Shown here: one piece after another, positions 1 to 60,293 of the stretch
Position numbering within the stretch: the first letter of the stretch is position 1
Layout of the letters: every line of letters begins with the position of its first letter
Assembly (NCBI GenBank): GCA_029559475.1
Contig: JAKQBN010000006.1
Location: 1 to 60,293, forward strand
Length of the DNA: 60,293 nt
Reading direction: 5' to 3'
Source of the DNA: a bacterium
GTDB taxonomy: Bacteria > UBA4055
Translations under genes and position numbers: made by a program
The notes under the pieces: generated by a model
What the model saw: only the letters and a program-made list of their open reading frames with translations
The model's database searches: none
Told to the model about the DNA's origin: nothing

Positions 1-2151
1 CACGGAAAGGATCAGGGACCCCTTACGACGATAAAGAGAGGCTACGGAAGATGCGAGGAGATGATGATCATCTACATGGCTGCCGCGCGAAGCGTGGGGA
101 TCCCGGTTAGATCGGCCGGAACTTCACTCTGGAACTTCACCGATTCCAACCACGCGTGGATAGAAGTATGGACGCCATCGGGCTGGAAGTATCTCGGAGA
201 ACCTGCAGATCAGCTCAATTCGACCTGGTTCACGAAAACGACAGAAAGGGCTTCTATGATAACATCGATGGCATTCGGCAGTTACAACGAACCTGATATG
301 ATAGAACAGAAAGACAATTCGACCGAAATAAGCTCGATCAGATATTATACTGATCAGTGGGATGACTGCACAGTGACGGTCAAAGACGATAAGGGGCAGC
401 CTGTCGAAGATGCTGAAGTGATGTTCTATGCCGTTTCGTGGGGCGGGATCTTTCCGATGCAGGAGCTTAAAACCGGCGAAGACGGAAAGGTTAAGATACA
501 ACTGGGCAGGGGATCGGTGTTCGCCGGCGCGTATGAAAAAGATACAGGCTTTGCAGGTTCGATGTTCAATACGCTCGAAGGATCGAAGGATATTACTCTC
601 ACACTTATGCCGGGTGGAAAGATAGGCAGCGAAGATCTGTATTTCAAATTCCAGCCGGTTTCGGAATCAGTTAAGAAAGACAGCGCGGTGAAGAAATATT
701 TCGAGGGCAGATTCAGCCTGATGAACGAAAATTCCAATTTAAAAAGAAACCAGAGGCTGAACAATTTTAAGAAAACAGCCGAATTCGCCGAATATTATCT
801 TAAAGGAAAGGAATTTGAGGATAAGGATGATTTCTATAGCGCTCAGAATGAATTTTTAAAAAAATGTGAGATTCTCGGCGGAAATACTGCTGAATTTCTA
901 AAAGCGTTTAAAAGCATAGATAATGATGAGCTTAAAGACAAAAAACTTAAGTATAAAATACTGATCGACATTATAGAAATCTGGGATGACAAGGAACTGT
1001 GCGAGATCCCCGACAGCGCGGTCATAAAAGATCTGACCGATATCTTATACGAGGGAAGAAAGTATTATAAAAAGATCCCCGATTCCGTTTTCGTGCAGAA
1101 TGTAGTGGCTCCGACCTGGCAGGGCGGACAGGTAGTTCAGAGCGGCTGGCAGAAGGAATTTTACGGCCTGGTAAAAGATCTTCGGAATTCTAATATCAAA
1201 AAGACCGCCGAAGAAGTTATAAAGTGGGCTGATTCTAAAGTCAGCGTGGATTCAAATTTCGTTTATCATTATTATTCATGCCCGCTAAATCCGCTTGAAA
1301 TAATAAACATGAATTCCGTTCCTGATTTCTTCAGGCTGAAACTTATTGACAGTGCTTTGAAAATTTTAGGAATCCCGACAAGATGGAAAGGTGAATTCGA
1401 ATATTATAACGGGAAAGGGTTCGTAGTATTAGAGCCTGAAAGCGGTAAAAAGGAAGCGGCGGTAATCGAGAATACGGTAAAATTAAGCCTGTATGCTGAC
1501 GGAAAGCAGATCAAAGCCGAACCGTGGGGAAATTTCCAGGTATCGGAATTCATTGACGGTGAGCTGAACTATTATTATTTTGACGGCAGGAACGATTCAT
1601 TGGATTTTATAATTACATATCCAGGGAATAAAGAAAAGGAACTTTATATTCAGGCAGGCATCAGAAATACTAACGGCGACGCGAATATAGCAGTAAGACC
1701 TCTTTCACAATCTGAAGGAACCATCAGGATCGATCTTACGACTCCAAGAGAGAATTTCGACATATCGGGTTCTTTAGGAGCTGATGAACAAAAAGCTGTC
1801 TCAGAAATTTTATTGGGGCTTGATCTGGCAGGAAGCAAAATACTACTCATAAGGGGCTCAGTTCAGAACGAACCGACGAACAGAATGACTTCCCTTTTGA
1901 CAGAAAAATATGCGCAGTATAAAGATAACGGGGCTGACCTTATAATCTACACCGAGGTCAGGGATGACAATGATCTGAATACTGAATCCGGCATAATAAA
2001 GAAAAAAGGAGGAAAGCTGATCAGCAGTATCGGAGAGGAAAACTATCCGGTCATAGCGGTATCAGATCCTTCAGGCAGCATAATATTCGTTTCAAAAGGG
2101 TATAATATGAATATCGGAGATGTAATATTAATGAAAGTTAAAAAGAATTAA
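1..2151 (+). CDS. Transglutaminase-fold secreted protein, 5' truncated by window edge
   Basis: The frame is open from base 1, and the first ATG (61) lies inside the catalytic domain, so the true start is outside the window. Codon 18 (bases 52-54) is the Cys of a GRCEE motif and residue 51 is the His of NHAWIEVW. These are the Cys and His of the transglutaminase-like (papain-fold) core. An Ig-like or carboxypeptidase-regulatory-like segment follows (about residues 135-210), then a helical charged region. A second transglutaminase-like stretch without an obvious Cys follows (about 435-500). The last 140 residues look thioredoxin-like but lack a CxxC. Family members of this layout are usually exported and may act in peptide or cell-surface processing. 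The exact substrate is unknown, and the signal peptide would be in the missing part. Confidence 0.75.
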   Translation, partial: HGKDQGPLTTIKRGYGRCEEMMIIYMAAARSVGIPVRSAGTSLWNFTDSNHAWIEVWTPSGWKYLGEPADQLNSTWFTKTTERASMITSMAFGSYNEPDMIEQKDNSTEISSIRYYTDQWDDCTVTVKDDKGQPVEDAEVMFYAVSWGGIFPMQELKTGEDGKVKIQLGRGSVFAGAYEKDTGFAGSMFNTLEGSKDITLTLMPGGKIGSEDLYFKFQPVSESVKKDSAVKKYFEGRFSLMNENSNLKRNQRLNNFKKTAEFAEYYLKGKEFEDKDDFYSAQNEFLKKCEILGGNTAEFLKAFKSIDNDELKDKKLKYKILIDIIEIWDDKELCEIPDSAVIKDLTDILYEGRKYYKKIPDSVFVQNVVAPTWQGGQVVQSGWQKEFYGLVKDLRNSNIKKTAEEVIKWADSKVSVDSNFVYHYYSCPLNPLEIINMNSVPDFFRLKLIDSALKILGIPTRWKGEFEYYNGKGFVVLEPESGKKEAAVIENTVKLSLYADGKQIKAEPWGNFQVSEFIDGELNYYYFDGRNDSLDFIITYPGNKEKELYIQAGIRNTNGDANIAVRPLSQSEGTIRIDLTTPRENFDISGSLGADEQKAVSEILLGLDLAGSKILLIRGSVQNEPTNRMTSLLTEKYAQYKDNGADLIIYTEVRDDNDLNTESGIIKKKGGKLISSIGEENYPVIAVSDPSGSIIFVSKGYNMNIGDVILMKVKKN

Positions 2152-2209
2152 AACCGCTATTGAGTTAATGTTATAAAATTCATATATTACATTACTTTTG
2201 GGAACAGGC

Positions 2210-2509
2210 ATGAACAAGAAAAGAAGAAATACAGGTCTGATCGTGTTTACAGCTGTGATTGCTGTTTTGACCTACTGCCTGCTGCTGAGAGGCGATTATT
2301 CCGTTTTCAGATATTTTCAAAGCAGAAATGAAAACGAGAAGATTAAAACTGACATAAATGAATTGAAAACCAAAATCGCGGTCCAGCAGGAAAAAAATGA
2401 AAAGCTGGAGAACAGAGATCCTTTCGAGATGGAAAAGAAAGCCAGAGAGAAGGGAATGGTAAAAGAGAACGAAACAGTATTCAAATATGAAATAGAAAAG
2501 GAGAACTGA
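2210..2509 (+). CDS. FtsB/DivIC-like septum formation initiator
   Basis: This is a 99-residue protein with a short basic N-terminus, one transmembrane helix (about residues 8-28) and then a charged coiled coil (about 38-65). A conserved-looking segment, DPFEMEKKAREKGMV, resembles the end of FtsB/DivIC proteins (typically 90-110 residues). These anchor in the inner membrane and bridge FtsL and FtsQ in the divisome. The ATG at 2210 is chosen over an in-frame TTG at 2198 because the purine-rich GGAACAGG sits just before it and the basic N-terminus begins there. It ends 3 bases before argF, whose ribosome-binding site lies in its last codons, so the two are co-transcribed. Assignment rests on topology and the short motif, not catalytic residues. 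Confidence 0.6.
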   Translation: MNKKRRNTGLIVFTAVIAVLTYCLLLRGDYSVFRYFQSRNENEKIKTDINELKTKIAVQQEKNEKLENRDPFEMEKKAREKGMVKENETVFKYEIEKEN

Positions 2510-2512
2510 AAA

Positions 2513-3517
2513 ATGGGATTTAATCTGAGGAACAGACATTTCCTGAAAGAGATCGATTTTACAAAAGAAGAACTTGTGTTCTTTTTAAAACTCGCTAAAG
2601 ACCTTAAAGCAGCAAAATATGCAGGCACCGAGCAGCAGAGATTACAGGGGAAAAACATAGCCCTGATCTTTGAAAAGACCTCAACACGTACCCGCTGTGC
2701 TTTCGAAGTGGCCGCTCACGATCAGGGTGCTCACGTTACATATCTCGAGCCGACCGGAAGCCAGATGGGACATAAAGAGACTGTAAAAGATACAGCAAGA
2801 GTATTAGGCAGAATGTATGACGGAATAGAATATCGCGGATTCGGCCAGGAGATCGTTGAAGAACTGGCTAAATATGCCGGAGTTCCTGTATGGAACGGAC
2901 TGACCAACGAATGGCACCCGACACAGATGCTTGCTGATGTTCTTACAATGACAGAGCACTGCAACAAACCTTTAGAACAGATATCTTACGCTTATCTCGG
3001 CGATGCCCGTTTCAATATGGGCCGTTCGCTGTTAATGGTCGGCTGTATTCTGGGAATGGACGTGCGTATCGGCGCTCCGAAAGGACTTCAGCCGGATGCC
3101 GAGCTTGTAAAGACCTGTAAAAAGATCGCCAAAGAATCCGGCGCGCGCGTTACGATCACTGAAGACGTAGCTGAAGCTGTAAAAGGCGTTGACTATGTTC
3201 ATACCGATGTATGGGTATCGATGGGCGAACCGAAAGAAGTATGGGCAGAAAGAATTAAACTTCTCAAGCCGTATCAGGTGAATCCTGCCGTCATGAAAAA
3301 GACCGGTAATCCCGACGTAAAATTTATGCACTGCCTGCCAGCATTCCACAATGCCGATACAAAAGTCGGAAAACAGGTTTCTGAGCAGTTCGGTCTTCAC
3401 AACGGTATTGAAGTTACCGAAGACGTTTTCGAGTCAAAAGCCTGCATAGCATTCGATCAGGCCGAGAACAGAATGCATACCATCAAAGCGATAATGGTAG
3501 CTACTCTCGGCTGTTAA
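2513..3517 (+). CDS. argF: Ornithine carbamoyltransferase
   Basis: This 334-residue enzyme is the usual length for the family and would make citrulline from ornithine and carbamoyl phosphate. The carbamoyl-phosphate-binding STRTR is at residues 57-61. The HPTQ motif, the ornithine-binding VSMGE loop and the catalytic HCLPA motif are all present in order. SMGE separates ornithine from aspartate carbamoyltransferases. The anabolic (ArgF/ArgI) and catabolic (ArcB) forms cannot be told apart from motifs. No arcA or arcC lies nearby, and no other arg genes do either. The gene follows the FtsB-like gene by 3 bases and ends at a perfect hairpin terminator. Confidence 0.93.
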
Positions 3518-3530
3518 CAGAAATTCATAA

Positions 3531-3561
3531 AAACACAGGCAGAAAACGCCTGTGTTTTTTT
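3531..3561 (+). terminator. Intrinsic terminator after argF
   Basis: A perfect 10-bp stem (3531-3540 with 3548-3557) has a 7-base loop and is followed by four more T residues. It begins 13 bases after the argF stop and separates argF from ychF. Confidence 0.88.
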
Positions 3562-3583
3562 ATTAATTCATAGAGGATCTCAA

Positions 3584-4687
3584 ATGGGCATCAGGGCAGG
3601 TATCGTCGGAATAACCAATATCGGAAAGACAACCATATTCAACGCGCTTACATCTTCTGAAGCAGAGTCAACGAATTATTCGTTCTCGACTATCAAACCC
3701 AATACGGCTGTTGTAGATGTTCCCGATTACAGGGTCGATGAAATATTCGCCCATGTCAAAAGCAACAAGAAAGTCTATAATCATCTTGAGATTATGGACA
3801 TCGCGGGTCTGGTCAAAGGAGCATCAAAAGGCGAAGGGCTCGGCAATAAGTTCTTAAGCGATATCAAGCTTGTTGACGCGATACTTCATGTCGTCAGATG
3901 CTTTGAAGACGAGAATGTAGTTCATGTGGACAAAACGATAAATCCGAAAAGGGATATCGAGAACGTCGAGGCTGAATTAATCGTGAAAGACCTTGAGACC
4001 GTCGAGAACAGGATACAGAAGAACGAAAAGCTCGTCAGGGCCAGAGATAAATTCGCGATGGAAATGCATCCGCTTTACGAGCGGCTTTATGCGAAAATGT
4101 CCGAACTTGAACATCCCAGAGTATTAAACCTGACCGATCAGGAAAAGGAAATGCTCAGGGACATGAATCTTCTCACTCTCAAGCCCGTTATCTTCGTCTG
4201 CAACATTTCCGAGGACGAGCTTATGGAAGGCAAAGATTCTCCTTACACTAAGGATGTGATGGAAGCCGCAAAAAATACCGGATGCGGTGTAGTAAAGATT
4301 TGCGGTAAGGTCGAAGCAGAACTGTCGCTTTTAAGCCCTGAAGAAAAGGCGGAATTTTTAAAGGATTACGGTCTCGAACATCCCGGCTTAGATGTTCTTA
4401 TAAGGGAAACATATAACCTCCTCGGACTCGGAACTTATTTAACTGAAGGCGAGATAGAAGTCAAAGCGTGGAACATCAAACAGGGCATGACGGCTCCTCA
4501 GGCTGCAGGCGTGATCCATACCGACTTTGAGAAAAAATTCATCAAAGCCGAAGTGATCTCGTATAAGGATTTTGTAGAATGCAATTTCGACAGGAATATC
4601 GCCAAGCAGAAAGGTAAAGCCCGTCTTGAAGGCAAAGAGTATATCGTTCAGGATGGTGATGTGATAATATTCAGGTTCGGAAAATAG
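3584..4687 (+). CDS. ychF: YchF/EngD family ribosome-associated ATPase
   Basis: This 367-residue Obg-like P-loop NTPase is the typical length. The Walker A segment GITNIGKTT is at residues 9-17, and DIAGLVKGASKGEGLG carries the G3 region. The G4 position reads NISE, matching the NxxE that makes YchF prefer ATP over GTP instead of the NKxD of true GTPases. The last ~85 residues form the TGS domain, ending in DGDVIIFRFGK. A GAGGAT ribosome-binding site precedes ATG 3584. Known family members associate with ribosomes and respond to oxidative stress. The next gene starts on the base after this stop codon, which implies a shared transcript. Confidence 0.93.
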   Translation: MGIRAGIVGITNIGKTTIFNALTSSEAESTNYSFSTIKPNTAVVDVPDYRVDEIFAHVKSNKKVYNHLEIMDIAGLVKGASKGEGLGNKFLSDIKLVDAILHVVRCFEDENVVHVDKTINPKRDIENVEAELIVKDLETVENRIQKNEKLVRARDKFAMEMHPLYERLYAKMSELEHPRVLNLTDQEKEMLRDMNLLTLKPVIFVCNISEDELMEGKDSPYTKDVMEAAKNTGCGVVKICGKVEAELSLLSPEEKAEFLKDYGLEHPGLDVLIRETYNLLGLGTYLTEGEIEVKAWNIKQGMTAPQAAGVIHTDFEKKFIKAEVISYKDFVECNFDRNIAKQKGKARLEGKEYIVQDGDVIIFRFGK

Positions 4688-5590
4688 ATGGAACTTCAAG
4701 TCATCAGGCACGCTTTTGCTCCGGATTTCTACCGGGGTTTTTGTCCGGAAGATCACGCGGCAGCGCTTTCATACCAGCTGCAGCGAATGTTCGAATCAGG
4801 CGCGGCTAAAGAAGGCGACTATTTTCTTGTTAGGGACGGAAAAGATCCCTACCTTCACGTCGAGATCTATAGGAACAACACGAGAAGGATATGGGAAAAA
4901 TCTCCCGTTATGTGTCCGAAAGCCGCAGCCGATAAAGTTAAAAACGCGGAATCGCTAAGTCTCATTTATGAGTTTCTCAAGAACGATGAGTATTATTTTT
5001 CCCCGGGCGATAAATTGGAAATAATCGTAAAGCCGGACAATGAGTTCTCGAATATAATGAAAAAGCTCAATTTGGAATACGGATATCAGAATATCGGAAG
5101 TTATACAGTTTTTAAGCTTAAAATCGGAAAGTTTCCGGAGATCGGATTATCTGAGAATATCAGTTTAAAAAGTTTTACGGAGATCGAACCTGAAGAAAGA
5201 TTCAAAATGGTTCTTGAAAATGATGTTCTTAACGATCTTTTAATCGATACCGATCAGGCGCTTTTTTATCAGGATTTTCTCGATGAAGGATACTTCAGCG
5301 AAGAATTGTGGCGGATAATTTATTCGGGCGGAGAACTTGCCGGATTTATCATGCCGGTTTTCACTTCAGGCTTAAAGAACAAGATCAGTTTGGCGAATTA
5401 TCACTTTTTCAGCGGGATGGATCAGGACGTATCAAGATCAGCTGTTTGCGAAGTGTGCAGGATAGCGGAGACAAACGGCATCAGGGATTTGGAGTTTATA
5501 GTAAAAGATAATGATAAAGAGCTTGCAGATTTACTTGCCTCATTAAATTTCTCTAAAGCCGGTTCATTCACGAGGTATATCCAAAAATGA
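4688..5590 (+). CDS. Putative tandem GNAT-like protein
   Basis: This is a 300-residue protein of uncertain function. The last ~45 residues (AETNGIRDLEFIVKDNDKELADLL then an aromatic strand) look like the final helix and strands of a GNAT acetyltransferase. The region near residue 110-150 has a similar helix-strand end (MKKLNLEYGYQNIGSYTVF). Two GNAT-like halves, as in mycothiol-synthase-like proteins, are therefore possible. No clear acetyl-CoA-binding R/QxxGxG/A motif is visible, so activity is doubtful. It has no signal peptide or membrane segment. ATG 4688 directly follows the ychF stop, and its own stop overlaps the next start by 4 bases, so it belongs to the ychF transcript. Confidence 0.4.
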   Translation: MELQVIRHAFAPDFYRGFCPEDHAAALSYQLQRMFESGAAKEGDYFLVRDGKDPYLHVEIYRNNTRRIWEKSPVMCPKAAADKVKNAESLSLIYEFLKNDEYYFSPGDKLEIIVKPDNEFSNIMKKLNLEYGYQNIGSYTVFKLKIGKFPEIGLSENISLKSFTEIEPEERFKMVLENDVLNDLLIDTDQALFYQDFLDEGYFSEELWRIIYSGGELAGFIMPVFTSGLKNKISLANYHFFSGMDQDVSRSAVCEVCRIAETNGIRDLEFIVKDNDKELADLLASLNFSKAGSFTRYIQK

Positions 5591-6198
5591 ATTCGCTTTA
5601 TGAGCTGGATAAAAGCATTCTTTTTTTCTTCAACCGCACAATTCATGCGGATCAGCTGAATATCTTTTTTATTTTTCTATCCAGCCGGAGTTCTCTGCTG
5701 TTAATTCTGCCTGTGATAATAGTTCTTGGAGTTTATCTGAAGAAAAAAGACAACATCCAGTTTAAAAAGTTCGTTTATGTGATCATTCTTACTGCGATAG
5801 CCGCGGGAGTCTCAGATCTGATCTCATCAGGGATCATAAAAAATATTTTCGACAGAGAAAGACCGTGTCAGGTGATCGAAGGACTTAATTTCTGGAAAAG
5901 CAGATCCGGAATCTGGGTGATCACCGACGGATTTTCATCGTACAAATCGTCTTTTTCTTTTACATCGTCGCACGTATCGAACACAATGGCGGCTGCGGTC
6001 CTAGCAGGATTGTTCTACAATCGACTGATCGCTTATCTGATAATTATATCGATACTTGTAGGCATTTCCAGAATGTATCTCGGAGTGCATTACCCTTCTG
6101 ACGTAGCTGCAGGATGGATCATAGGTGCTCTAATTGGTTTTATTGCCTATAAAAGTTATATTTTCTATTCAGTCAGATACCCTAAATTGAGAATATAA
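5587..6198 (+). CDS. PAP2-family membrane phosphatase
   Basis: This 203-residue integral membrane protein has five to six hydrophobic helices. All three signatures of the type 2 phosphatidic acid phosphatase superfamily are visible: K85 to R92-P93 (KxxxxxxRP), the SSH at residues 127-129, and S161-R162 to H168 and D172 (SRxxxxxHxxxD). H129 and H168 would be the catalytic pair. Substrates in this family include undecaprenyl diphosphate, phosphatidylglycerol phosphate and lipid A phosphates, and the sequence does not decide between them. It overlaps the upstream gene by ATGA, so translation is probably coupled. Confidence 0.87.
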   Translation: MNSLYELDKSILFFFNRTIHADQLNIFFIFLSSRSSLLLILPVIIVLGVYLKKKDNIQFKKFVYVIILTAIAAGVSDLISSGIIKNIFDRERPCQVIEGLNFWKSRSGIWVITDGFSSYKSSFSFTSSHVSNTMAAAVLAGLFYNRLIAYLIIISILVGISRMYLGVHYPSDVAAGWIIGALIGFIAYKSYIFYSVRYPKLRI

Positions 6199-6208
6199 GC
6201 GTTTTCTA

Positions 6209-6237
6209 TTGATTTCGGCTGTTTTGAACTTTATATT
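6209..6237 (+). promoter_or_regulatory. Predicted sigma70-type promoter of the receiver gene
   Basis: TTGATT (6209-6214) and TATATT (6232-6237) are separated by exactly 17 bases. The predicted start site falls only a few bases before the AGGTGAAG ribosome-binding site at 6247. Confidence 0.45.
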
Positions 6238-6260
6238 AATGTTAAAAGGTGAAGCAGAAG

Positions 6261-6668
6261 ATGAAAAACGAAATAAATCCGGATAAAAAAATGAGAAAAT
6301 TCAGGATACTGGTCGTTGACGATGAAGAAAACATGTTATTAATGCTTAAAACATTTTTTACAGAAAAAGAATACACCTGTTTCACAGCCAGAAACGGAGC
6401 GGAAGCTCTTGAGGTTTTGGGAAAAGAAGAAGTTGATATTGTTATTACCGGTATGAAAATGCCTGAGATGGACGGACTTGAACTTTTAAGGCACATCAAG
6501 GAAAAATATCAGAATATATCCGCCGTGATCATGACAGGATTTTCGGAGGAATACACAACTACAGAAGCCCTCAATCTGGGAGCGGACGGCTATATTACAA
6601 AGCCCTTCCGGAATAAAGAGCTTCTTCTGATACTCAAAAGGATCCAGCAGCTCAATCAGTATGAATAA
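6261..6668 (+). CDS. Stand-alone response-regulator receiver domain lacking the phospho-acceptor Asp
   Basis: This 135-residue single-domain CheY-like protein has no output domain. The acidic pocket (D20, D21), T92 and K114 of the receiver fold are intact, and the surrounding text is canonical (DIVIT-x-MKMPEMDG). The position that should be the phosphorylated Asp is Gly64 (codon GGT, 6450-6452). It should therefore be unable to take phosphate in the normal way and may work as a pseudo-receiver. The ATG at 6261 is preferred over an in-frame GTG at 6249 because AGGTGAAG overlaps that GTG at a proper distance from the ATG. It has its own promoter, and no kinase is adjacent. The closest is the TPR histidine kinase about 39 kb away. 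Confidence 0.85.
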   Translation: MKNEINPDKKMRKFRILVVDDEENMLLMLKTFFTEKEYTCFTARNGAEALEVLGKEEVDIVITGMKMPEMDGLELLRHIKEKYQNISAVIMTGFSEEYTTTEALNLGADGYITKPFRNKELLLILKRIQQLNQYE

Positions 6669-6706
6669 AAAAAAGCTTATCTGATGTCCGGCTCCGGAAC
6701 AGTTCA

Positions 6707-8134
6707 ATGAAATTTTTAAATCAGCTGATAATAATATTTATTTTTTTATACGGATGCACACCGGCGTCAATAAATAAAAAACACGCAGAACCTGAAAAGA
6801 TCAAGCCGGAAAAGATCGATCCCAGAATTCAAACGCCTAATAAGATGGATGAAATTAAAATCCTCAGCAGGAATTTTATCAGAATAGGCATAATGGAGGG
6901 GGAAACGAACATTCTTTTTAGTTTTTCGGGTCCGTATTCTATCTATTCAAAAGGAAAGCCGATATTTTCAAAAAAAAGATCATCAGGCACATGGAAAGTC
7001 GTATCAAAAAATACGCAGATCCAGCTTGAGAATATCGAAACGGGCGAGAGGATAGACGTTTCAAAAGAACTTGTCTTTAAGCCTGAGCAGGTATCGTCAT
7101 ACGTCAGAATAGGGAAAATCCAGTCGGGAAAAGGCTGGCACTGGGAGCAGACAAGGTCAAGAAGCTACAAGGGCAACATTGATTTTATAAATATCAATGA
7201 AAAGATCACGGTAGTCAACGAAGTCGGAATCGAGCAGTACCTGTACGGAGTTGTGCCGTCCGAAATGTCGCCGCAGTCACCTGTCGAGGCCCTTAAAGCT
7301 CAGGCGATCCTGGCCAGAACCAACGTATATTCCAAGATAGGAACTAAATATAAAAACAAGCCGTATTCTCTGACAAGCGACGTTTACAGTCAGGTATATA
7401 CAGGACTCGAAAATGTTTCCGAGAGAACTAATAAAGCAGTTGACGACACACAGGGAATGATCCTGACTTATAACGGAAAGCCTCTTGAAGCGCTTTTTCA
7501 TTCGGTCTGCGGAGGATATCTCGAAGGAAATGATATAATATGGGGAAGCGCGAGGCTGCCTTATCTTCAGCCGAAACCGTGCGGAACGGAATCAGGGATA
7601 GAATTTGGCGATCTGAGCATTGAGAAGAATCTGAAGAAATGGATAGATTCAAGGCCGGATTCTTACTGCAATATTGACAAAGCTAAAGTCGATCCCGCAC
7701 TTGATTTTGCAAAAAAATACCTGAGATGGGAAACAAGGATAAGCCGTAAGAAACTCGAGAACAACATAAGATCATCTACAGGCGTAGATATCGGAGATCT
7801 AAAAGATATAACCGTAACAGGAAGAGGAAGTTCAGGCAAGGCGAAACGAGTAAAGATCACGGGTACAAAGAGATCTGTCGATATTAATAAGGAATTAAAT
7901 ATAAGAAAACAGCTTTCAAAGCCTCCTCTCTACAGCGCTAATTTTTATATTGTAAAAGAAAATACCGCTAAAAACGGGTTGGCTGAGAGTTATATTTTTA
8001 AAGGTGCAGGGTTCGGGCACGGAGCCGGAATGTGTCAGATAGGAGCCTGCGGTATGGCGGCAAAAGGAAAAAATTTCAAAGAGATAATCGCATTTTATTT
8101 CCCCGGATCGCAGATCACCGATATTGGCAAATGA
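6707..8134 (+). CDS. SpoIID/LytB-domain lipoprotein
   Basis: This 475-residue protein begins with a lipoprotein signal peptide whose lipobox is LYGC, with Cys17 as the lipidated residue. The SpoIID/LytB signature is clear. The segment with EQYLYGVVPSEMSP and the following PVEALKAQAILART lies mid-protein, and the C-terminal GAGFGHGAGMCQIGACGMA closes the domain. In Bacillus, SpoIID is a peptidoglycan lytic transglycosylase that acts on denuded glycan. Non-sporulating bacteria carry homologues with likely wall-remodelling roles. The lipid anchor places it in the periplasm on a membrane. It lies directly upstream of the ribosomal operon promoter and has no obvious operon partner. Confidence 0.85.
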   Translation: MKFLNQLIIIFIFLYGCTPASINKKHAEPEKIKPEKIDPRIQTPNKMDEIKILSRNFIRIGIMEGETNILFSFSGPYSIYSKGKPIFSKKRSSGTWKVVSKNTQIQLENIETGERIDVSKELVFKPEQVSSYVRIGKIQSGKGWHWEQTRSRSYKGNIDFININEKITVVNEVGIEQYLYGVVPSEMSPQSPVEALKAQAILARTNVYSKIGTKYKNKPYSLTSDVYSQVYTGLENVSERTNKAVDDTQGMILTYNGKPLEALFHSVCGGYLEGNDIIWGSARLPYLQPKPCGTESGIEFGDLSIEKNLKKWIDSRPDSYCNIDKAKVDPALDFAKKYLRWETRISRKKLENNIRSSTGVDIGDLKDITVTGRGSSGKAKRVKITGTKRSVDINKELNIRKQLSKPPLYSANFYIVKENTAKNGLAESYIFKGAGFGHGAGMCQIGACGMAAKGKNFKEIIAFYFPGSQITDIGK

Positions 8135-8167
8135 TCAGAATTAATAGTAATTTTAACAAAAAAGATG

Positions 8168-8196
8168 TTGACAATGAAAGTTAATCTTGTTATATT
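8168..8196 (+). promoter_or_regulatory. Strong promoter of the str-S10-spc-alpha superoperon
   Basis: A perfect TTGACA (8168-8173) is followed after exactly 17 bases by TATATT (8191-8196). The transcript would start near 8203, giving a leader of about 127 bases before rpsL. This is the best sigma70-type match in the window and fits the expected expression of the operon. Confidence 0.8.
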
Positions 8197-8202
8197 CGTT
8201 TT

Positions 8203-8329
8203 CCGCAAAATTTCGGGAGGATTTCGCATAGAAATTAAGCGTGAATCGGTATCTGGGATTTGAATAAAGCAGCAGGGGCGGAAAGTTAAGAAACTATTAA
8301 CATAGAAAAGATTATATTGGAGAAAGTTA
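8203..8329 (+). promoter_or_regulatory. Untranslated leader of the ribosomal protein operon
   Basis: This is non-coding sequence between the predicted start site and rpsL. TTTCCGC at 8200-8206 is exactly complementary to GCGGAAA at 8278-8284, and a smaller AATTTC/GAAATT pair lies between them, so the leader could fold back on itself. No known riboswitch or protein-binding motif was recognised. The rpsL ribosome-binding site (GGAG near 8319) lies outside the paired region. Confidence 0.35.
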
Positions 8330-8704
8330 ATGCCAACAATCAACCAATTAGTAAAATTCGGCAGACAGGTCATAAAGAAAAAGACCAAGTCTCCCGCAAT
8401 GCAGGGTTGTCCTCAAAAAAGAGGCGTCTGTACAAAAATAACCACAATGACGCCTAAAAAGCCTAATTCGGCCTTAAGAAAGGTCGCAAGGATAAGGCTT
8501 TCCAATTCAATGGAAGTCTGGGCTTACATACCCGGCGAAGGACACAACCTGCAGGAACATGCCGTTGTCCTTATCAGAGGCGGCAGGGTAAGGGATCTTC
8601 CCGGTGTGAGATATCACATCATCAGGGGAACGCAAGATACAGCAGGCGTGACGAACAGACTGCAGGCCCGTTCAAAATACGGAGCTAAAAGGCCTAAAAA
8701 GTAA
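8330..8704 (+). CDS. rpsL: 30S ribosomal protein S12
   Basis: This 124-residue protein has the invariant S12 segments [11 protein letters not shown] and GEGHNLQEH. It aligns without gaps to Escherichia coli S12 over the decoding-site loops. Lys43 is conserved. The residue after GGRV is Arg88 where nearly all bacteria have Lys (GGRVKDLPGVRY), and the neighbouring Asp89, the usual methylthiolation site, is kept. S12 sits at the decoding centre and tunes accuracy. This is the first gene after the strong promoter. Confidence 0.98.
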
Positions 8705-8720
8705 AAGGATGAGGATTTAA

Positions 8721-9194
8721 ATGTCCAGAAGATCAAAGACAATCAAAAGAAAAATTCTGCCTGATCCGCTGTATAAGGATATGGTGATCGCAAGGTTCAT
8801 CAACAACATGATGAAATCGGGTAAAAAATCTATTTCCGAAGGAATTTTCTATTCGGCACTCGATTCTATCGAGCAGAAGGAAAAAGGCAAAAAGGGGAAC
8901 GAGATTTTCAGACAGGCGATCGAGAACGTAAAACCTGTCCTCGAAGTAAAATCAAGAAGGATCGGAGGAGCGAACGTTCAGGTTCCTCTAGAGATCAGGT
9001 CCGAAAGGAAGGAAGCTTTGGCTATCAGATGGATCATAGCGAACTCCAGAAAAAGAAGCGGCAAATCAATGTCGGCCAAGCTAGCCGATGAGCTGATCGC
9101 AGCTTCAAAGAACGAAGGCGCATCGATAAAGAAAAAGGAAGACATGCATAAGATGGCCGAAGCTAACAAAGCTTTCGCTCATTTTAGGTTCTAA
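8721..9194 (+). CDS. rpsG: 30S ribosomal protein S7
   Basis: This 157-residue protein has the standard S7 opening (ILPDPLYKD, then FINNMMKSGKKS) and the central ARKRSGKSM-like region. It nucleates assembly of the 16S 3' domain. A GAGGAT site precedes the ATG. It lies between rpsL and fusA as in the canonical str operon. Confidence 0.97.
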   Translation: MSRRSKTIKRKILPDPLYKDMVIARFINNMMKSGKKSISEGIFYSALDSIEQKEKGKKGNEIFRQAIENVKPVLEVKSRRIGGANVQVPLEIRSERKEALAIRWIIANSRKRSGKSMSAKLADELIAASKNEGASIKKKEDMHKMAEANKAFAHFRF

Positions 9195-9200
9195 TTAAGA

Positions 9201-11276
9201 ATGGCTCTTGAGAATTTAAGAAATATCGGCATTATGGCTCATATAGACGCCGGAAAGACCACTACGACAGAGCGTATCCTGTTTTATACGGGAAAGGTTC
9301 ACAAGGTCGGAGAGGTACATGACGGAACAGCCGTGATGGATTGGATGCCCCAGGAGCAGGAAAGAGGGATAACGATCACTTCAGCTGCTACGACATGTGA
9401 ATGGAAAGGTCATACAATAAACATTATCGACACTCCCGGACATGTTGATTTTACTGTAGAAGTTGAAAGGTCTTTAAGGGTTCTCGACGGAGCCATAGCT
9501 CTATTCTGCGGAGTAGGCGGTGTAGAGCCTCAGTCGGAAACAGTCTGGAGGCAGGCAAATAAATACGGTGTTCCCAGGATCGCTTTCGTTAATAAAATGG
9601 ACAGGGTCGGAGCGGATTTTTATAATGTGCTCGACATGATCTCGGAAAGGCTTGGGGCTCATCCCGTAGCCGTGCAGATACCTGTCGGAATGGGCGAGAT
9701 GTTCGCAGGCGTGATCGATCTTATCAAGCTCAAGGCAAGAATGTACAAGCAGGAGGACGGACTCGTTTTCGAGGAGATCGACATTCCCTCTGATCTTTCC
9801 GAAATGACTCACAAGTACAGGGAAAAACTGCTTGAATCAATATCTGATTATGATGATCATCTGATGGAACTTTTTCTGGAAGGAAAGGAAATATCCGAAG
9901 AAAAACTCAAGGCTGCAATAAGAAAAGCCGCCCTTGACATGAAGATTGTACCCGTATTCTGCGGCTCGTCATTCAAGAACAAGGGTGTTCAGGCGCTTCT
10001 TGACGGAGTAGTGGATTATCTGCCGTCGCCTCTCGATACAAAAGAGTATCAGGGATTTCAATGCGACAGCGAAGAGATGATCTACAGGAAACCGTCTCCG
10101 GAAGAACCTTTTTCGGCCTATGCCTTCAAAGTTATGACAGATCCTTACGTAGGAAAGCTGATCTATCTGAGAATATATTCAGGCAGGGCGAAAGTCGGCG
10201 ACCAGGTGATCAATTCTAACAACATGAAGAAGGAAAGGCTCGGCAGGATCCTTCAGATGATGTCCAACAAAAGAGAGGACAAGGAAAGCTGTCAGGCAGG
10301 TGATATCATAGCGGTCGTCGGTTTGAAATCCACAAGAACAGGCGACACTCTCTGCGACAACAATAAAAGGATCAGATTCGAAGCGCTCAAATTTCCGGTG
10401 CCTGTCGTTCATCAGGCCATCGAACCCAAAACAAAAACGGATTCTGACAAGCTTACTGATTCACTTATCAAGCTTGCAGAAGAAGACCCGACATTCGTTA
10501 TAAAACAGAACGAGGACACAGGTCAGACAATTATTTCCGGTATGGGCGAGCTGCATCTTGAGATAATAATTGACAGGCTTAAAAGAGAGTTCAATCTTCA
10601 GGTGAACGTCGGAGCTCCCCAGGTCGCTTACAAAGAAAGACTGAGAAAGCTTGTAGCGGTGAACTATAAACACATAAAACAGACGGGCGGCAAAGGTCAG
10701 TATGCTCACGCCGTGATGACTATTGAGCCCGGCGAATCTAATACGGGACTGGTTTTCGTAAACAAGATCACAGGCGGAAAAATCCCGAAAGAATATGTTC
10801 CGGCTATCGAAGACGGAATTAAGGACGCAATGACATCAGGTCCTCTGGCAGGTTATCCGATCATGGATATCAAGGTTGTTATAACTGACGGTTCGTATCA
10901 CCCTGTAGATTCATCGGAAATGGCATTTAAAGTATGCGGAAACCTCGCTTTCAGAGAAGCTGCGGATAAAGCAGGCACGATGCTGCTCGAACCCGTTATG
11001 AAAGTAGAAATACATACGCCTCTTCCATATGTCGGAAGTCTGACGGGCGATATAAACGCAAGAAGAGGAAAAGTGGACGATCTAGAACTAAGAAATGAAT
11101 ATCAGATAATCAGGGCGACTGTACCGTTATCAGAAATGTTCGGCTACACTAACAGGCTCAGGAACCTTTCGCAGGGTAGAGCGACTTCCACGATGGAATT
11201 CAAGGAATTCGTTCCGATGTCAGATGAAGAAGCAAAAAAGACCCTGAAGAAATTCGGGTATGTTTACAATAATTAA
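9201..11276 (+). CDS. fusA: Translation elongation factor G
   Basis: This 691-residue translational GTPase drives translocation. The P-loop [15 protein letters not shown] is near residue 13. DTPGHVDF (G3) and [10 protein letters not shown] (G4) follow, then domains II-V with the full usual length. It starts six bases after rpsG with little upstream Shine-Dalgarno sequence, which fits coupled translation. This is the only fusA-like gene in the window. Confidence 0.97.
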
Positions 11277-11308
11277 AACTAGCAATAAAGTTTAAACGGA
11301 GGTATTAA

Positions 11309-12499
11309 ATGGCTAAGGAAAAATTTGAAAGGACCAAACCGCACGTCAACATAGGTACCATCGGTCACGTGGACCATGGTAAAACCACGCTGACGGCTGC
11401 AATAACTCTGGTTCTGAACAAAATTACCGGTGCGAAGATCATGGCTTTTGACGAGATCGACAAGGCTACGGAAGAAAAAGAAAGAGGTATTACGATCAAT
11501 ACCGCTCATATCGAGTACGAGACAACTAAAAGGCACTATGCTCACGTTGACTGTCCCGGACACGCTGACTATGTTAAGAACATGGTTACCGGTGCCGCTC
11601 AGATGGACGGAGCGATACTCGTTGTATCAGCAGCTGACGGACCGATGCCCCAGACAAGAGAGCACATCCTTCTCGCAAGACAGGTTAACGTCCCCTACCT
11701 TGTTGTATTCATGAACAAGGTTGATATGGTTGACGATCCTGAAATACTTGACCTTGTAGAGATGGAAGTTAGAGAGCTTCTTGATCTGTACAAATTCCCG
11801 TCAGATGTTCCTTTCGTAAAAGGTTCAGCCCTGAACGCAATGGAGCACCCCGATGATCCGGAAAAAACAAAATGTATTATTGAGCTGATGGATACCGTTG
11901 ACAGTTATATCCCGACTCCGCAGAGAGACACAGAAAAGCCGTTCCTGATGCCTGTTGAAGACGTATTCTCGATCACGGGAAGGGGAACTGTTGCCACTGG
12001 CAGGATCGAAAGAGGAATGGTAAAAGTCGGTGAAGAGGTCGAGATCATAGGACTTACATCCGACAAGAGAAAATCGGTTTGTACAGGCGTTGAGATGTTC
12101 AGAAAGCTTTTGGATCAGGGTCAGGCAGGCGATAACGTAGGTCTTCTTCTCAGAGGTGTCGACAAAAAAGATATCGAAAGAGGTATGTGCGTTATTAAGC
12201 CTGGAAGCGTAACCCCGCACACAAAATTCAAATCAGAGGTTTACGTTCTTACCGAAAAAGAAGGCGGAAGACACAAGCCGTTCTTCAACAACTACAGACC
12301 ACAGTTCTATTTCAGAACAACTGATGTTACCGGTTCTATCACACTGAACGAAGGTGTAGAAATGATCATGCCTGGCGACAACACAGAGATCAATGTTGCC
12401 CTAATATATCCGGTAGCAATGGAGCTCGGTCTGAGATTCGCCATAAGAGAAGGCGGAAGAACAATCGGAGCCGGCGCTGTAGCGTCAATAGTTGAATAG
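11309..12499 (+). CDS. tuf: Translation elongation factor Tu
   Basis: This 396-residue GTPase delivers aminoacyl-tRNA to the ribosome. The P-loop is [15 protein letters not shown], the switch I region is [11 protein letters not shown], and [12 protein letters not shown] and NKVDMVDD give G3 and G4. Domains 2 and 3 are complete. A strong CGGAGG site precedes the ATG. Its place between fusA and rpsJ fuses the str and S10 operons. Confidence 0.98.
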
Positions 12500-12526
12500 A
12501 AGTTTTTGATAACTTAAGAGGTAAAA

Positions 12527-12838
12527 ATGGCTTCGCAAAAAATCAAGATCAAACTGAAATCATACGATTATCACTTGATCGACATTTCAACCGAGAAGAT
12601 CATTAAGAAGGCAAGAGAAACAGGAGCGGTCATATCCGGTCCTGTACCTCTTCCGACTAAAAAGACAATATATACAGTTTTAAGATCGCCTCACGTAAAC
12701 AAGAAATCGAGAGAGCAGTTCGAAAAACGTATATACAAAAGACTCGTTGAAATATTAAACTCTAAAACGGAAACCATGGAAGCGCTGACAAAGCTCGAGC
12801 TTCCCGCTGGTGTAAACATCGAAGTTAAAGTAGTATAA
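12527..12838 (+). CDS. rpsJ: 30S ribosomal protein S10
   Basis: This 103-residue protein has the S10 hallmarks [10 protein letters not shown], the [14 protein letters not shown] loop and the C-terminal [11 protein letters not shown] strand. It also serves as NusE in antitermination in characterised bacteria. An AGAGGT site precedes ATG 12527. It begins 27 bases after tuf with no terminator between. Confidence 0.97.
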
Positions 12839-12853
12839 AGGCGGCAAAATTAA

Positions 12854-13492
12854 ATGGACGTCATTTTAGGAAAAAAATTAGGAATGGCAAGCTTTTTCGG
12901 ACCTGCGGGCAGAGAGTTTCCCGTCACTATAGTCGAAGCCGGACCCTGCAAAGTGGTTCAGGTTAAAACTATCGAAAAAGACAAATATGAAGCCATCCAG
13001 ATAGGCTTTATATCCAAAAGGTTCAAAGACAAGGATGTAAAAGTCAACAAACCGCTCAGCGGGCATTTCAAAAAAGCGGGAACCGAAGCTTTCAGATTTC
13101 TCAAAGAGTTCAGATTCGAAGGTGCTGGAAAAACTGAGGTCGGAACTGAGATAAATGTTTCCAATTTCAACGAAGGCGACAACATTCATGTTACCGGTAT
13201 ATCTAAAGGAAAAGGATTTCAGGGAACCGTAAAAAGGTGGGGTATGCGTCTCCAGGGCAGATCGCACGGTACCCATGAATCAAAAAGAGGACCCGGATCA
13301 ATAGGACAGTGTACATGGCCTTCAAGGGTTTGGAAAGGAAAGAGAATGGCCGGCAGAATGGGCAGCGATCAGGTAACGATAAAAGATGTTGAGATACTGA
13401 AAATCATTCCCGAAAAGAATATTATTTTCATCAAGGGATCGCTCCCCGGAGCAAAAAACGGTATTCTTAAAATCAGAAAGATGGAGGCATAA
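12854..13492 (+). CDS. rplC: 50S ribosomal protein L3
   Basis: This 212-residue protein opens with ILGKKLGMASFF and has the VTGISKGKGFQG loop and the extension (GPGSIG then GKRMAGRMG) that reaches towards the peptidyl-transferase centre. The stop codon overlaps the rplD start by one base. Confidence 0.97.
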   Translation: MDVILGKKLGMASFFGPAGREFPVTIVEAGPCKVVQVKTIEKDKYEAIQIGFISKRFKDKDVKVNKPLSGHFKKAGTEAFRFLKEFRFEGAGKTEVGTEINVSNFNEGDNIHVTGISKGKGFQGTVKRWGMRLQGRSHGTHESKRGPGSIGQCTWPSRVWKGKRMAGRMGSDQVTIKDVEILKIIPEKNIIFIKGSLPGAKNGILKIRKMEA

Positions 13493-14151
13493 TGAAACTT
13501 GCTGTTTATGACATTGAAGGAAAAAAGACCTCTGTTGAAATGGAACTGAATGAGAATGTCTTCGGCATTGAGCCGGATTATCATCTTATTCATCAGTCAG
13601 TAAAAGTCTATCTGGCAAATCAGAGACAGGGAACGGCAAAAGCAAAAGGCAGATCTGAGCTAGCGTTCAGCACGAGAAAATTATTCAGGCAAAAAGGTAC
13701 CGGAGGTGCCAGAAGAGGCGACAGAAAATCACCTGTACTCGTCGGCGGCGGAAAAACATTCGGACCTTCACCGAGAGACTACACGATGAAGATGAATAAA
13801 AAACAGAAGCTGATCGCCAGAATATCGGCATACTCGGATAAGGCTATCAACAACAGTATCTATCTGATCGATAATTTCGAATTCGAAACGCCTAAAACGG
13901 CCAAGTTCGTCAACACTCTGTCAGCTATGGAAGTACTCGGTAAAAAAGTTCTTGTGCTGGTCGATACGTACAGCTACCTTGATGAAGAAAGCAAATACGA
14001 CAAAACTGTCAATCTGCTCAAGTCAATCAGAAATATAAAAAATGCGAGCATTCAGCTGGCTGACACCGTTTCGACTTACGAGATAATGCACGCGGATTGT
14101 CTGCTGATACAGAAAGACGCATTACAAACTATCGACAGGGTGAATTCATAA
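13492..14151 (+). CDS. rplD: 50S ribosomal protein L4
   Basis: This 219-residue protein has the central RQKGTGGARRGDRKSP loop that lines the exit tunnel, preceded by RQGTAKAKGRSE. In E. coli L4 also represses the S10 operon, but no separate S10 leader exists here because tuf and rpsJ are only 27 bases apart. Start and stop each overlap a neighbour by one base. Confidence 0.97.
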   Translation: MKLAVYDIEGKKTSVEMELNENVFGIEPDYHLIHQSVKVYLANQRQGTAKAKGRSELAFSTRKLFRQKGTGGARRGDRKSPVLVGGGKTFGPSPRDYTMKMNKKQKLIARISAYSDKAINNSIYLIDNFEFETPKTAKFVNTLSAMEVLGKKVLVLVDTYSYLDEESKYDKTVNLLKSIRNIKNASIQLADTVSTYEIMHADCLLIQKDALQTIDRVNS

Positions 14152-14432
14152 TGAAGATGATATTGAAAAAGCCTCTGATCACCGAAAAGACCAGCAAGCT
14201 TCAGGAAAAGAACGGTCAGTATACTTTTCTTGTTGATGTGAACTCCAACAAGATCGAGATCAAACAAGAGATCGAAAAAAGATTCGGAGTGAAAGTCACA
14301 GCTGTGAATACGGTAAATTACGAGGGAAGAAAAGCAAGGGTCGGAAGATTCTTTGGAAAGAAAAGCGATTTCAAGAAAGCTGTTGTTACTTTGGCGAAAG
14401 GAGACAAGCTTGATCTTTACGAGCAGGCTTAA
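14151..14432 (+). CDS. rplW: 50S ribosomal protein L23
   Basis: This 93-residue protein starts MKMILKKPLITEKT, the normal L23 opening, which fixes the ATG at 14151. The frame is open 54 bases further up, but that part is rplD coding sequence. The C-terminal half has the GRKARVGRFFGKKSDFKKA loop. L23 sits at the tunnel exit and docks trigger factor and SRP. Confidence 0.96.
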   Translation: MKMILKKPLITEKTSKLQEKNGQYTFLVDVNSNKIEIKQEIEKRFGVKVTAVNTVNYEGRKARVGRFFGKKSDFKKAVVTLAKGDKLDLYEQA

Positions 14433-14471
14433 TGAAATTGATATTGATAAAGTTGCAGATTTGGAGTTAAA

Positions 14472-15302
14472 ATGCCAGTAAGAAAATTTAAACCGTACAC
14501 GCCGAGCAGAAGGTTCATGATGATATCGGATTTCACCGAGATCACAAAAACCACTCCCGAACCGTCACTCATAATGACAAAAAAGAAGACGGGCGGAAGG
14601 AACAACGTAGGTAGGATAACTACAAGACACATCGGCGGCGGTCACAAGAAAGCCCTCAGGATCATAGATTTTAAAAGGGACAAATATAATATCCCGGCAA
14701 AAATATCGGCGATCGAATATGATCCCAACAGAACTGCTAGACTGGCTCTGTTATATTACGCCGACGGAGAAAAAAGATATATTCTAGCACCGGGCGGGCT
14801 TAAGGTCGGAGATACAGTAGTGTCGGGTGAAAATGTTGATATAAGGCCAGGGAACGCTCTTCCTCTTAAAGCTATACCCGCGGGACAGATGATCCATAAT
14901 GTAGAGCTCAAAATAGGAAAAGGCGGTCAGCTTGTAAGATCAGCCGGCAATTACGCTGTGCTCATGGCCAAAGATGGAAATTACTGCCACCTTAAGATGC
15001 CTTCAGGAGAGGTCAGATTAGTTCACCAGAACTGCTATGCTACTCTGGGTCAGGTCGGGAACATCGACCACTTCAACCAGAATCACGGAAAAGCCGGAAG
15101 GAAAAGATGGCTGGGTGTAAGACCTACTGTCAGAGGCGCAGCGATGAACCCGGTCGACCATCCTCACGGCGGAGGTGAAGGCAGAACATGCGGCGGAAGA
15201 CAGCCTGTTTCTCCGTGGGGTACCTACGCGAAAGGTTATAAAACTAGGAAGAAAAACAAACCTTCCGACAAGTATATAATCAAAAGAAGAAAAACTAAAT
15301 AA
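14472..15302 (+). CDS. rplB: 50S ribosomal protein L2
   Basis: This 276-residue protein carries [18 protein letters not shown] near the N-terminus and the invariant [13 protein letters not shown] segment that touches the peptidyl-transferase centre. The following GRQPVSPWG has Gln where His is more usual (GRHPVSPWG). That is a minor variation and is not expected to abolish function. Confidence 0.97.
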
Positions 15303-15315
15303 CGGGGTTTGTTGA

Positions 15316-15606
15316 ATGCCAAGATCTGTAAAAAAAGGACCGTTCGTTGACGATCACCTGCTTAACAAAGTGCAGAAGCTCAACAAGACCAGGCAGAAAA
15401 GCGTTATAAAGACATGGTCAAGACGATCTACAATAGTTCCGGAATTCATCGGTCATACGGTTTCTGTATATAACGGAAAGCAGTTCATTCCTGTGTATGT
15501 AACAGAAAATCACGTAGGTCATAAATTCGGAGAATTTTCCCTAACAAGAGTATTTAGAGGTCATCCTGAGAAGAAATCGGAAAAAGCCTCAAAGGTTAAA
15601 AAATAG
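15316..15606 (+). CDS. rpsS: 30S ribosomal protein S19
   Basis: This 96-residue protein has [12 protein letters not shown], the [13 protein letters not shown] motif and [11 protein letters not shown]. It ends in a lysine-rich tail. It binds 16S rRNA together with S13 in the head of the small subunit. Confidence 0.97.
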
Positions 15607-15614
15607 AGGTTATG

Positions 15615-15959
15615 ATGGAAGCGTATGCAAAAGCTAAATGGGTGGGTTATCCCGTAAATAAGGTCAGGCTGGTCATGGAATTGATCAAAGGAAAGGACGT
15701 CGAATCCGCTATCAGTATACTGAGCTTTACGCCCAATTTCGCAGCAAAATCCGTAATGAAAACTTTAAAGTCCGCTGTGGCAAATCTCATTGAGAACAAC
15801 AGGGAAACGACAGTCGACACGAATAATGTTTTCATAAATACGATGTATGCTGAAGAAGGACCTACCATGAAAAGATTCAAACCCCGCGCTCAGGGCAGGG
15901 CTACAAGAATCAGAAAAAGAACCAGTCACATTTATATAAAAGTGGCGACTAAAGAATAG
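15615..15959 (+). CDS. rplV: 50S ribosomal protein L22
   Basis: This 114-residue protein has the L22 core (KVRLVMELIKGK, then AEEGPTMKRFKPRAQGRATRI). Two ATGs are adjacent (15612 and 15615). The AGAGG at 15605-15609 is 5 bases before the second and only 2 before the first, so 15615 is chosen. Its beta hairpin lines the exit tunnel beside L4. Confidence 0.94.
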   Translation: MEAYAKAKWVGYPVNKVRLVMELIKGKDVESAISILSFTPNFAAKSVMKTLKSAVANLIENNRETTVDTNNVFINTMYAEEGPTMKRFKPRAQGRATRIRKRTSHIYIKVATKE

Positions 15960-15968
15960 GAGGACTTT

Positions 15969-16619
15969 TTGGGTCAGAAATGTAATCCGATAGGGCTGCG
16001 CCTTGGGATAAACAGAACGTGGAATTCGATCTGGTTCGATCAGAAAGATTTCGCCTCGAAACTTATGGAAGATCTCAAGATAAAAAAGTATGTGAATACA
16101 AAACTGAAAGATGCGGCAATATCTGAAATAAGAATTGAAAGAAAACCTAAAGAGATCAATCTGAGTATCCATACCGCAAAGCCGGGGATCGTTATCGGCA
16201 GAAAAGGCGCGGAAATTGAAAAGCTTAAAGAAGAACTTAAGCTGGTTTTCAAAAAGCAGATCAATTTAAATATCTTTGAAGTAAAGCGTCCTGAAACCAA
16301 TGCATATCTGATCGGTGATTCGATAGCACGTCAGCTGGAAAAAAGGATCAATTTCAGAAGAGCTTTGAAGAAATCAATAGATCTGGCTATGAAAGCCAAT
16401 GTTCAGGGCATAAAGATCCAGTGCAGCGGCAGGCTCGGCGGAGCAGATATGGCCAGGACCGAAGGTTATCACAAGGGCCGTGTTCCGCTACACACTCTGA
16501 GATCGGATATCGATTACGCATGGGTGGAAGCACACACTCCTTACGGAAGGATCGGAGTAAAAGTGTGGGTTTGCAACGGCGAGAAATACGGATATTTAAA
16601 CAATGCGGAGATGAAGTAA
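15969..16619 (+). CDS. rpsC: 30S ribosomal protein S3 (TTG start)
   Basis: This 216-residue protein starts [17 protein letters not shown], the normal S3 N-terminus, read from a TTG at 15969. A perfect AGGAGG (15958-15963) sits 5 bases before it. The KH domain ([14 protein letters not shown]) and the C-terminal [19 protein letters not shown] segment are present. S3 forms part of the mRNA entry site. Confidence 0.96.
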
Positions 16620-16620
16620 C

Positions 16621-17040
16621 ATGTTAATGCCGAAGAAAGTAAAACACAGAAAGGTCCAGAAAGGCCTTCAGAAAGGATTGTCCTACAGAGGGAACATGAT
16701 TGCATTCGGCGATTACGGCCTGAAAGCGCTTGAGCAGTTCTGGATGACATCGCGACAGATCGAAGCTGCCCGTATTGCCATTAACAGGACTATGAAAAGA
16801 GGCGGAAAGATGTGGATCAGAGTTTTCCCGGACAAGCCGATCTCTAAAAAACCTGCGGAAACAAGGATGGGTAAAGGAAAGGGAGCGCCCGAATACTGGG
16901 TAGCTGTAATAAGACCCGGAAAGATCCTGTTCGAGATCCAGGGTGTGACCGAAGAACTTGCGAGAGAAGCTTTAACTCTGGCCTCCAGCAAACTGCCGAT
17001 CAAAACAAAAGTATGTTCAAGAAACGAAATCGGAGAATAA
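16621..17040 (+). CDS. rplP: 50S ribosomal protein L16
   Basis: This 139-residue protein has [13 protein letters not shown] at the start and a central stretch ending [14 protein letters not shown]. The first ATG (16621) is used because GGAG at 16607-16610 is closer to it. An in-frame ATG at 16627 would give the common shorter MPKK start. L16 contacts the A-site tRNA elbow. Confidence 0.96.
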
Positions 17041-17043
17041 AGA

Positions 17044-17259
17044 ATGAAAGTCGCGGAGATAAAGGAACTCACTGTTAGTGAGCTTCTCAATAAAATTAAG
17101 AGCACCGAGCAGGATCTGGCCGATTTGAAGTTCAAGCATTCTCTAAACCAGCTGGAGAATCCTATTTCTATAAGAGCTCTCAGAAAGGATATCGCGAGAA
17201 TGATGACAGTAATAACAGAAAAACAGAATGCCGAAGCTGAAAAAGCTGCTGCAAAATAG
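17044..17259 (+). CDS. rpmC: 50S ribosomal protein L29
   Basis: This 71-residue helical protein has KVAEIKELTVSELLNKI and the LKFKHSLNQLENPISIR segment typical of L29. It lies between rplP and rpsQ as expected and sits at the tunnel exit beside L23. Confidence 0.95.
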   Translation: MKVAEIKELTVSELLNKIKSTEQDLADLKFKHSLNQLENPISIRALRKDIARMMTVITEKQNAEAEKAAAK

Positions 17260-17299
17260 GATAACATCCTGAATTACAATTTGTTGGAGCAAAAATAGA

Positions 17300-17563
17300 A
17301 TGGTAGAAGAAAGAACTAATCTGAAAAAAGTAAGGACCGGGGTCGTCGTCAGCGATAAGATGGATAAGACAATTGCCGTTCTCGTCGTTAGAAAGATCAA
17401 GCACCCCACTTACAAAAAGTTTTACAACAGAAGCAAGAAATATCTTGCCCACGATCCGGAGAATACCTGCAAAGAAGGCGATACCGTTAAGATCAGAGAA
17501 TGCAGGAAGATGAGCAAGAATAAATCTTGGTATCTTGTTGAAGTGGTTGAAAGAAAAAAATAA
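17300..17563 (+). CDS. rpsQ: 30S ribosomal protein S17
   Basis: This 87-residue OB-fold protein has [16 protein letters not shown], then [18 protein letters not shown] and [19 protein letters not shown]. These are the standard S17 blocks in the standard order. A GTTGGAG sequence precedes the ATG. Confidence 0.96.
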
Positions 17564-17575
17564 TAAGGTCCAGAG

Positions 17576-17944
17576 ATGATACAAGAAGAAACAAGATTAA
17601 CAGTAGCCGATAACACAGGCGCGAAATCAGTACTGTGTTTCAGGATCCTCGGCGGAACCAGAAAGAGATATGCCGGGGTGGGTGACATAATCGTTTGTGC
17701 GGTAAAAAGCGCTATTCCGGGCGGCTCGATAAAAAAAGGCGAGGTCGTAAAAGCAGTAGTTGTCAGGACAAAAAAAGAATTCAGAAGGCCGGACGGATCT
17801 TATATCAGATTCGACGAGAATTCCGCTGTGATTCTGGATGAAAAAGGTGAACCTAAAGGCACAAGGATCTTCGGACCTGTGGCCCGCGAGCTCAGAGATA
17901 AAGGATACATGAAGATCATTTCTCTCGCTCCCGAGGTTCTGTAA
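17576..17944 (+). CDS. rplN: 50S ribosomal protein L14
   Basis: This 122-residue protein has [19 protein letters not shown] at the start, the [17 protein letters not shown] core and the [20 protein letters not shown] end. It is the exact family length. Confidence 0.98.
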
Positions 17945-17964
17945 CTTAAAAAGGGTTTGCAAAA

Positions 17965-18273
17965 ATGAAAATCAGAAAAGACGACAATGTCAAGGTAATT
18001 GCAGGAAACAGCAGAGGCAAGACCGGTAAAGTGCTCAAAGTGATCCCGGACAAGAACAGGGTGATCGTTGAAGGAGCGAATGTGGTAAAAAGGCACCAGA
18101 AACCCGACCGCAATAATCAGCAGGGCGGGATCATCGAAAAAGAAGCGGCCATCCACATTTCGAACGTAATGCTGATATGCTCGAACTGCAAAAAAGCCGT
18201 AAGGGTTTCAAGAAAAAGAAATGAAGACGGAACGACAGAGAGGATCTGTAGGTCTTGTAACAAAGCCGTTTAA
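17965..18273 (+). CDS. rplX: 50S ribosomal protein L24, zinc-ribbon form
   Basis: This 102-residue KOW-domain protein has the core [16 protein letters not shown]. The C-terminal third carries two CxxC pairs (CSNC and CRSC), so this is the C+ variant that binds zinc, unlike the cysteine-free E. coli protein. It initiates large-subunit assembly. Confidence 0.97.
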
Positions 18274-18287
18274 GGAAGAGGAAAACA

Positions 18288-18854
18288 ATGGATAATCTAC
18301 CAAGATTGAAAATCAAGTACCGCGAAGAAGTGTGTCCGTATTTGAAGGAAAAATTCAAATACAATAGCGTAATGCAGATCCCGGCTATAACAAAGATAAA
18401 GCTGAATATGGGGGTCGGCGAAGCTATTAAAGACAGTAAACTTCTCGACGCGGCGATCGAAGAGCTGACACTTATTTCGGGGCAGAAACCGGCTGTAAGC
18501 AAAGCTAAAAAATCTGTGTCCAACTTCAAGCTCAGGAAAGGAATGAAGATCGGAGCTCACGTAACTCTGAGAAACAGCATCATGTATGAATTCCTAGACA
18601 GACTGATCGAAATATCTATACCGAGGATCAGGGATTTCCAGGGAATGCCGGTCGAATCATTTGACGGAAGAGGAAATTATAATTTCGGTATCAAAGAACA
18701 GACTGTTTTCACTGAGATCAAGTTCGATAACGTTATCAGGGCTAACGGGCTTAATATCACCATCGCGACCACTGCTAAAACCGATGAAGAGGCTTATGAA
18801 CTTCTGAAGTCTATCGGTTTCCCGTTCAAGAAATCAAAAACCGAGGATAAGTAA
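18288..18854 (+). CDS. rplE: 50S ribosomal protein L5
   Basis: This 188-residue protein has the L5 blocks [33 protein letters not shown] and [19 protein letters not shown]. It binds 5S rRNA. The stop overlaps the rpsN start by one base. Confidence 0.97.
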
Positions 18855-19039
18855 TGGCAAAGAAGTCAATGATAGCTAAGGCTAACAAAACGCAAAAATT
18901 TCATGTAAGGCAATATTTCAGATGTCAGAGATGCGGAAGACCGAGAGGTTACATCAGAGAGTACGGCATTTGCAGAATTTGCTTTAGACAACTGGCAAAT
19001 TACGGTGAGATCACAGGCGTGAAAAAAGCGAGCTGGTAA
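18854..19039 (+). CDS. rpsN: 30S ribosomal protein S14, zinc-binding short form
   Basis: This 61-residue protein is the short S14 type. CQRC and CRIC form a zinc-binding site around [12 protein letters not shown]. The long cysteine-free form has about 100 residues. The presence of C+ forms of S14, L24 and L36 together is consistent. Confidence 0.96.
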
Positions 19040-19073
19040 TCTAAGGTTTATACTCACAAGGAGAAAATTAAAA

Positions 19074-19472
19074 ATGACAATGACAGATCCTATTGCTGAT
19101 TTGCTTACGAGGATAAGAAATTCGACAAAATCAAAGCATAAATATGTTGATGTACCTGCCTCTAACATCAAAAGAAAGATCGTTAAGATCATGCTGGATC
19201 AGGGTTTTATTGACAAATATGTCAACATCAGGGATGACAAACAGGGCGTGTTAAGGGTATATTTAAAGTACGATGAGTACGGTAAGAGCCTGATCAGCGG
19301 ACTGCAGAGGGTCAGTAAACCCGGTTTGAGAATGTACAGTGACGTCAGCGAACTGCCGAGAATAAAGAATAATTTCGGTATGGCGATCCTATCTACCTCA
19401 AAAGGTGTGATCACTAATAAAAAAGCCAAAGAGTTGAATGTTGGCGGCGAAGTTCTGTGTTATATTTGGTAA
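19074..19472 (+). CDS. rpsH: 30S ribosomal protein S8
   Basis: This 132-residue protein has MTDPIADLLTRIRN at the start and ends with the segment STSKGVITNKKAKELNVGG and a terminal W. An AAGGAG site precedes the ATG. In E. coli S8 represses the spc operon by binding near rplE, and this was not traceable here. Confidence 0.97.
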   Translation: MTMTDPIADLLTRIRNSTKSKHKYVDVPASNIKRKIVKIMLDQGFIDKYVNIRDDKQGVLRVYLKYDEYGKSLISGLQRVSKPGLRMYSDVSELPRIKNNFGMAILSTSKGVITNKKAKELNVGGEVLCYIW

Positions 19473-19484
19473 AGAGGTGATTAA

Positions 19485-20033
19485 GTGTCAAGAATAGGAA
19501 AAAAATTAATAACTGTCCCGAAAGATGTCAAAATCAGCATCGAAGGGAAAAAAGTAGCCGTAAAAGGTTCAAAAGGTGAACTTCACCTTGAACTGCCTGA
19601 AGTTATTACTGCTGATGCTACCGAAACAAGCATCGAAGTAAAAAGAACTGACGAGCTAAAAACAACAAGAGCTCTTCACGGTCTTTTCAGAGCGCTCATT
19701 AACAACATGGTGACCGGCGTATCAGAGGGATTCACAAGAACCTTGATCCTTAACGGAGTGGGATGGAGAATGGAAGTAAAAGGAAAATATCTTATACTCA
19801 ATCTCGGATATTCGCACCCTATCTATTTCAGGATACCCGACGGAATAACTGTCGCAGCTACTCAGCCCGTCAGCAATTCGTCCGAAGTCAAGATAACTGG
19901 GATAGACAAGGAATTCGTAGGGCTGATCGCAGCGAAAATAAGATCGTTCAGAAAACCAGAACCATACAAAGGTAAAGGATTCAGATATTCAGACGAAACG
20001 ATCATAAGAAAAGCCGGTAAAACTGCTAAGTAG
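19485..20033 (+). CDS. rplF: 50S ribosomal protein L6 (GTG start)
   Basis: This 182-residue protein starts SRIGKKLITVPKDV, read from a GTG at 19485 behind AGAGGTG. The two L6 repeats are present, and the C-terminal EPYKGKGFRYSDE motif is conserved. It lies at the base of the stalk near the sarcin-ricin loop. Confidence 0.96.
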   Translation: MSRIGKKLITVPKDVKISIEGKKVAVKGSKGELHLELPEVITADATETSIEVKRTDELKTTRALHGLFRALINNMVTGVSEGFTRTLILNGVGWRMEVKGKYLILNLGYSHPIYFRIPDGITVAATQPVSNSSEVKITGIDKEFVGLIAAKIRSFRKPEPYKGKGFRYSDETIIRKAGKTAK

Positions 20034-20057
20034 TATATATCGTAGGATAAAATAAAG

Positions 20058-20435
20058 ATGAAGAACAAAAAAATCGAAACAAGAATAAGAAGAAAGAAAA
20101 GCATCAGAAAAACCGTTTTCGGAACTCAGCTGAGACCGAGACTGAGCGTATTCAGAAGCAATCTTCATATTTATGCCCAGATAATTGATGACGAAACAGG
20201 TAAAACTCTTCTCAGTGCATCCAGCAATGACAAGGAAATCAAAAGCGCCGGCATAACAGTGCCTGAAGGAATGAAGGGTAAAACCGGTATAGCATTTTCT
20301 TTAGGGAGTATTCTGGGTAAAAAAATGATCGAGAACAAGATCGAAGGTATTGTTTTCGACAGGAACGGCTACCTCTATCACGGAAGGGTAAAGGCTCTTG
20401 CGGATGGCGTCAGAAAAGCCGGAGTAAAATTTTAA
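20058..20435 (+). CDS. rplR: 50S ribosomal protein L18
   Basis: This 125-residue protein has a very basic N-terminus followed by RPRLSVFRSNLHIYAQIIDD and the C-terminal FDRNGYLYHGRVKALADG segment. It binds 5S rRNA with L5. Confidence 0.96.
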   Translation: MKNKKIETRIRRKKSIRKTVFGTQLRPRLSVFRSNLHIYAQIIDDETGKTLLSASSNDKEIKSAGITVPEGMKGKTGIAFSLGSILGKKMIENKIEGIVFDRNGYLYHGRVKALADGVRKAGVKF

Positions 20436-20452
20436 CATTCATGAGGTGAAAT

Positions 20453-20977
20453 TTGGCTCGAGAAACAAATAAAAAGGCTTCAAAGACTAAAGACGACGCA
20501 GTCCAGCTGATCGAGAAAATGATAAAGATCAACAGGGTAACGAAGGTTGTGAAAGGCGGTAAGAACTTCAGTTTCAACGCCATCATGGTTGTCGGCGACG
20601 GAAAAGGTAAAGTCGGCTACGGACTCGGAAAAGCTCTTGAGGTGACTGATGCAATCGCTAAAGGAATTGAAGAAGCCAAAAAGAATATGATCGATGTGGC
20701 TGTAGTGAACGGAACATTACCGCACGATGTCACAGGCAAATTCGGAGCCGGAATAGTTCTGCTGAAACCAGCGACTCAGGGAACGGGAGTTATAGCCGGA
20801 GGCGTTGTAAGAGCTGTGCTTGAATGCGCGGGGTATACAAATGTGCTTTCAAAATGTATGGGCAGTTCAAATGCGCACAACGTCGTGAAAGCTACATTCA
20901 AAGGGCTTTCTCAGTTAAAAACCGAGGCTGATATCCTCAGAGAAAGAAAAATAACAAGAGAAAAGCTTTATAATTAA
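20453..20977 (+). CDS. rpsE: 30S ribosomal protein S5 (TTG start)
   Basis: This 174-residue protein is read from a TTG at 20453 behind GAGGTGA. The dsRBD-like half ([18 protein letters not shown]) and the [14 protein letters not shown] loop are present. The C-terminal segment ends in [15 protein letters not shown]. It works with S4 and S12 in decoding fidelity. Confidence 0.96.
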
Positions 20978-20999
20978 CATTGGCCAGCGTGAGGAAACG

Positions 21000-21185
21000 A
21001 TGACAGAAAAAAAATTAAGAGTTACTTTGACAAAAAGTATCATCAGACAGAAGAAGAACACCAAGGCGACAGCTTTCGCACTTGGTTTAAGAAAGCTGAA
21101 CGTTACCAAAGAATTCAATGATACTCCTCAGGTCAGAGGGATGCTTTTTATCGTAAAGCATATGGTTCGAGTAGAAGAAATTTAA
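21000..21185 (+). CDS. rpmD: 50S ribosomal protein L30
   Basis: This 61-residue protein has LRVTLTKSIIRQKKNTKATA and LGLRKLNVTKEFNDTPQVRGM, the standard L30 blocks, at the family length. It lies in the expected place between rpsE and rplO. Confidence 0.95.
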   Translation: MTEKKLRVTLTKSIIRQKKNTKATAFALGLRKLNVTKEFNDTPQVRGMLFIVKHMVRVEEI

Positions 21186-21202
21186 AAACGGATGTATAAA
21201 AG

Positions 21203-21637
21203 ATGAAACTAAACGAATTAAGACCTCCAAAAGGAGCCGTTAAAGAAAGACACAGGATCGGAAGAGGAGTCGGTTCCGGAAACGGAAAAACAGCCGGTAA
21301 GGGTGAAAAGGGCCAGAAAGCAAGATCAGGATACAGCAGAGCTCTTTACAGCGAAGGCGGACAGACACCTTTAACAAGAAGACTCCCCAAAAGAGGATTC
21401 AAAAACCGTTTCAGAGTTGAATACACGGTTGTTAACGTAGGTGTGCTTGAAACTTTAACAGAAAACGTTATTACGCCTGAAGTTCTGTATTCAAAAGGAA
21501 TGATCAAGAACGGTATGCCTTTAAAAGTTCTCGGGAACGGAACTCTTACAAAAAGCATAGAAGTTCATGCCGATTCTTTCAGCAAGTCAGCGGAAGAAAA
21601 AATAAATACAGCAAAAGGTAAAGTGGTCAAATTATGA
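21203..21637 (+). CDS. rplO: 50S ribosomal protein L15
   Basis: This 144-residue protein has a glycine-rich basic N-terminus (GRGVGSGNGKTAGKGEKGQKA) and the GGQTPLTRRLPKRGFKN motif. Its last 4 bases overlap the secY start (ATGA), which suggests translational coupling. Confidence 0.96.
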   Translation: MKLNELRPPKGAVKERHRIGRGVGSGNGKTAGKGEKGQKARSGYSRALYSEGGQTPLTRRLPKRGFKNRFRVEYTVVNVGVLETLTENVITPEVLYSKGMIKNGMPLKVLGNGTLTKSIEVHADSFSKSAEEKINTAKGKVVKL

Positions 21638-22959
21638 TCGAAAAATTACAGACAATAATGAAGATCCCCGAGCTGAAAAAGAAGATTCTTTTCACTCTGG
21701 GGATATTATTCATCTGCAGGGTCGGAGCTCATATACCAATGCCGGGGATCGATGTAGGAGCGCTGGGTTATTATTTCAATCAGGCGCAGAACTCTCTTTT
21801 CGGAATGTTCGATATGTTCACTGGCGGCGCTTTTCAGAAAGCAGCGATCTTCTCGATCGGTATTATGCCGTACATTTCGGCATCGATCATAATTCAGCTT
21901 CTGGGTTCGGTTTTTCCAACGATCTCGAAGATGATGAGAGACGAGGACGGCAGAAGAAAGATCACCCAGTGGACAAGATACGGTACGGTTCTTCTTGCGG
22001 CGGCTCAGGGTTGGGGTGTGGCAAAATTCCTTGTCAGTATGAATACGGATTACATGAAAGTCGTTCCGGATCCGACAGTCGGATTCTATCTGATGACAAT
22101 GCTTACAATAGCGACAGGAACGATCGTTCTCATGTGGCTCGGAGAGCAGATCACTTCAAAAGGAATAGGGAACGGAATATCTTTGATAATTACCATTGGT
22201 ATTATCGCCAGATTCCCTTCAGCAGTACTTGAAGAGGTTACACAGCTGTCCAACGGCAACAGAGAACTTGTTGTAGAATTAATTATATGGGCAGGTATGC
22301 TCGGAATGATCGCTGCCGTTGTTCTGATGACACAGGCGATAAGAAAAGTCCAGGTCCATTACGCTAAAAGACAGGTCGCCGGAAGAACCTATCAGAATCA
22401 GGTATCTTTCATACCGCTCAGGATAAATATGGCGGGAGTTATGCCTATCATTTTCGCGCAGTCAATAATGTTCTTTCCGACAACATTGGCAGCTTTTCTG
22501 CCCGATAATTCGATGCTGAAGACCGCGCTATTGTCTTTGTTCGATTACAGATCGTATTCGTATATGGGGATCTACATGCTGGTAATAATATTCTTCACCT
22601 ATTTTTACACAGCTCTAACATTTAACCCCGATGATGTTGCGAACAATCTGAAACAGAGCGGTGGATTTATTCCCGGAGTCAATCCTGGCAAAAATACTGC
22701 AGATTACATTGACAATATCGTTACGAGGATTTCTTTTCCCGGCTCGATATTTCTGGGTTTAGTAGCTATAATGCCGAACGTGGTAACAAAGATGTTCCCC
22801 GGAGTATCTTATAATCTGGCGGCGTTCTTCGGAGGTACAAGCCTCATAATTTTCGTAGGGGTGGCACTTGACACTCTCACACAGATCGAATCATATTTGC
22901 TGATGCATCACTACGACGGATTCTTAAAAACAGGAAAACTTCGCGGGAGAAAGGGATAA
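21634..22959 (+). CDS. secY: Preprotein translocase subunit SecY
   Basis: This 441-residue protein has ten membrane helices and forms the SecYEG channel. Family features include GAHIPMPGID in the first periplasmic region, the GIMPYISASIIIQLL helix and the NNLKQSGGFIPGVNPG cytoplasmic loop. The length is normal. It sits between rplO and adk, its usual place. Confidence 0.97.
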   Translation: MIEKLQTIMKIPELKKKILFTLGILFICRVGAHIPMPGIDVGALGYYFNQAQNSLFGMFDMFTGGAFQKAAIFSIGIMPYISASIIIQLLGSVFPTISKMMRDEDGRRKITQWTRYGTVLLAAAQGWGVAKFLVSMNTDYMKVVPDPTVGFYLMTMLTIATGTIVLMWLGEQITSKGIGNGISLIITIGIIARFPSAVLEEVTQLSNGNRELVVELIIWAGMLGMIAAVVLMTQAIRKVQVHYAKRQVAGRTYQNQVSFIPLRINMAGVMPIIFAQSIMFFPTTLAAFLPDNSMLKTALLSLFDYRSYSYMGIYMLVIIFFTYFYTALTFNPDDVANNLKQSGGFIPGVNPGKNTADYIDNIVTRISFPGSIFLGLVAIMPNVVTKMFPGVSYNLAAFFGGTSLIIFVGVALDTLTQIESYLLMHHYDGFLKTGKLRGRKG

Positions 22960-23606
22960 TGAACATCCTTATGCTCGGAGCACCGGGAAGCGGAAAGGGA
23001 AGTCAGGCCGAACTGATCGAAAATGACTACGGCCTTTTACAGATCTCTACTGGAGAACTTTTAAGAAAAGCTGTCTCTGAGAAATCCGCTGAAGGTATCC
23101 GTGCTGATGTTTATATAAGTAAAGGCGAGCTGGTTCCGGACGAACTTGTACTAAAGCTACTGACCGAAAGACTGAATGATCCAGACTGTAACAAGGGTGT
23201 GATTTTAGACGGATTTCCAAGAAACGTATTTCAGGCGGAACTTCTTGACGGTATTCTTGAAAAGTACAGAAAAAAGATCGATATCGTCTTTAACATTGAA
23301 TCCCCGTTCGAAATTTTAAAAGAAAGGCTGCTGGCAAGACGCATGTGCGCGAAATGCGGGAAAGGGTATAACATGATCTCCAATCCGCCGAAAAGCGTGT
23401 ACTGCGAATGCGGAGGCGAAATAATCAGAAGATCGGACGATAACGAGGCAACGATAAAAAACAGGCTTGATGTATATCTGATCAGCACAAAACCGCTAAT
23501 AAATTATTATGAGAAAAAGGAAGTGCTGGTTAACATCGACGGTAACAGAAAAATTCCGGAAATATATCAGGACGTAAAAGTAACAATAAAGAAAAAAGGT
23601 TATTAG
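22959..23606 (+). CDS. adk: Adenylate kinase, zinc-lid type
   Basis: This 215-residue enzyme interconverts AMP, ADP and ATP. The P-loop is GAPGSGKGSQAELI, DGFPRN is the AMP-binding/Walker B region, and the long lid is present. The lid carries CAKC and then CEC, so it probably binds zinc, but the second pair is spaced CxC instead of the usual CxxC. The start overlaps secY by one base. In many bacteria map lies between adk and infA. Here infA follows at once. Confidence 0.96.
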   Translation: MNILMLGAPGSGKGSQAELIENDYGLLQISTGELLRKAVSEKSAEGIRADVYISKGELVPDELVLKLLTERLNDPDCNKGVILDGFPRNVFQAELLDGILEKYRKKIDIVFNIESPFEILKERLLARRMCAKCGKGYNMISNPPKSVYCECGGEIIRRSDDNEATIKNRLDVYLISTKPLINYYEKKEVLVNIDGNRKIPEIYQDVKVTIKKKGY

Positions 23607-23612
23607 AAAAAG

Positions 23613-23831
23613 ATGGCTAAAGAGAATACAATAAAAGTCGACGGAGTCATCAAAGAAGCGTTACCTAATGCTACCTTCAAGGTCGAGCTCGAGAACGGAC
23701 ATATTATAACGGCTCACGTATCGGGGAAAATGAGAATGCACTACATTAAAATGGTTCCCGGTGACAAAGTGAAGATAGAAATATCTCCATACGACCTCTC
23801 GAAAGGCAGGATTACATACAGGAACAAATGA
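23613..23831 (+). CDS. infA: Translation initiation factor IF-1
   Basis: This 72-residue OB-fold protein is the exact family length. It has [36 protein letters not shown] and [11 protein letters not shown]. It occupies the A site of the 30S subunit during initiation. Confidence 0.97.
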
Positions 23832-23844
23832 TTTGGGAGTTATG

Positions 23845-23958
23845 ATGAAAGTAAGAGCATCTGTAAAGAAAATATGCGAGAACTGCAAGGTTATTACGAG
23901 AAAAGGCGTAGTTCGCGTTATATGTAAAACCAAGAAACATAAGCAAAGACAAGGTTAA
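23845..23958 (+). CDS. rpmJ: 50S ribosomal protein L36
   Basis: This 37-residue protein reads [17 protein letters not shown], then RKGVVRVIC and KHKQRQG, the complete L36 sequence with the three cysteines and histidine that bind zinc. Two ATGs are adjacent (23842 and 23845). GGGAG at 23835-23839 is 5 bases before the second, which gives the standard N-terminus. It is easily missed because of its size. Confidence 0.96.
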
Positions 23959-23969
23959 GGGAGGTAAAT

Positions 23970-24338
23970 TTGGCTCGTATAGCTGGTGTAGATCTACCCA
24001 ACACTAAAAGAGTAGAGATCGGATTAACCTATATTTACGGTATCGGTCGTTCAACCGCAAGAAAGATTCTTACGAAACTGAACATTCATTTCGATACCAA
24101 GATAAAGGACTTAACCGAAGATCAGATCGATTCGATAAGAAAGATCATCACAAATGAAATTGTGATCGAAGGAACTTTAAGGACCCAGACGAAGCTGGCG
24201 ATCAAAAGGCTGATGGACATCGGGAACTACAGAGGTATCCGTCACAGAAAGAATCTGCCGGTAAGAGGTCAGAGAACCAAAACGAATGCCAGGACCAGAA
24301 AAGGCAGAAAGAAAATGGCAGTCAAAAACAAAAAATAA
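23970..24338 (+). CDS. rpsM: 30S ribosomal protein S13 (TTG start)
   Basis: This 122-residue protein is read from a TTG at 23970 behind AAGGGAGGT. It has [30 protein letters not shown] and the basic [19 protein letters not shown] tail that reaches the P-site tRNA. Confidence 0.96.
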
Positions 24339-24369
24339 TTTATAACCACATTGCTCAAGGGAGGACAGC

Positions 24370-24762
24370 TTGGCAGTAGCAAAGAAAAGAAAGAAGCTGA
24401 AAAAGAAAGATAAAGTTGATCCGATAGGAGTAGCTCACGTAAAAGCTACGTTCAACAACACGATTCTGTGTCTTTCTGACAGCTACGGAAACATTATAAA
24501 TTGGTCAAGCGGCGGAAAAGTCGGCTATAAAGGATCAAAAAAGAACACCAGCTTTGCCGCGCAAATGGCAAGCGACCAGATCGCAAAAGAAGCAATGGGT
24601 CTGGGATTGAGAAAAGTTCACGTGATCGTAAAAGGACCCGGTGCGGGAAGAGAATCTTCCATAAGAGGATTGAATGCTGCAGGACTTGAGATCCTTTCGA
24701 TAAAGGACATAACGCCTGTACCGCATAACGGCTGCAGACCGAAAAAGAAAAGAAGAATATAA
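24370..24762 (+). CDS. rpsK: 30S ribosomal protein S11 (TTG start)
   Basis: This 130-residue protein is read from a TTG at 24370 behind AGGGAGGA. It has [30 protein letters not shown] and the C-terminal [18 protein letters not shown]. It lies in the 30S platform beside the Shine-Dalgarno helix. Confidence 0.97.
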
Positions 24763-24782
24763 TCATCATCGGAGAATAGACA

Positions 24783-25400
24783 ATGGCAAGAGACTTGACT
24801 CCGAGAGGTAAGATCGCCCGAAAATACGGCGAAAACCTCTTCGGAAATCCTAAGTTCGACAAAATAGTATCAAAAAGGCCTTATGATCCGGGACAACACG
24901 GCGCGGAAGGTAAAAGAAAAAGAGTTTCTGAATACGGACTGCAGCTGAAAGAAAAGCAGAAAGCCAAGTATGTCTACGGCCTTCTTGAAAAACAGTTCAG
25001 GAATATCTATGAAAAGGCGAAGAATGACAAGGGGATCACAGGCGAAAACCTGATGGTCAGGCTTGAATGCAGACTCGACTCGCTCGTTTACAGATTCGGT
25101 TTTGCACCGAGCCAGAGGGCTGCAAGGCAGATGGTTTCTCACAAGCATTTTCTGATCAACGGAAAACCCGCGAACATCCCTTCACTCGTAGTAAAGGTCG
25201 GAGATGTTGTATCTGTTAAAGAGAAATCAAAAAAGCTCGAAGCGATCCACGAATCTCTCAAACGCGTGAATGAGAATCCGAGACCTTACCTGAAGGTTGA
25301 TAAAGCTGCTATGGAAGGAACTCTTCTCGAGCTTCCGAAAAGAGAAGATATTCCCGTAAACATCAACGAACAGTTGATAGTTGAACTTTACTCTAAATAA
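24783..25400 (+). CDS. rpsD: 30S ribosomal protein S4
   Basis: This 205-residue protein has RPYDPGQHG and the S4 RNA-binding domain (LECRLDSLVYRFGFAPS, then RQMVSHKHFLINGK). The N-terminal region lacks the zinc-binding cysteines, so this is the C-minus form. It is a primary 16S binder. In E. coli it represses the alpha operon. Confidence 0.97.
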   Translation: MARDLTPRGKIARKYGENLFGNPKFDKIVSKRPYDPGQHGAEGKRKRVSEYGLQLKEKQKAKYVYGLLEKQFRNIYEKAKNDKGITGENLMVRLECRLDSLVYRFGFAPSQRAARQMVSHKHFLINGKPANIPSLVVKVGDVVSVKEKSKKLEAIHESLKRVNENPRPYLKVDKAAMEGTLLELPKREDIPVNINEQLIVELYSK

Positions 25401-25412
25401 AGAGAGAAAAAA

Positions 25413-26408
25413 ATGGCTGTATTACCTTTTAAAATACCGGAATCGATAGAAATTCAGACACTAAAAGACAATTATGGGAAATTCATACTGTCTCCGCTGG
25501 AAAGAGGCTACGGCGTTACTATCGGTCATGCTATGAAAAGAGTTCTGCTTTCTTCTATTCAGGGAGCGGCTATCTACAGTATAAAGATCGACGGCGTGCT
25601 TCATGAGTTTTCAAGCATCGCCGGAGTGAAAGAGGATGTAGCCGTGATGATCCTGAATCTGAAGCAGGTAAGGCTCAATCTGAGCGAAGGAAGAACATCC
25701 AAAGTTACAGTAAACCTGAAAGGGCCTAAAATATTTACCGCCAAGGATATTGAAGATTCTTCGGGGGGCGAGGTCAAGGTATTCAACCCTGATTTTAAGA
25801 TCGCTACTCTTAACGAAGAAGCCGAGTTCAGTATCGAGCTGAATATTAGGATCGGAAGGGGCTACGTTTCTTCGGACGGGAACAGGGATGACAACGATCC
25901 TATCGGAACGATAGCGATAGATTCTATCTTTTCCCCGATCATCAAAGTAAGTTACGATATCGAAAACACAAGGGTCGGAGACAAAACAGACTATGAAAAA
26001 CTGTCTCTGGAAGTTTTCACCGATGCTTCGATATCTCCTGAGGAAGCGATTACATACGCAGGTCAGATTTTAAGAGACCATATCAATCTATTCATCAAAT
26101 TTGAGGTAGAAGAAGATACTGAAGGGTTTGAAGATGAAGATCCTGATATCCTCAAAAAAAGGAATCTTTTAAAAATGTCTATAGACGAGCTTGAGCTTTC
26201 GGTCAGATCCTATAACTGTCTGAGCGATGCTAAAGTCAAGACAATAGGCGATCTAGTTAGGAAGAAAGAAAGCGAAATGCTTAAATTCAGGAACTTCGGT
26301 AAGAAATCCCTAGCCGAGCTCAATAAAGTGCTTAAAGAAAAGGGACTTGAGTTTGGAATGGATGTGGACAAATATCTGAACGATACGCAATCAAAAAAGA
26401 AGAAATGA
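25413..26408 (+). CDS. rpoA: DNA-directed RNA polymerase subunit alpha
   Basis: This 331-residue protein has both domains. The N-terminal dimerisation domain includes PLERGYGVTIGHAMKRVLLSS and EDVAVMILNLK. The C-terminal domain (about 250-315) has ELSVRSYNCLSDAKVKTIGDL and FGKKSLAELNKVL, the part that contacts UP elements and activators. It is co-transcribed with rpsD and rplQ. Confidence 0.97.
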   Translation: MAVLPFKIPESIEIQTLKDNYGKFILSPLERGYGVTIGHAMKRVLLSSIQGAAIYSIKIDGVLHEFSSIAGVKEDVAVMILNLKQVRLNLSEGRTSKVTVNLKGPKIFTAKDIEDSSGGEVKVFNPDFKIATLNEEAEFSIELNIRIGRGYVSSDGNRDDNDPIGTIAIDSIFSPIIKVSYDIENTRVGDKTDYEKLSLEVFTDASISPEEAITYAGQILRDHINLFIKFEVEEDTEGFEDEDPDILKKRNLLKMSIDELELSVRSYNCLSDAKVKTIGDLVRKKESEMLKFRNFGKKSLAELNKVLKEKGLEFGMDVDKYLNDTQSKKKK

Positions 26409-26424
26409 TATAGAGGGTTAAAAG

Positions 26425-26931
26425 ATGCGTCACAATGTAAGAGGAAGGAAATTAAATAGAACTGCAAGCCACAGAAAGGCCCTGATGAGCAATCTTTCCG
26501 CACAGCTTTTCGAGCACAAGCAGATAGTTACTACTCTGCCGAAAGCCAAGGAAACAAGAAAATTCGCAGAAAGAATGATAACTCTGGGCAAAAAAGGCGA
26601 TCTGAACTCACTCAGACAGGCTCTAAAATTTCTGAAACACAAAAAAACTGTTTTTACTTTATTCAACGATATCGCGCCTAACTATAAAAAGAGGGCGGGC
26701 GGCTACACGAGGATCCTGAAATTAGGTTTGAGGAAAGGTGATGCCGCAGAGAAAGCGATGCTTCAGCTTGTTGAATATGACGATTCCAGCGAAGTTCCCG
26801 CTAAACTGAAAACGAAAGCGGAACCTGAAAAAGAAGTCAAGACAGAAGAAATAAAAGAAAAGAAACCTAAAGCAAAAAAGGCTTCGCCCAAAGCGGAAAA
26901 AGCTGAAACTGCTGAAAAGGCGGAAAAGTAA
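26425..26931 (+). CDS. rplQ: 50S ribosomal protein L17 with Lys/Ala/Glu-rich extension
   Basis: This 168-residue protein has MRHNVRGRKLNRTASHRKA, then EHKQIVTTLPKAKETRKFAE and the LRKGDAAEKAMLQLVEY end of the L17 core at about residue 115. A charged low-complexity tail of about 50 residues follows, rich in Lys, Glu and Ala. Such tails occur in L17 of several phyla. It is the last protein gene of the superoperon. Confidence 0.96.
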   Translation: MRHNVRGRKLNRTASHRKALMSNLSAQLFEHKQIVTTLPKAKETRKFAERMITLGKKGDLNSLRQALKFLKHKKTVFTLFNDIAPNYKKRAGGYTRILKLGLRKGDAAEKAMLQLVEYDDSSEVPAKLKTKAEPEKEVKTEEIKEKKPKAKKASPKAEKAETAEKAEK

Positions 26932-26960
26932 TTCCGTAAAGAGGTTTTTTGAGAATTGTT

Positions 26961-27035
26961 CGGGGTGTGGCGCAGCCCGGTTAGCGCACCTGCCTTGGGA
27001 GCAGGGGGTCGGAAGTTCAAATCTTCTCGCCCCGA
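26961..27035 (+). tRNA. tRNA-Pro(UGG)
   Basis: The cloverleaf folds fully. The 7-bp acceptor stem (26961-26967 with 27028-27034) has one T-G pair. The anticodon stem is CCTGC/GCAGG around loop CTTGGGA, with anticodon TGG at 26996-26998. A 5-base variable loop and a T arm with TTCAAAT follow. The discriminator is A27035 and CCA is not encoded. It lies 29 bases after rplQ and just before the terminator, so it is co-transcribed with the ribosomal protein genes. Confidence 0.97.
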
Positions 27036-27038
27036 CTA

Positions 27039-27073
27039 AAGGAAGAGGTATACAGACCTCTTCCTTATTTTTT
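27039..27073 (+). terminator. Intrinsic terminator of the ribosomal superoperon and tRNA-Pro
   Basis: A perfect 11-bp stem (27039-27049 with 27056-27066) with a 6-base loop is followed by A and six T residues. It starts 3 bases after the tRNA discriminator base. Confidence 0.93.
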
Positions 27074-27109
27074 ATCAGGAAAATAAAATTAAAATCTTTA
27101 CTCTTGAAA

Positions 27110-27137
27110 TTAACACATAATTTTCTTTTATTATAAT
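27110..27137 (+). promoter_or_regulatory. Predicted promoter of the SUMF1-like gene
   Basis: TTAACA (27110-27115) and a perfect TATAAT (27132-27137) have a 16-base spacer. The TTATTATAATTGA text is almost repeated in front of the lipoprotein gene at 43081. Confidence 0.5.
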
Positions 27138-27172
27138 TGAAGATAAAATCCTAAAAACCTGGAGGGGATTTA

Positions 27173-28423
27173 ATGATCTGTAAAAAATGTAATACATTAA
27201 ATTCAAATGATGCGAAGGTCTGTATAAACTGCGGTCAAAAGCTTGGAGTTACAGTACCGCCTCCGCCAAAATCACCGGGAGGAGCGGCACCGTCTTTAAA
27301 CAGAACAGCATCCTCGCCTAAACCGTCAGCTTCTGTACCGCCTAAATCAGGAATGCAGGGAGGGGACGAAAAGAAAAGATCTTTCTTATGGATATTGCTG
27401 ATAGTGCTACTTCTGATAATTGTGGGTGCAGGATATTTTTACGTAAACACTGATCTCGGTCAGAATACAGTAGAAGATCTGAAGAAAAACCAGTACGTCG
27501 GAGAATATATAGCCCTTGCAGATAGTGTGCTGAAAGCTAATTTTTCCGAGTTCGTTCCAAGGTGGAAAACGGAAGCAGAAGCTAAAAAGCTTGCTGAACT
27601 AAAAGAAATAGCAAGACTTGATTCTATCGCATTTGCGGATTCAGTGGCTGCGGCAGAAGCATTAAAAAAGAAATCTTCAAAAAAAACCTCATCCGGTGGG
27701 GTTGTCGAACAGGTACCGAAGTATAAAAGGATAAAAAGGAACATGCAGTATTATAAAGCTCTTAAAGATAATATGAATATGGTACTGATACCTGCGGGAC
27801 CGGTAACGATGGGCAGCGACATGGAAAGCGAAAATGAAAAGCCTGTTCATCTGGTTAGTGTTAAAGAGTTCTATATTGACGAGCATGAAGTGACGAACGC
27901 ACAATTCAGAATATTTGTCGAGGAAACCGGTTATAAGCTTCCGAAATTTATTCTTTTCGACCGTTTCAGCGGACCGAGCCAGCCAATAGTAGGAATATCT
28001 TTTGAAGATGCGGAAGCCTACGCAAAATGGGCAGGAAAGAAACTGCCGACTGAAGCTCAATGGGAACGCGCGGCAAGAGGCGGCCAGTCTAATCTGAAAT
28101 ATCCCTACAGTAACGACATCGATCCCAATATGGCCTGCTATGATCTGAACCCCGAGCTCGACGGACCTGCCGACGTAAAAAGCTACGAACCCAACGATTA
28201 TAAATTATATGATATGGACGGTAACGTTTCTGAATGGACATCTTCTTCTGCGCTTCCTTACCCCGGCGGAAAACTGGTCATGGAATACGGACAGGACTAC
28301 AAGGTCATAAGGGGCGGGAGCTGGAAAGACATAAAGTCAAGCCTTACCGTTTCAAAAAGAGATTTTAAAGGCAAGAAATGGACAGGGAACGGTACCGGAT
28401 TCCGCTGCGTGATGGATTATTAG
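27173..28423 (+). CDS. Zinc-ribbon, membrane-anchored SUMF1/formylglycine-enzyme-like protein
   Basis: This 416-residue protein has a clear layered design. A zinc ribbon (C3, C6, C17, C20) opens it, followed by a Pro/Ser-rich linker, one transmembrane helix (about 71-91), a charged helical stretch and a C-terminal SUMF1-type domain (from about residue 200). The last contains PAGPVTMGSDMESENEKPVH, GKKLPTEAQWERAARGG, DMDGNVSEWT and VIRGGSWKD. The paired active-site cysteines of true formylglycine-generating enzymes are not seen, since only a terminal GFRC is present, so catalysis of that reaction is unlikely. Topology puts the ribbon in the cytosol and the domain outside. A GGAGGGG site precedes ATG 27173. 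Related domains serve in many secreted proteins with unknown ligands. Confidence 0.8.
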   Translation: MICKKCNTLNSNDAKVCINCGQKLGVTVPPPPKSPGGAAPSLNRTASSPKPSASVPPKSGMQGGDEKKRSFLWILLIVLLLIIVGAGYFYVNTDLGQNTVEDLKKNQYVGEYIALADSVLKANFSEFVPRWKTEAEAKKLAELKEIARLDSIAFADSVAAAEALKKKSSKKTSSGGVVEQVPKYKRIKRNMQYYKALKDNMNMVLIPAGPVTMGSDMESENEKPVHLVSVKEFYIDEHEVTNAQFRIFVEETGYKLPKFILFDRFSGPSQPIVGISFEDAEAYAKWAGKKLPTEAQWERAARGGQSNLKYPYSNDIDPNMACYDLNPELDGPADVKSYEPNDYKLYDMDGNVSEWTSSSALPYPGGKLVMEYGQDYKVIRGGSWKDIKSSLTVSKRDFKGKKWTGNGTGFRCVMDY

Positions 28424-28432
28424 TCCCGAATT

Positions 28433-29170
28433 ATGAATAGCTGTTCTTCATATAAGACATATTTGATCGAGCGTGTCCGTTCCGAAATAAAAAATAATCT
28501 GATTTTTTACAAAAGCGTATATTCGGACGGACTGAGATGCGATCTTAATGATTTTGCTTTAAAATATAATATCACGAAAGATCAGGTTTTCTCCGGACAG
28601 CAAGATAGCGATATTAATTCTCTTGAAAGTCTGAAAGAAGCTGTTTCTGCTTGCACAAAATGCGGACTTCATCTAACGAGAAAGAATACCGTATTCGGAG
28701 CCGGAACAGGAAAAACAAGGCTTATGATAATCGGAGAAGCACCCGGAGCGGATGAAGATGAATCAGGAGAACCTTTTGTCGGAAGAGCCGGTCAGCTTCT
28801 TACTAAAATGCTTTCTGCAATTGGAATTGACAGGAATGATGCGTTTATATGTAACGTTTTAAAATGCCGTCCTCCAAACAACAGGGACCCTCTGCCTGAT
28901 GAGATCGCTAAATGTTCTTATTATCTCGATAAACAGATCGATTTTTTAAAACCTGCCTATATTCTGGCTTTAGGGCGGATCGCGGCTCTAAGGCTTTTGA
29001 ACAAACAGCTGACTATGAAAGAGCTGAGAGAGAGCATATATAGCTATAAGAATGTTCCTGTACTCGTTACTTACCATCCTTCCGCCCTTTTAAGAAACCC
29101 GAATTGGAAATATCCGGCATGGGATGATCTGAAGAAACTTAAAGAGCTTCTGGATCAGGCAAATGGGTGA
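28433..29170 (+). CDS. udg: Family 4 uracil-DNA glycosylase
   Basis: This 245-residue enzyme is expected to remove uracil from DNA, with an iron-sulphur cluster typical of the family. The core has GEAPGADEDESGEPFVGRAGQLL (motif A with GEAPG), then CNVLKCRPPNNRDP and the C-terminal VLVTYHPSALLR (HPSxLLR motif). Four Cys suitable for the cluster are at CTKC, NVLKC and EIAKC. The first ~70 residues are a helical extension not needed for the family. It overlaps ligA by 8 bases, forming a DNA repair pair. Confidence 0.92.
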   Translation: MNSCSSYKTYLIERVRSEIKNNLIFYKSVYSDGLRCDLNDFALKYNITKDQVFSGQQDSDINSLESLKEAVSACTKCGLHLTRKNTVFGAGTGKTRLMIIGEAPGADEDESGEPFVGRAGQLLTKMLSAIGIDRNDAFICNVLKCRPPNNRDPLPDEIAKCSYYLDKQIDFLKPAYILALGRIAALRLLNKQLTMKELRESIYSYKNVPVLVTYHPSALLRNPNWKYPAWDDLKKLKELLDQANG

Positions 29171-31187
29171 AGATATATTCAGAAAGATTGAATATTTAAG
29201 AAAAAAGATCAGAAAATACAACGACCTTTACTATAAACATGGTATTTCAGAGATCTCTGATTTTGAATACGACATGCTTTTAAAAGAGCTTGAGCAACTT
29301 GAAAAGCGGTACGGTCAAGAGGGGCTTTTCTCTACTGACGCCGAAGTTTCTCCTGCCTCGTCGGTCGGATCGGACCTGACAGAAGGATTCAGGAAGATAA
29401 AACATAAGATCAGAATGCTTTCAATGGCCAACAGCTATAACAGTTCTGATCTGATCGATTTCGACAACAGAATAAAAAAGATAGCCGGAAGTATATCCGA
29501 TATCGAATATTGCGTGGAATATAAGATAGACGGTATTGCGGTTTCACTGATCTATGAAAAAGGAAAACTTTTATACGCTGCAACAAGAGGCGACGGAGAG
29601 ACCGGCGATGACATTACGGCGAATTTCAAAACGCTCAAAGAAATCCCTTTTGATCTTAAAAAAGATGTTGATTTTGAAGTCCGCGGCGAGATATACATAA
29701 ACAAGCAGGATTTTAAAAACCTTAACAAAATCCGCGAAACTGAAGGTCTTGAGCTTCTGGCGAATCCTAGGAACGCCACAGCGGGTTCGATCAAGCTTTT
29801 AGATATTTCCGAGGTTAGGAAGCGTCCTTTAAAAATGATCTGCTATTATCTCGGCGGGGATGTTTCAACTCGTAAACATTCCGAAAATATTGAACTTCTC
29901 AAAGAAATGAGGTTTCCGGCGATCAGTTACTGTAAAGTATGCAGAAATATAAATGAGGTTATTCAGGAATGCAGCTTTTGGGAAGAAAGAAAAAACAATC
30001 TTGAATACGATATCGACGGTCTTGTAATAAAGGTCAACGATCTTAATTTACAGGCAGAACTGGGCGATACGGCTAAATCACCGCGCTGGGTGATGGCATA
30101 TAAATTCTCGCCGGAACGTGCGGAAACAGTATTAAAAGAGATCCAGTTTCAGGTCGGCAGAACTGGGGCGGTCACTCCTGTAGCTGTGCTCGAACCGGTA
30201 CAAATTTCCGGCACCATAGTTAAAAGAGCGACATTGCATAATTATCAGGATCTTAGTGCAAAAGATCTCAGGATCGGTGATAACGTATTTATTGAAAAGG
30301 CGGGAGAAATAATCCCGCAGATCGTTTCTGTTAATTTGAACAAACGTTCACCTGTTGCAGAAAAATTCAGCATGATAGAAAGATGTCCTGCCTGCAATGA
30401 AATTCTATTCAAGCCGGAAGACGAGGCTGTTTACAGATGCGTCAATGCCTCCTGCCCTGCACAGATCCAAAGGCAGATCGAGCATTTCGCAAGTAAAGCC
30501 GCGATGGATATATCGGGATTAGGTCCGAGCCTGATAAAATCTCTGCTGGAAGCAAAAATCATTAGCGATATCAGCAGTTTGTACGACCTTAAGACCAATG
30601 TACTTTCTTCGATAGAAAGGATGGGTGAAAAGTCCTCGGCTAATCTCATCAGAGGCATAGAGGAAAGTAAAAGCCGCGGTCTTGAAAATCTTATTTTCGC
30701 GCTCGGTATAAGGCAGGTGGGTAAAGAAGCTGCTGTATCATTAGCGAGATATTTTAAAGCTATCGAAAGCCTGATGTCCGCGGGATTTGATGAACTGACA
30801 ATTATATCCGACGTAGGGGAAAAGACAGCAGAATCCATAGTATCTTTCTTTAAAAACCCGAAAAATGTGGAGCTTATTGATAAACTAAAAGAACACGGAG
30901 TCAATACCGTGTTTACAGGGAATAGCGGCCGCAGCATAGAATTCTTTGATGGAAAAACGTTCGTCATTACCGGATCTTTCGAATCTTTAGACAGAGAGGA
31001 ACTAAAAGATCTGATCGTGAAAAGCAACGGAAAAGTTTCTACAGCGGTAGGAAAATCAACCGATTATTTAATTTGCGGTAGTAACCCCGGTTCGAAATAC
31101 GAGAAGGCAATGGAGCAGAGAGTTGAGATCATAGATCAGAGCAGATTAGATCAGATACTGGCTGAAAAGGATAGTTTTTTTAATTGA
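29163..31187 (+). CDS. ligA: NAD-dependent DNA ligase LigA
   Basis: This 674-residue enzyme is the usual length. The adenylated lysine is K121 in EYKIDGIAV, followed by ATRGDGETGDDIT. The OB domain contains TPVAVLEPV, and the zinc finger has CPAC and two further Cys in CVNASC. Helix-hairpin-helix repeats and a C-terminal BRCT domain (about 590-670) complete it. It seals nicks in replication and in excision repair. It overlaps the glycosylase gene and is followed after 16 bases by the first OmpA gene. Confidence 0.96.
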   Translation: MGEDIFRKIEYLRKKIRKYNDLYYKHGISEISDFEYDMLLKELEQLEKRYGQEGLFSTDAEVSPASSVGSDLTEGFRKIKHKIRMLSMANSYNSSDLIDFDNRIKKIAGSISDIEYCVEYKIDGIAVSLIYEKGKLLYAATRGDGETGDDITANFKTLKEIPFDLKKDVDFEVRGEIYINKQDFKNLNKIRETEGLELLANPRNATAGSIKLLDISEVRKRPLKMICYYLGGDVSTRKHSENIELLKEMRFPAISYCKVCRNINEVIQECSFWEERKNNLEYDIDGLVIKVNDLNLQAELGDTAKSPRWVMAYKFSPERAETVLKEIQFQVGRTGAVTPVAVLEPVQISGTIVKRATLHNYQDLSAKDLRIGDNVFIEKAGEIIPQIVSVNLNKRSPVAEKFSMIERCPACNEILFKPEDEAVYRCVNASCPAQIQRQIEHFASKAAMDISGLGPSLIKSLLEAKIISDISSLYDLKTNVLSSIERMGEKSSANLIRGIEESKSRGLENLIFALGIRQVGKEAAVSLARYFKAIESLMSAGFDELTIISDVGEKTAESIVSFFKNPKNVELIDKLKEHGVNTVFTGNSGRSIEFFDGKTFVITGSFESLDREELKDLIVKSNGKVSTAVGKSTDYLICGSNPGSKYEKAMEQRVEIIDQSRLDQILAEKDSFFN

Positions 31188-31203
31188 AATAAGAGGTTGT
31201 AAA

Positions 31204-32211
31204 ATGAAAAGAATATTATACATAGTATGTTTCTTCGCATTATTTCAGATGATAAGTGCGAATGCTGAAGCAGGAAAGATTTCAGAAAATGAATTTTTAA
31301 ATAGTTCAGGCAGTGGTGACTTCGCTTTTCTAGGATTCGGCAAGAAGGATACCGATAGTGACGGGATCGCTGATGAATCCGATTCATGCCCGGGCGAAGC
31401 CGAGGATTACGACGGTTTTGAAGACAGCGACGGATGTCCGGAACTTGACAATGATAAGGACGGTGTCAGAGATAAGGAAGATAAATGTCCGCAGGCGGCT
31501 GAGGACATTGACGGTTATCTTGATAGTGACGGTTGCCCCGACGATGATAATGACGGCGACGGTATTAAAGATGCTTTAGACAAATGTCCCACAGAACCCG
31601 AAGATTTCGACGGTACCGAAGATGATGACGGATGCCCTGAGTACGACAATGACGGGGACGGAGTTCAGGACAGTACCGATAAATGTCCTAAAGAAGCTGA
31701 GGATTTTGACGGATGGATGGATAAAGACGGTTGCCCGGAAGACGACAACGACGCAGACGGAATAGCAGACGATATAGATAAATGCCCGGATGTTGCTGAA
31801 AGCCTGAACGGATTCGAGGATAATGACGGATGTCCTGACGCCGTGATCTTAAAAAAGGACGAGAGGATAATTCTAAATAATATTTATTTCAAATTGGATT
31901 CGGCAGAGCTTGAGCCTGAATCTTTCGAAACTCTCAATTCACTGAAAAGGATATTTCTTGATAATCCGAAAATAATTGTCCAGATAGAGGGGCATACCGA
32001 CAATCAGGGCAGCGATGAATATAACATCGATCTCTCAAACCGCAGAGCCGAATCAGTAGTGAAGTACATTATCGAAGTACTCGGTGTAAGCAGTTCTCAG
32101 ATAAGTTCTATAGGACTCGGAGAATCAAAACCGATAGCCAGCAACAACACATCAAAAGGCAGGGCAGAGAACAGAAGGATAGAGTTCAGAGTTGTATCGA
32201 ACGAAAAGTGA
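31204..32211 (+). CDS. OmpA-family protein with thrombospondin type 3 repeats
   Basis: This 335-residue protein has a signal peptide (about residues 1-23, ending ANAEA). Residues 49-213 hold five calcium-binding thrombospondin-3 repeats of 33 residues, each with a DxDxDG-type loop and a DKCP/DGCP pair. Residues 214-335 form an OmpA C-terminal domain with IEGHTDNQGSDEYNIDLSNR and GRAENRRIEF, which binds diaminopimelate in peptidoglycan. No beta barrel is present, so it is probably periplasmic and links wall to surface. It follows ligA by 16 bases, so it may share that transcript. A longer paralogue follows. Confidence 0.9.
   Translation: MKRILYIVCFFALFQMISANAEAGKISENEFLNSSGSGDFAFLGFGKKDTDSDGIADESDSCPGEAEDYDGFEDSDGCPELDNDKDGVRDKEDKCPQAAEDIDGYLDSDGCPDDDNDGDGIKDALDKCPTEPEDFDGTEDDDGCPEYDNDGDGVQDSTDKCPKEAEDFDGWMDKDGCPEDDNDADGIADDIDKCPDVAESLNGFEDNDGCPDAVILKKDERIILNNIYFKLDSAELEPESFETLNSLKRIFLDNPKIIVQIEGHTDNQGSDEYNIDLSNRRAESVVKYIIEVLGVSSSQISSIGLGESKPIASNNTSKGRAENRRIEFRVVSNEK
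31348..31842 (+). repeat. Five tandem thrombospondin-3 coding repeats (99-base units)
   Basis: The coding sequence repeats every 99 bases (33 codons) with changes mostly at third positions and in the variable loop residues. The repeated pattern is GDGIxDxxDKCPxExEDFDGxxDxDGCP. Confidence 0.8.
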
Positions 32212-32275
32212 TCAAAATGTGTCTGAATTAATAAGATTTGTTAAACAGACTCATTGATCAAATATGCTTTTATGC

Positions 32276-32304
32276 TTGACTATTAATCAACTTTTGGTTA
32301 ATTT
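32276..32304 (+). promoter_or_regulatory. Predicted promoter of the second OmpA gene
   Basis: TTGACT (32276-32281) and TAATTT (32299-32304) have a 17-base spacer. The predicted start leaves a leader of about 40 bases. This promoter would serve the barrel-OmpA protein and probably the chaperone-like cassette behind it. Confidence 0.5.
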
Positions 32305-32349
32305 TTAAAGCTGTATTAATTAGTTTGGAAATAAGGAAAGGAAAGTATA

Positions 32350-34167
32350 ATGCGTATGAATTTAAAAAAGCTTGTTTTAACTGCAGCGTTTCTTCTTTGT
32401 TTCGCTGCTTTCGGAAGATCTCTGACAGGATATTCAGGACTGATAAAACTTATCGATCCGGTAACTCACGGCAGCGGATTTTTTTCTGTCAGTCTTTCAA
32501 CTCTTCTCGGACCGGGAGCTGTGGATGACAGTACTATTGTAAGTTCATCAAATATCAACAAATATTTTCAGTCCACAAATCATATTTCAGCCAATGTTAG
32601 TCTTGGGAATTATATTGACATAGGAGCTAAAGCCTCATTTGCGATTGATTCAAGAGATATAGCAGATAAAAATTATAGCCTTACGAAACTTAATAATCTT
32701 GAAGTTGGGATCCGAGGCTCATTTAAAAGAACGGGATTTTTCAGGTCTGGATTATACCTTTACGGGCTTGTTCCTGTTTTGAAAAATACCGGCGACATCG
32801 AGGATTTTGAAAATTTCCGTGAAGTGCCGAACGATACTCTCAGATATTATAACCACAGAAAATTCAGCGATGAATTTTTATTCAATCCCATGGCAAGTTT
32901 CGGAGCAAAAATCCTTGCTTCGTTCGGAACCGATGATTTCAGAGTTCTTATGAACGGCGGTTATCTTTGGAGAACTGCAACAGAAAAAGAGCCGTCAGGC
33001 CAGCAGATTGATATACTGCCGGACGCATTCACAATGAACGCCGGGATGGAATACACTTTCAATGAATATGTCGGAATGTTCCTCGAGTGGGACGGAGAAA
33101 TGCTTTTAGACAAAAAGACAGGCGATATTGTTAAGACGGTTTCGGAAGAGGAGTTTATTCATAAAGCGGGCGGCGGGTTCAAGTTCGTAGGCAACAAATA
33201 TTTTTCCGCGACCGTAGGGGGTTTCGGAGGACTGGCACAGGAGGATACTCCGGACTGGCAGGTTTATACGGGAATTACCCTTACAGGCAACTGGATAGAT
33301 CCCGACACTGACAAGGACGGAATTCTAGATGAGGTCGATTCGTGCCCGACTGAGCCGGAGGATTTTGACGGATTCGAAGATACTGACGGCTGTCCCGAAG
33401 CGGACAACGATAAGGACGGTATAACAGATCTAAATGATAAATGCCCGCTGGTTCCAGAAGACCTGGACGGGTATCAGGATGATGACGGCTGCCCGGAAGA
33501 CGATAACGACGGGGACGGTATAAAAGATTCATACGACAAATGTCCTAACGAGCCGGAGGATTTCGACGGCTACGAAGATCAGGACGGATGTCCCGAATTC
33601 GACAACGACGGCGACGGAATAAAAGATGATACTGATAAATGTCCTTTAGAACCTGAAGATTTTGACGGATGGCTTGACTCCGACGGCTGCCCGGAATTCG
33701 ACAACGACGGTGACGGAATAAGAGATGAATCGGATAAATGTCCCAACGAAGCCGAAAGCTTTAACGGATTCGAAGACTCCGACGGCTGCCCCGATGCCGT
33801 AATTCTAAAGAAAGATGAAAGGATCGTACTGGATAATATTTACTTCAAACTCGCTTCGGCGGAGCTCGAGACTGAATCTTTCGAGACTCTCAATTCTTTG
33901 AAAAGGGTATTTCTTGATAATCCGGGCATTATAGTACAGATAGAAGGGCATACCGACAGTCAGGGAAGCGACAGCTACAACCTCGACCTTTCAAGAAGAC
34001 GCGCAGGCACAGTTGCAGATTATATTGTGAACGTTCTCGGAGTAAGCAGCGGTCAGGTAAGTTCTGTAGGATTCGGAGAATCAAAACCGGTAGCGGATAA
34101 CAAAACATCTAAAGGAAGAGCTCAGAACAGAAGGATTGAGTTCAGAGTAGTATCGACCGGAAGATAA
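32350..34167 (+). CDS. OmpA-family outer membrane protein with barrel-like domain and thrombospondin-3 repeats
   Basis: This 605-residue protein has a signal peptide (about 1-22). The N-terminal ~300 residues have short alternating hydrophobic strands and many Gly and aromatic residues, as in an outer membrane beta barrel. Residues 319-482 hold five 33-residue thrombospondin-3 repeats. Residues 483-605 are an OmpA peptidoglycan-binding domain (IEGHTDSQGSDSYNLDLSRR, then GRAQNRRIEF). The repeat and OmpA portions are about 80% identical to the preceding gene by eye, so one arose from the other by duplication. It probably anchors the outer membrane to the wall. The next gene follows after 18 bases. 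Confidence 0.9.
   Translation: MRMNLKKLVLTAAFLLCFAAFGRSLTGYSGLIKLIDPVTHGSGFFSVSLSTLLGPGAVDDSTIVSSSNINKYFQSTNHISANVSLGNYIDIGAKASFAIDSRDIADKNYSLTKLNNLEVGIRGSFKRTGFFRSGLYLYGLVPVLKNTGDIEDFENFREVPNDTLRYYNHRKFSDEFLFNPMASFGAKILASFGTDDFRVLMNGGYLWRTATEKEPSGQQIDILPDAFTMNAGMEYTFNEYVGMFLEWDGEMLLDKKTGDIVKTVSEEEFIHKAGGGFKFVGNKYFSATVGGFGGLAQEDTPDWQVYTGITLTGNWIDPDTDKDGILDEVDSCPTEPEDFDGFEDTDGCPEADNDKDGITDLNDKCPLVPEDLDGYQDDDGCPEDDNDGDGIKDSYDKCPNEPEDFDGYEDQDGCPEFDNDGDGIKDDTDKCPLEPEDFDGWLDSDGCPEFDNDGDGIRDESDKCPNEAESFNGFEDSDGCPDAVILKKDERIVLDNIYFKLASAELETESFETLNSLKRVFLDNPGIIVQIEGHTDSQGSDSYNLDLSRRRAGTVADYIVNVLGVSSGQVSSVGFGESKPVADNKTSKGRAQNRRIEFRVVSTGR
33304..33795 (+). repeat. Five tandem thrombospondin-3 coding repeats (99-base units)
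   Basis: This is the same 99-base repeat as in the gene before, five units, more uniform than the first set (three successive units with EPEDFDG). Confidence 0.8.
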
Positions 34168-34185
34168 ATCAAAAGAGGTGCAGCG

Positions 34186-34998
34186 ATGACCCGTTCTGAA
34201 AAAAGTAAAAAAGACGATTTCGACATCAACAGATCCGAAATATTCAATTCCGATTATTATTTCGACGACATAATAGAAGAATTGAGCGAATCAGGACTTT
34301 ATTCTGAAGACGATATAGCCCGTAAATCGGAAATGAATCCAGCGCCGCCGGCACAGGAAAGCAGCGACAGGATCTCTTCAAAGATCGATGATGTTAATAA
34401 AGACATCAATCAGAGGATACAGAAGATCGAGCAGAAAGTTTTAAATTCCGGCGAAATGCTGTTCAACACAAAGAACGAATTAATACAGGCCGTCCAGAAA
34501 ATGCAGAGCAGCCTTTTGCTGATGAAATTCGAAACGGAAGAAGGCATAAATAAGCTGAACGATCTCTTTAAAGAGAAACTTACAGCGGACTGCGTAAAAG
34601 AAAAAGCCTTTGAGGAATTGTACGTACAGCTTGAATCATACAAAAGAAATTTTATTTTCGCGGCAATGAAACCGATAATTAATGATCTGCTGCTTTTTTA
34701 CGACAGGATCAACATCGAGATCGATAACGCTTTAGAAGAAAAAGCCGAATGTCCGAAACTTATATCATTCAGAGACGAGCTTCTAGAAATTCTCTACAGG
34801 AACGACATTATTCCGGTAGAAAAAAGTACTGAGGGTTCAAAATTCAATCCTGAAAAAAGCAATGCTGTTGATAAATTCGATACTGAGGATCCGGAACTTG
34901 ACAATACGGTTAAAAGGGTCTTGAGAACCGGTTTTATGAGGAATAATCAGCAGATCAGACCGGAACTTGTACAAATAAATAAACTGATCACGAAGTAG
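34186..34998 (+). CDS. GrpE-like nucleotide exchange factor
   Basis: This 270-residue protein has no signal peptide. After a disordered acidic N-terminus (1-60) and a long coiled coil (about 60-130), residues 135-266 match GrpE in layout. KEKAFEELYVQLESYKRNF gives the long helix entering a four-helix bundle. FDTEDPELDNTVKRVLRTGF and IRPELVQI match the final beta domain (compare the usual VLRxGYxxxxRxLRPAxVxV). GrpE proteins release ADP from Hsp70. The nearby Hsp70-like gene, two genes on, supports the call. It differs from housekeeping GrpE by the long N-terminal extension. An AGAGGTG site precedes ATG 34186. It lies 18 bases after the OmpA gene. Confidence 0.72.
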   Translation: MTRSEKSKKDDFDINRSEIFNSDYYFDDIIEELSESGLYSEDDIARKSEMNPAPPAQESSDRISSKIDDVNKDINQRIQKIEQKVLNSGEMLFNTKNELIQAVQKMQSSLLLMKFETEEGINKLNDLFKEKLTADCVKEKAFEELYVQLESYKRNFIFAAMKPIINDLLLFYDRINIEIDNALEEKAECPKLISFRDELLEILYRNDIIPVEKSTEGSKFNPEKSNAVDKFDTEDPELDNTVKRVLRTGFMRNNQQIRPELVQINKLITK

Positions 34999-35008
34999 GT
35001 AAGGCTCT

Positions 35009-35542
35009 ATGTCCATTATAGATAAGCTTAAAGAGAAACTGAACCTTAAAAAAGAGAAGGTTTCTCATCTCGATGAAATAAAGCTGAAAAGAAGTTCTCA
35101 GCTATATGAGGCAGCTGTAGCTTATTACAAAAGGAAGGATTACGAGAACAGCAGAAAGTACTTCGAGAAAGCCCTGCAGTACGATCCTGATAATCAGGAT
35201 ATCAAGCATAATCTTACCGTCGTTATAAAGCAGATAGCTTTGATCGAAGAGGAGAACCGGTCAAGGCAGGAAAAAAAGAACATAGCCGTGAATAAAGTGA
35301 TGTCCCAGGAAAGCGAAGACATACTCCGGGAAGCAGCCAACACAGAGGAAAAAGGAAACGATTTCTATCTAAAAGCGCTGAGACTCGATTCGGATTCAAC
35401 TCAGGACGAGATTGTAGCCAGAATAGACACAGAATTCAGAAAATGGCGCACGAGAATAAACTCACCGAACGTTAAAATGCGTTCTGAAGCGGAAGAGATG
35501 CTGGCCATTATATCTCAGGCCAGAAGAAAATTACTGAAATAA
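35009..35542 (+). CDS. TPR protein with degenerate J-like C-terminus
   Basis: This 177-residue cytosolic protein has a TPR-like helical pair at about residues 30-65 (YEAAVAYYKRKDYENSRKYF, then ALQYDPDNQD) and a charged linker. The last ~60 residues have the helix pattern of a J domain: STQDEIVARIDTEFRKW, then EAEEMLAIISQARRKLL. The HPD tripeptide that stimulates Hsp70 is absent and replaced by RTRINSP. It may therefore bind the neighbouring Hsp70 without classical stimulation. The flanking GrpE-like and Hsp70-like genes support a chaperone role, but the J assignment is inference. It lies between them with gaps of 10 bases each side. Confidence 0.55.
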   Translation: MSIIDKLKEKLNLKKEKVSHLDEIKLKRSSQLYEAAVAYYKRKDYENSRKYFEKALQYDPDNQDIKHNLTVVIKQIALIEEENRSRQEKKNIAVNKVMSQESEDILREAANTEEKGNDFYLKALRLDSDSTQDEIVARIDTEFRKWRTRINSPNVKMRSEAEEMLAIISQARRKLLK

Positions 35543-35552
35543 GGACCCTTAT

Positions 35553-38120
35553 ATGAAGATGATAGGCATAGATCTGGGAACGACTAATTCAGCTATAGCG
35601 ATGGTAAACGAGTTCGGTAAAGCTGAAATAATACCCAATAAAGAAGGCGAGCGTATAACTCCCTCAGTCGTTCTATTCGATGACGACCAGATCATAGTGG
35701 GAAGTATAGCGAAACAGTCATGCGTAGCAGAACCGGAGAGAACTGTGTCTTCCATAAAATCCCATATGGGTTCAAGCGATTTTAAATTCGAGTATAAAGA
35801 AAACGAATATAAACCCGAAGATATTTCCGCTATGATATTAAGAAAGCTGATAGAGGACGCGGAAGCATTTTTGAACGATAAGATAACCGATGTTGTGATT
35901 ACGGTTCCGGCTTATTTCAACGATAAGCAGAGAAAGGCTACGGTCGATGCAGGTAAAATATCGGGTGTTAATGTGGCTCAGATAATAAATGAACCGACAG
36001 CAGCAGCACTTACTTACGGAATAGATAAAACCGTCAGCCAGAAGATCCTAGTTTACGATCTTGGCGGCGGAACATTTGACGTTACTCTGATGAAGGTTGA
36101 CAACGGTAATTTCGAGGTTCTTGCAAGCGACGGTGACAGACAGCTCGGCGGTAATAATTTCGACGAAAAGCTGATGATCTATCTGAACGACAAGTTCAAG
36201 CAGCAGCACGAAATAGACCTCTTCGAAGATCCTGTACTCATACAGGATCTGAGGCTGAAAGCCGAGAACGCTAAAAAAGTGCTTTCCACAAAGCTGAGCA
36301 CTACAGTATATCTTTCAGCGAAAGGAAAATCAGCAAGAATTACGGTAACGAGAAAGCTGTTCACCGATCTTCTGGCCGATTTTATAACAAGGACAGAATT
36401 ACTGATCAACGCAGTAATGACAGATGCCGGACTTCAGTGGAAAGACGTTGATCAGATCCTTCTGGTAGGAGGTTCAACAAGGATACCAGCAGTTATCGAT
36501 ATGATATCAAGAGTAACCGGCAAGAAGCCTTCTATGCAGGTTAATCCCGACGAAGCAGTAGCTTTGGGAGCATCAATACAGGCAGGAATAATCTGCGCAA
36601 AAGACCAGACTGAAAAAGTCAACGATATGGTCAGAATGAAATACGGCGCGATCAATGTTTCAGATGTTACCGCTCACAGCTTCGGAGCGATAACTCTCGA
36701 TGAATTCGATAATAAAAGAAATGCGATTATAATTCCGAAGAACAGCAAGATACCTGTTCGAAAAAGCCAGATATTCTACACTTCAACGGCAAATCAGACT
36801 CAGGTTAAGATGGTCGTTATTCAGGGTGAGGACCCGGATCCAGAATTCTGTACGACGATCGGTACTACGACCCTCGATTTTCCGCCAAAACCGGAGAATT
36901 CCCCGATTATTTTCAATTACGAATATGACGTTAACGGTATCATTCACGCTACCGCTAAAGATCCCGATACAGGTAAGAAAAGCGAAATTCAGATCGCAAG
37001 AGAAGGAGCTTTAACTAAAGAGCAGATAGATAAAAAGAAAGATAAACTGAATATGATGTTCCCGAGACGAAGGGAATATATTACAAAACAGTCTTTTTCC
37101 GAGGACACGCTTGAAAGTGTTAATGCGCAGCAGATCGCGCGTAAAGATTCCGGAGCGAGTCTAGTAACTGATGTTTTTGATTCTGTAAGTGAGAGCGAAT
37201 CCTTCGATAGCAGACAGCAGATCTATAAAGATCAGAGCAAGAATGAATCAATTGATGATGTGCTCGAGAAATCTGAAATAGAAACGATAACGGCCGACGA
37301 GCTGAAAAAGCAGATAACTGAAGAATCGTCTATACTCGAAAATCCGTTCTTGCATGAAATAAAACCTGATATAAAACCAGCTCAGAAGAATACTGAGGAA
37401 GTTATTATAAATGATAATTTCATAGAACGTTTCGATACCAATAAAACCCCGGTCAGGGAACTGTCGGACAATGAACAGATAGAAAAGATCGACAAGAAGA
37501 TAGAATCGATGTTCAGTGATGAAACAGAAAAAAAGATTTCAAAAAAGATCGTGGAAAAAGAAAGCTTCGACGATTCTATAGATCAATTGTTCACAAGTCC
37601 CAAAAAAGAAACTCCAAAAGCAGTAGCAGTTCCCGAGGTGGAGGAAGATGACATAGATTCGATCTTTGAATCATTTGAAGAGGCTAAGATAAGCAAAGTC
37701 GAAGAAGCTCCCGAAAAACCCGTCAGCAAACCGAAGGAGTTAGATGAAATCAGCATAAAAGACATCGAGAAGAAACCTGAAGATAATGATTTCGACAGCG
37801 TTTCGATGGAAGATTCATCTGTAACAGAAAGCCAGTCATTCGATGATGAGCTTGACGAGATCGGCAAGTCCGAATTCATAATAGACAGGAGCGAATATCT
37901 CACAGACGAAGATATAATGAGGATCAAAGAAGAAGGCAGCATAAAAAGCGGAATTGACGCGTCGGATATTACTGCTGGTAAAGAGGAATCATTCACAGAG
38001 GACGATGTGAACCAGCTGTTTTCTTCAGCCGATTCAAAAAAGCTTGTTCAGAATGAAAACAGATCCGATAAATCAAAAACGTTAAAGAAAGATGATATAA
38101 GTGACTGGATCGATGAATAA
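35553..38120 (+). CDS. Lidless Hsp70-family protein with long acidic C-terminal tail
   Basis: This 855-residue protein has a complete Hsp70 ATPase domain (residues 1-360): GIDLGTTNSA, NEPTAAAL, DLGGGTFDVT, and LLVGGSTRIP. The usual VLLLDVTP linker reads INVSDVTA (about 366-374). A beta substrate-binding domain follows (to about 500), ending near DPDTGKKSEIQI. The alpha-helical lid expected next is missing. Instead there is an acidic, lysine/glutamate-rich tail of about 340 residues. The tail contains six short motifs [E/Q]SF followed by acidic or small residues (residues 513, 549, 670, 706, 761 and 812) and ends KKDDISDWIDE. It is cytosolic, with no signal peptide. It overlaps pyrC by 8 bases. 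Whether a separate housekeeping dnaK exists is outside this window. Confidence 0.9.
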   Translation: MKMIGIDLGTTNSAIAMVNEFGKAEIIPNKEGERITPSVVLFDDDQIIVGSIAKQSCVAEPERTVSSIKSHMGSSDFKFEYKENEYKPEDISAMILRKLIEDAEAFLNDKITDVVITVPAYFNDKQRKATVDAGKISGVNVAQIINEPTAAALTYGIDKTVSQKILVYDLGGGTFDVTLMKVDNGNFEVLASDGDRQLGGNNFDEKLMIYLNDKFKQQHEIDLFEDPVLIQDLRLKAENAKKVLSTKLSTTVYLSAKGKSARITVTRKLFTDLLADFITRTELLINAVMTDAGLQWKDVDQILLVGGSTRIPAVIDMISRVTGKKPSMQVNPDEAVALGASIQAGIICAKDQTEKVNDMVRMKYGAINVSDVTAHSFGAITLDEFDNKRNAIIIPKNSKIPVRKSQIFYTSTANQTQVKMVVIQGEDPDPEFCTTIGTTTLDFPPKPENSPIIFNYEYDVNGIIHATAKDPDTGKKSEIQIAREGALTKEQIDKKKDKLNMMFPRRREYITKQSFSEDTLESVNAQQIARKDSGASLVTDVFDSVSESESFDSRQQIYKDQSKNESIDDVLEKSEIETITADELKKQITEESSILENPFLHEIKPDIKPAQKNTEEVIINDNFIERFDTNKTPVRELSDNEQIEKIDKKIESMFSDETEKKISKKIVEKESFDDSIDQLFTSPKKETPKAVAVPEVEEDDIDSIFESFEEAKISKVEEAPEKPVSKPKELDEISIKDIEKKPEDNDFDSVSMEDSSVTESQSFDDELDEIGKSEFIIDRSEYLTDEDIMRIKEEGSIKSGIDASDITAGKEESFTEDDVNQLFSSADSKKLVQNENRSDKSKTLKKDDISDWIDE

Positions 38121-39438
38121 AAAGATCAATAATACAAGCCTGGTCAGGCCTCTATTTAAAAAAACGGCAAAAAAACTTCTGATCAAAAACGGCACGATCG
38201 CTGATGCTTATTCTGATAAAGAATATACATCTGACATTCTGATACTTGACGGAATTATCGAAAAAATAAGCCCTAAAATTAAAGCAGACAAAGGCTGTGA
38301 TGTTATCGACGCGAAAGGAATGTATGTCAGCGCAGGATTTTTCGATATGCACGTTCATCTTAGAGTGCCAGGTAACGAACAGGCTGAAAACATCATTTCC
38401 GGAACCAATGCAGCTATGGCCGGAGGAGTTACTTCTCTCGTAGCTATGGCGAACACTATTCCGTGCGTAGATAATAAACTTCTTCTGAAGAGGAATCACG
38501 ATCAGGTAAAAGATCTTCTTGTTAACGTTCATCAGATCCCCGCAGTAACATTAAACAGGGAAGGCAAAATACTTGTAGAAATGGCTGAACTCGTAGAGAC
38601 CGGTGCGATCGCTTTTTCTGACGACGGAAGCGGGATACAATCTTCAGAAACGATGGTCCGAGCCTTAAAATGCGCAAAGAAACTCAAAATCCCGATCCTT
38701 GTCCATCCTGAAGATCATACGCTCCCGAAATGGGTAATGAACGAATCCCCGATTGCAAAAGAATTAAAGATGGCGTCCCAGCCGAATATAGGTGAAAGCA
38801 TTAACATTGCGCGCGACATCGAGATCGCAAGATACACCAAAGGTAAAGTCCATTTTCAGCATGTAAGCACAAAAGAAGGCGTAGATCTTGTAAGAAAAGC
38901 AAAGAAAGAAAAGCTTAATGTGACCTGTGAGGCAGCTCCCCATCACTTCTCTCTCACGGACGGGAAAGTCAGGACTTTATCTACAGATTTTAAGATGAGT
39001 CCGCCTTTAAGAACGCAGAAAGACGTTGATGCTTTACACAAAGGTCTCAAAGACGGAACAATAGATGTAATAGCGACCGATCATGCTCCCCACGCTCCTG
39101 AAAAAAAGAATCTCGAATTCGTTCTTGCTCCTTTCGGAGTAATCGGCCTTGAGACAATCCTCTCAGCCGGTATTACTTATCTTGTACGGCCGAAAAAACT
39201 TACTATGATAGAATTCTTAAAAAAAATAACTGTAAATCCGCGAAAGATACTTAATCTCGATCCGGATCTTTTAAAGAAGGGAAAGACTGCCGAACTGACG
39301 ATCTTCGATCCTGAACAGAAGTGGAAAGTGGACAGAAGAAAGATGAAATCGCTTTCGATAAATACCTGTTTCCACGGTGAAACGCATTACGGAAAAGTAA
39401 AATTCACGATCAATAACGGGAAGATATTCAAAGCTTGA
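38113..39438 (+). CDS. pyrC: Dihydroorotase
   Basis: This enzyme of about 441 residues (class I dihydroorotase/amidohydrolase fold) closes carbamoyl aspartate to dihydroorotate in pyrimidine synthesis. DMHVHLRVPG gives the HxH metal pair and the substrate Arg. HPED, FQHVSTKEG and ATDHAPHAPE supply the other metal and catalytic residues. The ATG at 38113 overlaps the Hsp70 stop region by 8 bases, and an in-frame GTG at 38101 is less likely. The ~20 residues before LLIKNG are longer than usual. It is the only pyrimidine gene here and is followed by a hairpin and the shikimate genes. Confidence 0.94.
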   Translation: MNKKINNTSLVRPLFKKTAKKLLIKNGTIADAYSDKEYTSDILILDGIIEKISPKIKADKGCDVIDAKGMYVSAGFFDMHVHLRVPGNEQAENIISGTNAAMAGGVTSLVAMANTIPCVDNKLLLKRNHDQVKDLLVNVHQIPAVTLNREGKILVEMAELVETGAIAFSDDGSGIQSSETMVRALKCAKKLKIPILVHPEDHTLPKWVMNESPIAKELKMASQPNIGESINIARDIEIARYTKGKVHFQHVSTKEGVDLVRKAKKEKLNVTCEAAPHHFSLTDGKVRTLSTDFKMSPPLRTQKDVDALHKGLKDGTIDVIATDHAPHAPEKKNLEFVLAPFGVIGLETILSAGITYLVRPKKLTMIEFLKKITVNPRKILNLDPDLLKKGKTAELTIFDPEQKWKVDRRKMKSLSINTCFHGETHYGKVKFTINNGKIFKA

Positions 39439-39457
39439 TAATATAAGAAGAGGCAGA

Positions 39458-39484
39458 AAAAGGCGCACTAAGTTTGCGCCTTTT
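39458..39484 (+). promoter_or_regulatory. Hairpin between pyrC and the aroE start codon
   Basis: A perfect 10-bp stem (39458-39467 with 39475-39484) with a 7-base loop (39468-39474) ends 4 bases before the aroE ATG at 39489. The purine tract AAGAAGAGG (39445-39453) lies just upstream of the hairpin. It may be an intrinsic terminator for pyrC (its T run is within the stem), or a structure that brings the Shine-Dalgarno tract to the start codon, or both. Confidence 0.7.
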
Positions 39485-39488
39485 CATT

Positions 39489-40766
39489 ATGAAAAAATTA
39501 GCCGTAGCTGGAAATCCGATAGCTCACAGCAAAAGTCCCGAGATCTTCATGCAATTATGTGCGGCATCAGGGATTAAAGCCGATTATACGCGATTGAGCG
39601 TAAAAAGAATCGAGGAAATTTTTTATTTTGCAAAATGCTACGGTATTTCCGGATTCAACGTTACGTCTCCGTTCAAGGAAGATGTATACAGACTGATTGA
39701 TATATGCGATCAGCCTGCGAACGACGTGAAAGCGGTCAATGTGATGATCAACATAAAAGGTGTGTTCACCGGGTACAACACCGACGTTTACGGCGTAACG
39801 GACACTTTGAAAGCTCAGGGTGTAGATCCCTGCGGAAAAAAATGTGTAGTGGCAGGATCGGGTGGGGCATCCAGAGCCGCGGTATGTGCTTTAAAACAGC
39901 TCGGCGCGGATGTATATATCGGCAGCCGAACGGATAATAAGGCGGAACAGATATCTGATGAATTCAAATGCGGATTCTTGAAATTCGAGCATATGAAGAA
40001 AAACCTAAAGGACTCATATCTGTTCATTCCGGCTGTAACCGCGATCGATCCTGATTTGTGCTCAAATTTTCCCGGGCTGATAATATTTGAGGCGAATTAT
40101 AAAAATCCGGCATTCCGGAATGCACCATGTTCAAAATATATTAGCGGGTATGAATGGCTTGTCAATCAGGCTTCAAAATCATTCGAGCTGTTTTTTAAAA
40201 AAGAAGCTCCTCAGCTTAAATTAAAGGACATTGTTAAGAAATCTGAAGACAAAAGGATTATAGCGCTGATCGGCCCAACACTGAGTGGGAAGACTTCGAC
40301 CGGTGAAATTCTGGCGAAACTTTTAAATTATGAATTCTATGATTCAGACGCAGAGATAGAAAAATTCTGCCGAAAGGACATTTCAAAGATCTTTCAGGAA
40401 AACGGAGAAGATTATTTCAGACAGATCGAAGAGAAGATCATAGAGGAAATTCTGTGCAAAAACAATGCAGTTCTAGCAATCGGCGCGGGTGCAATTCAAT
40501 CAGAAAGCACAAGAAGAGTTTTAAAAGAAAAGTGTTTTACGATCCTGCTGGACGCAGATACTGAATTGGCTGTTTCAAGGTCACAGAAAGCCGATATAGA
40601 AAAAAGGCCGATGCTAAGCGGCGGATGCGTTTATGAAAGAACCGGAGATCTTTTTGAATTGAGGAAGGATAATTATTTCTCTGCTGCAAATCTGATAATA
40701 AGATCTGAAGAACCTTCTGCGGAAAAACAGGCAGAAAGAATTATAAGAGAGCTGAATGCAGGATAG
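39489..40766 (+). CDS. aroE-aroK: Shikimate dehydrogenase-shikimate kinase fusion
   Basis: This 425-residue bifunctional protein joins steps four and five of the shikimate pathway. Residues 1-250 are AroE: GNPIAHSKSP with Ser14 and Ser16, NVTSPFKED with the catalytic Lys, YNTDVYG with the catalytic Asp, and a nucleotide-binding GSGGASRAA. Residues about 258-425 are AroK: Walker A GPTLSGKTS, YFRQIEE for shikimate binding and a lid with KRPML. AroK's GGG loop reads GAGA. The ATG at 39489 is the only start that keeps the SKSP motif, apart from a TTG at 39474 inside the hairpin loop. Its end overlaps aroA by 11 bases. Confidence 0.88.
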   Translation: MKKLAVAGNPIAHSKSPEIFMQLCAASGIKADYTRLSVKRIEEIFYFAKCYGISGFNVTSPFKEDVYRLIDICDQPANDVKAVNVMINIKGVFTGYNTDVYGVTDTLKAQGVDPCGKKCVVAGSGGASRAAVCALKQLGADVYIGSRTDNKAEQISDEFKCGFLKFEHMKKNLKDSYLFIPAVTAIDPDLCSNFPGLIIFEANYKNPAFRNAPCSKYISGYEWLVNQASKSFELFFKKEAPQLKLKDIVKKSEDKRIIALIGPTLSGKTSTGEILAKLLNYEFYDSDAEIEKFCRKDISKIFQENGEDYFRQIEEKIIEEILCKNNAVLAIGAGAIQSESTRRVLKEKCFTILLDADTELAVSRSQKADIEKRPMLSGGCVYERTGDLFELRKDNYFSAANLIIRSEEPSAEKQAERIIRELNAG

Positions 40767-42006
40767 TATTTTCATAAAAAGTTCATCAGTGAACGGCAGG
40801 ATCTTAGCTTATCCGTCAAAAAGCCATATCCAGAGAGCTCTTCTTCTGGGTCTTTTGAACAGGAACGGATTACTTATAAAAAATTATGCGCACTGCAGCG
40901 ATTCAGATGCTATGATGAACTGTATCAGAACTCTCGGCTCCGGTGTCGAGATTTTGGAATCAGGCATAAAAATTACAGGCCCTGAAAAATTTACGGTATC
41001 GGAACCCGACTGTAAAGATTCCGGATTATGCTTGAGAATGCTGATCCCGGTATTATGCCTGTCCGGAGATGAATACTTCATCAGATGCTCAAAGACTCTT
41101 ATTTCAAGATACAACGAATATATACCCCGCATTATGAAACAGCTAGGAGTTTGCTGCATAATAAAAAGCAATGGAATTTACGTTAAAGGCCCGATTCATA
41201 GCGGAGAAGTAAAAATAGAGGATCCCTCCGGATCCCAGCTTGTAAGCGGGCTTCTTTACGCATTGTCAAAAGTTCAGGGTTCTAGTAAGATAATAATAAA
41301 AAATCCCGTCAGTTTTCCGTACATCGAAATGACGGCGGATATTTTGAACCGTTTCGGAGCAGATATACAGTCAGAGAGAAACGGAACGATCCATATAAAT
41401 GGGGGTAAGGAATTTAACACCGGTGAGATAACTGCTGAAGGAGACTGGTCGTCGGCTTCTTTTTTTCTTGTAGTGGCGGCTATATGCGGCGAAATTGAGG
41501 TCTGCGGTCTGGATACGGACAGTTTCCAGCCGGATAAAGCGATAATAGATTATTTAATTAAAGCCGGCGCGATGGTAAAAACCTGCCCAGGTTCTATTGT
41601 AGTCAGGAAAGCTCCGCTTCAGTCATTTGAAGCCGATATAAAAGATCATCCTGATCTTTTCCTGCCGCTTGTCGTTCTCGCGCTTAACTGTGCAGGTAAA
41701 AGCAGGATATACAATTTCGAGAGGCTGAAGTACAAAGAATCGGACAGGCCTTCTGCCGTGATAAATGAACTCTCAAAAGCGGGAGCGCAGATCAGATTGG
41801 AAAAAGATCACATATCTATAGAAAAAAGCGAACTTCGATACGCAGAACTTAATCCGCATAATGATCACAGGCTCGCGATGGCGTTCGCCGCTGCGGCTCT
41901 GAATTCTGAATCAGGAATTACGATCAGCGGAATTTCATGCGTCGATAAATCTTTTCCGGATTTTTTCAACATTTTAAAAAGAATTACTTACGGGAGCGAA
42001 AAATGA
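40756..42006 (+). CDS. aroA: 3-phosphoshikimate 1-carboxyvinyltransferase (EPSP synthase)
   Basis: This 416-residue enzyme adds enolpyruvate to shikimate 3-phosphate. PSKSHIQRALLL near the start and the C-terminal KESDRP and NPHNDHRLAMA motifs carry catalytic residues. The loop usually LGNAGTAMR is DSGLCLRM here. This matches the ESGLxxRM type seen in some other phyla, which is associated with altered inhibitor binding, so this is a divergent subclass. It overlaps both neighbours (11 and 4 bases). Confidence 0.94.
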   Translation: MQDSIFIKSSSVNGRILAYPSKSHIQRALLLGLLNRNGLLIKNYAHCSDSDAMMNCIRTLGSGVEILESGIKITGPEKFTVSEPDCKDSGLCLRMLIPVLCLSGDEYFIRCSKTLISRYNEYIPRIMKQLGVCCIIKSNGIYVKGPIHSGEVKIEDPSGSQLVSGLLYALSKVQGSSKIIIKNPVSFPYIEMTADILNRFGADIQSERNGTIHINGGKEFNTGEITAEGDWSSASFFLVVAAICGEIEVCGLDTDSFQPDKAIIDYLIKAGAMVKTCPGSIVVRKAPLQSFEADIKDHPDLFLPLVVLALNCAGKSRIYNFERLKYKESDRPSAVINELSKAGAQIRLEKDHISIEKSELRYAELNPHNDHRLAMAFAAAALNSESGITISGISCVDKSFPDFFNILKRITYGSEK

Positions 42007-42992
42007 ATAGTTTCGGAAGAATTTTCAGGGTAGAAATCTTCGGAGAATCCCACGGCGAAAGTGTCGGAATCATTATAGATGGTTGTCCTGCGGGTATTGA
42101 TCTGAGTGAACAGGATTTTACAGAAGATCTCTTAAGAAGAAGATCGGGCGGCAAAGGAACTACAGAACGAATTGAAAAAGATATTCCGAATATCAAAAGC
42201 GGAGTATATAAGAACAGAACTACGGGATCGCCTATCATGATCGAATTCATTAATGAAAATAAATTATCTGATGATTATGAGCAGTTCAGAACAGTACCAA
42301 GGCCGGGTCAGACCGATTTTGTATCTTCTGTCAAATACAAGGGTTTTAATGATCATAGAGGCGGAGGTCATTTCTCCGCTAGAGTTACTGTCGGTATGGT
42401 AGCCGCAGGAGTGGTCGCCAAAAAGATATTAAAGAATATCGATTTCAAATCAAGGATAATTGAAATAGGCGGAAGCAGCGATTTTCAGAAAGTCCTTGAC
42501 AAAGCGATAAAGGAAGGCGATTCACTAGGCGGAGTGATCGAATGTTCTGTTTATAATCTTCCTGCAGGTATTGGAGAGCCTTTCTTTTATTCTCTTGAGT
42601 CTGTAATCAGTCAACTGGTTTTTTCAATTCCCAGCGTGAAAGCTATCGAGTTCGGCGAAGGCTTCGTATCAGCAAAAATGAAAGGAAGCGACTATAATGA
42701 CGTGCTTATTGATATTTCAGGCAGGACAATATCAAATAACTGTGGCGGAATTACTGGAGGTTTATCAAACGGGAACCAGATACTCTTCAGAGCCGCGTTC
42801 CGCCCGCCGTCTTCAATAATGAAAAAGCAGCAGTCGCTGAATCTTAAAACAGGAAAGCCTGAAGATCTGCTGATCAGAGGCAGACACGACGTGTGTCCGG
42901 TGCTTAGAGCTTCGGTTATTGTCGAAGCGGCGGCGGCTGTCGCTCTCTGTGATCTGATGCTGATAAACAAAACAAACATCAATAAATGTTAA
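42003..42992 (+). CDS. aroC: Chorismate synthase
   Basis: This 329-residue FMN-dependent enzyme makes chorismate from EPSP. It carries FGESHGESVG at the start, RRRSGGKGTTERIEKD, and NDHRGGGHFSAR. C-terminally it carries the RPPSSIMKKQQSL and RGRHDVCPVLRA segments. It is about 30 residues shorter than the usual 350-360. The PRPGHAD motif reads PRPGQTD, with Gln for His. That His usually lies close to the substrate, so a slightly different active site is possible. It is the last gene of the shikimate block, and no clear terminator follows. Confidence 0.94.
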   Translation: MNSFGRIFRVEIFGESHGESVGIIIDGCPAGIDLSEQDFTEDLLRRRSGGKGTTERIEKDIPNIKSGVYKNRTTGSPIMIEFINENKLSDDYEQFRTVPRPGQTDFVSSVKYKGFNDHRGGGHFSARVTVGMVAAGVVAKKILKNIDFKSRIIEIGGSSDFQKVLDKAIKEGDSLGGVIECSVYNLPAGIGEPFFYSLESVISQLVFSIPSVKAIEFGEGFVSAKMKGSDYNDVLIDISGRTISNNCGGITGGLSNGNQILFRAAFRPPSSIMKKQQSLNLKTGKPEDLLIRGRHDVCPVLRASVIVEAAAAVALCDLMLINKTNINKC

Positions 42993-43028
42993 ATTTAGAT
43001 TGCATTACGCAATAAAAAATGTTTATAT

Positions 43029-43034
43029 TATAAT
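43029..43034 (+). promoter_or_regulatory. Predicted -10 box of the pseudo-esterase lipoprotein gene
   Basis: TATAAT (43029-43034) lies 46 bases before ATG 43081. The matching -35 is weak (TTACGC at 43005-43010 with an 18-base spacer). Confidence 0.35.
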
Positions 43035-43080
43035 TGAGTAAATATATTATGTGTTAAAAAAATATAGCGGGGGTACTGCA

Positions 43081-44220
43081 ATGAAGATGAAGTTTATTAT
43101 ACTAATAGCGCTTAGTGTATTGTTGATTTCCTGCGTGAAAAAGGAAAATGAAACAGAGACAAAACAAGTTGTCGTATCTGTTAAAGACTGGTCAGCTCCA
43201 GAAAAGATAGACCCTTTGGACCCGAAAGTAAATGAATACCTTGATGTGAACATCAGGGATTATATGATCAAAGCTGATGAAGCCTACTGGAACAAAGATT
43301 ATAAACTTGCAGCCCAGAATTATCTTTTCCTTTTGAGTCACAATGTTCATGATATTATTGCGACTTACAATCTGGCATGTACTTATGGTCTGATGGGCAA
43401 TTCCGAAATGGCTTCAAAATTTTTATTTAAAGCGATTGATCTCGGTTTTGTAGATTATAATTTTCTTCAGAAAGACACCGATTTTGACAAGGTAAGAGGC
43501 ACTCAAGTGTTCGACGCGGCTATCGACAGTATAAGCCAGATAATCAAAAATCTTGGTGAAGATGTGGTCTTGGAATCAAAAACACTTCTGAAATGCAGAA
43601 TAGCAAAACCTCTGGCATTTTATCCCGACAAAGATTACACTGTAGTAATCGGGCTCCACGAACATTCGAGTAATCAGAACGAAATGGTTAAAATATGGAA
43701 ATACTTTGATCTTCCCGAATTCATTTTCGTAGTTCCCCAAGCTCCTTACAGCGTACCGTTCGGTCTTGCGAACGAGTTCAGATGGAATATCGATGAGGTT
43801 GACAACTCCACTACTATCAAATCAGATAAACTCAGCGAAGAATACATTGAAAACCTTATCGAACACGTAAAACATCATTACAAGGTCAAGAACATCTATC
43901 TGATGGGTATATATCAGGGAACTTCAGTAGCTTTCGATGTCGCTTTAAACAATCCTGATCTCGTTACCGGTGTTCTGGCTTTCGGGACCAACTATGATAT
44001 TTCGAAACATTCTGATAAGACACTTAGCGATGCAAAAAAAGTAAAATTCTATATCGTGAACAGCATTAAAGACACAAATATTGAGCCTGACAAATGTCTT
44101 ATGATCAGAAATACATTAAAAGAAAAAGGTTTTGATGTTATATATAACGAAATAGATTCTCAATATTCAGTAACAAAAGACGCATTGAAAAAATCGCAGA
44201 AAGAGTTTCTTGAAAAATAG
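43081..44220 (+). CDS. TPR lipoprotein with inactive esterase/alpha-beta-hydrolase domain
   Basis: This 379-residue lipoprotein has the lipobox LLISC (Cys18). Residues about 55-140 form TPR-like helices (AYWNKDYKLAAQNYLF, then ATYNLACTYGLMGNSEMA). Residues about 185-375 resemble a phospholipase/carboxylesterase-type alpha-beta hydrolase, with IFVVPQAPY and the nucleophile elbow LMGIYQGTS. The elbow should read GxSxG. The nucleophile is Tyr278, and the usual catalytic His near the C-terminus is not found. It is probably a binding protein on the inner or outer membrane. ATG 43081 has GGGGG 7 bases before it. An in-frame TTG at 43051 has no such site and would hide the signal peptide. Confidence 0.75.
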   Translation: MKMKFIILIALSVLLISCVKKENETETKQVVVSVKDWSAPEKIDPLDPKVNEYLDVNIRDYMIKADEAYWNKDYKLAAQNYLFLLSHNVHDIIATYNLACTYGLMGNSEMASKFLFKAIDLGFVDYNFLQKDTDFDKVRGTQVFDAAIDSISQIIKNLGEDVVLESKTLLKCRIAKPLAFYPDKDYTVVIGLHEHSSNQNEMVKIWKYFDLPEFIFVVPQAPYSVPFGLANEFRWNIDEVDNSTTIKSDKLSEEYIENLIEHVKHHYKVKNIYLMGIYQGTSVAFDVALNNPDLVTGVLAFGTNYDISKHSDKTLSDAKKVKFYIVNSIKDTNIEPDKCLMIRNTLKEKGFDVIYNEIDSQYSVTKDALKKSQKEFLEK

Positions 44221-44250
44221 CAGCCGCACAAAATATTCTTCGGGGGAAAA

Positions 44251-45939
44251 ATGAAGCAGGTCAAGGATCTGGAAGAAATTCTTGAAAAAACTTCCGGTAA
44301 AGATAAATTTAAAATTCTAAATCAGCTTTCTGAGGTTTACGAAAAAATCTCGCCTCAAAAAAGCATTGATTTCGCTTTGGAAACATTAGATCATCTTCAG
44401 CATTTGAAAGGGAGTCAGAAAAAAGCCGAAGTATATATCAGGCTCGGAGACCTGTACAAACAGGTGAATGAGTACGACAGGGCGATGTCATATTATCAGA
44501 CTGCCCTTGAGCTGTCAAAATCTGCAAAGAACGATAAAAAGAGAGCTGAATTCTTAAACAGCATCGGGGAAGTTTCTTTCAGGCTGACCAATTATGACCA
44601 GGCGCTTGAATATTATCTCAAATCTCTAAAGATCAGAGAAGAGATCCACGATAAAAAGGGAATAGCAGATTCGCTAAATACAGTAGGCAATATATATTTT
44701 CAACTCAAAAATTACAGCCAAGCCCTTGATTACTATCAGCATTCATTAAAAATAAGGCTTGAGCTGCAGGATGAGATCGCCATCGCCAAATCCTACAACA
44801 ATCTCGGGAACATGTATTCGATGATCAAGGATTATCAGAAAGCGCTCGATTATTATTACGATGCGATAAAGCTCTACGATAAAGGGGGCGAAGAAAAACT
44901 GAGATCATCTGTATATAACAACATAGGAATTATCTACAGGGAAAAAGGCGATCTGAAAAAAGCGGAAGAAAGTTTCGGGATAGCTTTGAAAATATCTAAA
45001 GAGCTTGGTCTTGTATATAATCACGCGAATACTTCGAACGAGGCTGCCAGAACTTATCTTGAGATGAAAAAGTACGAAGAAGCGGAAAAACACCTAAATT
45101 CAGCTCTTTCCGAAGCAAAAAAACTCAACGCGAGGAACGTTGTACAGGAGAGCTATCAGATATTTTCTGAACTTTATTACGCCAAAAAGGATTTTAAGAA
45201 CGCTTATGAATACTCCAAGCAGTTCGCTGACCTGAAGGATTCGATTTACGGCGAGCTTTCCGGAAAAATCGCAGAGATACAGTCCAAATATATAGCTGAG
45301 CAGAAAGAAAAAGAAGCCGAGATTTACAGGCTGAAGAACGTTGAAATGGCAAAATATATTAAAGATCTTCAGAAAGCGAACGACATAATCAAAAAAAAGA
45401 ATAAAGAACTTACTGACGCTTACATGAAACTGGACCTTCTTGCCAGGACGGATCCTCTTACAAGGCTTTCCAACAGAAGGGACATTTTGGATAAGATCAA
45501 ATATGAAGCTCTGAAATTCGAAAGAAGCGGAGAAAAGTTCGTTATAGTTATATCGGATATTGACAATTTCAAGACTTTTAATGACAGCTATGGTCACGAT
45601 TGCGGAGATTTCGTTCTTGTAAATCTCGCAAATCTTATGAGATCGGTTCTCAGAAAGCAGGACTGCATCGGCAGGTGGGGAGGAGAGGAATTTATTTTTC
45701 TTATGCCTAAAACGGATTTCGAAGGCGGTACTATGGTCGCAGAAAAAATAAGGAAGAAAATAGAGTCCGAAACGTTCTATTACAGGGATATAAAGCTTAA
45801 TATCACTATGACTTTCGGTGTTAATGTTTACGATTCGATAATAGACATAGATTACTGTATCAATAAAGCCGATGAGGCTTTGTATCACGGAAAGTACAAA
45901 GGAAAGAACTGCGTTGTCAGATCTGACGAGATAAGCTAG
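44251..45939 (+). CDS. Cytosolic TPR diguanylate cyclase
   Basis: This 562-residue protein has no signal peptide or membrane helix. About eight TPR units fill residues 20-340. A coiled coil (about 345-395) links them to a GGDEF domain that makes cyclic di-GMP. The active site is GGEEF at residues 477-481. The inhibitory site RKQD (468-471), five residues before it, is intact, so product feedback is likely. The TPR region probably senses a protein or peptide partner. The coiled-coil linker has the same RLKNVE-type text as the neighbouring histidine kinase. The gene follows the lipoprotein gene after 30 bases with a GGGGG-like site. Confidence 0.92.
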   Translation: MKQVKDLEEILEKTSGKDKFKILNQLSEVYEKISPQKSIDFALETLDHLQHLKGSQKKAEVYIRLGDLYKQVNEYDRAMSYYQTALELSKSAKNDKKRAEFLNSIGEVSFRLTNYDQALEYYLKSLKIREEIHDKKGIADSLNTVGNIYFQLKNYSQALDYYQHSLKIRLELQDEIAIAKSYNNLGNMYSMIKDYQKALDYYYDAIKLYDKGGEEKLRSSVYNNIGIIYREKGDLKKAEESFGIALKISKELGLVYNHANTSNEAARTYLEMKKYEEAEKHLNSALSEAKKLNARNVVQESYQIFSELYYAKKDFKNAYEYSKQFADLKDSIYGELSGKIAEIQSKYIAEQKEKEAEIYRLKNVEMAKYIKDLQKANDIIKKKNKELTDAYMKLDLLARTDPLTRLSNRRDILDKIKYEALKFERSGEKFVIVISDIDNFKTFNDSYGHDCGDFVLVNLANLMRSVLRKQDCIGRWGGEEFIFLMPKTDFEGGTMVAEKIRKKIESETFYYRDIKLNITMTFGVNVYDSIIDIDYCINKADEALYHGKYKGKNCVVRSDEIS

Positions 45940-45953
45940 GGTTATAAATCATT

Positions 45954-48203
45954 ATGAAAACAAATCAGGCATTACAGGAATTAATTTCCGATGGTTCTAT
46001 CAAAGACCTTGAGAAAAAATATAGATCAGATCTTAAAAGCGCAAAAGAAAAGAACAGGCTCGACGCATATTTAGGTCTAGGCAGTCTCTATTGCGAATCG
46101 AAAAAATTTCATGAAGCCGAAGTAAATCTTAGTAAAGCACTCGAGATATCTGAAGGTTCTAAAAGACGCGATTCAAAACTTTCAATGATCTATAAGAACC
46201 TGGGGTATGTAAATCTGAAGACCTTAAAGTTCCAGAAAGCCGAAGAATACCTTCTGAAAGCTCTTGAAATGACCCCCGAAAAAAACAAAAGAGTCCGTTC
46301 TTTTATATACGACGCACTGGGTGAAGTTTTTACGAAGTCAATGAAAGTTCAGAAAGGTCTCGAATACTACAACAAAGCTCTTGATATAAGAAAAGAACTC
46401 TCATTCTGGAAGGGAGTTTCCGAGACGCTTAACAAGATCGGTGTTAATTATTATTACCAGTCAGATTATGATAACTCGATAAAATTCGTACTCGAAGCGT
46501 TAAAGATCCGGGAAGAAAGAAGAGAGAACAGGGAATCTGTGGCTGCCTGTCTGAACAATCTATGTTTATCGTATTATCACAAAGGCGATTACCCGAAAGC
46601 TCTGGAAGCAGGAAATAAAGCCTTAAAGATCTTTGAAAAATCGGAAAATTCCGAGACTCTTGGAGCTTTGTACAATAATCTTGGACTTGTCAGTTTCGAG
46701 ATGTCCCAGTTCCCCGAAGCTCTTGAGTATCAGTTCAAGGCGTTAAAGATCAAAGAAAAAGCAGGAACAAAGGCGGCTTTGGCAAATTCATACAGTAATA
46801 TCGGCATGATATTTACCAGGCTTTTTAATCTGGAAAAAGCCCTCGAATACGCAACAAAAGCTCTGAATCTGAGAAAAGAATTAAATGATCTTAGAAGTAT
46901 TTCGTCTTCCTACAACGAGCTCGGAAGAATATTCGACAAGCAGAATGAATTTGAAAAAGCTATTCACTATTATTCCGAATCCATAAAGATAAAAAGAGAA
47001 AATGATCTGCATTCTGGACTTGCGCAGTCTTTAGAAAATATCGGAATGGTCTTTCTGAAACTTAAGAAGTACGATGAATCAGGCGAATGTCTGTTCGAAG
47101 CAAAAAAGATCTACGAAGATCTCGGTCAGCAAAAATTCGTTACAGGGATATATAGGAACATAAGCAGCCTTTTTTTAGATGTAGGGAAATACGAAGAAGC
47201 ACTTGTTTATATTTCCAGATCGCACGATCTCGCAAAGAAATACGAACTCAAGGATAAGCTGAGAGATTCATATAAACTATTATCTGAGATCTACGGGAAA
47301 AAGGGAAATTTCAGAAAAGCTCTCGCGTATTATGTGATGTATTCGAAAATCCACGAAGAGATGATGAATTTTCAGAGGCAGCAGGATATCGGGAACATAA
47401 CGTCTAAATACGAAAATGAGAAAAAGAACCGTGAGAACGAACTTTTCAGACTCAAAAATATAGAATTAGTTAAGATCAATAAAGAGCTGAGCAGATCAAA
47501 ATCAGAACTTATAAGATCTAATTCAGCAAAAGACAAGTTTTTCAGCATCATTGCACACGATCTAAAAAATCCTTTTTCGATACTTTATACTACATCTGAG
47601 CTTCTTCTCACTTATTTTGAAGAGATCGATGATAAAAAAAGAAGAGAATATATCAATACGATCAATGTTTCGACAAAGCATCTATTAAAACTGATCGAAA
47701 ATCTGCTGGAATGGTCAAGGAGCCAGAGCGGACTTAAGCAGTTCAATCCTGTGAATTTTGACCCCTCAGAAATAATCGAAGGCACGATAGAACTTATAAA
47801 ACCCAGCGCTGATCTTAAGCAGATCGAACTGAAGGTTTCTGTCACTCCTGATACGGTTGTAAATGCCGATAAGAACATGATAAAAACAGTTATGAGAAAC
47901 CTTATCACGAATGCGGTAAAATTTACTAAGACAGGCGGGCAGATCTCGGTCAACTCAGGAATATCAAAAGGCTGTTTTTTCTTTACGGTCGAGGATAACG
48001 GCGTCGGGATCAAAAAAAAAGACATACCAAAATTATTTGCGATCGATAAGCATTTCGCCACTAACGGAACTTCTAACGAAAAAGGTACAGGTCTCGGACT
48101 TTTACTTTGTAAAGAATTTATCGATAAACATAAAGGCAGAATGATAGTCGAAAGCAGTTATAGAAAAGGAAGCATGTTCGGTTTCGAGATCCCTGTCAAA
48201 TGA
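45954..48203 (+). CDS. Cytosolic TPR histidine kinase
   Basis: This 749-residue protein has no membrane helix. Roughly eleven TPR units fill residues 1-470. A coiled coil with RLKNIELVKINKEL follows, then a HisKA domain with phospho-accepting His535 (IIAHDLKNPF) and an HATPase domain with NLITNAVKFT, DNGVGI and GTGLGLLL. It lacks a receiver domain, and no response regulator gene is adjacent. It starts 15 bases after the diguanylate cyclase stop, so both are co-transcribed. The linker they share shows common descent of the sensor part. Confidence 0.92.
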   Translation: MKTNQALQELISDGSIKDLEKKYRSDLKSAKEKNRLDAYLGLGSLYCESKKFHEAEVNLSKALEISEGSKRRDSKLSMIYKNLGYVNLKTLKFQKAEEYLLKALEMTPEKNKRVRSFIYDALGEVFTKSMKVQKGLEYYNKALDIRKELSFWKGVSETLNKIGVNYYYQSDYDNSIKFVLEALKIREERRENRESVAACLNNLCLSYYHKGDYPKALEAGNKALKIFEKSENSETLGALYNNLGLVSFEMSQFPEALEYQFKALKIKEKAGTKAALANSYSNIGMIFTRLFNLEKALEYATKALNLRKELNDLRSISSSYNELGRIFDKQNEFEKAIHYYSESIKIKRENDLHSGLAQSLENIGMVFLKLKKYDESGECLFEAKKIYEDLGQQKFVTGIYRNISSLFLDVGKYEEALVYISRSHDLAKKYELKDKLRDSYKLLSEIYGKKGNFRKALAYYVMYSKIHEEMMNFQRQQDIGNITSKYENEKKNRENELFRLKNIELVKINKELSRSKSELIRSNSAKDKFFSIIAHDLKNPFSILYTTSELLLTYFEEIDDKKRREYINTINVSTKHLLKLIENLLEWSRSQSGLKQFNPVNFDPSEIIEGTIELIKPSADLKQIELKVSVTPDTVVNADKNMIKTVMRNLITNAVKFTKTGGQISVNSGISKGCFFFTVEDNGVGIKKKDIPKLFAIDKHFATNGTSNEKGTGLGLLLCKEFIDKHKGRMIVESSYRKGSMFGFEIPVK

Positions 48204-48205
48204 TC

Positions 48206-48934
48206 TTATTTACCAGCTCCGGCATCTGTCTGACCTTCTTTCTTTTCAGGTTCAGGAGCTTTTTTAGGTGCAGGTTTAGCCTTGTCGTCAGTAACAAAAT
48301 CTCCAAGCCCTTCATGAGACTTTACGGCATCAAATCCTGTTTTTGCACCCTGCAACTGTTTCTCTTTCTGTTTCGTCATAAATTCAACCGGGGTTTTTAC
48401 TGTCTCGGTTAAATAGTTAGCGAAATTCTGGAAAAGATATCCTGTTCCTTCCCCAAGGAAAGCATAGGTCAGACCGTAACTGACAGGCGCGATCCACTTT
48501 TCATGTTTCTTGGGATCTTCAGGAACCGCTGCGGACTTGTTATCCTTTGCTTTCTTGATCGCAGGATGCGAATAGATCAGTCCGAATATTATCGAAAATA
48601 TCATTATAGTTTTGATCCCCGCGAATACATAAGTCATAACTATTCCTGTAGTCTTAGGGACTTTCTTTCCAAACTCGATTATCCTGTTGCTCGCTATAGC
48701 GTTGTATATCAAATAAAGTACAATAGCCACTGCAACATATCCAGCGCAAATAGCAAGCGATTCGCTGTCTGTGATCATTAAGAATATTTTCGACGCAGGA
48801 TGGTAAAGAGCACCTGAAAGCCTTACGATGATAAAAAATGCTATCACAAAGTTAAGATCTTCTGTGCAGCCTTTGGTTCTGGATCTTGTCAGAGCCACGA
48901 TTATCATTATCATAAGTATCAGATCAAATATCAT
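48206..48934 (-). CDS. CvpA-like integral membrane protein
   Basis: This 242-residue minus-strand protein has four hydrophobic helices (about residues 1-20, 28-48, 60-85 and 95-125), the topology and length of the CvpA family, linked in other bacteria to envelope stress and colicin V release. The C-terminal ~90 residues are charged and end in a Pro/Lys/Glu/Ala-rich disordered tail. No catalytic motif is seen. AAAGGA precedes the ATG. It ends 2 bases from the convergent kinase gene, with no room for separate terminators. Confidence 0.55.
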   Translation of the reverse strand: MIFDLILMIMIIVALTRSRTKGCTEDLNFVIAFFIIVRLSGALYHPASKIFLMITDSESLAICAGYVAVAIVLYLIYNAIASNRIIEFGKKVPKTTGIVMTYVFAGIKTIMIFSIIFGLIYSHPAIKKAKDNKSAAVPEDPKKHEKWIAPVSYGLTYAFLGEGTGYLFQNFANYLTETVKTPVEFMTKQKEKQLQGAKTGFDAVKSHEGLGDFVTDDKAKPAPKKAPEPEKKEGQTDAGAGK

Positions 48935-48981
48935 TTTAATAATCCTTTAATTTATTTGTGATTTAATTATCAGCACTATTA

Positions 48982-49010
48982 AAATTATAATACTTTTGGC
49001 GCGATGTCAA
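48982..49010 (-). promoter_or_regulatory. Predicted promoter of the CvpA-like gene
   Basis: On the minus strand a perfect TTGACA (49005-49010) is followed after 15 bases by TATAAT (48984-48989), or after 17 bases by TAATTT (48982-48987). The latter spacing and box match the OmpA promoter at 32276. Confidence 0.5.
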
Positions 49011-49027
49011 GAAGGGAATTTTTTATT

Positions 49028-49465
49028 TTACCGTTCAAGGATGAATGTCGCCGGGCCGTTGTTTATCAAACTTATCTCCATGTGAGCGCCGAAAACACCT
49101 TCCGCGATTTTAAGGCCGGTTTTCTTTAATTGAACGATAAACTCATTATATAAAGGTTCAGACATTTCCGGAGGGGCAGATTCTGAAAATCCGGGCCTTC
49201 TTCCTCTTGAAGTGTCCGCGTACAGAGTGAACTGGGAAACAGCCGCTATTTCTCCGCCGATGTCTTTAACGGACATATTCATTTTACCTGCGCTGTCTTC
49301 AAAGATCCTGAGATTTATAATTTTTTCAATAAAGTAAGGTATCATTTCAGCAGAATCTCCGGTTCTGATACCAATAAAGAGAAGAAGCCCTTTTCCGGAA
49401 CATGAATGGAGTTTTCCGCCTATAACTATTTTTACTTCATCAGTTCTCTGTATCAGTATTTTCAT
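49028..49465 (-). CDS. dtd: D-aminoacyl-tRNA deacylase
   Basis: This 145-residue protein has the DTD hallmarks. The SQFTLYADTSRGRRPGF loop carries the conserved SQFTL motif. The C-terminal NNGPATF is the GP motif that excludes L-amino acids. It removes D-amino acids (and glycine) mischarged on tRNA. It lies on the minus strand, divergent from the flavin reductase-like gene. Confidence 0.93.
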   Translation of the reverse strand: MKILIQRTDEVKIVIGGKLHSCSGKGLLLFIGIRTGDSAEMIPYFIEKIINLRIFEDSAGKMNMSVKDIGGEIAAVSQFTLYADTSRGRRPGFSESAPPEMSEPLYNEFIVQLKKTGLKIAEGVFGAHMEISLINNGPATFILER

Positions 49466-49537
49466 AAATTTATCCTTGCTTTTTACAGTCTGTTTTCGGA
49501 TTTTGGTAATTTAAAAAATAAAGTCGGAGTTGTAAAC

Positions 49538-50068
49538 ATGAAAAGACAGGTGATCAGCGAGAAAATGTTCAACACAGATATTTTTAAGCTTTGGAAAGAC
49601 GACTGGCTTCTGCTAACTTCTGGAGATTACCCGAAAGGTAAATTCAACTGCATGACAGTTGCATGGGGAAGTATCGGAGTAATGTGGAACAGACCTTTTG
49701 TTCAGGTTGTTGTAAGGCCGACCAGATATACATTTGAATTTATGGAAAAATACGGCACATTTACCTTATCTGCTTTTTCAGAGAAATACAAGGAAGATCT
49801 TTCATATCTGGGAAGCAGAAGCGGAAGAAATGAGGATAAACTAAAAAAAACTAAGTTGACTCCCGCCGCTTCAGAAAAAGCTGATTCTCCCTGTTATGAG
49901 GAGGCCGAACTTGTCATTGAGTGCAGAAAGATCTATGCATCCGAATTCAGACCGTCAGAGTTTCTTGATCCGTCTATAATTAAAAACTATCAGGAAAATG
50001 ATTACCATAAAGTTTATTTTGGCGAAGTACTGCTTATTTCAGGCACTGACAGCTATATGTCTAAATAA
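49538..50068 (+). CDS. Flavin reductase-like (FMN-binding split-barrel) protein
   Basis: This 176-residue protein has MTVAWGSIGVMWNRPFVQVVVRP, a typical FMN-binding core segment of the flavin reductase-like/flavoredoxin family, and then a TFTLSAFSE strand. It is probably a cytosolic FMN-dependent reductase, and the substrate is unknown. ATG 49538 with CGGAG 8 bases upstream is preferred. The frame stays open 132 bases further up but would overlap dtd on the other strand. Confidence 0.8.
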   Translation: MKRQVISEKMFNTDIFKLWKDDWLLLTSGDYPKGKFNCMTVAWGSIGVMWNRPFVQVVVRPTRYTFEFMEKYGTFTLSAFSEKYKEDLSYLGSRSGRNEDKLKKTKLTPAASEKADSPCYEEAELVIECRKIYASEFRPSEFLDPSIIKNYQENDYHKVYFGEVLLISGTDSYMSK

Positions 50069-50101
50069 GACAGAAGAACATAAACCTCTGTATATTTGAC
50101 C

Positions 50102-50130
50102 TTGACTTAATTCTAATTTTTGATTATTTT
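50102..50130 (+). promoter_or_regulatory. Predicted guaB promoter
   Basis: TTGACT (50102-50107) and TATTTT (50125-50130) have a 17-base spacer. The start site would be near 50137, leaving a leader of about 120 bases that holds a short reading frame and a hairpin. Confidence 0.55.
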
Positions 50131-50168
50131 TGCTACTTCATTAAATGGAAATCAATTATTGAGCGTAA

Positions 50169-50243
50169 ATGTCAGAAGAAATTAAGAATATTCAGGATCA
50201 AATAGCAGGAAAAACCGCCGCACTGACGGCGGTTTTTGCTTAA
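50169..50243 (+). CDS. Possible 24-codon leader peptide upstream of guaB
   Basis: An ATG at 50169 opens 24 codons that run straight through the hairpin at 50210-50237 and stop with TAA at 50241, 14 bases before guaB. The peptide begins MSEEIKNIQDQIAGK and ends in an Ala-rich stretch. A weak GAGCG lies 5 bases before the ATG. Expression is not shown. No run of one regulatory amino acid is evident apart from five Ala residues. Confidence 0.3.
   Translation: MSEEIKNIQDQIAGKTAALTAVFA
50210..50237 (+). terminator. Terminator-like hairpin in the guaB leader
   Basis: A perfect 11-bp stem (50210-50220 with 50227-50237) with a 6-base loop has five A residues at the foot of one arm and five T at the foot of the other. 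It sits between the predicted promoter and guaB, so it could act as an attenuator or end a short RNA. Confidence 0.65.
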
Positions 50244-50257
50244 AAAGAGAGGAGATC

Positions 50258-51712
50258 ATGGAAAAGAAAATAATGGGAATGGGACTTACGTTCGACGATG
50301 TTCTGCTGGTACCTCAGAAAAGCACAGTACTTCCGGCAAACGTTGACACAACAACCTGTCTTACAAAGAATATTATGCTTAATATTCCGATAATCTCCGC
50401 GGCTATGGATACCGTATCAGAGTATCAAATGGGTATAGCAATGGCCAGAGAAGGCGGTATTGCTGTGATCCATAAAAATATGACGCCTGAAGAACAGGCC
50501 GTTGAAGTAGATAAAGTAAAAAGGTCTGAGAGCGGTATGATCACAGATCCTGTTACTATCGGTCCTGACGCTAATCTTAGAGATGTGTTCAAGCTCATGG
50601 AAAAATTCGCGATCTCAGGTATTCCTGTTGTTGAAGACAAAAGATTAGTCGGTATAATTACTAACAGGGACATCAGATTTGAATATAAAGAGGATATTAA
50701 AGTCAGAGATATTATGACAAAATGTCCTCTTGTTACAGCAAAAGAAGGGACTTCGCTCGAGGAAGCAAAGTTCATTCTGCAGAAAAACAAGATCGAGAAA
50801 CTTCCGATAGTAGATGCGGATTATAACCTGAAGGGAATGATAACTTTTAAGGATATAAAAAAGAAAGAAAGCTTTCCGAACGCCTGCAAAGACGGGGCAG
50901 GAAGGCTAAGGGTAGCTGCTGCTATTTCTCCCAACGGAGACGATAAGAGGATCAAGCTTCTCGTTAATTCGAAAGTAGATATTATTGTTCTCGACAGCGC
51001 GCACGGACATCATGAAGCAATTGCAAAAGAGATCAAAAGAATAAAAAGCAAATATCAGGGAATAGAGATTATCGCCGGGAACATAGCAACAACCGATGGT
51101 GCCGAAGCTCTGATCAAAGCCGGAGCGGATGCCGTTAAAGTCGGTATCGGACCCGGTTCGATATGCACTACAAGGGTCGTAGCAGGGGTCGGAGTGCCTC
51201 AGATCACCGCAATTCAGAACGCGGCAATAGCCTGCAAAAAGTACGGCATACCACTTATAGCTGACGGCGGTATTAAATATTCCGGTGACATCGCAAAAGC
51301 GATCGGTATGGGCGCAGACTGTGTAATGCTCGGGTCCATGCTCGCAGGAACCGATGAAGCCCCGGGCGAAATGATACTTTTCGAAGGCAGGCAGTTTAAA
51401 TCATATAGAGGTATGGGATCTTTAGCAGCGATGAAAAAAGGTTCTGCTGACAGATATTTTCAGGTCGCAGCAGAAAAATTTGTGCCCGAAGGGATCGAAG
51501 GAAGGATACCTTACAAAGGAAGAGTCGGGAACACAATATACCAGATGGTGGGCGGATTAAGGCAGGCTATGGGATACTGCGGCGTCAAAGATATCACTGA
51601 AATGAAAGAAAGAACGAAATTCATTCAGATGACTCATGCCGGACTGATCGAAAGTCATCCTCACGATGTGCAGATAACTAGAGAAGCGCCCAATTATGAA
51701 ATTAGACACTAA
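50258..51712 (+). CDS. guaB: IMP dehydrogenase
   Basis: This 484-residue enzyme oxidises IMP to XMP, the first committed step to GTP. The core starts [11 protein letters not shown]. Two CBS domains lie at about 95-205, and the active-site loop is [15 protein letters not shown] with catalytic Cys303. [13 protein letters not shown] closes the barrel. GAGAGGAG precedes the ATG. It is followed 16 bases later by proS. Confidence 0.97.
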
Positions 51713-51728
51713 TTTTTAAGGTTAAAGA

Positions 51729-53252
51729 ATGGCAGAATTCAAGAAGACGGCGATACCCGTCACAAGAGAAGAAGATTATCCGCAGTGGTACCTTGAGGTG
51801 ATCAAAGCTGCAGAGCTTGCAGAGAACAGCGATGTAAGAGGCTGCATGGTCATAAAACCATGGGGTTATACTATATGGGAGAACATGCAGAGAGAACTTG
51901 ATCAGATGTTCAAAGACACAGGCCACACTAACGCATATTTTCCGCTGTTCATTCCGCTCGAATATCTGCAGCAGGAAGCGGATCATGTAGAAGGATTCGC
52001 GAAAGAGTGCGCGGTCGTAACGCATCACCGGCTTTCGGTGAACGCAGAGGGAAAACTTGTTCCCGACGGCCCTCTCGAATCCCCTCTCGTAGTAAGACCG
52101 ACGAGCGAAACCATAATCGGAGCATCTTACGCCAAATGGGTAAATTCATATAGAGATCTTCCCATACTGATTAACCAGTGGGCGAACGTCGTACGCTGGG
52201 AAATGCGTACCAGGCTTTTTCTGAGAACGGCCGAATTTCTGTGGCAGGAAGGGCATACGGTTCATGCGACTAAAGAAGAGGCGATGGAAGAAACATACAA
52301 GATGCTTTATGTATATAAAGATTTTGCCGAGAACGTACTCGCCATACCTGTGATCGAAGGTGAGAAAAGCGAATCGGAAAGATTCCCGGGAGCCGTATCG
52401 ACCTATTCGATCGAAGCTATGATGCAGGACAGAAAAGCGCTTCAGAGCGGAACTTCGCATTTTCTCGGCCAGAATTTCTCAACCGCATCAAAGATCAAAT
52501 TCCAGAATAAGGAAGGCAGAGAGGAATTCGCATGGACGACTTCATGGGGAGTATCAACAAGGCTGATAGGCGCTCTCGTTATGGCTCATTCGGACGATAA
52601 CGGGCTAGTTCTTCCCCCGAGGATCGCTCCTGTGCATATTGTTATTCTTCCGATCTACAAGGATGAAAAAGAGAAAGAAACGGTTTTCGGCTACATTAAT
52701 GAACTTAAAGCAAAAATAGCCGATCTCAGATTCTTTGAAAGAAAGATCATCATCCACATAGATGACAGGGACATCCGAGGCGGAGAAAAAAACTGGTACT
52801 GGATCAAAAAAGGCGTTCCGCTAAAGATCGAGATAGGCCCGAAAGATTTTGAGAAAAAATCGCTTGCCGTTGTAAAAAGAACAGACCCTGATCTGAAAAA
52901 GACATTTATACCCATGGATCAATTCGTTTTCGATCTTATCGAAACATTAAATTCAATGCAGAAATCACTTTTCGAGAAAGCTTTAAAATTTCAAATAGAG
53001 AACACGCTGACCGTTGATGATTACGATGAATTTAAAAAAGTATTCACTCCTCAAAACGAAGAAAAACCGGAGATCCACGGCTGTTTCGCAAGATCTCACT
53101 GGTGCGGTAAGAAAGAATGCGAAGAAAAGATAAAGGACGAACTTAAAGTTACCATCAGGAACATTCCTTTCTCTGAAAAAGACGAGGAAGGCAAATGCAT
53201 CTGCTGCGGGGAAAAAAGCGGAAAAAGAGTTATATTCGCCAAATCTTATTAA
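51729..53252 (+). CDS. proS: Prolyl-tRNA synthetase, archaeal/eukaryotic type
   Basis: This 507-residue class II synthetase has FPLFIPLEYL, RPTSETIIGASYAKWV, GTSHFLGQNFS and WGVSTRLIGALVMAHSDD. It lacks the editing INS domain of the bacterial type. The C-terminal zinc-binding-like domain has HWCGKKECEEK and CICCGEK, and the chain ends in Tyr (AKSY), as in this type where the terminal carboxylate enters the active site. It makes Pro-tRNA, and a Pro tRNA gene lies in this same window. Confidence 0.96.
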   Translation: MAEFKKTAIPVTREEDYPQWYLEVIKAAELAENSDVRGCMVIKPWGYTIWENMQRELDQMFKDTGHTNAYFPLFIPLEYLQQEADHVEGFAKECAVVTHHRLSVNAEGKLVPDGPLESPLVVRPTSETIIGASYAKWVNSYRDLPILINQWANVVRWEMRTRLFLRTAEFLWQEGHTVHATKEEAMEETYKMLYVYKDFAENVLAIPVIEGEKSESERFPGAVSTYSIEAMMQDRKALQSGTSHFLGQNFSTASKIKFQNKEGREEFAWTTSWGVSTRLIGALVMAHSDDNGLVLPPRIAPVHIVILPIYKDEKEKETVFGYINELKAKIADLRFFERKIIIHIDDRDIRGGEKNWYWIKKGVPLKIEIGPKDFEKKSLAVVKRTDPDLKKTFIPMDQFVFDLIETLNSMQKSLFEKALKFQIENTLTVDDYDEFKKVFTPQNEEKPEIHGCFARSHWCGKKECEEKIKDELKVTIRNIPFSEKDEEGKCICCGEKSGKRVIFAKSY

Positions 53253-53265
53253 GTAAGGATTCTGT

Positions 53266-54480
53266 ATGGACCTTTTAGGAAAGATAGAACCATTCGACAG
53301 GGTGATAATACCCGTTGAGCCTATGGACAGATTCGCAAGAAAATTAGCCAAAGAGCTTGACCAGCCCTGGAAGCCCGAAGGACTCTTCGCCCATTTCTTC
53401 CACGAAGACGATGATTACGATCCAAAGCTTCTTCTTGAAGGCAAGGATGGCTTTAATTCCGAGCCGATGAACAGGCTTAAGGGGAAGTACGTTTATCTTG
53501 TCGCCAGCCATAAGGAATGGGAACCGTCGCTTCTTTTCGAAAGGATATGTCATACTGCTGATATATGTCTGTCTAACGGCGCGAAAGAAGTAAATCTGGT
53601 TTGGACAAATATCAGACTGAGTGGAAACCATCTGAGGCCGGGTCACGGTTCTGTCTTGACAGAAAAGGATGTTAAAAAATATGACGGAAAGTCATTGTCC
53701 ACATTAAGGCTGGCAAAAAGATTTAAGAACGAAGGCATTTCAAAAGTTCTTACCCTTCATGCTCATTCCAAAAATCTCACGGAAGCGTTCGGCGAAGTAT
53801 ATTTCAGAGACTCATCCAAAGGCAAAAAAGCCATCATCGATCTTCCTGTTGCGCCTATTGTTGCCCATTATCTGTACACTTACGGAAAGATTACCGGCAA
53901 AGGTGAAAAAGCCGTTTTCGTTTCTACGGACGACGGATCTAAAGAGCTTGGAACCGATATTCTTAAGAACCTTCAAAACCTTCAGCCAGAGTTAACAGAA
54001 ATAAGCTGGGTCCGGTTCAATAAGGAAAGGGATCCGGTAACTGGATATCTGAAAAATATTTACGAAGCCGAAAGCTCACCGAATTACAGCGGACACGAAA
54101 ACAAAGATAAATTTATTTTTGACGATATAGTTAGAAGCTTTGCTTCAATGTACGGCGTTATAGAAAAAATGGGCGGCGACAGGTTCACTATGTTCGCTAC
54201 TCACGCCCATCTTACAGGCAGATCCCAGAACCTTTTAAGATCGGAGAAGATAAAAGAGATAATATTCACCAATACCATGGCGAACAACCTCGAAGATCCA
54301 TACTACGAACATCAGCTTTTCGGAAAAACGACTGTCATCAAGATCGGCAAATATTTATCGAACGCCGTGCTCAACATAATGGAGGACGGGAACGATCCTG
54401 ATGAGTTCTATACGATCCATTCGCCTGCCGATCTGCACAAGATCGAAAGACTGTACGATCTGAGAAAACCTTTTAATTAA
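53266..54480 (+). CDS. Divergent PRPP-synthetase-like protein
   Basis: This 404-residue protein aligns by motif with ribose-phosphate pyrophosphokinase, which is normally 310-320 residues. Matching stretches are KVLTLHAHS (usual VDLH region), FNKERDPVTG (near the catalytic Lys/Arg) and TMFATHAHLTGRSQNLL (usual ATHPxFSG). Two core sites are altered. The PRPP-binding DDIIDTGGT reads DDIVRSFASM, and the catalytic flexible-loop region is replaced by longer sequence. The N-terminal part is about 50 residues longer. It may make a different phosphoribosyl compound or be a regulatory paralogue. It lies between proS and recN with gaps of 13 and 1 bases. Confidence 0.65.
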   Translation: MDLLGKIEPFDRVIIPVEPMDRFARKLAKELDQPWKPEGLFAHFFHEDDDYDPKLLLEGKDGFNSEPMNRLKGKYVYLVASHKEWEPSLLFERICHTADICLSNGAKEVNLVWTNIRLSGNHLRPGHGSVLTEKDVKKYDGKSLSTLRLAKRFKNEGISKVLTLHAHSKNLTEAFGEVYFRDSSKGKKAIIDLPVAPIVAHYLYTYGKITGKGEKAVFVSTDDGSKELGTDILKNLQNLQPELTEISWVRFNKERDPVTGYLKNIYEAESSPNYSGHENKDKFIFDDIVRSFASMYGVIEKMGGDRFTMFATHAHLTGRSQNLLRSEKIKEIIFTNTMANNLEDPYYEHQLFGKTTVIKIGKYLSNAVLNIMEDGNDPDEFYTIHSPADLHKIERLYDLRKPFN

Positions 54481-54481
54481 A

Positions 54482-56128
54482 ATGCCGATAAAAAGACTCA
54501 GCATTGAGAACTTAGCAATAATCGAAAGCCTCGATATCGATTTCGAAAAAGGTCTCAATATAATTACGGGAGAGACCGGCGCAGGAAAATCGATAATCAT
54601 ATCATCTTTAAAGCTGATACTGGGAAATAAGGCAGACGCGGATATGATAAGGGCCGGCGAGGACAAGCTTACTGTGGAAGCGGAATTTTCTGAACTGAAT
54701 CCCGAAACGGTTAAATTTATCAGGCAGACCGATCCTGATTTTCATCAGCCGCTTGTCATACGCAGGGAAGTTTACAAAACCAGGCGCAGCAGGATATTTA
54801 TAAACGATACGCCCGTAAGCTCGGAGTTGATAACAGGGCTGGGTAATATTATGATAGATATTCACGGGCAGCACGATCATCAGTCGCTTTTAAATAAAGA
54901 TACCCATATAACCATTCTTGACGAACGGGCTGGAATTTCAACCTTAAAGACCGCAGAACTCTATGCTGAAGATCTGAGCCTGAATAAAGAGATCGAGAGG
55001 ATAATAAAGAGCGAGAACGATCTTAAAGACAAGAGAGAGCTTCTCGAATATCATTATAAAGAGATAAACGAGATCTCTCCGGAGGAGAATGAGGATAAAG
55101 AAATTTCAACCGAGCTTAAAAAGATGGAGAACATCGAGGATATAAAGAAGATCTGCCAGGCTGTAACAGATACGGTCAGCGGTTCTGAAAGCTCTCTCCT
55201 TTCCAAGCTCAATTATATTAAAAACAAGTGCGGCCAGTTGTCAGAGATAGATAAGCAGTTCGAACCGTTCATAATTGACCTTGAATCGGCTTACAGTTCC
55301 GTTACAGAATTCGGCAATTCATCGGAGCTGTTCTCTAATTCTCTTGAGTTCGATGACGAGAAATACGGACGAATGAGCGAAAGGTATTCGCAGCTTAAAA
55401 AGCTTATGAAGAAGTTCGGACCCGAGCTTTCTGATGTGATAAAATATTTCGGAAGTATAAAGAACCAGCTTGATTCTATAGAGAACGTATCGTTCGATAA
55501 AGATAAACTTCTCAAGAGATCAAAGGAACTGAAAATAGAGATAGAAGACGAATGTTCAAAGCTTACTTCAAAAAGAAAAGAAGGCATAAAGAAGCTTGAA
55601 AAAGAGATCAACGCGGAATTCAAGGATATAGGTCTTCAGAACGCCGAAATCAGTGTTGCGATGACAAAAAAGGATATCGCGCCTGACGGCTGGGATTCCG
55701 TGGAGTTCTATATAAGAACAAACATAGGCGAAGAATCCAAGCCGCTTTCCAAGATCGCTTCAGGCGGTGAGATCTCAAGGATAATGCTTTCGATAAAGAA
55801 CATAATAAGCTCAGAAAAAGGCGTGGGGATCGCCGTCTTCGATGAAATAGATTCAGGCATAAGCGGACAGATAGCTGAAAAAGTCGGCACCAAACTTTTA
55901 AAACTTGCACAGAACAAGCAGGTTATCGCCATTACACATCTTCCTTCGATAGCATCAAAAGGAACTACGCATTTCTCAGTAAGAAAAAAGGTAGTTAAGG
56001 ACAGAACCTTGACCGAGATCATAAAATTGTCAAAAGTTCAGAGGATTGACGAAATAGCAAGCCTGATCTCAGCCGGAAAAACAGGCACTGATTCGAAAAA
56101 AGTAGCTGAAAAGTTACTTGAGAACTGA
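54482..56128 (+). CDS. recN: DNA repair protein RecN
   Basis: This 548-residue SMC-like ATPase has Walker A GETGAGKSIIISSL at residues about 31-44. It has a long coiled-coil middle, a C-terminal signature (LSKIASGGEISR), a Walker B (VFDEIDSGISG) and the AITHLPSIAS D-loop region. RecN acts at double-strand breaks before recombination. It starts one base after the PRPP-like stop. Confidence 0.95.
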   Translation: MPIKRLSIENLAIIESLDIDFEKGLNIITGETGAGKSIIISSLKLILGNKADADMIRAGEDKLTVEAEFSELNPETVKFIRQTDPDFHQPLVIRREVYKTRRSRIFINDTPVSSELITGLGNIMIDIHGQHDHQSLLNKDTHITILDERAGISTLKTAELYAEDLSLNKEIERIIKSENDLKDKRELLEYHYKEINEISPEENEDKEISTELKKMENIEDIKKICQAVTDTVSGSESSLLSKLNYIKNKCGQLSEIDKQFEPFIIDLESAYSSVTEFGNSSELFSNSLEFDDEKYGRMSERYSQLKKLMKKFGPELSDVIKYFGSIKNQLDSIENVSFDKDKLLKRSKELKIEIEDECSKLTSKRKEGIKKLEKEINAEFKDIGLQNAEISVAMTKKDIAPDGWDSVEFYIRTNIGEESKPLSKIASGGEISRIMLSIKNIISSEKGVGIAVFDEIDSGISGQIAEKVGTKLLKLAQNKQVIAITHLPSIASKGTTHFSVRKKVVKDRTLTEIIKLSKVQRIDEIASLISAGKTGTDSKKVAEKLLEN

Positions 56129-56194
56129 GTTCTTTACAAATCCAGATTATCCTCAAAGAACGAGTTCGAAATAATTTATAACTTAAAATACAGA

Positions 56195-56222
56195 TTGACA
56201 ATCAATCGCTTTTAATTAAATT
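56195..56222 (+). promoter_or_regulatory. Predicted promoter immediately upstream of a possibly leaderless gene
   Basis: A perfect TTGACA (56195-56200) and TAAATT (56217-56222) have a 16-base spacer. The -10 box ends 6 bases before ATG 56229, so the transcript would begin at or near that ATG. Confidence 0.45.
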
Positions 56223-56228
56223 TCCTGT

Positions 56229-56654
56229 ATGAAGAAAGTAGAACGAAATAATGATAAAGCCGGAATAATATTTTTGTTTACGCTCATCAGCGTTGTTTTC
56301 TTTATTGATATTTATATTGAATTGAGCAGGATATATCCAACCTCAGCCGCGGACAAAAAGATACAAACAAATTACTTTCCGTCAGGCAATATCGAACTTT
56401 TATTATCGGGTGAAGATTCCAAAAGCATTGCCGATACATATTTTATGCCGCGAGGTTATGATCCAAATTCAAATGCGCAATCGTCTTTAAAACTAAGTTT
56501 ATTCTTTTATCTTATGGCTGCATTTTCGTTTTATTACAGCTGTATATTTAAAGGTTCAGCGAAAAATAAAACAATCCTGTCGAGTTACATATCATTTGTA
56601 AACACGGGACAATTAAGTCACTCTTCGCCCCGCTCACCGCCCGAATTCATTTAA
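56229..56654 (+). CDS. Small membrane protein of unknown function
   Basis: This 141-residue protein is not recognised. It has two hydrophobic segments (about residues 12-32 and 88-105) flanking a ~55-residue soluble part with one predicted orientation outside the membrane. No cysteine pair or catalytic motif is evident. No Shine-Dalgarno tract precedes the ATG (TTTCCTGT). It stands alone between recN and the ammonium channel. Confidence 0.5.
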   Translation: MKKVERNNDKAGIIFLFTLISVVFFIDIYIELSRIYPTSAADKKIQTNYFPSGNIELLLSGEDSKSIADTYFMPRGYDPNSNAQSSLKLSLFFYLMAAFSFYYSCIFKGSAKNKTILSSYISFVNTGQLSHSSPRSPPEFI

Positions 56655-56709
56655 TTTCAATAGATTTAGATGCTTTAATCACTCGAACTTAAATCTCAAG
56701 GAGTAATAA

Positions 56710-57954
56710 ATGAATTTCGATTATGCAAGCACAGGTTTTATGCTTTTGGCTACAAGTCTTGTAATGTTCATGACGCCCGGACTGGCTTTTTTTTACGGCG
56801 GCCTTGTGGGCAGAAAACATGTTCTAACGATAATGTTCCAGAGTTTTGTCTCTCTAGGAATAACTACAATCTTATGGGTTTCATTCGGGTACTCTTTGTG
56901 CTTCAGCGGCACAATGGGTAATGGAGATTTTTTCGGAATTATAGGCAATTTGGATCTGGCGTTTTTAAGCGGGATAACTCTTACAGATCCCAGCCCTGCC
57001 AATCCGTCAGTTCCTATCCTTGTTTTTATCGCTTATCAGATGATGTTCGCAATAATCACTCCGGCTTTGATAACAGGAGCCTTTGCAAACCGTGTAAGGT
57101 TTCCCGCATATCTGATATTTCTGATCGTATGGCAGATATTTGTTTATTTCCCGTTCGTTCATATGGTATGGGGTGGTGGAATTATGGCTTCATGGGGGAT
57201 CAAAGATTTTGCAGGCGGTATAGTAGTTCACGCCACGGCCGGAGTAGCTGCGCTTGCTTCAGTTATATATATCGGTAGAAGAAGAATTTCGGACAAAGGA
57301 ATGCACAGCATTCCGCTTGTAGCTTTAGGAACCGGGATCCTCTGGTTCGGATGGTACGGATTCAATGCGGGAAGCGAATTCGGAGTCGATCCGATCACGA
57401 CCCTTGCGTTCCTGAACACCGACATCGCGGCTTCATTCGCAGGTCCGACCTGGCTGTTATTAGACTGGATATTTACAAGAAAACCAAAATTCTTAGGATT
57501 TTTAACGGGTTCCGTAGCCGGACTTGCATGTATCACTCCTGCTGCCGGTTATGTTTCAACGCAGTCTGCCGTTATAATCGGAGTTCTTGCGTCCGTAGCC
57601 TGTTATATCGCGGTTTATATTAAAAACAAAGCTGGTCTTGACGATGCTCTCGATGTTTTCGGAGTCCACGGAGTAGGCGGAATACTCGGCGTTATCCTTC
57701 TCGGCGTATTCGGCACAACTGCGATGACTTTCCCGGGAAGGGATGCCACTCTGCTCGCAAGCGGGTTAGTTGACGGAAATACCTCATTTTTCTTTAAACA
57801 GACAGGCGCAGCTCTTTTTGCGGGATTATACGCATTCCTGTTTACGATAGCTATGCTTTGGGTCATAGATAAGATCACTCTCGTCCGAGTATCAGAACAA
57901 GACGAGGAACTCGGCCTTGACGAAAGCGAACACGGCGAAACCGCTTATCTGTAA
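56710..57954 (+). CDS. amt: Ammonium transporter
   Basis: This 414-residue protein has eleven membrane helices. The pore twin histidines are His174 (VVHATAG) and His320 (FGVHGVGG), and the MFMTPGLAFFYGGL helix and GFNAGSEFG segment are typical. It conducts ammonium into the cell. No glnK gene follows, although Amt is usually paired with it. An AAGGAG site precedes the ATG. Confidence 0.95.
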   Translation: MNFDYASTGFMLLATSLVMFMTPGLAFFYGGLVGRKHVLTIMFQSFVSLGITTILWVSFGYSLCFSGTMGNGDFFGIIGNLDLAFLSGITLTDPSPANPSVPILVFIAYQMMFAIITPALITGAFANRVRFPAYLIFLIVWQIFVYFPFVHMVWGGGIMASWGIKDFAGGIVVHATAGVAALASVIYIGRRRISDKGMHSIPLVALGTGILWFGWYGFNAGSEFGVDPITTLAFLNTDIAASFAGPTWLLLDWIFTRKPKFLGFLTGSVAGLACITPAAGYVSTQSAVIIGVLASVACYIAVYIKNKAGLDDALDVFGVHGVGGILGVILLGVFGTTAMTFPGRDATLLASGLVDGNTSFFFKQTGAALFAGLYAFLFTIAMLWVIDKITLVRVSEQDEELGLDESEHGETAYL

Positions 57955-57973
57955 TTAGAATAAATAACATACG

Positions 57974-58003
57974 GATACAGGTTTAAATTCTTGAGCCTGT
58001 ATC
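57974..58003 (+). promoter_or_regulatory. Hairpin between amt and the ion transporter gene
   Basis: A 13-bp stem (57974-57986 with 57991-58003, two G-T pairs) with a 4-base loop lies 19 bases after the amt stop. It lacks a T run. It may stabilise the amt mRNA end or weakly attenuate the next gene. Confidence 0.4.
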
Positions 58004-58050
58004 TTCGTGGCTTCGACGGTGAATTCAATAATAAATGCAAGGGAATTGTA

Positions 58051-59457
58051 ATGAAAGCTATAATAAAACCAGTTATTATGATCTCATTCCTTATTATTTC
58101 AGGAATATTATTGTCGGTTATTGGATTTAACCCCAGACAGATCGTTTCTTCAATTGTTTTTCTGATCATTCTGTGCGGCACTCTTTTTTACTGGAAATTT
58201 CGCCTCGCTTTCGCTTTTCTTGGCATAGCAGTATTGCTTATAACCAAACTGCTCGATATTCCTAATTTAATTGAATTTGCGCACCTTGATGTCATCCTGT
58301 TTTTAGTGGGAATGATGACTATCATCGGATTTTTGGAAGAAATGCATTTTTTCGAGTATCTTGTCGCAAAGGTAGTGGACGCAGTAGGGGAAAGACCTTA
58401 TTTATTAGTATCTATTCTGATGGTATTGTCAGCTCTTTCGGCAGCACTTATAGATGAAGTAACATCGATTCTATTTATGATGTCGGCTATGTTTCACATT
58501 ACAAAACGCTACAATGTCAATCCGATACCTTTTTTACTCATGATAGTTTTTGCAACCAACATCGGAAGCAGCGCGACCGCAGTAGGGAATCCTATCGGCG
58601 TTATGATAGCCATCCGTGCAAATCTTACTTTTATGGATTTTTTAAGATGGGCGGCACCAATTTCTTTACTGTGCCTATGCATAACAATTCCTTTATGCTT
58701 TTTATTTTTTAGAAAACCGATGAATAAATTAAAAACGGAAATGAAAAAAGAAGGTAACGAACCGCATGAGCTAAGGCATGTACACTACACTAAAGCGGGT
58801 ATCCGCAGGAGCTGGATACTTTTTTCCTGCACGATTATTGGTCTGATTCTTCATTCAAATATTGAAAAAATGCTTGATCTAGAAAAAAATACTCTTTTGA
58901 TCGGGACAGCCTTATTTTTCGGTGCAGTTTCACTTTTTTTAAAAGGTATTCGGGCGCAAGAATTTTTTATGCGCCGTGTTGACTGGTGGACGCTTACTTT
59001 CTTTATGGCCCTGTTCGCTTCTGTAGGAACATTGAAATGTGTGGGAGTTACCGAGCAAATCGCGAACGGTATGATCAATATTTCAAACGGCGGTTCATTG
59101 TTTTTATTAAATATATTTACCGCTGCAATTTGCCTTTTAACTGCTTTTATGGACAATGTGCTGGCAGTGGCAGCTTTTATCCCGATCATTTCTGAAATAG
59201 AGAAAATAGGCATCTATATTTTTCCTTTCTGGTGGGCGATGCTTTTTGGCGGCGCTATGTTCGGGAATGCAACTGTAATAGGGAGTACTGCGAATATTAT
59301 TGCTATGGGAATGTATGAGAAAGAAACCGGTGAGCATATAAAATTCTTCGACTGGCTGAAACCCGGAATGGCTGTTTCTGTTGTAACTATAACAGTTGCC
59401 ATTGCGATGCTGCTTGCCCAGTATCATTTAATGCCCAATGCGCCTTTAGAATTTTAA
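58051..59457 (+). CDS. SLC13/ArsB/NhaD-superfamily ion transporter
   Basis: This 468-residue membrane protein has about eleven hydrophobic helices. TNIGSSATAVGNPIGVMIA and, in the second half, STANIIAMGMYEKETG mark the two inverted repeats of the ion transporter superfamily that includes NhaD, ArsB and SLC13. Substrate cannot be decided, although a Na+/H+ or anion role is likely. ATG 58051 with AAGGGA about 8 bases before it is used. An upstream TTG within the hairpin is rejected. Confidence 0.75.
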   Translation: MKAIIKPVIMISFLIISGILLSVIGFNPRQIVSSIVFLIILCGTLFYWKFRLAFAFLGIAVLLITKLLDIPNLIEFAHLDVILFLVGMMTIIGFLEEMHFFEYLVAKVVDAVGERPYLLVSILMVLSALSAALIDEVTSILFMMSAMFHITKRYNVNPIPFLLMIVFATNIGSSATAVGNPIGVMIAIRANLTFMDFLRWAAPISLLCLCITIPLCFLFFRKPMNKLKTEMKKEGNEPHELRHVHYTKAGIRRSWILFSCTIIGLILHSNIEKMLDLEKNTLLIGTALFFGAVSLFLKGIRAQEFFMRRVDWWTLTFFMALFASVGTLKCVGVTEQIANGMINISNGGSLFLLNIFTAAICLLTAFMDNVLAVAAFIPIISEIEKIGIYIFPFWWAMLFGGAMFGNATVIGSTANIIAMGMYEKETGEHIKFFDWLKPGMAVSVVTITVAIAMLLAQYHLMPNAPLEF

Positions 59458-59470
59458 ATTTAATTAAAAG

Positions 59471-59499
59471 TTGATAATCCGTCCGGAAATTCTTAAATA
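59471..59499 (+). promoter_or_regulatory. Possible promoter of the MFS gene
   Basis: TTGATA (59471-59476) and TAAATA (59494-59499) with a 17-base spacer precede the ribosome-binding site AGGGAGGT (59507-59514). Confidence 0.35.
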
Positions 59500-59523
59500 T
59501 CTCTTTAGGGAGGTATTAAAAAA

Positions 59524-60177
59524 TTGTCGGAAAGAAATTACAGATCAAATATACCAAAAGCGTACGCTTATGATTTTCTTAAGAACTTCATGCTGTTCTC
59601 AGGCGTACTGGTGCCTTTTTTCACGGTTTGGGGCGGGATTACTTTCTCGCAAATAATGATCCTCCAGGCGGTTTTTACGACATCAATGTTCCTGTTCGAG
59701 ATACCCACCGGAGTCGTAGCAGACAGGTTCGGCAGGAAAACCAGCCTGATCCTTTCAAGCGTGGTCACGACTACCGCCGTTCTAGTTTACAGTTCATATC
59801 CTTCATTCTGGGTGTTCGTATGCGGAGAGATCCTTTGGGCTGTCGGGGTAACGCTTGCTTCAGGCGCAGATACAGCGCTTGTCTATGATTCACTTATCCA
59901 GACAGGCGAAGAAACAGGCTCGAAAAGAATACTTAACAGGGTCGAAAGTATAGGCCTTTTTGCCATGGTGATCGCTGCGCCGCTCGGAAGTTTAACTGCA
60001 AAGTATATCGGGCTTGACTGGGCGATGATCCTTTCGGCGATACCCATATTTCTGTCCGCAGCAATAGGTTTAACTTTCAACGAACCTCCAACGCAGAAAA
60101 AAAGTGAAGAAAAGAATTATTTCAAGATACTTAAAACCGGACTGACATATTTCGAGAGTGTAAATAATTTTGTGTAA
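59524..60177 (+). pseudogene. MFS transporter N-terminal half, apparently interrupted by an insertion sequence
   Basis: The frame starts with TTG 59524 behind AGGGAGGT. It encodes 217 residues, of which the first ~190 form six membrane helices with the loop motif GVVADRFGRKTS of the major facilitator superfamily. A full MFS transporter has about 400 residues and twelve helices. The reading frame stops at 60177 shortly after helix six in a stretch (from about 60154) that looks like an insertion sequence end. The C-terminal half would lie beyond the element, outside the window. The remaining product is unlikely to transport. Confidence 0.6.
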
Positions 60178-60293
60178 ATGGCCTGTTGGAATTAAATTTC
60201 AAGAAAAAGGAGAACAGGTCTATGAAAAAGAAATTAACACCCGAAGAACTGGAACAAAAAGATGTATTGCAGAAGCTGATAAAAAGAGCGCAG
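60154..60293 (+). mobile_element. Left end of an IS256-like insertion sequence (partial)
   Basis: The text from about 60154 contains GTGTAAAT twice (60158-60165 and 60172-60179) around AATTTT. This resembles IS256-family terminal repeats. A ribosome-binding site and a transposase-like start follow within 45 bases. The opposite end and target duplication lie outside the window, so the border is approximate. Confidence 0.5.
60222..60293 (+). CDS. Transposase-like N-terminus, truncated by window edge
   Basis: ATG 60222 with AAGGAG 9 bases before it opens a frame of 24 codons that runs off the window. It starts MKKKLTPEELEQKD and continues with a basic helix (LQKLIKRAQ), a charged opening seen in IS256-type transposases. 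Too little is present to confirm the family by itself. The support is mostly from the preceding terminal repeat. Confidence 0.45.
   Translation, partial: MKKKLTPEELEQKDVLQKLIKRAQ

Follow-up and report, generated by a model that had tools for sequence, protein, structure and literature searches.

A conserved three-gene cassette of Candidatus Delongbacteria predicted to pair a lidless Hsp70 with GrpE-like and J-like partners of its own

The window, the whole stretch of 60,293 nucleotides that was analysed, comes from a bacterium of the phylum Candidatus Delongbacteria and contains three contiguous genes for a GrpE-like protein, a TPR protein with a J-like C-terminal domain and an Hsp70. What is new here is that the central contact between DnaJ and DnaK appears, from the alignments, to be lost in both partners: the J-like protein has no HPD, and the Hsp70 has no equivalent of DnaK R167. 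The cassette shares with the canonical DnaK-DnaJ-GrpE system an Hsp70 ATPase, a beta substrate domain and an exchange factor of the GrpE family. It differs in that its Hsp70 has no lid, a longer linker without LLL, Gln in place of R167, a subdomain IIB loop six residues shorter and a long acidic tail, and in that its J-like partner is without HPD. We propose, with moderate confidence, that the Delongbacteria have in these genes a second Hsp70 machine, a private one that would be insulated from DnaJ.

Organization and conservation of the cassette

The sequence-only reading had placed three contiguous genes at 34186-38120, behind a gene for an OmpA protein, and the ORFs were found exactly there on the + strand. 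The OmpA ORF ends at 34167, gene 1 begins 18 bases downstream, and the gaps between the cassette genes are 10 bases each.

34186..34998, + strand: gene 1, putative GrpE-like nucleotide exchange factor, 270 aa; conserved N-terminal motif, extended helical stalk
35009..35542, + strand: gene 2, TPR protein with a C-terminal J-like domain, 177 aa; AlphaFold mean pLDDT 85.6
35553..38120, + strand: gene 3, lidless Hsp70, 855 aa; 478 bits with Pfam HSP70, DnaK equivalog cut-offs not reached

In a sample of 13 Delongbacteria genomes, gene 3 was present in 12 and each of the other two genes in 11; the absences fall in fragmented assemblies (490 and 520 contigs). All 10 loci for which the region is complete have the genes in the order 1-2-3, despite differing flanks. 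The three-gene observation is far above chance, and an accidental adjacency in a single genome, raised earlier as a possible objection, was not borne out. For close pairs with unsaturated dS, dN/dS was about 0.009-0.05 for the folded regions, against 0.10-0.14 for the gene 3 tail; the remaining pairs had saturated dS and low dN. The cassette is under strong purifying selection.

The gene directly upstream codes for OmpA in 8 of the 10 loci, the exceptions being those of genomes G004 and G006. At the G004 locus only the downstream pyr genes are common among the flanks, and at the G006 locus there is no common flank; the constant unit is the cassette alone, and its flanks vary. G004 and G006 are the two most divergent lineages. 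The block around the cassette also contains NAD ligase, pyrimidine and shikimate genes.

The position of OmpA, 18 bases off in the window and adjacent in most loci, is what would favour a chaperone set reserved for the adjacent OmpA/TSP3 proteins of the outer membrane or for the cell surface, for example one that holds these proteins before export. We regard this as very improbable. The OmpA gene is missing beside the cassette in G004 and G006, no signal peptide or membrane segment was visible in any of the three cassette proteins and, since NAD ligase, pyrimidine and shikimate genes lie in the same block, adjacency to OmpA says little. The earlier suggestion had been of a dedicated chaperone system, possibly linked to the surface or wall. 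Its first part is sustained by the GrpE-like gene, by the conserved adjacency and by the separate canonical set described below; the surface link is weak because only the cassette is constant across loci.

A lidless Hsp70 without the R167 equivalent

The features assigned to gene 3 are as follows.

35553..36596, + strand: nucleotide-binding domain; equivalents of DnaK K70, E171 and T199 kept; IIB loop 6 residues shorter
35979..35981, + strand: Gln143 codon, corresponding to DnaK Arg167, which HPD contacts
36618..36668, + strand: interdomain linker, exceeding that of DnaK by about 8 residues; no LLL
36669..37013, + strand: substrate-binding beta domain, from the alignment to DnaK
37014..37076, + strand: helix A stub ending PRRRE, at which the lid is cut off
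37077..38117, + strand: acidic tail of 347 aa; conserved blocks EDSSVTESQSFDDELDEIGKSEFIIDRSEYLTDEDI and ESFTEDDVNQLFSS; C-terminal DWIDE

With a Pfam HSP70 score set against a cut-off of 20.6 and the ATPase residues kept, gene 3 falls in the Hsp70 superfamily, in agreement with its earlier description as an Hsp70 with a full ATPase domain. Its scores lie below the cut-offs of the two NCBIfam DnaK equivalogs (481.9 vs 648 and 479.3 vs 822.55) and of the HscA profile (358.4 bits vs 620). With a profile of the substrate domain, too, gene 3 and canonical DnaK differ by more than 100 bits.

The absence of a helical lid, the changed interdomain linker and an acidic tail of some 340 residues had all been read from the window, and each was recovered on comparison. 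Hsp70 homology stops after helix A in 10/10 orthologs, which leaves no helical lid (SBD alpha), and in the same number a longer, mostly polar stretch replaces VLLLDV. The substrate-binding beta domain is strongly conserved. The tail has a pI of 4.3 and a net charge of -48; the motif DWI(D/S) stands at or near the C-terminal end in all 10 aligned orthologs, including two with short tails, and the conserved tail segment had no other occurrence in its own genome. At the position equivalent to R167, all 10 Delongbacteria orthologs have Gln and all 26 canonical sequences checked have Arg, the exact residue that would face HPD being alignment-dependent.

A J-like domain without HPD

For gene 2, the following parts were distinguished.

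35066..35182, + strand: TPR helix pair; Pfam TPR_2 35.4 bits; model helices 20-41 and 45-58
35357..35533, + strand: putative J-like domain of three helices without HPD, from HHalign; model helices 117-123, 132-149 and 155-175
35456..35470, + strand: helix II-III loop INSPN, at the place of HPD in canonical J domains; loop position from the model

In the AlphaFold model the TPR helix pair is followed by a long helix and by three C-terminal helices in J-domain order. Profile comparison identifies the last 69 residues as a remote J domain. HHalign, run against 28 true J domains, gave a score of 30.5 (probability 80%, 53 aligned columns), compared with at best 14.0 for 100 column-shuffled copies and 10.7 for a reversed alignment. 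Pfam DnaJ matched 4 of the 11 gene 2 orthologs, with a best E of 0.0015 and all matches below the cut-off. When the cassette was sought beyond the phylum, the J-like profile gave only four weak matches in 386 genomes: two were true, ordinary J domains, one lay in a ribosomal-protein operon and one was unrelated. Foldseek with the gene 2 model returned TPR matches only, none with E < 0.001, and so bore on the TPR part of the protein alone; a search of solved structures with the J-like profile gave nothing meaningful. The earlier view of this protein as a TPR protein with a degenerate J-like end agrees with the Pfam TPR match and with the HHalign score. Gene 2 is probably related to the J-domain fold in degenerate form, and it may stimulate the ATPase of a partner Hsp70.

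The HPD tripeptide was absent in 11/11 gene 2 orthologs; which residue replaces which HPD residue is alignment-dependent. An exchange of charge between the partners, with Arg on the J side and Asp or Gln on the Hsp70 side, was considered and dropped, because the alignments disagree on the J residue that faces the R167 site.

Contact between D35 of the J domain and R167 is the key interaction of J protein and Hsp70 (PMC7289447; PMC8215388), and when R167 of DnaK is altered, stimulation by DnaJ is ineffective (PMC7289447). A recent review lists the contacts between J domain and DnaK as H33-L391, P34-P419 and D35-R167/Q378, and states that changes in HPD abolished stimulation in all systems tested (PMC8215388). 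The loss of both HPD and the R167 equivalent is a more telling departure than the features noted earlier. The action of J proteins through HPD on the arginine and linker of Hsp70 is treated as invariant; here there is a natural pair in which both sides of the contact have been replaced under strong selection, at least in this phylum and apparently in another. Such a pair makes directly testable whether an Hsp70 and a J-like protein can be coupled in some other way, and what a lidless Hsp70 does in the cell.

Gene 2 might instead be a pseudo-J regulator like Pam16, which would brake or position the housekeeping DnaJ on gene 3 and would not itself trigger the ATPase. There is precedent in Pam16, a known J-like protein of the import motor that pairs with a J protein, and the genome has a single HPD J protein by Pfam. 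We nevertheless think this unlikely, as gene 3 itself lacks what HPD J proteins act on, the R167 equivalent and the leucines of the linker, and the cassette has no second J gene. Compared by description, Pam16/Tim16 of the mitochondrial import motor resembles gene 2 in its J-like fold without HPD and in working with an Hsp70, as gene 2 is predicted to do; it has no TPR, is membrane-linked and acts with Pam18, whereas gene 2 has a TPR and lacks a membrane anchor.

A divergent GrpE and the canonical chaperones

Two segments of gene 1 were delimited.

34234..34311, + strand: N-terminal motif NSDYYFDDIIEELSESGLYS, possibly a short interaction motif (putative function)
34546..34983, + strand: GrpE head and beta domain, Pfam PF01025 match, residues 121-266

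The profile search placed gene 1 within GrpE, as first proposed, and not outside it: the Pfam GrpE match is 39.8 bits, above the curated cut-off of 25.8, and a PDB profile search matched GrpE 4ani with an E of 0.00087. Its scores are below the NCBIfam GrpE equivalog cut-offs. On these matches gene 1 is a divergent member of the GrpE family with predicted exchange activity. Residues N21, F26, D27, I29, G37, Y39 and S40 are invariant in 10 orthologs. The predicted structure of gene 1 is poor (pLDDT 66). A PADLOC match of gene 1 to ZorA was rejected as a weak coiled-coil match only.

The genome also encodes, on contig 42 (C42), a DnaK of 642 aa that has a lid and the VLLLDV linker, and has on contig 80 (C80) a grpE that adjoins dnaJ. 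The separate canonical set that the sequence-only reading had asked after therefore exists. The cassette is not a grpE-dnaK-dnaJ operon: its gene order differs, the Hsp70 and its J-like partner are both altered and the canonical genes lie elsewhere. The departure from the usual operon recognized at the outset holds. Canonical and cassette-type Hsp70s are both present in most genomes of the family. Canonical DnaK was not found in two MAGs, G004 and G009 (94% and 86% complete), which could reflect a gap or could mean that the role of the cassette extends beyond a private one.

Related Hsp70s in another phylum

When 386 genomes were searched with the substrate-domain profile, which was built from Delongbacteria and family f136 sequences, scores of about 200 bits were obtained in 12 Delongbacteria and 2 f136 genomes; the next score, 83.6 bits, belonged to a canonical DnaK. 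From this gap, there are no further close kin in the 386-genome sample. Family f136 probably belongs to the Planctomycetota. Its two Hsp70s (G284 and G147) are lidless proteins of 527 and 558 aa with Asp at the R167 site, and each has as neighbour a gene for a protein with an HPD-less J-like domain (Pfam DnaJ 17.7 to 19.1 bits, below the cut-off) and a MshEN domain. A third genome of the f136 phylum, G421, has two such Hsp70s flanking a single J-like gene without HPD, and one of the two Hsp70s is fused to a Ser/Thr protein kinase.

The f136 pair resembles the Delongbacteria pair in the loss of the lid and linker leucines, the replacement of R167, the short IIB loop and the HPD-less J-like neighbour. 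It differs in having no adjoining GrpE-like or TPR gene and no acidic tail, and in forming a separate clade. This parallel comes from a small sample reached by following search matches and is not a systematic count. Three groups separate in the tree, one each of Delongbacteria, f136 and canonical sequences; as the tree has no outside root, one origin and two origins look alike in it.

We suggest, as a tentative generalization, that there may be a class of bacterial Hsp70 machines in which the Hsp70 and its J-like partner have both given up the HPD-R167-linker switch, and in which a private pair drives or gates a lidless Hsp70 through a different contact. Its members would be found in Delongbacteria, there with a dedicated GrpE, and separately in a second phylum.

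The kinase fusion in the related locus also bears on a different reading, by which gene 3 would be an actin-like ATPase switch or scaffold and not a folding chaperone, with genes 1 and 2 and the tail recruiting partners for signalling or assembly. The lost lid, the changed linker and the long tail with its conserved motifs would fit such a role. It is distinctly unlikely in our estimation, since the beta domain is so strongly conserved and a GrpE-like exchange factor has been kept in the cassette, which together indicate cycles of client binding.

A proposed private Hsp70 machine and comparable known systems

We infer that the three proteins act as one private machine, and likewise infer its insulation from DnaJ, its handling of clients and the function of its tail. 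Gene 3 would bind and hydrolyse ATP, with gene 1 as its own nucleotide exchange factor. Gene 2 would occupy the place of the J protein, its TPR acting as the adaptor through which a client or the Hsp70 tail is bound. In the usual J trigger the HPD aspartate acts on R167 and on the leucine linker. With that trigger gone from both partners, gene 3 should not respond to the housekeeping DnaJ; either gene 2 must start its cycle by other means, or the cycle must proceed at a basal rate, which gene 1 might pace. By general Hsp70 behaviour, a groove without a lid should bind loosely and exchange fast. Clients of gene 3 may thus be held loosely and exchanged fast, or the groove may stay accessible to clients that are folded or assembled. 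Partners would be tethered by the acidic tail and its short conserved motifs.

Myxococcus SglK and StkA, compared by description only, are similarly extra DnaK-like proteins with dedicated roles; a GrpE homologue presumably adjoins SglK, and we know of no TPR/J-like trio in these systems. Both have their roles beside an essential DnaK, and SglK rescues an E. coli dnaK mutant (PMC8265645). HscA-HscB and HscC resemble the cassette as specialised second Hsp70s with a partner gene of their own. Gene 3 falls below the HscA cut-off, as noted above, and, unlike gene 3, the HscA and HscC branches both retain the lid domain (PMC8215388).

Tail of the cassette Hsp70 and occurrence of canonical DnaK

Most of the long Hsp70 tails contain repeats of an acidic motif with the pattern (T/S)E(D/E)(D/E)VN(Q/E)LF, which is commoner than in shuffled tails and which we take to resemble the FliM-type EIDALL peptide. 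The tail of the cassette Hsp70 is of this kind:

window 37077-38117, + strand: acidic tail with a motif of this type

Canonical DnaK was not found in the Delongbacteria MAGs G004 and G009, in both of which the cassette Hsp70 is present; G006, of the same phylum, has two canonical DnaKs.

Lidless Hsp70s and J-like proteins at other loci

At two loci of a parallel pair (family f136), a J-like domain without HPD is fused to an MshEN domain, and a lidless Hsp70 gene is adjacent:

L099:10408-11454: J-like/MshEN fusion
L100:5207-6250: J-like/MshEN fusion

Binding of c-di-GMP is a known property of MshEN domains. A third genome of the phylum that includes f136, likewise outside the Delongbacteria, encodes a lidless Hsp70 fused to a Ser/Thr protein kinase domain (L193:5387-7906, + strand), with Asp at the position matching DnaK Arg167. 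This fusion gene is adjacent to a J-like gene (1082 aa, without HPD), on the other side of which lies a second lidless Hsp70 gene.

Genes flanking the cassette

A dihydroorotase gene (38101-39438) overlaps the 3' end of the Hsp70 gene in the window. Relatives have pyrR and pyrB (L044, L101) or a pyrB-like gene between the two, whereas none of these lies there in the window. An apparent shikimate dehydrogenase-shikimate kinase fusion (39474-40766), then aroA-like and aroC-like genes, were annotated by eye. Upstream, two consecutive OmpA proteins with TSP3 repeats (31204-34167) have near-identical C-terminal halves; several relatives have a single copy, as against two in the window.

Follow-up and report, generated by a model that had tools for sequence, protein, structure and literature searches.

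The hairpin between pyrC and aroEK may be a read-through terminator that doubles as a structured spacer between a Shine-Dalgarno (SD) sequence and the start codon, and we put the chances of this reading at about even. It lies in a 60,293-nucleotide stretch of bacterial DNA (the window). We suggest that a terminator-type element sits inside a pyrC-aroEK-aroA-aroC transcription unit. Some of the transcripts from pyrC would stop at the hairpin, and the others would continue past it. On the read-through mRNA, the hairpin would remain folded on the ribosome and leave initiation unblocked, and as a structured spacer it would place GAGG some 8 nt before the AUG of aroEK, as in phage T4 genes 25 and 38. 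Any effect on aroEK expression is something that we infer from this arrangement.

Anatomy of the pyrC-aroEK junction

The upstream neighbor of aroEK is a forward-strand ORF at 38113..39438 (longest form from 38101), which we take, as the first-pass annotation proposed, to be pyrC, encoding dihydroorotase. Its TGA stop codon (39436-39438) is followed by an in-frame TAA. The gene at 39489..40766, on the same strand, encodes 425 aa, starts with the ATG at 39489-39491, and is presumably the aroE-aroK fusion (aroEK) that the same annotation named. Two more forward-strand ORFs follow, which we take to be aroA (40756..42006), overlapping the end of aroEK, and aroC (42003..42992), which has an ATGA overlap with aroA.

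Downstream of pyrC, the purine tract AAGAAGAGG (39445..39453) carries the SD core GAGG at 39450-39453. A terminator-like hairpin follows at 39458..39484, in which 39458-39467 (AAAAGGCGCA) pairs perfectly over 10 bp with 39475-39484 (TGCGCCTTTT) around a 7-nt loop, with an A-tract on the 5' side and a T-tract (TTTTCATT) on the 3' side. The 4-nt spacer CATT (39485..39488) leads to the start codon. GAGG is 35 nt from the ATG in the linear sequence and 8 nt from it when the 27-nt hairpin is subtracted. The perfect 10-bp hairpin between purine tract and start, its exact position, the 4 bases left before the start, and the shortening from about 35 to about 8 bases upon folding, which is predicted, are all as first described.

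When the 50-nt gap was shuffled with its dinucleotides preserved, 3 of 5000 sequences contained a stem of at least 10 bp (loop of 3 to 9 nt, at most one internal G-U), and 7 of 1000 matched the fold energy of the gap. The predicted fold of a 91-nt stretch recovers the stem, but that stretch as a whole is ordinary (z = -1.07; 30 of 200 shuffles as good). Therefore, the signal is the local stem itself. An Rfam search of the whole window at gathering score returned a tRNA as its sole match, and the hairpin matched no RNA family there. The stem pattern occurs twice in the window's genome and once in one relative (G011) among the 13 genomes searched. An origin from a repeat or mobile element was rejected: a 71-nt query found no second full copy in the genome, only matches of 14 to 15 nt.

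The aroEK start at 39489 is sound, because M1 and K2 are invariant in all nine aligned sequences. The 16S rRNA tail is CACCTCCTTT, and the genome uses SD sites. With our own simple gene caller in place of curated annotation, GGAG and GAGG peak 5 to 8 nt before starts called blind to the SD sequence, and the overall spacing peak for such starts in the window's genome is 5 to 9 nt. An SD 4-mer at a spacing of 3 to 12 nt precedes 737 of 1300 SD-blind starts; an earlier portion of the sample gave 394 of 713. GAGG exactly 8 nt before the start is found in 25 of the 1300, compared with a peak of 54 at 5 nt. The word AACGGAG, which is SD-like, is strongly over-represented in the divergent gaps of this genome (G000).

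At aroEK, no SD lies nearer than GAGG, whose 35 nt are too long a distance in linear sequence. The anti-SD pairs at +1.5 kcal/mol within the linear SD zone and at -5.8 kcal/mol once the hairpin is removed, against a median of -5.1 kcal/mol over 1303 called starts. This agrees with the original observation that the only good SD tract stands before the hairpin. The spacer role gains likelihood from these figures, because the pairing with the hairpin skipped is near the genome norm and GAGG at 8 nt is ordinary.

However, about 43 to 45% of called starts have no SD 4-mer, so aroEK may need none, which argues against a spacer role. It also favors the main alternative, a plain leaky pyrC terminator with a coincidental GAGG. 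In that case, a reduced level of read-through would supply aroEK, which would be translated with no help from an SD, either by SD-less initiation on an A/U-rich start or by reinitiation after pyrC. We rate this somewhat below an even chance, nearly as likely as the favored reading. Background frequencies point the same way. An SD-type 4-mer falls within a 10-nt stretch 20 to 54 nt upstream at 62 to 78 of 713 starts, and the chance rate is about 9 to 11% per 10 nt. At such frequencies, the purine tract by itself counts for little.

Terminator features, transcription, and the junction in relatives

A survey of 1.63 Mb of the genome, counting either strand, placed T-tract hairpins in 40 of the 82 gaps between convergent genes, in 64 of the 573 between co-directional genes, and in 1 of the 115 between divergent genes. 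The aroEK hairpin matches the genome's intrinsic terminators in shape, with T at 6 of the 8 positions after the GC core, equal to the convergent median of 6, and a simple terminator scan did not list it. The class is thus common in convergent gaps, and this member stands between genes that are adjacent in six of seven relatives. These features, and the frequency of such hairpins in co-directional gaps, are what one would expect of a leaky terminator. Among the 58 co-directional hairpins listed for the genome, 26 occupy gaps of 33 to 90 nt. Most of these are followed by an SD and lack a good promoter match, and hairpins of terminator shape within operons appear to be routine in this genome.

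Leaky intrinsic terminators within operons are a known class. The aroEK hairpin resembles them in having a GC stem with an A-tract and a T-tract between co-directional genes. Unlike them, it ends 4 nt short of the downstream start codon and has the only SD core on its upstream side. The first-pass annotation had offered a pyrC terminator as an alternative to a T4-like spacer. The terminator shape supports the former, but the two readings are mutually compatible and each is partly supported.

The promoter type derived from the divergent gaps is cTTGAC[AT]-N17-TATATT, with 43 strict cases in 220 upstream regions. Scoring with this one modeled type revealed no match above background upstream of aroEK, the best within 250 nt being 0.6. 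The best score in 39001-39520 was 3.1. For reference, divergent gaps have a median of 8.7 and a 10th percentile of 3.2, and 200-nt coding stretches have a median of 0.7 and a 75th percentile of 3.3. The lack of a recognizable promoter makes read-through from pyrC likely, and transcription of aroEK most likely depends on it. The sequence gave no indication of a transcription start between the hairpin and aroEK, a finding that would have told against the original proposal.

The same scores bear on the possibility that a promoter of its own serves aroEK, with the hairpin merely insulating the gene from pyrC. Good promoter matches often come after a terminator in the longer gaps of the genome, and G011 has room for a promoter after its hairpin. 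At aroEK, however, there is no room between hairpin and start, and the best scores within the single promoter type modeled are at background. We regard this explanation as very improbable.

A promoter in the hairpin loop (TAAGTTTG, which we take to resemble a Bacteroidota-type motif) was considered and not favored. TAnnTTTG is modestly enriched in divergent gaps (46 occurrences versus a shuffle mean of 31 and maximum of 42), whereas TTGAC with N18 to TA...T is strongly enriched there.

We compared the junction across 13 genomes of the phylum, the window's own included; the closest named records are Candidatus Delongbacteria, besides one uncultured bacterium. aroEK is present in all 13. In two (G003 and G010) the contig ends before the aroEK start, and in 7 of the 11 readable genomes, counting the window, pyrC is directly upstream. 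Conservation of the hairpin with constant spacing had been set beforehand as a check, and at this junction it was not found. In two genomes of the same genus (G001 and G002), pyrC and aroEK share an ATGA overlap, with no hairpin. Two others (G008 and G012) have a short gap and no GC-containing hairpin; in G012, GAGG lies 8 nt from the start, which is the purine tract adjoining the start that had been named as contrary evidence. In G007, about 106 nt separate the two genes, and no stem there reaches 6 bp. Besides the window, G011, a species of the sister genus, is the only one of the 7 readable pyrC-aroEK junctions to carry a GC-containing hairpin. It follows pyrC (AAAAGACGCA-TGCGTCTTTT), is one base pair off the window stem, and stands 56 to 57 nt from the aroEK start. 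That distance supports a plain leaky terminator, and the pattern as a whole fits a terminator placed closer to or further from the start in different lineages.

The gene string itself is better kept. In six of the seven compared relatives (all but G005), pyrC is immediately upstream of aroEK, at 55 to 74% identity. aroA and aroC follow aroEK in G008 and G011 and are missing there in G007 and G012; G001 and G002 keep aroA after aroEK as far as the stretch reaches. aroEK is 45 to 47% identical to the same-genus copies, versus 73 to 74% for pyrC. ABC-F and trmH-like proteins of the same-genus genomes are 94 to 98% identical. The comparison does not support the idea that the insert arose when aroEK was replaced horizontally, because this gene is less conserved than the rest of the string in all seven relatives, including those outside the genus. 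Among 72 matching loci (8 of 80 were omitted for having less than 3000 nt upstream), we found four hairpins, 12 to 40 nt before the match start. All four were outside Delongbacteria, and none was nearer than 12 nt.

Hairpins abutting other gene starts

A wider comparison covered 1.96 Mb of two species, G000 (1.63 Mb) and G005 (0.33 Mb), and counted hairpins with a fold energy of -7 kcal/mol or lower. Eleven hairpins end 0 to 12 nt before a called start, one of which (C44) is a mis-called start. An SD 4-mer after the hairpin was found in 1 of these 11, the mis-called start. In gaps of no more than 150 nt, the corresponding figures are 19 of 29 for hairpins at 13 to 35 nt and 18 of 26 for more distant ones.

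The SD cores lie on the other side. In a comparison that includes the seed case aroEK, counts two genes in both species, and uses a 3-mer list set after the cases had been seen, an SD 3-mer was present in the 8 nt before the hairpin in 7 of 11 abutting cases versus 20 of 223 other hairpins (Fisher, P = 3e-5). Among the controls, the 3-mer occurred in 12 of the 112 remaining co-directional hairpins and in 8 of the 111 convergent ones. For a 4-mer in the 12 to 13 nt before the hairpin, a pattern that also admits the first stem base, the counts were 4 of 11 versus 8 of 112 and 5 of 111 (P = 0.005). Abutting hairpins and controls also differed in duplex energy (Mann-Whitney, P = 9e-4 and 7e-4). 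Without aroEK and G005 (n = 8), the duplex-energy comparison gave P = 0.019 and 0.011, and the 3-mer count was 4 of 8 versus 18 of 185 (P = 0.007). This enrichment before start-abutting hairpins, and not before others, argues against a plain leaky terminator with a coincidental GAGG.

With the hairpin skipped, the SD-to-start distance, read by eye, is 7 to 8 nt in 5 of the 7 cases with a 3-mer; the other two have 3 nt (9 to a second ATG) and 12 nt. The 8-nt 3-mer rule does not hold at three of the ten real abutting hairpins, those of abcF, an apaH-like gene, and trmH of G000. All ten retain T-tracts with 5 to 7 T in 8 positions, two of them read over 6 letters only. These terminator-like T-tracts, the post hoc 3-mer set, and the same-genus relatives without a hairpin at aroEK all count against the spacer role.

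In the loci of relatives, a scan found eight hairpins 0 to 12 nt from a start, all at orthologues of rimO, trmH, smpB, and an ABC-F gene (abcF), names that we presume from the protein sequences. The exact aroEK stem recurs once in the window's genome, 6 to 7 nt before rimO. The rimO hairpin is present in 5 of the 11 genomes shown (G000, G001, G002, G005, and G009), which span two genera. AGG stands at the hairpin foot in all five, and the gap to the ATG is 6 to 8 nt. In G005 and G009, one A-U pair of the stem is replaced by G-C and the T run is cut to three. The stem is thereby kept, which speaks weakly against a terminator-only role, since G005 still has T at 5 of 8 positions, within the convergent interquartile range of 4.5 to 7. 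The structure count at rimO is likewise weak, with a two-sided change at 1 of 10 pairs and an equally high score in 38 of 500 shuffles.

The rimO hairpin carries an in-frame ATG in its loop in all five hairpin genomes, with AAGG or GAGG 7 nt before it (by eye). Starting there would give MRLF[SD][IVM]MKK or MKR (L147, 715-2050, minus strand; also L230 to L233), and rimO may start inside the hairpin, with its SD in the 5' arm. The corresponding arrangement at aroEK would use AAAAAGG in the 5' arm and the in-frame TTG at 39474..39476 (forward strand), which the ORF list places on the 3' side of the hairpin and which would give MRLFIMKK...; the fold would have to open. The reading frame and the rimO parallel favor it. 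However, the TTG is a weak start at 10 nt spacing, relatives begin at the MKK ATG, and G001 and G002 have no upstream sequence encoding MRLFI. We consider a start inside the aroEK hairpin improbable.

A trmH-like gene has a hairpin 1 to 7 nt before its start in 8 of the 12 genomes shown, from four genera. Read by eye, as were the stems of genus g4, the SD words are AGGAGG directly against the hairpin in that genus (G005, G009, and G011), and CGGA, AAGGA, or CAGG before it in G003, G010, G000, and G001. In G002, CAAG replaces CAGG. At the loci L260 to L262, the first ATG after AGGAGG is past a terminator-like hairpin, and trmH there is the cleanest candidate for a split initiation region. The ABC-F gene has a hairpin 4 nt before its start in 2 of the 11 genomes shown (G000 and G009), with no purine tract before it and AAAGGG in the 3' arm. 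For smpB, a hairpin is present in 9 of the 10 genomes shown, and by eye the SD core follows the hairpin in 5 of the 8 hairpin-bearing relatives. The smpB cores and the trmH CAAG of G002 both count against the spacer pattern. For the T4 gene 25 comparison first drawn at aroEK, the SD placement, the enrichment at other starts, and the layout kept at rimO and trmH are favorable, but conservation at the same junction is not.

Relation to known systems and significance

In T4 genes 25 and 38, a hairpin between SD and AUG shortens the spacing from 27 to 11 nt and from 22 to 5 nt, according to the excerpted text of PMC3014915. The aroEK junction shares the hairpin-separated SD and AUG, here with 35 nt reduced to 8 nt, and a lineage-limited occurrence, as far as that excerpt of PMC3014915 describes the T4 cases. 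It differs in that the predicted hairpin is terminator-shaped and lies between cellular operon genes. It also differs from the T4-type split region in lacking conservation at its own junction within the genus.

In Escherichia coli thrS, a hairpin can stay folded on the initiating ribosome (PMC3936740, in the part consulted). The split ribosome-binding site of thrS thus offers a likeness, a hairpin accommodated without unfolding. However, the same part of PMC3936740 describes the thrS 5' UTR as a single-stranded region plus a long hairpin, not as a hairpin between SD and AUG.

Among the matches listed, the titles and abstract openings held no report of hairpins acting as both terminator and spacer in Delongbacteria. 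The arrangement seems to recur in this uncultured phylum. We tentatively propose, at less than an even chance, that start-abutting terminator hairpins in Candidatus Delongbacteria form a dual element, which would end some transcripts and dock the SD on read-through RNA. If true, a mechanism described for two T4 genes would also serve a cellular lineage, at several of its housekeeping genes, and split initiation would be joined to transcription termination in one hairpin. Genes 30 to 60 nt apart with a terminator between them could still be translated. The arrangement would explain how genes without a nearby SD are started, and it would call for caution with gene finders and operon predictors that treat such hairpins as plain gene boundaries.
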